From: Fidelibacterota bacterium
GTDB taxonomy: Bacteria > Fidelibacterota > UBA8477
Direction of reading: 5' to 3'
Assembly (NCBI GenBank): GCA_021734045.1
Contig: JAIPJR010000033.1
Span: forward strand, 1 to 30,060
DNA: 30,060 nt
Under the pieces are notes generated by a model. That model saw only the letters and a list, made by a program, of their open reading frames with translations, searched no databases and had not been told where the DNA came from. How positions within the stretch are numbered: position 1 is the first letter of the stretch; the number at the start of each line of letters is the position of its first letter. Both the position numbers and the translations under genes were made by a program. Positions 1 through 30,060 of the stretch are shown piece by piece.

Positions 1-155
1 CGCATAATAAACAACAGGATGACATATGTCAACAGATGGGTGACAAATAAATGGTCTGTTTGTTCAAATTAGTTGCTCAGAGTGTTTTACCGCTTGATGA
101 TTAGATTAAGCTTAAACGCATTTCATCGAATGAACACGTGCAACCCGACCATTCC

Positions 156-1949
156 TCACAGGCTCACCACCAGATTCGCCTGAAAACTCCCCAATCTCAA
201 GTAGCCTTGGTTGGTTAAATCGTCTTCAATATCCCGGAAACCGTAGTAATAACTAAGTCTGACGGCGGCAGCATCGGTGAGTTTTACCTGAGCCGCCCCG
301 GTTAATCCGGCATTCAATTCATGCGTGGGTTCAAATCCCATCTCCTCATCGAAAATGGAAATCTCGCGCCCCACGCAAGCCGAAATCTGAGGGCCGATCA
401 GGAAAGAGAGCCACCGGGTGGGTGCAAAAGGCTTCAGGCCATACAGGTTCACATAATTATAGCGGTCGTGAATCCGGTATCGCATGGTGAACCAACCCAG
501 GGAATCCACATTAATAAAGCTGGAGCCCATTTGTGAGAATGAGAACCCAACGATGGTGGATGAAATTTTAGTCTCCAGCCCGATGGTATATCCACGCTCA
601 TACTGTGGATCCAGACGATCATCCGAGTCGAAATTCGTGGGATACATGCCGGAATAGCTAAGTCCGGTCACCAGCTCCACCGGTATCTCGGGAAGTAAGG
701 CGTCATATTTCCCGGACCCCTCGCGTGAACCCGGCCCCAGGTTATGCAGCGTGACCGTGAAGGCTTCGAATTCTGTGTTCGCTATCGGATCACTATCCGA
801 TCCGCTCGTCCACCGCGAGACATCATACCGCAGGGTGAGGTGACGGTTAATCATATCAAGCGCCGGCCAGGTGGCAAAACGCTGTAACAGCCTAATCATG
901 CCCCGTGAATTCAGACCATAGCCGGATTCATAAACGGGATTGTTAAAACCGGGAGCGCTTCGCTCGCCCTCACGATAGGTATAAGCGTCAAACAGCGTGA
1001 AGGATTTCCCGGCTGTAACCTCAACCGGGTTTTCATCATATTCACCCCGAAGGACATGATCGTAGATGTTAATATCTCCCAATCCGGACTGGTAGGTTAT
1101 GGGATCCCCCGGGTAACGGGGATTGGCGAGAATATCTGATGCCGCGTGTCCCCATTTGAAGGCAATCATTTGACCGTAGGAGGCGGTAATCAGTTCACCA
1201 GCCAGGGATATTCCTGCCCGGGCCAGGCGAGGAGAGGGATCTTCCGCTCCAAACTTGATGTTGTCACCCATATTCATGATACTGATACCCAATCCGGGAC
1301 GCAGTTTCAACAACGCACCCGGGTTCAGACGTTGTCTCCACTGTGCGGAGAGGAGAAATCCGCCATCATAAAAGGTATTATAGGCAGTTCCATTTATGCC
1401 GGGAGGCATGAATTCATCGTCAGCCAAATGTTGAACCACGCGCTTGCCGGAAAATCCGGCTGAAACATCCCACTGCACCGGTCCGATCTGCCGCGTATAG
1501 CGCCCGGCCAGAGTGTAGGCTTTTACCGAAAACCAGGTACTTGACGTTCCAATGACATTTCCCTTCGAATCTGTGCGGGTTTGTGTTCCGGCATCGAGAA
1601 AGGTTCTTTGGTGGTGCAACACCAGTTGAAATGGATATTTTTCAGGAATCAGACTGACCCCCAGGAATTTATAATCCAGTGACATATCACCAGCCAGACC
1701 AGGCGGCCAGCGGGTCTGATGCATGGTGCCATAGATACCTACACCCCGGGTCCCGTAAATTCCGTTCGCCGGATTAAAGTAAGCCGCATCCGGCTGATCA
1801 TAGGGTAAACCCACCCCCAGCTCGCCCATTCCATTCAACGACGATGAAGTAGGAATTAATAAAAAGACTCCACCCGTCGAGCTTTGTGAGAACGCGGAAG
1901 TGGTCAATATGGATGCCAAGGCCAAATAAATAAGCGTGCGTTTCATCAT
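156..1949 (-). CDS. Outer-membrane beta-barrel protein with signal peptide, family uncertain (PorV/PorQ-like start)
   Basis: About 597 residues when started at the ATG at 1949; a second ATG follows directly at 1946. The open frame extends upstream, but those residues do not look like a signal peptide. MMKRTLIYLALASILTTSAFSQ is a good Sec signal, with a likely cut after Ala-Phe-Ser. The mature start has GMGELGVGLP followed by AAYFNPANG, which resembles the 'GMGGA...A..NPAG' opening of PorV/PorQ and FadL-like barrels of FCB bacteria. The rest is made of alternating hydrophobic, aromatic-rich strands expected of a large barrel, ending in LVVSL rather than the usual Phe. Role inferred as an outer-membrane protein; no catalytic motif is visible. 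It is separated from the next minus-strand gene by a terminator, so it probably has its own promoter. Confidence 0.7.
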   Translation of the reverse strand: MMKRTLIYLALASILTTSAFSQSSTGGVFLLIPTSSSLNGMGELGVGLPYDQPDAAYFNPANGIYGTRGVGIYGTMHQTRWPPGLAGDMSLDYKFLGVSLIPEKYPFQLVLHHQRTFLDAGTQTRTDSKGNVIGTSSTWFSVKAYTLAGRYTRQIGPVQWDVSAGFSGKRVVQHLADDEFMPPGINGTAYNTFYDGGFLLSAQWRQRLNPGALLKLRPGLGISIMNMGDNIKFGAEDPSPRLARAGISLAGELITASYGQMIAFKWGHAASDILANPRYPGDPITYQSGLGDINIYDHVLRGEYDENPVEVTAGKSFTLFDAYTYREGERSAPGFNNPVYESGYGLNSRGMIRLLQRFATWPALDMINRHLTLRYDVSRWTSGSDSDPIANTEFEAFTVTLHNLGPGSREGSGKYDALLPEIPVELVTGLSYSGMYPTNFDSDDRLDPQYERGYTIGLETKISSTIVGFSFSQMGSSFINVDSLGWFTMRYRIHDRYNYVNLYGLKPFAPTRWLSFLIGPQISACVGREISIFDEEMGFEPTHELNAGLTGAAQVKLTDAAAVRLSYYYGFRDIEDDLTNQGYLRLGSFQANLVVSL

Positions 1950-2275
1950 GGTTTTATTCCCGTAAAGCGACGTTTCAGGAGATGTCCTCCAAACATAACA
2001 CAAAAACAGTGGTCAGTTATTCGTTAATCGATAAAGGTTAGGGAATGTATCGTGTATGTAAAAGTAAAAAGATGAGCGTGGCAACAATTGGATAAATCTA
2101 AAATCGCATGCATGTGTGCGCAGTGAAAGAATGGCAATGCGCGTGAAATTAAAAGCGGGACACCCGAAAGTGTCCCGCTTGTCATCTAGCACCCAAACTG
2201 AGGATTGGGGAGCTCGCTAGAAAAGGGCAACGCCTCAGATCTAACCCAACTTAAGATATCACCAGACGTTCCGGA
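1950..2275. other. Intergenic stretch with one terminator
   Basis: No gene is supported here. It holds the terminator of the upstream minus-strand pair (2153-2180) and must contain the promoter of the barrel gene that starts at 1949. The segment 2040-2150 is AT-rich with no convincing -35/-10 pair. Confidence 0.6.
2153..2180 (-). terminator. Rho-independent terminator of the barrel/lipoprotein operon
   Basis: Perfect 11-bp stem AAGCGGGACAC / GTGTCCCGCTT with a 6-base loop. Read on the minus strand it is followed by TTTTAATTT, so it terminates transcription arriving from the gene ending at 2276. Confidence 0.85.
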
Positions 2276-4144
2276 TTAAAAGTAAAGGCTCTGGGTCAGG
2301 CGAACGCCCATTCCGGAGGCGTTGGCGCCCATGCCATTAATCGCGGTTCCGTCAATTCCAAACTCATAGCGCTTGAAGTGCAGCCCAAAACCGCCACTCC
2401 AGGTGGTCTGTCCCATGAAGGAACTAATGCCGCCCCGAAATTCCACTGCCGGAACGGGGAAGAGTCCCACATACAATCCCAGACGCGGGTCTGTAGTCCA
2501 AGCCACACCGCCGGAAAACGACTGGCGGTAGGCGACCTGAAGCAAGACCTGTGGAATGGGTTGATACTGCGCCACCAGTGAAAGCTGTGCCGGAATGCTC
2601 ACACTGTGACTGCCTACGCCAATTACGGTTTCCTGTGGATTCAGCAGGGAATCGATGTAGGTGGAGTCGGAGCTGTTGTCCATCACTTCCACCACATCAT
2701 AGACCACGGCACTGGCGGTGAAGGTTTTTTCCGTCACATTGTCCCAGGTGAGTTTGGCGCCCAGGTTAGAAAGTGCCACCTGAACATCCACATGTTGCTT
2801 CAGCAGCGGATAGAGATTGAGACCGGCACCCAGATTGAGACCCATGCCGATGGAGCTGGGGAAATTACCCAAGTCCATTCCGTCGGTGTTGGGATCGGTA
2901 ATCAGCCCAATATTAGGATCGGTAAAGAATCCCCGGGCAGCCAGGCTCACTTCCACTGAATCCAGGCTCGTGGCAAGTGTGAATTCCTCCGATTCCACTC
3001 TGGCATACCCAAAACCGAAGAATATTCCCAGGCCGGCACCGGCACGCACATCCCCAATGGGGGTTGGGATGGTGCGACCGTAACCAATATTGGTCTGGGA
3101 GTAATTCAGTGTCTCAAAACTCAGCTCCAGATCGGTGAGCGAATTTTCACTTGTGAAATTGGACCAGGGCAGCATGAGCAGGTCGCCGGGCAGAACGCCA
3201 CGAACGGCCACATGCATCCCGGAGTTAATGCCCACCGGACCGATGCGCATACCCAAAATGGTGGGAAAGTCCACCAATGTCTGGATATCCAGGCTTTTCC
3301 CGGCCAGAATGCTGGTCATTTCTTCTTTGTCGGCTTCGGTGAGATACTGTCCCTGGAACCATTCCTTCACCCAGCCCGGCGTAAAGGCTGAGTTGTTCAG
3401 GCGAACCTGCAGCGGAACGAAGGGCATCGGTAAGACCATCGACCAGGCTGTGGCTGTTTCCTGTTCCAATGCCAGATGGGAGGGATTCTCCACGAAAGCT
3501 TCAAAATTCCGCAAATGACGATAGAGCACTTTGTCAAAGTTATTCCACACATATGGTTCCGAAACCGGTAGCGCTTCCGCTTCTTCGGAATCAGCCGCCA
3601 GAGCGGCCGCCTGGGCAGCAGCCATTGCTTCCGTCGCCAAACTATCCATGGCAGCGCTGACACTGTCCAGAGATGTGATTTCAGCGGTTGAATCATCCTG
3701 TTCCGGGACAAATTCACCACCCAGTACTGCACTAAACACGGCAAAAGGATTGCTCATTGACGCTTCACCCAACAGGTCACCGGTGGCCGGATCATACAGC
3801 GCCACCTGGTCTCCGTAGGTGTTGATGAGCAAAAACAGCTCTGCACCGGCGTCCCGGGCAGCAGTCAGATAGCACTCCAGTTCGTCACAATCTGCGGAAT
3901 CACCGGCGATAAAATCCAAGGCCTCCTCTGCGGTGATATCATCGTCTGCAAAATAGGCAGCATTCCACCGCATTCCGGAGGAGTCCTGTATAACAACGGC
4001 CACTTTTCGCGGTGCTTCCGCAGTTTCTGCGGAAATAACCTCCGCAGTTTCCATCTCCTGTGCCAGGAGTGACCGTCCCGGCAGTAAAATGAAGGCCACC
4101 AGCAGGGCTGTTGATGTCAGAAGATTCAAAATATCGCGCCTCAT
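2276..4144 (-). CDS. Outer-membrane protein with N-terminal periplasmic domain and C-terminal beta-barrel (possibly DUF5723-like)
   Basis: 622 residues. An N-terminal hydrophobic signal ends near Ala28-Gln29 (RSLLAQ). Residues about 45-150 form a small mixed domain with an acidic, Cys-containing patch (DCDELEC). Residues about 160-195 are a low-complexity Ala/Glu/Ser linker. The remainder alternates hydrophobic residues and ends in LTQSLYF, the terminal-Phe signature of outer-membrane barrels. Repeated phrases about a 'GMGLNLGAGLNLYPLL' strand fit the barrel. The start is the ATG at 4144, which overlaps the stop of the lipoprotein gene (ATGA), with a strong AGGAGG Shine-Dalgarno 6 bases upstream, so the pair is translationally coupled. 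This suggests the lipoprotein and barrel work as one envelope complex. The resemblance to DUF5723 is tentative. Confidence 0.7.
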   Translation of the reverse strand: MRRDILNLLTSTALLVAFILLPGRSLLAQEMETAEVISAETAEAPRKVAVVIQDSSGMRWNAAYFADDDITAEEALDFIAGDSADCDELECYLTAARDAGAELFLLINTYGDQVALYDPATGDLLGEASMSNPFAVFSAVLGGEFVPEQDDSTAEITSLDSVSAAMDSLATEAMAAAQAAALAADSEEAEALPVSEPYVWNNFDKVLYRHLRNFEAFVENPSHLALEQETATAWSMVLPMPFVPLQVRLNNSAFTPGWVKEWFQGQYLTEADKEEMTSILAGKSLDIQTLVDFPTILGMRIGPVGINSGMHVAVRGVLPGDLLMLPWSNFTSENSLTDLELSFETLNYSQTNIGYGRTIPTPIGDVRAGAGLGIFFGFGYARVESEEFTLATSLDSVEVSLAARGFFTDPNIGLITDPNTDGMDLGNFPSSIGMGLNLGAGLNLYPLLKQHVDVQVALSNLGAKLTWDNVTEKTFTASAVVYDVVEVMDNSSDSTYIDSLLNPQETVIGVGSHSVSIPAQLSLVAQYQPIPQVLLQVAYRQSFSGGVAWTTDPRLGLYVGLFPVPAVEFRGGISSFMGQTTWSGGFGLHFKRYEFGIDGTAINGMGANASGMGVRLTQSLYF

Positions 4145-7080
4145 GATGCACCTCCTTCTTCGCCGTTAATTCGGACTTTCGCCCGGCCGGAAAGCTTGAT
4201 TTCCATAGAGTCGGTTGAGAAGAAGCGCGATGGAATGGCGACGCCCGCCGAATCACGCTCGCCCATGAGAAAAACATTGTTCTTCAAGAAGGTGCGTTCC
4301 TGCAGCAGAGAAAGTTTGTCTGCCTGCAGGTCAATTTCCTGGTGGGATTCCTGACTCGGAGGTATCTCCAGCGTCAAGAGTGTATCCGGGACCCCGGTTG
4401 GTGGGTCATCGAACACGGTGGAGTCCGGTGAGGCCAGTACCGTAAGTTGCGCGCCGAATGCAAAACGGTTATTAATATCTACATACAGCGTAATACCCTG
4501 CAAATCTTCCGGCAGGCCGGCATCTACAGCCTCAGCATCCATCTTTAATTCCGTAGAATCACCCAGTACAAATGACATGGGAATGGAGATGACGAAATTG
4601 GCTTTGATGGAGTCATTGCTGGCGGCACTGCCCTGAGAGACACCATCGCCCACTGTGGCCAGGCCAAAGACGGTAATTTCATCCGGATGCAGGTTGATGA
4701 GATTGGTAGCCTGGTCCGCGGGAATCACCACATCAGAGCTGTCCGTGATATTCCAATTGCTCACACCGGCTGTAACGGTTTGACCGTCAGAGGCCGTTCC
4801 GATAATACTCAGGTCTAAAAAAACCGGAATGGAGATCTGCGAATCAAAAGCCAGCGTCATATCCACACGGGAGAAGTTGAAATCATCCAATTCGTCCGGC
4901 ATGCCGGAAAGTTCCTGGCGGATGGTATCAATTTCCACTTCAATCGGTGCTACAATACCGTCAATCTGATCAAAGGAGAGGTTGGCAATGTTCATGTTAA
5001 TGGCGATGGAGTCTTCCAGACTCAGCGTCATAGCCACATCGCTGGGGATGGAGATTCGTGATTTGTAATGAATCACCTGTTCATCCAGCGGAAGTTGAAT
5101 TTCGTAACCCGCCAGATCAAAGGTGCTGTCCTGCGGAGCCGAATCCTGCCCGATCTCCAGAACACCCTGGAAAGGCTGGCCATTCTTCACGATTTCATTG
5201 ATGGTAAACCGCGAACGCGCCTGCACACCGATGTAATTGCGAATCGTCAGTTTCAGGTCGCCCCGGTTAATCAGCGCATTTTCCACCTTGGTGTCATTGT
5301 TCAGCGCTACAACATTGGAATCGACAATGGCATCCTGGGTGAAATAGCCTTCAATCTCGCTGAAAGTGAGCGTGGAGACATTGATCTCTACGATAATGGA
5401 ATCCAGCAGATTATAGGTACCCAGTTCGCCCTCCGGCGTCACCACGTGGGCGCTGTAATACAGGGTCTGATCGTTTTGAGGCATCTGAAGGGCATGGTTG
5501 GCCAGGTCGATATTCAGGAGATTATCACCCGGATCCAGATTCACGCCTTCAACCCGCAATGTGTCACCATTTGAATCGAAGATTTCGTTGATCTGGAGGG
5601 TCAATTGCGGCGTTCCGCCCAAGGTTTCATTAATGCCATTGTAGATATTGATATTCAGTCCACCCGAGGCGATATCTGCCCGCAGGATTTCCGAGTCTGA
5701 GGTGACGGGAATGTCACCGTCAATTGTCTTGTCCTGCGATTCGATGATTCCGCGAATGGTAGAGAATACAATATCTTCACCCGGATTGGCTCCGTAAAGT
5801 GACAAGCTCACTTCGATACTGTCCGTGTCGGTTATTTCCACAAAATTGGGATCCGTGGAGATGGTTTCCACATGATAACTGTAATCCACCTGCTGCGAAG
5901 CCAGCGTCATCACCATAACATGATTTGTCAGGCTGTAAATTTCATTGGCAGTAGAATTCGCATCCAGCGGAATGGTCTGCTCAAAGACGCTGCCACCCGG
6001 ATCTTCCAGCGAAGAGACAGTAATGACAAGGTTGGCGGACACGCTCATGTTGTTGATAATGTCCACCGCCATATTGCCGCGCTTGATTCTGGCCCGCTCA
6101 ACTTTATTGGTTGAGTCGCTCAATTCAATACTGCTGACTTCATCAATTTCCTGAGTGGGCACGACCGCTTCGGCCGTGGAAACCTGTAGATTGCTGGCGG
6201 CGATATTCACCACAAAGCTGGAGTTCCGAACCTCATCGGACATGGTAATATCCTGTTGCTGGGAGCCATAAGAATAACCTGAAATTTTCACGAAAATATT
6301 CCCAGGCAGGGTCATCCCGGTGAGGTCCAGCACCTGCGTGTCCTCTGTACCGGTGGGAATCAAGGCATTCCAGGTAACGCTGGCGCCGGGAATGTCCACG
6401 GTATCATTTGCCACCACTTCCTGAAGCTGCAGATCCACCGGCCGACCCAGGTCAATGGCCATGTCATTGGCAATCGAAATGTCCAGCTGTCCACCCACAA
6501 AGGTAGCGCTCTGGAAATCACTGAAGGTGAAGGGCTTTACAATAGCCGGGATGGGCGCGGAGGGAATGGAATCTGTTGTATTGTCAGGAATGTCATTCAC
6601 CGCTGGTGCGATTTCCCGCAGTGTAAACGGGTCCGTGGAAGTTGGCGCAATGTCGTCCAACTCGATGGTGCCTACCCGGGAGACAATGCTCTTTTCGATG
6701 GGATTTACACCCACTTCATCAAAAGCCACCGATTTGGTGGTTTGGGTGCCATCCACAGTGACATTATCCACTGTTTGGGAGAAGTTTTTGTTGATATCGC
6801 CAATGGTAAGCTGATCACCAACTTCAACCGGCTCCACATCAATGGTGTCTTTGTAAACAAATAATTCGGTGCCGGCCGGCAGCGGATTGCCAAACTCATC
6901 CACGGCCTGACGCTTGATTTCCGGCTGATCCAGGAGTTCATCAGTGTTCACCACCTGTTTGGTCAGCGGAAATTCCATGGTAAAGTCCCAGGATGGCATT
7001 TCCGGCTTGAACATGAGGTCTGTACATGCGGCCAGAAAAAGTGCACCTGATAGGACTAAAAATATCCGATTGCGTTTCAT
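4141..7080 (-). CDS. Large lipoprotein made of tandem beta-sandwich-like repeats
   Basis: 979 residues. MKRNRIFLVLSGALFLAACT is a lipoprotein signal with lipobox LAAC (Cys19). After a unique segment (20-185) there is a recurring unit. Each unit opens with a phrase like 'A-x-I-x-R-G-x-L-x-x-x-I-x-N' at residues about 189, 327, 465, 599 and 734, with a partial sixth at about 860. Each closes with 'DSI-x-V-x-(I/L)' and a '(F/I)-x-x-I-x-G' phrase near 443, 575 and 705. Spacing is 134-138 residues, so the protein is a string of about five to six similar beta-rich domains. No enzyme motif is visible. It is followed without a gap by a barrel protein (ATGA overlap), so a cell-surface or periplasm-spanning adaptor is plausible. 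The family is not recognised by name. Confidence 0.75.
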   Translation of the reverse strand: MKRNRIFLVLSGALFLAACTDLMFKPEMPSWDFTMEFPLTKQVVNTDELLDQPEIKRQAVDEFGNPLPAGTELFVYKDTIDVEPVEVGDQLTIGDINKNFSQTVDNVTVDGTQTTKSVAFDEVGVNPIEKSIVSRVGTIELDDIAPTSTDPFTLREIAPAVNDIPDNTTDSIPSAPIPAIVKPFTFSDFQSATFVGGQLDISIANDMAIDLGRPVDLQLQEVVANDTVDIPGASVTWNALIPTGTEDTQVLDLTGMTLPGNIFVKISGYSYGSQQQDITMSDEVRNSSFVVNIAASNLQVSTAEAVVPTQEIDEVSSIELSDSTNKVERARIKRGNMAVDIINNMSVSANLVITVSSLEDPGGSVFEQTIPLDANSTANEIYSLTNHVMVMTLASQQVDYSYHVETISTDPNFVEITDTDSIEVSLSLYGANPGEDIVFSTIRGIIESQDKTIDGDIPVTSDSEILRADIASGGLNINIYNGINETLGGTPQLTLQINEIFDSNGDTLRVEGVNLDPGDNLLNIDLANHALQMPQNDQTLYYSAHVVTPEGELGTYNLLDSIIVEINVSTLTFSEIEGYFTQDAIVDSNVVALNNDTKVENALINRGDLKLTIRNYIGVQARSRFTINEIVKNGQPFQGVLEIGQDSAPQDSTFDLAGYEIQLPLDEQVIHYKSRISIPSDVAMTLSLEDSIAINMNIANLSFDQIDGIVAPIEVEIDTIRQELSGMPDELDDFNFSRVDMTLAFDSQISIPVFLDLSIIGTASDGQTVTAGVSNWNITDSSDVVIPADQATNLINLHPDEITVFGLATVGDGVSQGSAASNDSIKANFVISIPMSFVLGDSTELKMDAEAVDAGLPEDLQGITLYVDINNRFAFGAQLTVLASPDSTVFDDPPTGVPDTLLTLEIPPSQESHQEIDLQADKLSLLQERTFLKNNVFLMGERDSAGVAIPSRFFSTDSMEIKLSGRAKVRINGEEGGAS

Positions 7081-7403
7081 AAATGTCCTTCGTTCAAATA
7101 TGCTTATTCAATGTCGTTTGCCATTTTATGCGGGCGAAAATCCATCCCCGCCGACGGTTACCCGTCTGAATTGGGCATAGTATAATCTAAATAGTAAAAG
7201 ATGCCACTTGTCCTGCATCAATATATCTAAGGTTAATTCCATCCGGATTCATTCGGAAAAAATCACACATTTGCCTTATTCTGTCTTATTTTTCCACAAC
7301 TTTGAACCAGGCGTGACCTGAGAGAAAGCATCAGCAGGTGCGACAGGTCACAGGAGAAAGGTAACCTGTTGAAATTTAAGTAAAGTATAAGCGGAGAGGC
7401 GCG
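7081..7403. other. Divergent intergenic region between lipoprotein operon and lemA
   Basis: 323 bases without a gene, holding promoters for both directions. A candidate minus-strand promoter lies at 7179-7207. Just before lemA there is an imperfect inverted repeat ACAGGT (7343-7348) / ACCTGT (7364-7369) that could be an operator or leader hairpin. The lemA ribosome binding site is GGAGAGG, close to the ATG. Confidence 0.5.
7179..7207 (-). promoter_or_regulatory. Candidate sigma70-like promoter for the lipoprotein/barrel operon
   Basis: On the minus strand GTGGCA (-35, 4 of 6 matches to TTGACA), a 17-base spacer and TATACT (-10). The leader to the ATG at 7080 would be about 90 bases. Pattern match only. 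Confidence 0.35.
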
Positions 7404-7994
7404 ATGAAAAAATCAACAACGATTTGGATTATTGTGGCGGTGGTGGTGGTGCTCTTTCTTTTCAGTATTGTGGGAAAGTATAATGCATTTGTCACCCAGG
7501 AGGAGAACGTGAAAACCGCTTGGTCACAGGTGGAAAATGTCTACCAGCGAAGGGCGGATCTCATTCCCAATCTGGTCAATACGGTGAAGGGCTATGCGGA
7601 GCACGAGCAGGAAACCTTTCTGGCGGTGACTGAAGCCCGTGCCAAGGTCAACAATATCAACCTGGAAGGGATTACGGATAATCCCCAGGCGCTGCAGAAT
7701 TTCCAGCAGGCGCAGGGACAGCTATCCGGAGCCTTAAGCCGGTTGATGGTTGTAATGGAGCGCTACCCTGACCTGAAAGCAAACCAGAACTTCCTGGATC
7801 TGCAATCACAGTTGGAGGGTACTGAAAACCGCATCGCCATAGAGCGTCGGCGCTATAATGAAGCCGCCCGGGCGTTCAATACATTGATCCGGAAATTCCC
7901 CAACACCATGTACGCCGGCATGTTCGGCTTTGAATCCAAAGCCTATTTCGAAGCACAAGCCGGAGCGGAAACGGCACCGAAGGTGGAATTCTGA
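7404..7994 (+). CDS. lemA: LemA family membrane protein
   Basis: 196 residues, the usual LemA length. One N-terminal transmembrane segment (about 8-25) is followed by the diagnostic LemA stretch YNAFVTQEENVKTAWSQVEN and then Q-R-R-A-D-L-I-P-N-L-V-N-T-V-K. The rest is a helical-bundle domain with RYNEAARAFNTLIRKFP near 150. LemA proteins are anchored in the cytoplasmic membrane; their biochemical role is not established. The gene lies 14 bases upstream of a TPM-domain gene, the standard LemA-TPM pairing seen across bacteria, which supports both calls. Translation starts at the ATG with GGAGAGG just upstream. Confidence 0.95.
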   Translation: MKKSTTIWIIVAVVVVLFLFSIVGKYNAFVTQEENVKTAWSQVENVYQRRADLIPNLVNTVKGYAEHEQETFLAVTEARAKVNNINLEGITDNPQALQNFQQAQGQLSGALSRLMVVMERYPDLKANQNFLDLQSQLEGTENRIAIERRRYNEAARAFNTLIRKFPNTMYAGMFGFESKAYFEAQAGAETAPKVEF

Positions 7995-8008
7995 TCATTA
8001 CATCTCAC

Positions 8009-8770
8009 ATGATATCTCGACTGAATAACAAACGAAGCCGGCTGGCCACCATTTTCCTGGTGATCCTGCTGGTATCATCGGGACTGATAGCGGCGGAGGA
8101 TGAGCTATTTCCCGCCACGATTAACCGGTACGTGAATGACTGGGCCGGCCTCATGACCACACGCCAGGCTCAGCAGCTGGAGATGCAACTCCGCCAGTTC
8201 GAAAATGCCACATCCAACCAGTTCGTGGTGGCCACCTTTCCCTCTTTGAAGGGGCAAAACCTGGAAGATGTATCCATCCGTATGTATGAAGCGTGGCGGT
8301 TGGGACAAAAGGGCCGGGACAATGGTGTGTTACTCACGGTGTGGAAGGCGGAGCGGAAAATCAGAATTGAAGTGGGGTACGGCTTGGAGCCTGTTCTCAC
8401 AGACGCCCTCTCCGGGCGAATTATCCGTGATGAAATGGCTCCTTCCTTTCGCCGGGGAGATTTTTACGGCGGCATCATCCACGGTGTGAAAGCTATTATG
8501 GCCGCCACCCGGGGTGAATACACGGGACAAGGATCACGAGCTCGTGGAAAAGATGATGGCGGCGGGATTGCCGGCCTGCTCTTTCCTCTGCTGTTCTTTT
8601 TCCTGCTGTTTGGCCGGCGTCGCGGTGCGCTGGGTGGTTTTCTGTTAGGAAGCATGCTGGGCTCTGCAATGGGTGGTCGCCGAGGCGGATTTGGTGGTGG
8701 CGGCGGTTTCGGCGGGTTTTCCGGCGGCGGTGGTTTCGGTGGTGGCGGTGGCGCTTCTGGTGGCTGGTAG
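8009..8770 (+). CDS. TPM domain protein (YgcG type) with Gly-rich C-terminal tail
   Basis: 253 residues. A signal or anchor segment (about 10-28) precedes a TPM domain (about 32-160) with the typical VNDWAGLMTTRQAQQLE start and the core phrases DNGVLLTVWKAERKIRIEVGYGLEPVLTD and GDFYGGIIHGVKAI in pieces. A second hydrophobic segment (about 188-204) is followed by a tail made almost only of Gly, Phe, Ser and Arg, ending ASGGW. This matches YgcG-like proteins: a periplasmic TPM domain anchored by a C-terminal helix. TPM domains have been linked to acid phosphatase activity in plants and to photosystem repair, but the bacterial role is unknown. It is co-transcribed with lemA. Confidence 0.92.
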   Translation: MISRLNNKRSRLATIFLVILLVSSGLIAAEDELFPATINRYVNDWAGLMTTRQAQQLEMQLRQFENATSNQFVVATFPSLKGQNLEDVSIRMYEAWRLGQKGRDNGVLLTVWKAERKIRIEVGYGLEPVLTDALSGRIIRDEMAPSFRRGDFYGGIIHGVKAIMAATRGEYTGQGSRARGKDDGGGIAGLLFPLLFFFLLFGRRRGALGGFLLGSMLGSAMGGRRGGFGGGGGFGGFSGGGGFGGGGGASGGW

Positions 8771-8806
8771 CCGCACCGGGCTATGTTGAATAAGCGTCAG
8801 TAATTC

Positions 8807-9655
8807 ATGACCAACGCGTTTCCATTCGGGAAAGAATACCGGGCAGAACATTGGGGCACACGGGGAAATCCGGGACTCCATTTCCTCCATGCCAACAGCT
8901 ACTGCGCCGGGATGTACGCGCCCTTTTTACAGCCGCTTTTTCCTGACTACGACATTCATGCTTTGGAAATTCCAGGTCATGGCCGCTCGGCGTGGTCCGG
9001 CAAAATGGAACGCTGGTCTGATCTGGCGGATTATTTAATAGCGTTTCTGGATAATGCTGATGTAGCCAAACCGCTCATCGGTATGGGGCATTCCATCGGG
9101 GGCGTAGCCACGCTGATAGCGGCGGTGCAGCGGCCTGATCTATTCAAAAAGCTGGTGCTGCTGGATCCGGTCTTACTGCCACCCAAAATGCTTTTTATGA
9201 TTCGACTGGCAAACCTGGTTCATTATCAGTACAGCACGCCACTCATTAAAAGCGCGCACCGACGTCGGCGTCACTTTCCCTCCCGTAAAGCGGCCCGGGC
9301 ACAGTATGAGAAGAAACGCGCCTTCAAGCGGGGAGAACCGGAATTTTTGGATGCCTATGTGGAATGCGGATTCCAGCCGGCAAAAGATGGTGGTGTAGAG
9401 CTCAGCTGTTCGCCGGAATTGGAAATCAGTATTTACCGCTCTATTCCCACAGACGCTTGGCGGTATGTTCAAAGGTTGAAAACGCCCACGCTCATATTGG
9501 GGGGCGAGTACACGGACACGCTACTGCCACCATCCCGAAAAAAACTGGCCCGTTACACGCCGCTCATCCTCACCAAAACCGTTCCGGGCGGGCACCTCTT
9601 CCCCTTTGAACACCCGGCAGAAGCAATGCAACCGATTAAGGAGTTTTTACAATGA
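8807..9655 (+). CDS. Alpha/beta hydrolase
   Basis: 282 residues, cytoplasmic, no signal peptide. Oxyanion-loop phrase FLHANSYCAGMYAPFLQPLF (26-45) is followed by EIPGHGRSAW and the nucleophile elbow G-H-S-I-G-G with Ser96. The likely acid is Asp237 or Glu234 in LGGEYTD, and the catalytic His is His263 in GGHLFPFEHP. These are the complete triad of the alpha/beta hydrolase fold; the cap region (about 125-205) is basic and rich in Arg and Lys. Substrate cannot be told from sequence. It overlaps the next gene by ATGA, so the two are translated together. The Shine-Dalgarno upstream of the ATG is weak. It sits within a plus-strand run starting at lemA. Confidence 0.88.
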   Translation: MTNAFPFGKEYRAEHWGTRGNPGLHFLHANSYCAGMYAPFLQPLFPDYDIHALEIPGHGRSAWSGKMERWSDLADYLIAFLDNADVAKPLIGMGHSIGGVATLIAAVQRPDLFKKLVLLDPVLLPPKMLFMIRLANLVHYQYSTPLIKSAHRRRRHFPSRKAARAQYEKKRAFKRGEPEFLDAYVECGFQPAKDGGVELSCSPELEISIYRSIPTDAWRYVQRLKTPTLILGGEYTDTLLPPSRKKLARYTPLILTKTVPGGHLFPFEHPAEAMQPIKEFLQ

Positions 9656-10272
9656 TTCTGGAAATATATGGCGATCATCTGAACCAGCGAGTGGTTGATG
9701 AGGCTGTGGATATTTTAAAAAATGGCGGCATTATCATATACCCCACCGACACGGTGTACGGGATGGGGTGTGATATTACCCAAAAATCCGCGATTGAAAA
9801 AATTTACCGTATCAAGGAAATGCCCCACACCAAACCGCTGAGTTTCATTTGCGCTGACTTAAAGGATATTGCCCGCTACGCCAAAGTCAGTACCGTGGTC
9901 TATCGGGAAATGAAGCGACACCTGCCAGGTCCCTACACGTTCATCCTGCCGGCCATGAATGCCGTTCCGAAAATGGTGGTTTCCCGGCAAAAAACGGTGG
10001 GTCTGCGCGTTCCGGAGCACGAGTTAAGCCTGGCAATTGTTCGCCAACTGGGCAATCCCATCGTCACCACCAGTTTGGACATCAGCGAGCGAACCTTTGC
10101 GTCAGATCCTATGGATTTTATGGGGTTTTTTGAGGACAAGGTGGATTTAATTATTCATGCCGGCCCGTCTTACAATGATCCGTCAACGATCGTGGATTTC
10201 ACACAGGATGAACCGCAACTAATCCGGGCGGGTCAGGGAGATGCCAGCTGGATTGTGGGAGGGACGACATAA
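9652..10272 (+). CDS. YciO-type protein of the Sua5/YciO/YrdC (threonylcarbamoyl-AMP synthase) family
   Basis: 206 residues, the same length as E. coli YciO. Family landmarks are YPTDTVYGMGC (30-40), KPLSF (61-65), LPGPYTFILP (91-100), VGLRVP (116-121) and the closing STIVDF (178-183). The family makes threonylcarbamoyl-AMP for tRNA t6A37 or uses related chemistry. In TsaC/Sua5 a Lys-Arg-Ser-Asn tetrad binds substrate. Here the K-x-R motif reads K55-E-M57, so the Arg is absent, and the S-x-N motif reads S141-L-D143, so the Asn is absent. This and the 'VDLIIHAG' segment place it with YciO rather than classical TsaC, so full t6A activity should not be assumed. The start ATG overlaps the hydrolase stop and has AAGGAG upstream. 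Confidence 0.9.
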   Translation: MILEIYGDHLNQRVVDEAVDILKNGGIIIYPTDTVYGMGCDITQKSAIEKIYRIKEMPHTKPLSFICADLKDIARYAKVSTVVYREMKRHLPGPYTFILPAMNAVPKMVVSRQKTVGLRVPEHELSLAIVRQLGNPIVTTSLDISERTFASDPMDFMGFFEDKVDLIIHAGPSYNDPSTIVDFTQDEPQLIRAGQGDASWIVGGTT

Positions 10273-10365
10273 CAGCCCGGGAATTTTTCTACAGAAGGAT
10301 GATGATCTCACGGCCTATATTTTGCCGCATCCCGGAATAGCCGCAGCGTGAAACAGGAGTTTTAA

Positions 10366-11427
10366 ATGGCCAATGTGATTCTAAAAGATATTGAGATGAA
10401 ATTTGGCGAGACCCACGTCTTGCACAAAATGAGTTTTGAAATCAAGGATGGTGAATTTGTAGTGCTGGTAGGTCCCTCTGGATGCGGGAAGTCAACGACC
10501 CTGCGCATTATAGCCGGTCTGGAAGAGCCCACCTCGGGGGATGTTTATATTGGTGAAAAACGCATCAACAATGTGGCACCGAAAGATCGTGACATTGCCA
10601 TGGTTTTCCAGAATTACGCCCTTTACCCCCACATGGATGTCTTTGAGAACATGGCATTTGGGCTCAAGTTGCGCAAATTCCCCCAAGAGGAAATCCAGTC
10701 ACGCGTGGCAGAGGCAGCGGAAATTCTGGGCATCTCACAATTGCTCAAGCGTCGGCCGAAGGAATTATCCGGCGGTCAACGTCAACGGGTAGCCGTTGGG
10801 CGCGCCATTGTCCGCAAGCCGGCTGTGTTCCTGTTTGACGAACCCTTGTCCAATCTGGACGCCAAATTGCGCGTGCAAATGCGCACCGAGATCAAAAAAC
10901 TCCACGCCACCCTGGGTACCACCATGATCTATGTGACCCACGACCAGACTGAAGCCATGACCATGGGAGATCGGATTGTGGTATTAAAGGATGGTTATCT
11001 CATGCAGGAGGACAAACCGCTGGAAATTTACAACAATCCCTCCAGTCAGTTTGTGGCCGGATTTATCGGTTCACCACCCATGAATTTTTTCACCACCAAA
11101 GCGCAGGTAAATGGCGGGGTGGCCCTGGATGAGGGGAATTTCACACTGAACGCACCTCCGGAATTAAAAGTAAAGGATGGCCAAACCATCATCGCCGGGA
11201 TTCGGCCGGAACACCTGAATCTGGATGACAACGGTCCGGTAAAAGCCACGGTGGAGGTGGCAGAACTTATGGGCAGCGAATCCTACCTTCACGCCACCAC
11301 GGGCAAACACCCTTTCGTGGCGCGCGTAGCCTCCACCCACGCATTCAAAACCGGGGATTCGGTGAAGCTCAGCATGGACAGGAACCACCTGCGGTTCTTT
11401 GATGGCGATACCGGCGAGCGCATTTGA
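10366..11427 (+). CDS. ABC transporter ATP-binding protein, MalK/UgpC family
   Basis: 353 residues. Walker A GPSGCGKSTT (36-45), Q-loop Gln82, signature LSGGQRQR (134-141), Walker B VFLFDEP (154-160) and switch His192 (THD) are all intact. After AGFIGSPPMNFF (231-242) there is a C-terminal OB-fold/TOBE regulatory domain of about 110 residues, as in MalK, UgpC and MsmK. Such subunits power import of sugars, glycerol-3-phosphate or polyols. No permease or substrate-binding protein gene is adjacent, so it may be a shared ATPase serving several importers, as MsmK does. The substrate is unknown. The start is the ATG with CAGGAG six bases upstream; a GNAT gene follows after 31 bases. Confidence 0.93.
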   Translation: MANVILKDIEMKFGETHVLHKMSFEIKDGEFVVLVGPSGCGKSTTLRIIAGLEEPTSGDVYIGEKRINNVAPKDRDIAMVFQNYALYPHMDVFENMAFGLKLRKFPQEEIQSRVAEAAEILGISQLLKRRPKELSGGQRQRVAVGRAIVRKPAVFLFDEPLSNLDAKLRVQMRTEIKKLHATLGTTMIYVTHDQTEAMTMGDRIVVLKDGYLMQEDKPLEIYNNPSSQFVAGFIGSPPMNFFTTKAQVNGGVALDEGNFTLNAPPELKVKDGQTIIAGIRPEHLNLDDNGPVKATVEVAELMGSESYLHATTGKHPFVARVASTHAFKTGDSVKLSMDRNHLRFFDGDTGERI

Positions 11428-11458
11428 AGAATCACCAATTATTTCAAGGGAGTTCATG

Positions 11459-12367
11459 ATGGGCAAGGGGGACCTTCTATACCGGCACCTTGAGCCCGGT
11501 GACATGTTAGCGCTGCGAAAACTGTTTGAACTGACGTACATCTACGAGCCCGTTTCAAGCGAGATTATTCACGAGAAAACCTTCCAGGATCCATTTTTTG
11601 ATGCTTCGCTCACAGTTATTGCCGTGTCGGGTAAGCAAGTCGTGGGGTTTGCCATGGGGGTTACTCGTCCCGATTACAAACCGGAGAAGGGCTGGCTGAA
11701 ACTGATGGCTGTCCATCCCGAATTTCAGGGGCAGGGGATTGGGAAGACACTTCTCGGGCGGATTGAAACGGCGTTTCAGCAGCGGAACCTCACGGTGATG
11801 AGTCTTTTTGACACGCCGTACAATTACTACACACCGGGGTTGGATCCCCGCTACACCCGGGCGTTGGTTTTTTTCCAGGATCGTGGGTTTAAGCGGACCG
11901 GCGAGACGGAAAATCTGATTTGTTCGCTGGATCAGGATTTTGAAACTGCTCCCGATGAGGCCCGATTGCAGGAGCAAGGTATCGAAATCTTACCGGCAAC
12001 GGAGAGGCACCTGGCAGAATTGAATAAATGGCTGGAGACCATCTGGCCGGCCTGGATTTATGAGGCAACCGCTGCCTGGCAGCAAAATTTACTCTATTTA
12101 GCGATTAAGGATGGTTCTGGCGTCATCGGATTTGGTGCCGGCGAGGGCAATAATGTGGGCACCGGTTGGTTCGGACCGGTGGGGGTTGATCCACAATTTC
12201 GCCAGTACAAGATCGGAAAAGTTTTATCCCTCAAGGTGCTGCACGACCTGAAAAAGCGGGGTTTTGCCATGGCAATCATCCCCTGGGTGGGTCCGATTCC
12301 ATTTTATCAGCGACTGTGTAAAGCTATGGTAGAGCGGGTTTTCTGGCGATTTGAGAAGCAATTGTAA
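11459..12367 (+). CDS. Tandem-domain GNAT N-acetyltransferase
   Basis: 302 residues from the ATG at 11459, chosen because AAGGGAG lies six bases upstream; an adjacent ATG at 11456 is possible. A longer reading frame back to 11399 would overlap the ABC gene and lacks a ribosome site. Two GNAT modules are visible. The first has KLMAVHPEFQGQGIGKTLLG, with the acetyl-CoA pyrophosphate-binding Q-G-x-G-I-G-K. The second has GPVGVDPQFRQYKIGKVLS near residue 235, and a 'PWVGPIPFYQRL' end. The second motif A is poorer in Gly (Q-Y-K-I-G-K), so one module may be non-catalytic. The acceptor substrate is unknown. It probably shares a transcript with the ABC ATPase. Confidence 0.85.
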   Translation: MGKGDLLYRHLEPGDMLALRKLFELTYIYEPVSSEIIHEKTFQDPFFDASLTVIAVSGKQVVGFAMGVTRPDYKPEKGWLKLMAVHPEFQGQGIGKTLLGRIETAFQQRNLTVMSLFDTPYNYYTPGLDPRYTRALVFFQDRGFKRTGETENLICSLDQDFETAPDEARLQEQGIEILPATERHLAELNKWLETIWPAWIYEATAAWQQNLLYLAIKDGSGVIGFGAGEGNNVGTGWFGPVGVDPQFRQYKIGKVLSLKVLHDLKKRGFAMAIIPWVGPIPFYQRLCKAMVERVFWRFEKQL

Positions 12368-12395
12368 ACCAACTAGTTGTTGATTGGCAATTTTT

Positions 12396-12415
12396 AATGC
12401 GGGCTAGCATTTTTT
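12396..12415 (+). terminator. Weak terminator-like hairpin after the GNAT gene
   Basis: AATGC, loop GGGCTA, GCATT followed by T's. The stem is only 5 bp, so this is a candidate, not a firm terminator. Confidence 0.35.
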
Positions 12416-12450
12416 GATTTGATGGCAGTATTTGCCGGTGGTAAGTAAAC

Positions 12451-12479
12451 TTGACTAAAATCAATTGAACCGATATATT
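12451..12479 (+). promoter_or_regulatory. Sigma70-like promoter of the outer-membrane protein gene
   Basis: TTGACT (12451-12456), a 17-base spacer, TATATT (12474-12479). Each hexamer is close to consensus (5 of 6). The transcript would carry a leader of about 110 bases containing a CCCAC / GTGGG hairpin, then AAGAGGAGAAAGTGT before the ATG. Confidence 0.7.
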
Positions 12480-12595
12480 GGTCCCACTTTCGTTAGAAAA
12501 TGGTGGGTCACACGGATGCCGAGTTGAGATGCAGCCGTTCCCTTTTTCCAACGAACCGAATCTGAGCAAGAAGAATTAACAAGAGGAGAAAGTGT

Positions 12596-13534
12596 ATGAA
12601 AAAGCTAACAGTAAGCCTTTTGGCGCTCACCGTGCTGACAGGCGGCGCATTTGCCCAGCTCTCCGTTGGGTTTAATGCCGGCTTTACAGGCGACATGTTT
12701 GGCCTGAGCAGTGATTTTTATGATCAGAACAAAGGGGGACTGACGGATGAGTTGACCGGTGTTTTTTACCCGGTTGACTTGAATGGTGACGGCACCGTTG
12801 ATCCCAATGAAGGTGTCACCAACACCGTGAAATATGAGCCCAATGGTTCCACCGTTGGTTTTGATTTTGGACTGAATGCCACCTATGAGATGGGCTTTTT
12901 CTTTCTCCGGGCGGATTTTCGTCGTGAGACCCTGGTTGCAGGCGGCGAAAACACTTACGAAGAATCAGGCGCAGCCTTTAGTGGTGGCAATGTCTTGCGT
13001 GAGCAGACCACCACGGGCGCCATTACCTCGATTCCCGTCTACCTGGGTGTGAACATCCCGGTGATGAAGGGCAAGGTTTTCGCCGGTATTGGTTATGGCT
13101 ATTACATGGCAGACGCCAGCCTGACCCTGGATGTGAGTGGCTCGTACATTGATGCACAGGATGCTCAGTTGGCCGCTTTGGGTGGCAGCTTTGATCGTCA
13201 GGGCGTATTGGAATACAGCACTTCCGGAACCGGTGTGGAATACATCATGGGTTACCAGAGTAAAATCACGGATAACCTGAGTCTCTCCTTCAACTACAGC
13301 GCCGGTGGCGGTGTGGTTTATGGCGAATCAGAGTTTGATACCTGGCAGATCGCGCCCATCGCTGGTGCTTTCCCCGGCTTGAAAACAACCGATTATACGC
13401 TGGCTCAGGGTTTTGATGAACTCTCCAGTCAATTCCTCTATACTGAAATTGGCGATGGCACTAAAACCAAGACCATGTTCCCGCTGAAGACAGCCGGCGC
13501 CAAAATCATGATGGGTATTCAGTATCATTTCTAA
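12596..13534 (+). CDS. Outer-membrane beta-barrel protein with an EF-hand-like loop
   Basis: 312 residues. MKKLTVSLLALTVLTGGAFA is a clear Sec signal (cut after Ala20). The mature protein starts QLSVGFNAGFTGDMFGL and proceeds as alternating aromatic and hydrophobic strands to a C-terminal IMMGIQYHF, the terminal-Phe barrel signal. Residues 61-72, DLNGDGTVDPNE, match a canonical calcium-binding EF-hand/dockerin loop (D-x-N-x-D-G-x-x-D-x-x-E), presumably in an extracellular loop. The gene is a single transcription unit: a near-consensus promoter, a strong GAGGAGA ribosome site and a strong terminator, all suggesting high expression as for a major porin or surface protein. The ligand or pore function cannot be read from sequence. 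Confidence 0.82.
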   Translation: MKKLTVSLLALTVLTGGAFAQLSVGFNAGFTGDMFGLSSDFYDQNKGGLTDELTGVFYPVDLNGDGTVDPNEGVTNTVKYEPNGSTVGFDFGLNATYEMGFFFLRADFRRETLVAGGENTYEESGAAFSGGNVLREQTTTGAITSIPVYLGVNIPVMKGKVFAGIGYGYYMADASLTLDVSGSYIDAQDAQLAALGGSFDRQGVLEYSTSGTGVEYIMGYQSKITDNLSLSFNYSAGGGVVYGESEFDTWQIAPIAGAFPGLKTTDYTLAQGFDELSSQFLYTEIGDGTKTKTMFPLKTAGAKIMMGIQYHF

Positions 13535-13563
13535 AAATCAGATCTGATACAGATTCAAACCGT

Positions 13564-13596
13564 AAAAGGCCGCTGAAACCAGCGGCCTTTTCTTAT
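13564..13596 (+). terminator. Strong rho-independent terminator
   Basis: Perfect 12-bp stem AAAAGGCCGCTG / CAGCGGCCTTTT with loop AAAC, followed by CTTATT, 30 bases after the outer-membrane protein stop codon. Confidence 0.92.
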
Positions 13597-13693
13597 TCAC
13601 CGGATTTGTCACGGTTCTTGAAATCGCGGTTAAAACGACCATCTTTGACTGATATGACATGTTCCAGTAAAATTGAACCCAAAGGATAATTCC

Positions 13694-14416
13694 ATGGCAC
13701 AAAAAAGCATTTTCATCACCGGTGTGAGTTCAGGAATCGGTCACGGTCTGGCCGCGGAATACCTGCAACGGGGTGACACAGTGTACGGCGTGAGCCGGCG
13801 CGAACCGCACAACCTGACAGCGCATGAAAAGTTCCATTTTGCGGAACTGGATTTGACCGATTACGAAAAAATGGCACCTGTTTGTAAAACGCTCTTGCAT
13901 AACACCACAGAATTGGACCTGGTGGTACTGAACGCGGGTATTTTAAGTCCCATCCGGGATATGGTAGAGACACCGTTAGAGGATTTGCGGCAAGCCATGG
14001 AGATCAATGTGTGGGCGAATAAAATGCTGTTGGACTGGCTGCTCCAATCGGGCAGAACCGTCCGGCAGGTGGTGGGAATCTCCTCCGGCGCAGCCGTGAA
14101 TGGTCACCGGGGCTGGAATGGTTATAGTCTCAGCAAGGCCGCTCTGAATATGCTGATTCAGCTCTATGCAGCGGAGCGACCGGACATTCACTTCACCGCA
14201 CTGGCGCCGGGACTTATTGACACCGACATGCAGGCTTATATGTCCGGCTTGTCGAAAGACGAACGCTTTCCGTCCATTGAGGCATTGAAAAACGCACGAG
14301 GTACCGCTGCAATGCCTACGCCGGACGCTGCAGCGCCCCTGTTGATTAAGGCCTTTGACAAGGTAAAAGCATTCGAAAATGGCGGATTCACCGATGTGCG
14401 GGAGCTGCGGGATTAG
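13694..14416 (+). CDS. Short-chain dehydrogenase/reductase (SDR)
   Basis: 240 residues from the ATG at 13694, which has AAAGGA eight bases upstream; a TTG 21 bases earlier is less likely. The Rossmann cofactor motif TGVSSGIG is at residues 9-16, the NAG motif at 80-82, and the catalytic set is Ser131 (or Ser130) with Tyr144-x-x-x-Lys148 in YSLSK. This is the classical SDR layout for NAD(P)-dependent oxidoreduction of a carbonyl or hydroxyl group. SRR after the second strand (34-36) favours NADP(H). Length and motifs are complete. Substrate is unknown; the gene stands alone after a terminator, with no pathway partner next to it. Confidence 0.92.
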   Translation: MAQKSIFITGVSSGIGHGLAAEYLQRGDTVYGVSRREPHNLTAHEKFHFAELDLTDYEKMAPVCKTLLHNTTELDLVVLNAGILSPIRDMVETPLEDLRQAMEINVWANKMLLDWLLQSGRTVRQVVGISSGAAVNGHRGWNGYSLSKAALNMLIQLYAAERPDIHFTALAPGLIDTDMQAYMSGLSKDERFPSIEALKNARGTAAMPTPDAAAPLLIKAFDKVKAFENGGFTDVRELRD

Positions 14417-14775
14417 TGGAAATTGTAATCAAGCTCCACCATCACCCATAAATCGTTTTGCTATGTTAAAGAGGTGATCGTTTTGTTCCAAAACAGGGCA
14501 GATCCTTTGGCAAGTTTCGATTACCTGGTTGCCTTGGTTTTGTCCAGATACATTGAGTGCCAAAGCCACAGAAACTGTTTTGCATTCAAACCTGAGTTAT
14601 TCCATGCATGCCTATAGATATAGGTCGGTCTTAAAATGTTGAAAGAAGAAAAATTTGAGTTAAAGCATATCATTCCCCGTATCTGGACACCATGCCAGTC
14701 TGGGGCGTTAATCCTTGGAGATTGGTTTTCCACCACTTAGTTTATTCTATAGCATTAAGTGAGAAGGGAATAATT
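14417..14775. other. Gene-free stretch before the T9SS-sorted protein gene
   Basis: 359 bases. No supported gene. The first 50 bases read on the minus strand as a short tail, QNDLWVMVELDYNFH and stop, which looks like the end of a barrel protein but is cut off upstream by an in-frame stop. A small palindrome CCTATA-GA-TATAGG lies near 14610. The promoter of the following gene must be here; base composition drops sharply in AT-rich direction from about 14560. Confidence 0.5.
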
Positions 14776-15951
14776 ATGAAAACATTTATAGGTTTATTCC
14801 TGTTTTGTAGTATACCATATTTAAATGGATATCAGGATTTCGAATCAGCAGGGGAAACTTATAAACAGCCTAACGGTGTTACTTTTGAAGCAAGATATTC
14901 TGGTGGAAGAACATCTTTCGAGATAGATGTGGGTAACAGCACTATCTATATTGACCCGACCTTCATAATCCAACACGGAGGACTTACAGAAGCGATTTAT
15001 ACAGTCAAAGCTCTGGACACGGACTCACTTGTTTCTCCGGTGTCAAACTCGCTTTCAACAGAAGGAATAGGTTCACTCGTGAAACAAAGTCTGCTGGATG
15101 CGAAATCCTGGTATCCTTTACTGGATGGAAATAGATGGCAATACAGAGTATATCAACAATTTGCAGATTCTACCTCAATCTGGTATTACTCTTCAGAAAT
15201 CGTTGGCGATTCAACAATGGATAATCAATTAAGTTATCGTGTTTTGAGAAGGCAAAAATTAACAGGCGAATTTCTGGCGGATATCTATTTAAGGTGTGAC
15301 ACAACCTTGAATACAATTTATGAGTATAAGGACACTTTATCTTGTCCGAATAGTGAAATTGTAATTGCAGATTTTTCTTCCGATCCAAATGAAGGTTTTT
15401 GGCAGGATTGTCTCGGGTTCGACTGGCAGTCATCGTACTACTATAACGAGCTAGATACACCGGTTGTCATAATGGGTGTTACAAATGATCTATATGGAAG
15501 AATCTATACTTATCAACATGAACTGGGTATGATTTTATACCAGGAAGATGAAGTTGGTATTAATTATGAAAAAAAACTTATAGCCGCAGAAATAGATGGA
15601 TCTCAATGGGGCGAATTTTATACGGAACTGGATGAAATCCGGCAGGTCCCAGACGATTTTGGATTAACTGCAGTTTATCCCAACCCGTCAAACGCCGCAG
15701 TTTCAATCCAATATCGAACACCTTCAGACAAAACCAGAGTGAGGGTTTTGATCTTTGATTTGTCTGGACGCCAGGTATACAAGTCCGCAACAATCTCAAG
15801 CTCGGGTAATCATGAAGGGGTATTTATTTGGGATGGACTTAATTCAGCGGGTAAACCGCTTCCCTCGGGTGTCTACGTGGCAATATTAGAAACTATCACC
15901 AGCCGTAATAGCAAAATTGGTAGTCCGCTCAAATTTACATTGATCAAATAA
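14776..15951 (+). CDS. Secreted protein with C-terminal type IX secretion sorting domain
   Basis: 391 residues from the ATG at 14776, preceded by GAAGGGA; MKTFIGLFLFCSIPYLNG is a Sec signal. An upstream ATG at 14692 would bury the signal and is rejected. Residues about 115-280 are a beta-rich region opening with WYPLLDGNRWQY. Residues 294-391 form a type A sorting domain: YPNPSNA (301-307), FDLSGRQVY (327-335) and WDGLNSAGKPLPSGVYVA (352-369). Such domains direct export through the T9SS and surface attachment or release. The T9SS itself is not in this window. The gene is AT-rich (one sampled 60-base line has 33% GC against 67% in the adjacent SDR gene), hinting at later acquisition. The cargo function is unknown. 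Confidence 0.85.
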   Translation: MKTFIGLFLFCSIPYLNGYQDFESAGETYKQPNGVTFEARYSGGRTSFEIDVGNSTIYIDPTFIIQHGGLTEAIYTVKALDTDSLVSPVSNSLSTEGIGSLVKQSLLDAKSWYPLLDGNRWQYRVYQQFADSTSIWYYSSEIVGDSTMDNQLSYRVLRRQKLTGEFLADIYLRCDTTLNTIYEYKDTLSCPNSEIVIADFSSDPNEGFWQDCLGFDWQSSYYYNELDTPVVIMGVTNDLYGRIYTYQHELGMILYQEDEVGINYEKKLIAAEIDGSQWGEFYTELDEIRQVPDDFGLTAVYPNPSNAAVSIQYRTPSDKTRVRVLIFDLSGRQVYKSATISSSGNHEGVFIWDGLNSAGKPLPSGVYVAILETITSRNSKIGSPLKFTLIK

Positions 15952-16067
15952 AAATTAGGCAGATGTTGGTGCCAAAGATTACAGTGTATCCTCCCTGTAA
16001 AATTTCATGGAAATCAGGCTAAATCGCTGGGATATGATAGTCATTTATCAAATCCTGGTGTTTAACT

Positions 16068-17432
16068 TTATAGCAACTTCTCAATGATCGCTTTGAAATC
16101 CTGTACAAGCTGACTCGCTGTGGCTTCGTCCTTCGCTTCGGCAAAAACGCGAATAATAGGTTCCGTATTACTGGCGCGGAAATGCACCCAGCGGTCGGAC
16201 CAGGTGATTTTAGCCCCGTCTTCCAGATTGGGATTTTCCGATTTGTATTGCTCTGCCAGGTCTGCCAGAATCTTTTTTGCGTCGGCATTTCCAACCGAAA
16301 TCTTGTCCTTCACCATTTGATAGCGGGGTAATTCATCAGCAATTTCACGAATCGACTTACCGGTTTCGGCCAGCAGCGTCAAAATCAATCCCGCCCCCAC
16401 CAGCGAATCCCGTCCCAGATGACATTCCGGCAGAATCACACCGCCATTGCCTTCACCGCCAATAAGGGTTGATTGCTTTTGCATCTGGCGCGCCACATGG
16501 ATTTCGCCCACCGGTGTGCGTAATACTTTTCGGCCATAGCGAGCGGCCAAGTCATCCAGCGCCATGGTGGTGGAGAGGTTGGTTACCAGCACCTTGTCAT
16601 CATCCTTTTCCGCGTGACGTAATGCGTGGTACGCCGCCAGCACCAACGTGTATTCTTCCACCAGCGGGTCACCGTTTTCATCAATCACCGCCAACCGGTC
16701 CGCATCCGGATCGGTGGCCAGTCCCAGGTCAGCCTTTTCTTCCCGAACGCGCGCCATCAGATCCGTGAGATTGGCTGGTGTGGGTTCCGGTGTGTGGACA
16801 AAATTCCCGTCGTGATCGCAATTCAGCCGGATCACTTCACAACCCAGCGCGGTGAGGAATCCGGGCAGCGCCTTGGAGCCGGCGCCGTTAATGGCATCCA
16901 CCACCACTTTGGGGCGCCGCTTTTTCACCGCTTCCGCATCAACCAGTTCCAAGGCTAAGACATCCTCAATATGCTGACGAATGGCGTCATGCTGGCGCGT
17001 CACATCACCCACCACATCCCATTTTTCCAGCTTTTCAACCGGGGTTTCCAAAAAACGCATCAACTCAGCATGCTGCTCTGCGTCCAGAAACAGACCGCCT
17101 TTTCCAACAAGTTTAAGCGCGTTCCATTCAATGGGATTATGGCTGGCCGTAACGATGATGCCGCCGTTGGCGCCGAGTTTTTCCACCATGAGTTGGGCCG
17201 TGGGCGTGGGACACACGTCGCAATCAATCACATCACAACCGATGGACTGGAGTACGGACTCCACAATGTCTTTAAACATTTTTCCTGAAGGCCGGGTATC
17301 TTGGGCGATGACGATTTTTCCACCACCCACCATGCGTCCAAAAGCAATGGTGTAGCGCGTCACCACGTCCGGATCGAATCCGTCATTGATAATGCCGCGA
17401 ACACCGGATATTCCTGAGATCAAAGTTGGCAT
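16068..17432 (-). CDS. glmM: Phosphohexomutase, probable phosphoglucosamine mutase
   Basis: 454 residues, the usual alpha-D-phosphohexomutase size. The phosphoserine loop TASHNP puts the catalytic Ser at 97. Metal-binding DPDAD is at 241-245 (Asp241, 243, 245), the sugar-specificity loop GEGNGG at 326-331 and the phosphate-binding loop RASNTEPIIR at 419-428. All four domains are therefore present. The start SGISGVRGI and the GEGNGG loop favour glucosamine-phosphate mutase (amino-sugar supply for peptidoglycan and LPS) over phosphomannomutase, but specificity is not certain. The ATG at 17432 has AAAGGA upstream. It is transcribed from the minus strand toward the T9SS-protein gene (convergent), with no clear terminator in the 116-base gap. 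Confidence 0.9.
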   Translation of the reverse strand: MPTLISGISGVRGIINDGFDPDVVTRYTIAFGRMVGGGKIVIAQDTRPSGKMFKDIVESVLQSIGCDVIDCDVCPTPTAQLMVEKLGANGGIIVTASHNPIEWNALKLVGKGGLFLDAEQHAELMRFLETPVEKLEKWDVVGDVTRQHDAIRQHIEDVLALELVDAEAVKKRRPKVVVDAINGAGSKALPGFLTALGCEVIRLNCDHDGNFVHTPEPTPANLTDLMARVREEKADLGLATDPDADRLAVIDENGDPLVEEYTLVLAAYHALRHAEKDDDKVLVTNLSTTMALDDLAARYGRKVLRTPVGEIHVARQMQKQSTLIGGEGNGGVILPECHLGRDSLVGAGLILTLLAETGKSIREIADELPRYQMVKDKISVGNADAKKILADLAEQYKSENPNLEDGAKITWSDRWVHFRASNTEPIIRVFAEAKDEATASQLVQDFKAIIEKLL

Positions 17433-17629
17433 AAAGAGTCCTTTTTAAAATTTAGAGTAAGAAGAAAGAGTAAGAGAAAAGCCGGCTTGGCTTCCTGAGC
17501 GGCGCCTGCCCCTGTGAAATGCTCATCTTTTATATGAATTTCACGGGGCCTGCCCGTGCGGAGCAACGCGGAGCAGGGTCGAAGGACAAGCCGGGCGGCG
17601 TTCGTATGTCCAGGCTCAAACAATAAACC

Positions 17630-18142
17630 TCAAATCTCCTTAAATCCAATCAGGTGACTGATTTCGGAAAACCCCATGACAAAAGGTAGTTGCTCCACAA
17701 ATACAAATTCGTTTTTAAGATACCACTTCAGAGAACTTTTATTGGCCAGCATCACCCCCAACCAGACGCGGGTATGGCCGATGGATTTGGCGCGGGCAAT
17801 GCCTTGTTCCAGTAGCATTTTCCCCAGTCGTTGCCCTTGAAATTCAGGCAAAACATACAGCGAGGTGATATAAAATCGCCCTTCCTGACGATTGTCATGG
17901 CACTTGCTGTATCCTACCGGCTTTCCCTCTGCCTCGGCAATGAAACCATACATGTCCGGATTTCGGAAGAGCGTCGTGAGCTTTTCCAGTGAGTAATAAT
18001 TTTCATGAAATATTGTCATGTCTTCCTGGGGAACGAAGTCCCCATAGGTCGCCTGCCAGGTTCTCCAGCCAATCTTCCGGATGGCAGATAAATCCCCCTG
18101 CTGCCACTCCCGAATTGTGTTGCTGCTCAAATCAACGGACAT
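17630..18142 (-). CDS. GNAT family N-acetyltransferase
   Basis: 170 residues from the ATG at 18142; a TTG two codons upstream is an alternative. The acetyl-CoA-binding motif A is SLYVLPEFQGQRLGKMLLEQ (Q-G-x-x-L-G-K), followed by a helix AIARAKS-like segment and a beta-strand VWLGVM, then the NKSSLKWYLKNEFVF end typical of GNAT fold motif B. The early part, IGWRTWQATYGDFVPQED, resembles ribosomal-protein or polyamine GNATs, but the acceptor is not identifiable. It lies 53 bases downstream of the DUF423 gene on the same strand, so the two may be co-transcribed. Confidence 0.87.
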   Translation of the reverse strand: MSVDLSSNTIREWQQGDLSAIRKIGWRTWQATYGDFVPQEDMTIFHENYYSLEKLTTLFRNPDMYGFIAEAEGKPVGYSKCHDNRQEGRFYITSLYVLPEFQGQRLGKMLLEQGIARAKSIGHTRVWLGVMLANKSSLKWYLKNEFVFVEQLPFVMGFSEISHLIGFKEI

Positions 18143-18195
18143 GGGCAAAAGTTAGCCTGAGAGAGGACAGGGGAAAGCAGAAAGCCGGACGGGTT

Positions 18196-18564
18196 TCAGA
18201 CATTGCGAAAAAGCTCCCAGATCAGCACGCCCCAGCCGGCCAGAAATGCCACACCACCCAGGGGCGTAATGGCGCCCAGCCAGGATTTTTGGGTGAATGC
18301 CAGTAGATAGAGGCTGCCGGAAAAGAGCACGATCCCGGCGATGAATAACCAGCCGGTGAGCACCAGCTGTCCCGGACGGACCAGCTCTTTCAGCGCCATA
18401 AGTATGAAAAGTGCCAGGGTGTGAAACATCTGATACAACACAGCCTTCTCCCAGATGGACTGGCCGTAGTCGGACAGCACACTTTTTAATGCGTGAGCCC
18501 CAAAAGCACCCAGCGCTACAGCGAGGAAGCCCAAAAGTGCAGCGATGGTGAGAATGACAGGCAT
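18196..18564 (-). CDS. DUF423 family small integral membrane protein
   Basis: 122 residues from the ATG at 18564, chosen because GGAGGG lies seven bases upstream and because DUF423 proteins are about 120 residues; the longer frame to 18633 has no ribosome site. Four hydrophobic segments are visible at about 4-22, 43-60, 70-88 and 97-117. The N-terminal signature GFLAVALGAFGAHALK and the central YQMFHTLALF are diagnostic of DUF423 (YgdD/YwdK). Location is the cytoplasmic membrane; function is unknown in the family. Confidence 0.92.
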   Translation of the reverse strand: MPVILTIAALLGFLAVALGAFGAHALKSVLSDYGQSIWEKAVLYQMFHTLALFILMALKELVRPGQLVLTGWLFIAGIVLFSGSLYLLAFTQKSWLGAITPLGGVAFLAGWGVLIWELFRNV

Positions 18565-18909
18565 GGTTTGTCCCTCCGATTTTTGCATGTGGCAGAAAAA
18601 GCTCCCCGACGCTGGTCGCGGGAATTTCTGCAAAGGTGAATAATAATGAAATTTCAGAGCAATGAAAGATTCACCAGCCCTAATCGGTGGGCTGTCTGGT
18701 TCCGCAAAAGCAGGAAAATGTTCAGCCTGGTAATATCACAACAAGTGGAAATGGCCTTTGTGTTAGCTTGTTTTGTCTGAATGGCCAGTCTAATTTCAAC
18801 AAGCGCGCCGGAGATATTGATGAAAGGTGAACGGATTGCGTCCGGCATGGATTAATTGCTCATCACCACCGGAAATCAGGCAAAAGACTTTCCCCGAATC
18901 GAGACAGTA
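18565..18909. other. Divergent intergenic region between DUF423 gene and rsgA
   Basis: 345 bases. It must carry the promoters for both divergent genes, but no convincing -35/-10 pair or hairpin is seen. A 64-codon minus-strand frame (18654-18848) exists without a ribosome binding site or recognisable motif and is not called. Confidence 0.45.
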
Positions 18910-19986
18910 ATGAAATTGAATTTATCCCACCTTGGCTATAATCACCGACTTGCGCAAACACGGATTGAAAATAATCTCACCGAATTCGAGATAGGACGGG
19001 TAATTGCCCAACACAAAGAGCGTTATGTGGTGAAAACAGAAGCGGGCGATTTCGAGGCGGAAGTAACCGGGAGTCTGCGATTCTCCGCCGAAACCCGGGC
19101 CGACTTTCCTGCCGTGGGGGACTGGGTGGCTTTGACTGGTTGTGATGGGGATTTTGCGGTAATTCATCAAATCTACCCGCGTTTTTCCACCATCTCACGG
19201 CAGGCTGTTGGACAGTTCGGAAAAAGTCAAATCATCGCGACGAATATTGACTATGCCCTCATTCTGCAGGCGGTGGATCGGGATTTCAGTGTCAATCGGC
19301 TGGAGCGCTACCTGACCATTTGCCATACGTCTAAAGTCAGTCCTGTTATTGTCTTAACCAAAACCGATTTGATTTCGGAAAGCTTGAGAGCTGAAATTCT
19401 GGAAAAGGTGCAGCAGCGGGTAAAGGATGCTCCCGTTTTCGCCATCAGCAATGAAACCCGACACGGTTATGACGCCCTGTGCCAGGTCATTAAGCCGGGA
19501 AAAACCTTTTGCCTGTTGGGGTCGTCCGGCGTGGGTAAATCAACCCTGGTGAATAATCTCTCCGGCAGAAATGTCATGCGGACCGGTGTTATTAGTGGCA
19601 GCAGTAATCGGGGGCGCCATATCACCAGCCACCGGGAGTTGATTCTGCTGGAAAACGGCGGCATCCTCATTGATAATCCGGGTATGCGGGAGGTGGGTAT
19701 CGCTGATACGGACAATGGTCTGGAAACCACATTTGACAGCATCTTCACCTTGGCGGAGAATTGCAAATTCAAAGATTGTACCCACACCAGGGAGATGGGT
19801 TGCGCGGTGTTGACGGCGGTTGAATCGGGCTCGTTAGATTCGGGTGTATTGGATAATTACCACAAGATGCTGAAGGAGAAATCTGTTTTCGAAACATCGG
19901 TCCGGGAGAAGCGCAAGCAGGCAAAGATTTTTGGCAAAATCCAGAAAGATTATCAGAAAAAGGATTTTAAGGGGCGGCGGCACTGA
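18910..19986 (+). CDS. rsgA: Ribosome small subunit-dependent GTPase A
   Basis: 358 residues from the ATG at 18910; a TTG at 18856 would add 18 residues and is less likely. RsgA is a circularly permuted GTPase that checks 30S maturation. An OB-fold N-domain (about 25-100) is followed by the permuted G motifs: G4 TKTD (150-153), G5 AIS (178-180), G1 GSSGVGKST (204-212), G2 region RGRHIT (235-240) and G3 DNPG (255-258). The C-terminal zinc knuckle has Cys285, Cys290, His292 and Cys298, then a basic tail (KRKQAKIFGKIQKDYQKK). All expected elements are present. It stands alone, convergent with the MMPL operon. Confidence 0.97.
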   Translation: MKLNLSHLGYNHRLAQTRIENNLTEFEIGRVIAQHKERYVVKTEAGDFEAEVTGSLRFSAETRADFPAVGDWVALTGCDGDFAVIHQIYPRFSTISRQAVGQFGKSQIIATNIDYALILQAVDRDFSVNRLERYLTICHTSKVSPVIVLTKTDLISESLRAEILEKVQQRVKDAPVFAISNETRHGYDALCQVIKPGKTFCLLGSSGVGKSTLVNNLSGRNVMRTGVISGSSNRGRHITSHRELILLENGGILIDNPGMREVGIADTDNGLETTFDSIFTLAENCKFKDCTHTREMGCAVLTAVESGSLDSGVLDNYHKMLKEKSVFETSVREKRKQAKIFGKIQKDYQKKDFKGRRH

Positions 19987-20241
19987 GCAAATACCTCGAC
20001 AGAGTTTACTGCTCCTGCCCGGCATTTCAGGCAACGGGTTGAAGATGTTTTCCGGCGACTGATAGCTTTCCCAGGGGCCGACCAGTTTGATTTCCGGCAT
20101 GCTGCCAAACCAACCCGAGCACAAGCATACTTGGACCCCGTTGATGTTCGGCTGAAAGCTGGGTTTAGGTCCGGAGCCTCCTCACTTGGACTTCGACGAG
20201 CTCTGCCAGACAAGCGAGAGGTGTTTATGTAATAACCGAAG
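19987..20241. other. Convergent intergenic stretch, unexplained open frames
   Basis: 255 bases between rsgA and the exporter. No terminator hairpin is obvious. On the minus strand a frame interrupted by one TGA reads through phrases such as FQPNINGVQV and PEIKLVGPWESYQSPENIF, which might be a decayed coding remnant, but no family is recognised. Confidence 0.3.
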
Positions 20242-23001
20242 CTATTTTTTCCTGCTGCCATACCACCCCAGCAACGCGGACAAGCTCACAACTGTCATGA
20301 GAAAACACGCACCCACACCGATAAACAGGGCGATTCCCATGGAGCCCAGGCCACGATAAGTGGCGAACCACAAACTGCCAAATCCCAACATGGTGGTGAG
20401 CGATGTGACAAAAACCGCCCGTCCTGTGGAGGCAAAAATCACCTTCAACTTTCCCGGCCCCTCAATGAGATACCGGTGAATAACATGCACGCCATCATCA
20501 ATACCAATTCCAATGATAAGCGGAATGGCCATGACATTCAGCAGCGTGATCTGCAATCCGGAGAGTGCCATAATGCCCAACATTGCGGCCACGCCTGTTA
20601 CCAATGGTGTAATCGCCATCAAAGCCAGTCGCAGGTTGCGAAAATCCAATAACAGCAATAGAAAAATCACCACCAGCGCCGCACCTGTGGCCCGGCGACC
20701 GTCCTGACCGATTAAGTCCATTAATGCATTAAAAACAATAGGCAATCCGGTAGCCCGGGAACTCACTCCCGCCGCTTCTGCGTTGAGACGATCCAGATAT
20801 TCAAAATTCCACACATTGCTGCGGGGAAAAACCGTTACCAGAAAGTGCTCGCCGGAATCTGAAACAAACTGGCTGCGGATCTCCCGCGGCAGGTCGGCCA
20901 AATCAAGAACTTCCGGATTCGCAAGTCGCTGCGCGGCCCGCGCAAACGCCCGGCCAAAGGCATTATGAAATGCTTCAAGCGGCTGAATGTCAAAATCGGG
21001 GCGGTCGAAATTATCCAGCAACTGATTCAGTGATCCGGTATAGATGTCCGGACCCATGGTTCGTCTGAGTTGGTCCGTGAGACGCTTTTCCTCCGGGGTC
21101 AGAAGACTATCGGGAATCTCCGCCACACCGACCAAAAAGGCACTCTTCAGGAAAATTTTGTCCTGCCCACCGCTAAATGCCAGATCCTGCAATTCCATGA
21201 TATTGTACATGAGCCGCTCCAACTCATCCCGGACCCTTTGTTGTTCAGACAATGAAAGTCGGGTTGCCAGCTGTGTCTGATTCAGGCGGGATTGAATTTT
21301 TTCAATGAGCTGCCGGCGTTTGTGCTGCTCCGCATCATGGGGTAGATAATCGGAAATGCTCTGGACCATTCCGGCGGTTTTCATCTCCCGGGCAATGCGG
21401 GTCAGGGAATCAGCCTCAGTGAGACTGGATGCGGTGAATAAAACCACATCCGGACTCATGTCGAATGCGTCGATCATCTTATCCTGCAGCTTGACCGACT
21501 CCAACCCCTTGGGCTCCATGTTGAGGTAATTATAATCCCAGGTAATTTGTGCGCCCCGGTAGCCCAGAAAAAGAACGACGATGACCAGCGCAGCGAGGGT
21601 AAAACCATAACGCTTTCCCATCCCGTTGGCCAGTCTGCCCAGAAATTGGTAACGAACATCCCGCGGTGGGCGAGTGGATTTCCGTCCCAATCGATCGTAT
21701 GTGCGGGCCGCTACCACCAGAAGCAGTGGCAGAATCAGCAGCGCGGCTGCCATGGTCATGAGAATACCCACACCCAGCACGAGACCAAATTCCCGCATGC
21801 CATCCAATTCAGAAATCGTCATGGTGAGAAACGCCACCGCCGTGGTAACCCCACCGGTGATAATACCGGTGCCGGAACGGGTCAGCGCGAAGCGGATGGC
21901 GTCAGCAATGGTGGCGTTTTCCGCCCGCTTTTCGGAGAATGCGGCAATAATGTGGATGGAAAAATCGATGCCCAGTCCCGCCAGAATCACCGCCGTCATG
22001 GAGGTCATGAGATTGAGCTCGCCCACCAAAATCCATGAAATGCCCATGGCCCAGATAATGCCCACCAAAAGCGTGAGAATCGCCAGTACCGGGCTGGTGA
22101 GCATTCGAAAAGTGAGGACAAACAGGATGAGAATGCCAATCAGTGCGATCATGGTTACCACCATGCTGTCATTGGACATGGCCACCATTTCGTCCCGCGC
22201 CAATGCGATGGAGCCCGTCAGTCCGGCGGTGATTCCGTGTTTCTCCGCCACACGATGGGTCATTTTTTCAATGGTATTGGTGGCTTCAACGCATTGCTCA
22301 ATATCGAACATGGTGAAGGTGGGCATCACCTGAATAATGAGCATGCGCCGGTCCCAACTCAGGTAATAAGGATCGCCTACCGTAAGCGCGTCTGAGGCAG
22401 CCTGCGCTTCCCGGGTCACATCCGCCCCGGGTGCAAGCGCTAGGGAAAAATGCTGCACCCAGCGGTCAATGCCGTCCAGCATGCGGGCGGCTGAATTTTC
22501 CTTCTCCCGGGTGGAAATTTTTTCTTCGCTTTGTGTGTATTCTTTTTCAAAACTGTCGTTCAAATGGCTCAACATTGCTGGCAGGTTGGGATCGGTGAAC
22601 AGATCACCCAGGTTTTTCAGTTCCGACGATTTTGTGAGCATCAGACCATGGTTGGCCAGGAAATCCAGCGGCGCTTTATCGGTGACATTGCGCACCAAAT
22701 GACTCAGTGAATCCGCTGCGATCATTGGGGTGAGGTCAGTGGCAAATGCCTTGAGTTGGGCTTCATCTCCTTCGGCCACCACCAGCAATTGGGAAGCACC
22801 CTGGAAGTTTTCGATAATGCGGTCATACTCCTTGACCCGGGGGTCCTCAGCCGGCATAAGATTGGTGAAGGAGGTGGTGAGTTTTAACTGTCCCGCCATC
22901 CACCCGAAGAGAAGGGTGATAAGCAGAAGAATCAGGCTCAGGCGTCCGGTACGATCTACGGTCCAGTGAGCCAGCTTGTTCAGAAATGATTCGCGTGTCA
23001 T
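20242..23001 (-). CDS. MMPL/RND superfamily exporter (HpnN-like)
   Basis: 919 residues with the duplicated RND layout: a single TM (about 20-36), a large periplasmic loop to about 278, a five-TM block (about 279-430), a TM (about 465-482), a second loop to about 768 and a second five-TM block (about 769-912). The proton-relay helices carry GIDFSIH (344-350) and GIDDGVH (833-839), the Asp motifs of MMPL and SSD-type transporters. These exporters move lipids or hydrophobic molecules across the inner membrane. The ATG at 23001 has CAGGAAA upstream. It is the last gene of a minus-strand cluster with a TetR regulator, a LolA-like protein and an outer-membrane protein, an arrangement suggesting lipid or lipoprotein traffic to the outer membrane. 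Substrate is unknown. Confidence 0.92.
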   Translation of the reverse strand: MTRESFLNKLAHWTVDRTGRLSLILLLITLLFGWMAGQLKLTTSFTNLMPAEDPRVKEYDRIIENFQGASQLLVVAEGDEAQLKAFATDLTPMIAADSLSHLVRNVTDKAPLDFLANHGLMLTKSSELKNLGDLFTDPNLPAMLSHLNDSFEKEYTQSEEKISTREKENSAARMLDGIDRWVQHFSLALAPGADVTREAQAASDALTVGDPYYLSWDRRMLIIQVMPTFTMFDIEQCVEATNTIEKMTHRVAEKHGITAGLTGSIALARDEMVAMSNDSMVVTMIALIGILILFVLTFRMLTSPVLAILTLLVGIIWAMGISWILVGELNLMTSMTAVILAGLGIDFSIHIIAAFSEKRAENATIADAIRFALTRSGTGIITGGVTTAVAFLTMTISELDGMREFGLVLGVGILMTMAAALLILPLLLVVAARTYDRLGRKSTRPPRDVRYQFLGRLANGMGKRYGFTLAALVIVVLFLGYRGAQITWDYNYLNMEPKGLESVKLQDKMIDAFDMSPDVVLFTASSLTEADSLTRIAREMKTAGMVQSISDYLPHDAEQHKRRQLIEKIQSRLNQTQLATRLSLSEQQRVRDELERLMYNIMELQDLAFSGGQDKIFLKSAFLVGVAEIPDSLLTPEEKRLTDQLRRTMGPDIYTGSLNQLLDNFDRPDFDIQPLEAFHNAFGRAFARAAQRLANPEVLDLADLPREIRSQFVSDSGEHFLVTVFPRSNVWNFEYLDRLNAEAAGVSSRATGLPIVFNALMDLIGQDGRRATGAALVVIFLLLLLDFRNLRLALMAITPLVTGVAAMLGIMALSGLQITLLNVMAIPLIIGIGIDDGVHVIHRYLIEGPGKLKVIFASTGRAVFVTSLTTMLGFGSLWFATYRGLGSMGIALFIGVGACFLMTVVSLSALLGWYGSRKK

Positions 23002-23348
23002 ATGGATTTCCTGCCCTATGAAATGATATTAATTCATGCTTGATGGAATTTTTAGCAACGCGTTTTCTCTCAAGAAAGCTTTGTGATGGGAGCTCCATAG
23101 ACGCGTTACTTCCGTGAATTGCGGCGGAATTTCACACCCCTTAATCCCCTCTTCCCAAAGGGATCCCTTCGGGGCAAGAGGGGAATCCTTTGCTAAAAGT
23201 TCAGCCGTGAGCAAATTCCCCGCCTTGGAGGGGCAGCTCGGCTCTGGCCGAGCAGGGGTGGGTTCTTTTCCCAAATGCATCGTCCATGCTCCCTGCGATC
23301 GTTCGTTGCGTTCGGCCCCCGGGGAGATACCACTTAACCCAAAATTCA
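23002..23348. other. Intra-operon spacer carrying a micropalindrome mosaic
   Basis: 347 bases between the outer-membrane protein stop and the exporter start; no gene. Most of it is a palindrome cluster (23146-23265, listed separately). The spacer could weaken or decouple exporter expression from the three upstream overlapping genes. Confidence 0.6.
23146..23265. repeat. Intergenic micropalindrome mosaic
   Basis: CCCCTCTT (23146-23153) pairs with AAGAGGGG (23176-23183) around an AGGGATCCCT palindrome. Further on, GCTCGGC (23236-23242) pairs with GCCGAGC (23247-23253), set between GGAGGGG and GGGGTGGGTT. The order 'GGAGGGG - GC hairpin - GGGGTGGGTT' recurs in both repeat units at 26164-26680, so these belong to one dispersed repeat family. 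Confidence 0.7.
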
Positions 23349-24554
23349 TTAAAAATAAGCCTTCATCCGCACGCGGCTTTGCCACTGCTGGACGCCGAAT
23401 TCCGTGTCATTCCCACCACCCATCCAGGAAAACATGCCCTCCAATACGACATTATCACTCACCGAATACGACAGTGTGGGACTCACAATCCAGCTTTTAT
23501 CATCCAGATTCACATAGCCAAAGGCGCTACCAGACAACAAATTCGTGAGGGGATAAGCCGCCTGCAAAAAGAGATAATGCTGATACAGGGAATGAATCTC
23601 CCCGTTGAAATATTGGAGAAAACGACTCAAATCCAGCGAATCAATGGTGGTCACGCCATCGGAATTCACCAAGCCTTCACCCATGAGATACAGGCCGCTG
23701 GCAAAAGTGTAATCAACCCCGGCGGAAAGTTCATAAAAATTCAGGCTATCTACAGAAAAGCGGTTTTGAGCACCTTCAATCCAAATTCCCATGCCGGCGA
23801 TTTCACCATTAAACGACCCGCCGACCAGGGTCCGTTGGTTTGTGTTTTCATAAATGGCGAATGGTGGCGCTCCCGGTTCAACGGGCAAATTCTGTGTGGG
23901 TCTGATTTCTGTCCGTGACCAGGGATAATCTCCTGCATTCAGGGTAATGTCACCAAAGGGCGCGTTGGTTTTGAGCTGCAGGTATTTGGTGGAATGCTGC
24001 CAGCTGTTTTCGGGCCGGGTGACGACATCAAAACGCAGCCAGTTTTTAGCCTGCCAGGCCAGCCGAATGGCGTTGACACCGGTCTGCTCATAGGTGGGAT
24101 CCAGCAGTTGTTTGAAATTAAAAATGTCCGTGGGATTCCACACATATCCGGGGCCGAAGGAGAGTTGTTGCTTGCCCAGGGTGATGTCCACCATTCCCAG
24201 CGCAATCCGGACGTAGAGGTTATCCAGATAGGTGGAATCAGAGAAGGTAACGGGAAAATCCAGCACACCACCCAGCGAATTGATAAAGACATTGGCCGGA
24301 ACAAAATCCGCCAGATTGAAGGCGGTTTCTCCGAAATAGCGCTGGGCATTCACATTGGCGCCAATGGTTACGCGAGGAGAAGGCGTAGCTTCCACATCCA
24401 GGCGTAGTTTATGATAACCGGTGGTGAACGATTCATTTGACATTCCAAATCCATCCAAATTGGATTCAAAATAGCCGAACCAGACCGGCTGGGCGGCCAA
24501 CAGGAGGGGAATGAATATTGGTACCATCCTGATGAAGTGTTTAAGTGCTCTCAT
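23349..24554 (-). CDS. Outer-membrane beta-barrel protein of an exporter operon
   Basis: 401 residues with a signal sequence (residues about 1-21, ending LLLAAQ) and a C-terminal VRMKAYF, the terminal Phe of outer-membrane barrels. The phrase GKQQLSFGPGYVWNPTDIFN (about 127-146) resembles the 'GRQ...W...NPTD' motif of DUF1302 and alginate-export-type porins. The start ATG overlaps the stop of the LolA-like gene (ATGA), with GGGAG eight bases upstream. In comparable MMPL clusters a barrel protein of this kind accompanies the LolA-like protein and the exporter. Whether it forms a pore for the exported substrate is inference. Confidence 0.75.
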   Translation of the reverse strand: MRALKHFIRMVPIFIPLLLAAQPVWFGYFESNLDGFGMSNESFTTGYHKLRLDVEATPSPRVTIGANVNAQRYFGETAFNLADFVPANVFINSLGGVLDFPVTFSDSTYLDNLYVRIALGMVDITLGKQQLSFGPGYVWNPTDIFNFKQLLDPTYEQTGVNAIRLAWQAKNWLRFDVVTRPENSWQHSTKYLQLKTNAPFGDITLNAGDYPWSRTEIRPTQNLPVEPGAPPFAIYENTNQRTLVGGSFNGEIAGMGIWIEGAQNRFSVDSLNFYELSAGVDYTFASGLYLMGEGLVNSDGVTTIDSLDLSRFLQYFNGEIHSLYQHYLFLQAAYPLTNLLSGSAFGYVNLDDKSWIVSPTLSYSVSDNVVLEGMFSWMGGGNDTEFGVQQWQSRVRMKAYF

Positions 24555-25300
24555 TTTCGCAACTCCCGCTCAGTGAAAAATCCTTCCGGGTAGGTTACAT
24601 CGTAGGTGATGGATTCAATGCCCATTTCAGTGGAGCTGTTTTCCAGTCTGTTTTTCATCACCATTTTAAAGGCGGTTGGAATACCTTCCACATCCCGGAT
24701 ATCCTGAAAAAAGAGGGTTTTAGTGTGGCGGTCGTCTGAATCGTAATAATGAATCTCCAGCGGACTGTAATCCGTTTTCCTGACGAAAATTACCAACTTG
24801 CTGTAATTGGTGTCGGTTTCGGGTTTTGGTGTCAGCTGCAGTGTATAGGAGGGTTCATCCTGAATCGTCTGGTCGTCCAGCTGCGTCGCAAAGAAATCTT
24901 CCCGCCAGGTATTCCCGGAACCCATGTCCTCATAGGTGAAATCGCTGCCCTCAAAATTCTGATGCTTGGCGGAGCTGGCCAGCTTGCGGACCCGTTTCGT
25001 CCGGGGGAAATAGGTCCAGATGTCTTGGGCATTATTCAGCATCAGGGTTGCCATTCCCCGGCTGCGGGCCGGCCAGGTGTAGCGAATGAGTACTTTTTCA
25101 CCTTTGCCGGCGGTGTAATACTCGTAGTGGAATTCCCGCTTGGCGCCGGAGGTGGTATTGATAATCTGGATCATTTGCGCCTGGGAATTTTCCGGTTCCA
25201 GCACACTCATCATGCGCTCCAGCAGTGCCGGGCCGTCCTGGGCATTTAATAATGTTGTAATGATAAAAAGCAGAACAGCGGATCGCACGGTCATCGTCAT
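24551..25300 (-). CDS. Outer-membrane lipoprotein-sorting protein, LolA-like
   Basis: 249 residues with a short signal (MTMTVRSAVLLFIITTLLNA). The mature part is the LolA-like half-barrel of the family found beside MMPL exporters: YTWPARSRGMATLMLNN, then DIWTYFPRTKRVRKLASS and GSDFTYEDM, a signature repeated almost unchanged in this family, and near the end VEGIPTAFKMVM. Proteins of this fold bind acyl chains of lipoproteins or lipids in the periplasm. The ATG at 25300 overlaps the TetR stop (ATGA), but the GGGAG site sits only one base away from it; the ATG at 25294 (two codons in) is at a better distance and may be the true start. Confidence 0.9.
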   Translation of the reverse strand: MTMTVRSAVLLFIITTLLNAQDGPALLERMMSVLEPENSQAQMIQIINTTSGAKREFHYEYYTAGKGEKVLIRYTWPARSRGMATLMLNNAQDIWTYFPRTKRVRKLASSAKHQNFEGSDFTYEDMGSGNTWREDFFATQLDDQTIQDEPSYTLQLTPKPETDTNYSKLVIFVRKTDYSPLEIHYYDSDDRHTKTLFFQDIRDVEGIPTAFKMVMKNRLENSSTEMGIESITYDVTYPEGFFTERELRK

Positions 25301-25944
25301 TCTCCCGTAGATTGTGATTCTTGGCGCACCAGAATGCCTTCCAGAAATGCGCGGCGGGTAACGGATTTTAACTTCTCAATATCCATGGTCTGGTTGATGA
25401 GAAAATGGAGTCCCAATCCGTCCAGTGTTGCCATGAGCAGGAGCGCCAGGGTTTCGCTGTCCACCGGCCGGAAAATCCCTTCTGCCACACCCTGTTCCAG
25501 AATAGACATCATCATTTCCTGAATGGCGCGATAGCGGTGAATCATGGCGTCATCGGGCTCGGCCGTGTGAAAACTTCTGAGTCCCTGAGCCCAGATTTCA
25601 GTGATGATTAAGGCCTCTTCGGGCGTTGTGGTTTTAAACCAATCCAGGTTCATTTCCAGCAGTCGGGCAACCTTTTTGTCGGCGGGCAGGTCTTGTTGGT
25701 TCACCGTCTCCAGTCCCCATTGAATTTGATCGAAGAACTGATTCAGAATGGCGGTGAAAATGTCCTCTTTACTGCGGAAGTACTCATAGACGGTGCCCTT
25801 GCCCACGCCGGCTTCTTTGGCCACATCGGCGATTTTACCGCGATGTAGTCCTTCCCGGGCGAAGACTTTAAACGCGGCGGTCAATATGGCGATGTACTTT
25901 TCGTTTTGTCCGGGTGGACGGTTGGTGTTGTTGAAAAAGGTCAT
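25297..25944 (-). CDS. TetR/AcrR family transcriptional regulator
   Basis: 215 residues from the ATG at 25944, preceded by GTGGAGAG; a GTG five codons upstream (25959) is an alternative. The N-terminal DNA-binding domain reads ILTAAFKVFAREGLHRGKIADVA, in two parts, then KEAGVGKGTVYEYFRSKEDIF, the TetR helix-turn-helix with the hallmark G-x-x-x-x-x-I-A-x-x-A-G-V-x-x-G-x-x-Y-x-Y-F. The C-terminal part is a helical ligand-binding domain. As the first gene of a coupled cluster with LolA-like, barrel and MMPL genes, it most likely represses this operon and responds to a hydrophobic compound. Confidence 0.95.
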   Translation of the reverse strand: MTFFNNTNRPPGQNEKYIAILTAAFKVFAREGLHRGKIADVAKEAGVGKGTVYEYFRSKEDIFTAILNQFFDQIQWGLETVNQQDLPADKKVARLLEMNLDWFKTTTPEEALIITEIWAQGLRSFHTAEPDDAMIHRYRAIQEMMMSILEQGVAEGIFRPVDSETLALLLMATLDGLGLHFLINQTMDIEKLKSVTRRAFLEGILVRQESQSTGE

Positions 25945-26057
25945 TAATCGGCTCTCCACTTTACCCTGACTGACCAGTCGGTCGGAAGATAATTCGTAAC
26001 ACCATCCAGTACAAATGGTTTTTGCTATCCACCTGCAAAGCCCTAAGTGCAGGAAAT

Positions 26058-26163
26058 CTCCTCTTTTTAAGGGGAGAAAAAGAGGGGCGTCGATTTCAGA
26101 GAAAGAAGGCAGTTGAAAGAGAAAAGGCAGTTAACCACCGAGACCACAGAGCGCGAAATAAAT
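26058..26163. repeat. Partial copy of the 257-bp repeat (head only)
   Basis: Begins with the CTCCTC...GGGGAGAAAAAGAGGGG head and continues through TTTCAGAGAAAGAAGGCAGTTGA before diverging; about 106 bases before the next unit. Confidence 0.7.
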
Positions 26164-26420
26164 CTCCCCTTGAGGGGAGAAAAAGAGGGGTGTTGTTTCA
26201 GAGAAAGAAGGCAGTTGACAGAGGAAGAGAAAGAGCGGACCACGGATTTCACAGATTCAACAGATTCACACGGATTGAGGATTCTATTGCCACAGAAAAA
26301 CGCAGACAAAATCCCCTCCAACGGAGGGGTGGCTGCAGGCCGGGGTGGGTTTATTCGCGTATGATTTAGTTAGCCGCAGATGACGCAAATTACGCGGATA
26401 AAGCCCAAATACTGATTATT
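26164..26420. repeat. Tandem repeat unit, copy 1 (257 bp)
   Basis: Near-identical to the next unit with a handful of single-base differences. Order within the unit: CTCCCCTT/AAGGGGAG hairpin head, GAAAGAAGGCAGTTGACAG, CCACGGATT-CACAGATT-CACACGGATT, CCCCTCC-AAC-GGAGGGG hairpin, GC hairpin, GGGGTGGGTTTA, then TTAGCCGCAGATGACGC. Confidence 0.9.
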
Positions 26421-26680
26421 CTCCCCTTTTTAAGGGGAGAAAAAGAGGGGTGTTGTTTCAGAGAAAGAAGGCAGTTGACAGAGGAAGAGAAAGAGCGGAC
26501 CACGGATTCCACAGATTCAACAGATTCACACGGATTGAGGATTTTATTGCCACAAAAAAACGCAGACAAAATCCCCTCCAACGGAGGGGTGGCCGCAGGC
26601 CGGGGTGGGTTTATTCGCATTTGATTTAGTTAGCCGCAGATGACGCAAATTACGCGGATAAAGCCCAAATACTGATTATT
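26421..26680. repeat. Tandem repeat unit, copy 2 (260 bp)
   Basis: Second full copy, directly adjoining the first. The last about 45 bases, ending AAGCCCAAATACTGATTATT, are the same in both copies. Confidence 0.9.
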
Positions 26681-26740
26681 CTCCCCTTTTTTAAGGGGAG
26701 AATAATAGGGATGTTGATTTAAGAGAAAGAGAAAGAAATC
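26681..26740. repeat. Partial third copy of the repeat unit (head only)
   Basis: Starts with the CTCCCCTTTTTTAAGGGGAG hairpin and then degrades (AATAATAGGGATGTTG). Confidence 0.65.
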
Positions 26741-26763
26741 CCGGCGGGACGTCAGTTGCGTAG

Positions 26764-26783
26764 CCCCGGGATTTATCCCGGGG
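26764..26783. repeat. Perfect palindrome
   Basis: CCCCGGGAT-TT-ATCCCGGGG, two 9-base arms with a 2-base spacer. Same style as the other micropalindromes in this window. Confidence 0.8.
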
Positions 26784-26931
26784 GATAGAGAATCCATTAT
26801 CCGAGTACGAGCACGCGCACAGAGACCTACCTGTCATCCCGCCTGCCCCGCCGAAGGCCTTGGGGACCGTAGCGAAGCGAAGCGGAGGGATCTCGGGCTG
26901 CAAACCGAAAGCGTTGTTTTGATAAAATTAG

Positions 26932-26951
26932 CACCACAATTCATTGTGGTG
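26932..26951. repeat. Perfect palindrome upstream of intI
   Basis: CACCACAAT-TC-ATTGTGGTG, two 9-base arms with a 2-base spacer. Confidence 0.8.
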
Positions 26952-26976
26952 GTTGAAATGCCCAAAAACGATCGGG

Positions 26977-26996
26977 GAAACCGTTTCAACGGTTTC
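26977..26996. repeat. Perfect palindrome upstream of intI
   Basis: GAAACCGTT-TC-AACGGTTTC, two 9-base arms and the same 2-base TC spacer as the palindrome 25 bases earlier. Confidence 0.8.
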
Positions 26997-27104
26997 TTGG
27001 AGCACATATTAAACAGCAACCAGCGACACCGCACCTTTTTACTTTTATTAAAAGACGATCTGTTTAACTTCCAGCGGTTTAACACCAGTAAGAACAACTT
27101 GGCA

Positions 27105-28109
27105 ATGGGAACGGAAACACCACATCAGACCCGCTTCATATCCCGGAGCAATACGCCCAAATTGATGGACCAGGTCAAATCGGCCCTACGAAGTCGGCAT
27201 TACAGCCGAAGGACGGAACAAGCTTACCGGAACTGGATTAAGCGCTTTATCTATTTTCATCATATTCGCCATCCGAAAGATATGGGTGAGCTTGAAATTA
27301 ACGCCTTTCTTTCTCACCTCGCATTGAAAGAAAAAGTCAGCTCATCCACTCAAAACCAGGCTTTGGCTGCCCTCCTCTTTCTTTACCGGTATGTCATCAA
27401 TCGTGATGTTGGTGATTTAGGGAATGTTGCCAGGGCTCGTAAACCCAGGCATTTACCCGTTGTAATGACCCGTGAAGAAGCAAAATCCGTCTTGAATAAC
27501 CTCACGGGTGATAAATGGCTGATGGCAACGATCATGTATGGTGGTGGATTACGCTTGATGGAATGTCTGCGGCTGCGGGTACAGGATATTGATTTTTCGA
27601 AAAATGAAATTCTTATTCGAGATGGCAAAGGCGGAAAAGACCGGCGAACTATGTTACCCGTCGTCGTAAAACAGCCACTGCAGGAGCACCTCACCCACGT
27701 TAAGGCGATTCATGCAAAAGATCTGGCGGCTGGATGGGGTCATGTAGAATTACCAGATGCCCTGGATCGTAAATATCCCAACGCACCCAAAGAATGGCGT
27801 TGGCAGTGGGTTTTTCCACAGGATAATCGCTGGCGAGATGATAAAACCGGAAAGGAGGGGCGGCATCATGTGCATGAGACCATTATTCAAAGAGCTGTAG
27901 CCCGCGCCGTACAAAAAGCCCAACTAACGAAAAGGGCGACCTGTCATACTTTCCGTCATTCGTTTGCGACACATTTGCTGGAAGACGGCTACGATATCCG
28001 GACAATACAGGAATTATTGGGTCACAAAGATGTGAAAACCACCATGATATACACCCATGTGTTGAATCGGGGTGGTGCGGGTGTAAAAAGTCCTTTGGAT
28101 ACATTATGA
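27105..28109 (+). CDS. intI: Integron integrase (IntI family tyrosine recombinase)
   Basis: 334 residues from the ATG at 27105, which gives the N-terminal length of IntI1 (337 residues); the frame is open to a TTG at 26919, but the extra residues are translated palindromes. Core-binding domain: [20 protein letters not shown]. Catalytic residues: Arg150, Lys175, His281, Arg284, His307 and nucleophile Tyr316, each exactly four positions after the IntI1 residues. The IntI-specific insertion is present as [14 protein letters not shown] then [10 protein letters not shown], which separates IntI from XerC/D and phage integrases. The end [12 protein letters not shown] is also IntI-like. It should insert and excise gene cassettes at attI/attC sites. 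Repeats and a cassette-like gene lie downstream of it rather than upstream. The ribosome site is weak. The frame is intact. Confidence 0.97.
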
Positions 28110-28422
28110 TGGATTTTTATACAGAAAGTGTATAAGATACCGGCACCAAAGAAAATATTGATGTATCTATATATAATTACAGGTGTTGTGACGATTTTTT
28201 AGAAGGGGTGTTATACAGCGGTTTTTAAGGTTTAGGATGTTATGAAGAAACTATATAAACAATGTTCATCCCGACCTGCGGTCGGGATGAACGGTCTGGC
28301 CTTTGAGCCGAAGTCTGATTCGCCCGCAGGCGGACGAACCAGCCTTTGGAACAGATGCCCCTACGGGGCACGGCTCAAAGGCCAGACCGTTATGTTACAA
28401 CAAAAATTATAAAGGTTATCAT
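28110..28422 (+). promoter_or_regulatory. Candidate attI and cassette-promoter region between intI and first cassette gene
   Basis: 313 bases without a gene. AT-rich up to 28263, with TATAAT at 28172-28177 as a possible -10 and core-like boxes GTTATAC (28210-28216) and GTTATGA (28239-28245), either of which could be the attI crossover. The second half is the first 131-bp element. Which box is attI cannot be decided from sequence alone. Confidence 0.4.
28264..28394 (+). repeat. 131-bp structured element, copy 1 (candidate attC)
   Basis: Identical over all 131 bases to 29712-29842. It opens with a hairpin GTTCATCCCGACC-TGC-GGTCGGGATGAAC (13-bp stem). Its last AAC begins the left arm of a perfect 21-bp inverted repeat (28290-28310 with 28371-28391). 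Inside are two smaller hairpins, around CCGCAGGCGG and TGCCCC-TAC-GGGGCA. It ends CCGTTATG, followed by T, which fits an attC R' box (GTTATGT). Unlike classic attC sites, the long stem has no bulged bases. Confidence 0.75.
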
Positions 28423-29496
28423 ATGATTGATAAAATACAATTACTATCAACTACTTCATCAATAGAGGGCTGGTCAATCGAAAAATATTATGGTATTGTA
28501 ACATACCAATTAGTCATTGGTGCTAATTTGTTTAGAGATGTCTTTTCTTCTTTTAGAGATATTTTTGGTGGTTCTGTAAAAGGATATCAAAAAGATTTAC
28601 AAAATATGGAGAATATTGCAATTTCAAATCTTAAGAAAAATGCCACAAAATTAGGCGCGAATTTAATTTTGGGATTACGATTAGATTTTGATGAAGTTTC
28701 TGGCGGTAATAAATCTATGTTTATGTTATCCGTTTCTGGCACAGCAGCTTTAGGATTTCCCAACACTAAACAAAAAGTCAAAACTGAATCTGAGTTCATA
28801 AGTTTAGATGAGCTAGATTATGAAATCGAAAAAGATAATTTGAATAAATTAATTCATACAGATAATTATTTGATAGAATCACCGGAGCAGATTGAAGAAT
28901 TATTAAAATATAAAATTAGTGCGGTCGAGCAAGTCGTAGAATACATTGAAAACTACTACCCATATTTTGATGATAATAAAGAATTGATATTCGATTATTT
29001 CCAAAATATTTCTATTGAGTCAATAAATAATTATTTAATTAGTGATTCTATATTGACCATAAGTAAAAAAACATTTTATAAGCTAATTGATATCTTAGAA
29101 GCGATTAATTGGTTTGATTATGAGGTAATATTTAAGTTATTGAAAAATGATGATGTTAAGGCTCATATTCGGGCATTATATTTAATGGATCTTGAAAAAG
29201 AATATTATTCTCAAGAAGATATTCTAAAATTGGAACAACTTAAAAATCTTGTTGAAAGTGTATATTCAAAATATCCTCAAATACAAACATCGAAAAAAGC
29301 ATTTGGTAAAGAAAAACAAGAATGGACTTGCTTAAATTGTGGTACAAAAAATCCCGTAGAATCAACTTCTTGTTCTAAATATGAATGCCAAGCAAATGTA
29401 TATGGTATAAAAAATGACCAAATAAATCCTGAGATGCTTAAATCAATATTTTCAGATAGAATAAATAAGTTAAAACAATTACTAAATGTAACATAA
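28423..29496 (+). CDS. Cassette-borne YbjQ-domain protein with C-terminal zinc ribbon
   Basis: 357 residues from the ATG at 28423, with AAAGG seven bases upstream; the frame open back to 28303 would translate the 131-bp element. Residues about 7-110 are a YbjQ/UPF0145 (PF01906) domain: TTSSIEGWSIEKYYGIVTYQ, then GANLFRDVF and RDIFGG, with GANLILGLRLDFDE and MFMLSVSGTAA closing it. Residues 125-290 are a charged, mostly helical region without a recognised family. Residues 301-324 carry Cys303, Cys306, Cys317 and Cys322, a zinc ribbon of RanBP2-like spacing. YbjQ proteins form pentamers; their function is unknown. The gene is strongly AT-rich (about 30% GC in a sampled line), and its TAA overlaps the ACATAAC box, as in integron cassettes. 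Confidence 0.88.
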   Translation: MIDKIQLLSTTSSIEGWSIEKYYGIVTYQLVIGANLFRDVFSSFRDIFGGSVKGYQKDLQNMENIAISNLKKNATKLGANLILGLRLDFDEVSGGNKSMFMLSVSGTAALGFPNTKQKVKTESEFISLDELDYEIEKDNLNKLIHTDNYLIESPEQIEELLKYKISAVEQVVEYIENYYPYFDDNKELIFDYFQNISIESINNYLISDSILTISKKTFYKLIDILEAINWFDYEVIFKLLKNDDVKAHIRALYLMDLEKEYYSQEDILKLEQLKNLVESVYSKYPQIQTSKKAFGKEKQEWTCLNCGTKNPVESTSCSKYECQANVYGIKNDQINPEMLKSIFSDRINKLKQLLNVT

Positions 29497-29564
29497 CAAG
29501 CGCATCAACCCGACCGCTTCATTCTGCTTGGGCTTTGAAAATGTTCTTGGGTTGATCGTTCTAA
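29491..29564 (+). repeat. attC-like site of the YbjQ cassette (decayed R' side)
   Basis: ACATAAC (29491-29497) is the reverse complement of GTTATGT at the cassette start (28389-28395), as R'' and R' of one circular cassette should be. It is followed by AAGCGC and ATCAACCC, which pairs with GGGTTGAT at 29549-29556. The presumed R' box reads GTTCTAA (29558-29564), keeping only the GTT core. An alternative R' is GTTATGC at 29697-29703. Confidence 0.45.
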
Positions 29565-29581
29565 AAAATATTGTAGTGCAA

Positions 29582-29673
29582 GGTTGTCATTCTAACATAA
29601 ATCGTAGCAAAAAATGCTTGCGAGGGAAATTAAGCATTTTTTGCCTTTAATTAATCGGGTTGTCATTCTAGCA
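29582..29673. repeat. Direct repeats flanking a hairpin
   Basis: GGTTGTCATTCTAACA (29582-29597) recurs as GGTTGTCATTCTAGCA (29658-29673). Between them lies a perfect 13-bp hairpin GCAAAAAATGCTT (29607-29619) / AAGCATTTTTTGC (29632-29644) with a 12-base loop, which could end transcription of the cassette gene. Confidence 0.7.
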
Positions 29674-29711
29674 AACATTGTCTCTATGGGCGGCGGGTTA
29701 TGCGCAACGCC

Positions 29712-29842
29712 GTTCATCCCGACCTGCGGTCGGGATGAACGGTCTGGCCTTTGAGCCGAAGTCTGATTCGCCCGCAGGCGGACGAACCAGCCTTTGGAAC
29801 AGATGCCCCTACGGGGCACGGCTCAAAGGCCAGACCGTTATG
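29712..29842 (+). repeat. 131-bp structured element, copy 2 (candidate attC)
   Basis: Identical to copy 1. Its 3' end reads GTTATG followed by C (GTTATGC). It is preceded, 9 bases after its last base, by another GTTATGC box (29697-29703), so the element itself could be a roughly 140-bp cassette without a gene. Confidence 0.75.
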
Positions 29843-29853
29843 CTTAATAAAAT

Positions 29854-30060
29854 ATGAAGCTAAATTTACATAGAGATAGTGAATTCGATATTTTAACTTC
29901 TATAGGTGAGTTGCATATTGATTGGTTATTCCGGAAGTATCGGACACCTGTTCCGGTTTTTGTCGGACACCCTGATTGCCCCTGTTCAGGTCGAGCAATT
30001 TTAAGGCGAGGTGTCCGAGAGACCTACCCTGTTTTTGAGCTTTCTCATACTATCTCCTTC
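29854..30060 (+). CDS. Start of a second cassette ORF, possibly interrupted (partial)
   Basis: An ATG 12 bases after the second 131-bp element opens a frame that stays open to the window end (69 codons). The first about 26 codons (MKLNLHRDSEFDILTSIGEL, then HIDWLF) are AT-rich and protein-like. After about 29935 the composition changes and the frame runs through TCGGACACC repeats, so the gene is probably broken by an insertion. No clear Shine-Dalgarno; no family recognised. Confidence 0.35.
   Translation, partial: MKLNLHRDSEFDILTSIGELHIDWLFRKYRTPVPVFVGHPDCPCSGRAILRRGVRETYPVFELSHTISF
29940..30060. mobile_element. Possible insertion-sequence end at the window edge
   Basis: TCGGACACC occurs at 29940-29948 and 29963-29971 and inverted as GGTGTCCGA at 30010-30018, an arrangement typical of transposase-binding repeats at IS ends. 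On the minus strand AAGGAG lies five bases before an ATG at 30048 that opens a 15-codon frame ending at 30001. No transposase is visible inside the window. Confidence 0.3.

Follow-up and report, generated by a model that had tools for sequence, protein, structure and literature searches.

A contig of Candidatus Neomarinimicrobiota (FCB) ends in an integron with two identical copies of a 125-bp cassette that has no gene. Probably, this is the end of a reverse integron whose two gene-less cassettes are moved by the integrase, carry a self-locking attC and travel as minimal selfish passengers. The unit has exact boundaries, occupies several positions, belongs to a family that crosses phyla, has a conserved fold and keeps a fixed orientation after an attC or attI. 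We infer that the integrase is its mover, that its attC is locked by folding and that its role is selfish.

The integrase and its reverse layout

The host is Candidatus Neomarinimicrobiota, and the window, by which we mean the whole stretch of DNA analysed, is an entire contig of 30,060 bp from an assembly of 119 contigs and 2.54 Mb. The initial annotation had described an intact IntI with its signature insertion, in a reverse chromosomal integron of an FCB genome, and both descriptions are borne out. The protein is a full integron integrase, scoring 480.6 bits against a TIGR02249 cut-off of 265, and is the sole integrase above the family cut-off in the host genome. Its best solved structure is IntI4 (2a3v, E 1.6e-89), and because this match spans residues 23-333 with the integron-specific region included, the integron-specific insertion is present.

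In the window, intI is followed by attI and then by the cassettes, all 3' of intI, such that intI reads toward the cassettes (Table 1). We fetched 80 integrase relatives for comparison, and in most of the closest ones a conserved attI lies ~147-195 nt past the intI stop. Relatives with attI 3' of intI come from Aminicenantes, Desulfobacterota, Planctomycetes, Spirochaetes, Actinomycetes and others, while among cyanobacterial and Chloroflexi relatives a good attI match 3' of intI is mostly absent. In a tree of 98 integrases, built without the IntI of Treponema denticola itself, the window IntI is placed in a clade with 100/99 support, where 28 of the 32 rows are labelled reverse and the other four are weak or not scorable. 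The reverse integron described here is a further member of an established type, with an intI, attI, cassettes layout that is common to its relatives. That reverse integrases are known was rightly stated in the initial annotation, but they are not confined to a few lineages, since the clade holds many phyla (about ten). Reverse-type integrases from about ten phyla are 60-77% identical to the window IntI, and this spread suggests that the platform itself may have been widely transferred between phyla. Six matches to integron integrases, full or partial, are spread over different contigs of another genome of the host phylum (G063). Upstream of intI, at 26060-26760 of the window, are long diverged direct repeats (CTCCCC..TTAAGGGGAG and neighbours), which give a sub-threshold match to whalefall-1 RNA (E 0.016).

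Table 1. Features of the integron in the window
Feature	Position	Strand	Basis
intI, 334 aa, integron integrase in the reverse clade	27105..28109	+	profile and structure matches, tree
attI core, GTTATGAAGAAACTATATAAACAAT^GTT, crossover at 28264	28240..28266	+	conserved motif 3' of intI among relatives
Gene-less cassette copy 1, 125 bp, at attI	28264..28388	+	G^TT bounds, R'' rule, model
Hairpin I of copy 1; terminal GATGAAC complements cassette start	28264..28292	+	sequence
Leader arm of copy 1, 18/18 complementary to attC 3' arm 28371-28388	28293..28310	+	sequence
Hairpin IIa of copy 1, holds inner R'' box GGACGAAC at 28332-28339	28311..28347	+	sequence
Inner attC of copy 1, conventional, from R'' to R' GTTATGT, ~64 bp	28332..28395	+	sequence, fold energies
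YbjQ cassette	28389..29711	+	R'' rule 7/7, boundaries from copy ends and sequence
Cassette gene, 357 aa, YbjQ domain at the N-terminus, weak zinc-ribbon match at the C-terminus	28423..29496	+	PF01906 E 1.2e-25
attC of YbjQ cassette, ~230 bp: R'' ACATAAC, L'' GCGCATCAACCC, L' GGGTTATGCGC (one base bulged), R' GTTCATC	29491..29718	+	sequence; arm score 8.0
Gene-less cassette copy 2, identical to copy 1, after YbjQ cassette	29712..29836	+	self-comparison, model
Beginning of another cassette, cut at contig end, probable transposon end from ~29940	29837..30060	+	ORFs, repeats

Two gene-less cassettes and the cassette between them

Counting from attI, the array consists of gene-less copy 1, the YbjQ cassette, gene-less copy 2 and the beginning of another cassette. 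The stretch shared by the two repeats is 131 bp long (28264-28394 and 29712-29842) and identical throughout; identity opens exactly at GTT and closes just past the next GTTATG, and the flanks differ. Each unit is bounded by two crossovers and has its own attC, and at 125 bp it is too short for a gene, as expected of a gene-less cassette. The initial annotation had correctly noticed two identical structured elements, but they are not the ordinary attC of the YbjQ cassette; each is a separate gene-less cassette. We considered the repeats as the attC of the YbjQ cassette and ruled this out by the rule that R'' matches the cassette start, which assigns that cassette its own attC at 29491-29718, and by the arrangement in a second genome of the genus (G001).

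The R'' rule is obeyed at 7/7 bases in both kinds of cassette: GTTCATC pairs with GATGAAC in the unit and GTTATGT with ACATAAC in the YbjQ cassette. The YbjQ gene had been said to terminate in an R''-like box, and we found that the box GTAACATAAC (29488-29497) and the cassette start GTTATGTTAC at 28389 are exact reverse complements over ten bases, with a box match of 7/7. The 3' limit of the YbjQ attC is fixed by the exact start of copy 2, the automatic arm score alone cutting at 29557. The initial annotation had also noted the start of a second such gene. A further cassette does begin, at 29837, but the contig stops at 30060 and the sequence is transposon-like from about 29940, so that the second gene amounts to an open frame of 69 codons. 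Three TCGGACACC repeats at 29940-30018, where 0.14 were expected, suggest that a transposon end may lie inside this last cassette; plasmids gave no match.

A search of Rfam with the unit returned no relevant match. DNA-level relatives were found neither in plasmids nor in phages nor in viral contigs, the last of these having been searched with one exact 22-base pattern. A simple promoter scan listed no promoter-like site inside the unit.

The unit in same-genus genomes

The unit is found in other company in G001, which carries it between two cassettes that are absent from the window (L131:2669-2793, 98% identical). Between the window and G001, the unit differs at 3/128 positions and the start of intI at 18/150. 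Counting both genomes of the genus, exact G^TT ends with differing neighbours are seen at three places. The cassette that precedes the unit in G001 has an R'' box of its own, TTAAATAGCTAAC, which agrees with the start of that same cassette. A gene order fixed in relatives, which the initial annotation had set against its own reading, is not what we found: G001 has other cassettes, and the repeat is placed elsewhere.

The G001 integron is orthologous to that of the window. Its intI is decayed (L131:569-739), with ~30 N-terminal codons and a short end remnant left, and its attI is truncated; the integron platform decays there while the array persists. On our reading of the sequence, the attI join, TATACAGACC^GTTATG, resembles what would be left by a deletion from attI to the 3' end of a copy since lost. 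Further along, at L131:4800-4880, the array holds a degenerate stretch related to the 3' end of the unit (GGAGCACGACTCAAAGCCCAACCGTTGAA). Past the G001 cassettes lie a MazF/PemK-type toxin gene (PF02452, L131:4380-4718), preceded by a small gene, and also a HigBA-type pair (PF05015, HTH_3; L131:6163-6734). In the other same-genus genome, G002, neither the integrase nor the unit was found.

A family of units across phyla

A covariance model built from the window and G001 copies matched one further locus in 861 kb of relatives. This is a 128-bp unit at the attI of a Syntrophaceae genome, matched end to end (E 2.5e-8), in which 18/53 pairs are changed on both sides; the same scaffold has a second copy, broken by an assembly gap. 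Scanning the fetched loci for the two-hairpin layout returned the window, G001 and L023 only, plus three AT-rich or short look-alikes.

A widened model matched 14/395 Desulfobacterota genomes, and a third model 3/396 genomes in the phylum of the Aminicenantes relative. Within the host phylum the unit matches only in G000 and G001, with one weak hit besides. The family has units of 117-142 bp and spans at least three phyla. Among the matches listed, copy numbers reach 8 in one genome (G298) and 7 in another (G381), and in multi-copy genomes the copies examined sit within cassette arrays. Integron integrases occur in 10/14 Desulfobacterota carriers vs 142/395 genomes overall (p 0.0066) and are therefore enriched among carriers; the other 4/14 carriers have no integrase match at the threshold used. 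In the array of G381 (L195, G381:C2, 4446-7629, minus strand), two element types are arranged in tandem pairs, twice. Among open-licence papers we found accounts of gene-less cassettes only and none of a structured cross-phylum family of units; as far as could be found in this literature, the family is undescribed so far, the known kinds being reverse integrons and gene-less cassettes.

Where the copies sit

Of 35 copies, 16 lie directly after a recognisable attC, vs 2.1% of control positions (p 3.5e-18), a count that is a lower bound since the simple arm score misses long attCs (the G001 neighbour scores 5.2) and that includes two copies (L145, L154) whose left side could equally be attI-like. 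An attC on the opposite side was seen for 0/35 copies, so orientation is fixed; because the copies are related, neither the neighbour counts nor the strand counts are wholly independent. On inspection by eye, an attI-like sequence or another copy precedes many of the others. The unit is immediately followed by the start of the next cassette, which in some cases has a matching attC of its own. One copy in G298 sits at an attI-like site 5' of an integrase, and the family is thus not tied to reverse integrons. On the left side of the copies at L151, L158, L159 and L161 there is no recognisable attC or attI. The palindrome (CCCCCTTCCCATATT / AATATGGGGAGGGGG) within which the copy at L151:1501-1630 sits is no attC, and this copy is possibly a secondary-site insertion.

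A conserved fold that competes with an inner attC

Pairing holds in 93.9% of pair cells across 25 distinct copies, and 48/53 pairs show compensatory change. Because the alignment was fitted to the model, these pair counts lean toward the fold, and more weight belongs to the controls than to the raw percentage: 0/500 shuffles reached as high, and slid controls lie far below. Template-switch repair is another process that can maintain inverted repeats in a near-perfect or perfect state. The pairs include 49 G-T vs 16 A-C, and the bottom strand is more stable in 21/25 copies, a bias that would fit selection on the strand that IntI uses.

The last ~60 bp of the unit resemble a conventional attC, with an inner R'', unpaired spacers and extrahelical bases. 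In 21/30 copies the inner R'' agrees with the cassette start at 7-8 of 8 bases, and single extrahelical bases are present in the L'' arm of most copies (for example AGTT[C]GAG[A]CAG with CTGCTCAACT). In the window copy these features are weaker, with one clear extrahelical base. An earlier description of the unit as only a perfect stem without extrahelical bases was dropped once the inner attC was recognised.

In most copies the leader arm complements the L'-R' side perfectly or nearly so. The outer stem formed in this way is more stable than the inner attC by 8-24 kcal/mol in 20/20 copies tested, according to fold energies that ignore proteins and kinetics. Compared with a canonical attC, the inner site of most copies has both extrahelical bases and an unpaired spacer, but the most stable fold of the unit lacks them. 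In work on the V. cholerae VCR site, bottom-strand integration fell 8.5e4-fold when the spacer was paired and the extrahelical bases were deleted (PMC2727003); by analogy, the outer fold should be nearly inert.

A proposed mechanism and its alternatives

We propose that the integrase would move the 125-bp unit between attI and attC sites. The 5' half (hairpin I, leader arm and hairpin IIa) carries a duplicate of the R'' box and is able to pair perfectly with the attC 3' arm. Pairing of the leader with this arm would give a far more stable fold that is free of extrahelical bases and masks the attC, and the locked fold would leave the site nearly inert after integration. The inner attC could still fold when the bottom strand first becomes single stranded, because the 5'-to-3' order of that strand places its arms ahead of the leader. 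A unit of this kind would be a minimal selfish integron passenger that limits its own excision. In its widest form, the proposal is of minimal integron parasites across phyla, with an attC that is active only on the newly single-stranded bottom strand and is then locked by its own DNA folding, and to this form we give tentative credence, somewhat short of even.

The unit might instead be a regulatory gene-less cassette, still moved by IntI, whose hairpins or promoter control neighbouring cassettes in the manner of the promoter cassettes of Vibrio and Treponema. Copies at attI in the window and in L023 would suit such a role, as would the T-rich stretch that follows hairpin I on the minus strand of copy 1. 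We regard it as unlikely, since copies occupy many array positions and what is conserved is a fold with compensatory changes, not a sequence. The promoter scan also counts against it, although promoters in such cassettes are hard to predict (PMC11014356). That the repeats are simply plain attC sites of the host's gene cassettes, alike through within-genome homogenisation, is highly implausible, and the anatomy with two crossovers already contradicts it: the YbjQ cassette carries an attC of its own that obeys the R'' rule, copy 1 abuts attI directly with no gene between, and in G001 the unit follows a cassette with its own matching R''. It is true that attC sites are alike within some genomes (PMC1382264) and that the unit contains an attC.

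A MITE-like non-autonomous transposable element, moved by some other attC- and attI-targeting enzyme as in the case of IS1111-attC, would account for copies that are multiple and near-identical within genomes and for the one in a palindrome (L151), and other elements that target attC are known (PMC11187229). We nevertheless judge it quite unlikely. The ends of the unit are the IntI crossovers, at attI and at very different attCs that share little but GTT; no target duplication is present at the junctions read; the unit has neither a transposase nor any other gene; and its orientation is fixed and the cassette R'' rule obeyed.

Relation to known systems

Resistance genes are among those that integrons spread. 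Both the reverse integron and the gene-less cassette are established kinds (PMC3607928, PMC6557892, PMC8876359, PMC11014356). As in the reverse integrons of Treponema denticola, Acinetobacter baumannii, Blastopirellula marina and Chlorobium phaeobacteroides (PMC6557892, PMC3607928), intI in the window is transcribed toward attI and the cassettes, and the window IntI shares 63% identity with one clade member from the Spirochaetaceae. Unlike those, the present integron is in Ca. Neomarinimicrobiota, and its clade covers about ten phyla.

With the gene-less cassettes of Vibrio and Treponema (PMC1382264, PMC11014356, PMC6557892) the unit shares the lack of a gene, a 3' attC and several copies per array. 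Boucher and colleagues (2006) described multi-copy non-coding vibrio cassettes without homologs outside vibrios, some of which could be selfish (PMC1382264). Whereas those families have homologs in vibrios only and are recognised by nucleotide identity (PMC1382264), the 125-bp unit family crosses phyla at 117-142 bp, keeps its fold and not its sequence, and has an attC-masking leader. The inner site is like a canonical attC such as VCR (PMC2727003) in its R''/L''/L'/R' boxes, unpaired spacers and extrahelical bases; the unit differs from VCR in its competing upstream arm, whose stem of 13-18 bp is mostly perfect and has none of those features.

If the locking is as proposed, natural cassettes with an apparently self-masking attC would be direct test material for the control of recombination by DNA folding, and minimal integron parasites would be shown to exist across phyla, beyond vibrios. 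IS1111-attC and group IIC-attC introns are much larger and have their own enzyme or intron structure. They insert at attC, like the unit (PMC11187229, PMC8876359), which for its part has no gene, uses attI too and follows the cassette R'' rule.

Units of this kind may also break metagenome assemblies at integrons and thereby hide arrays. The window contig stops inside its cassette array, at 30060, and the gap in the Syntrophaceae scaffold falls inside the second copy of the unit.
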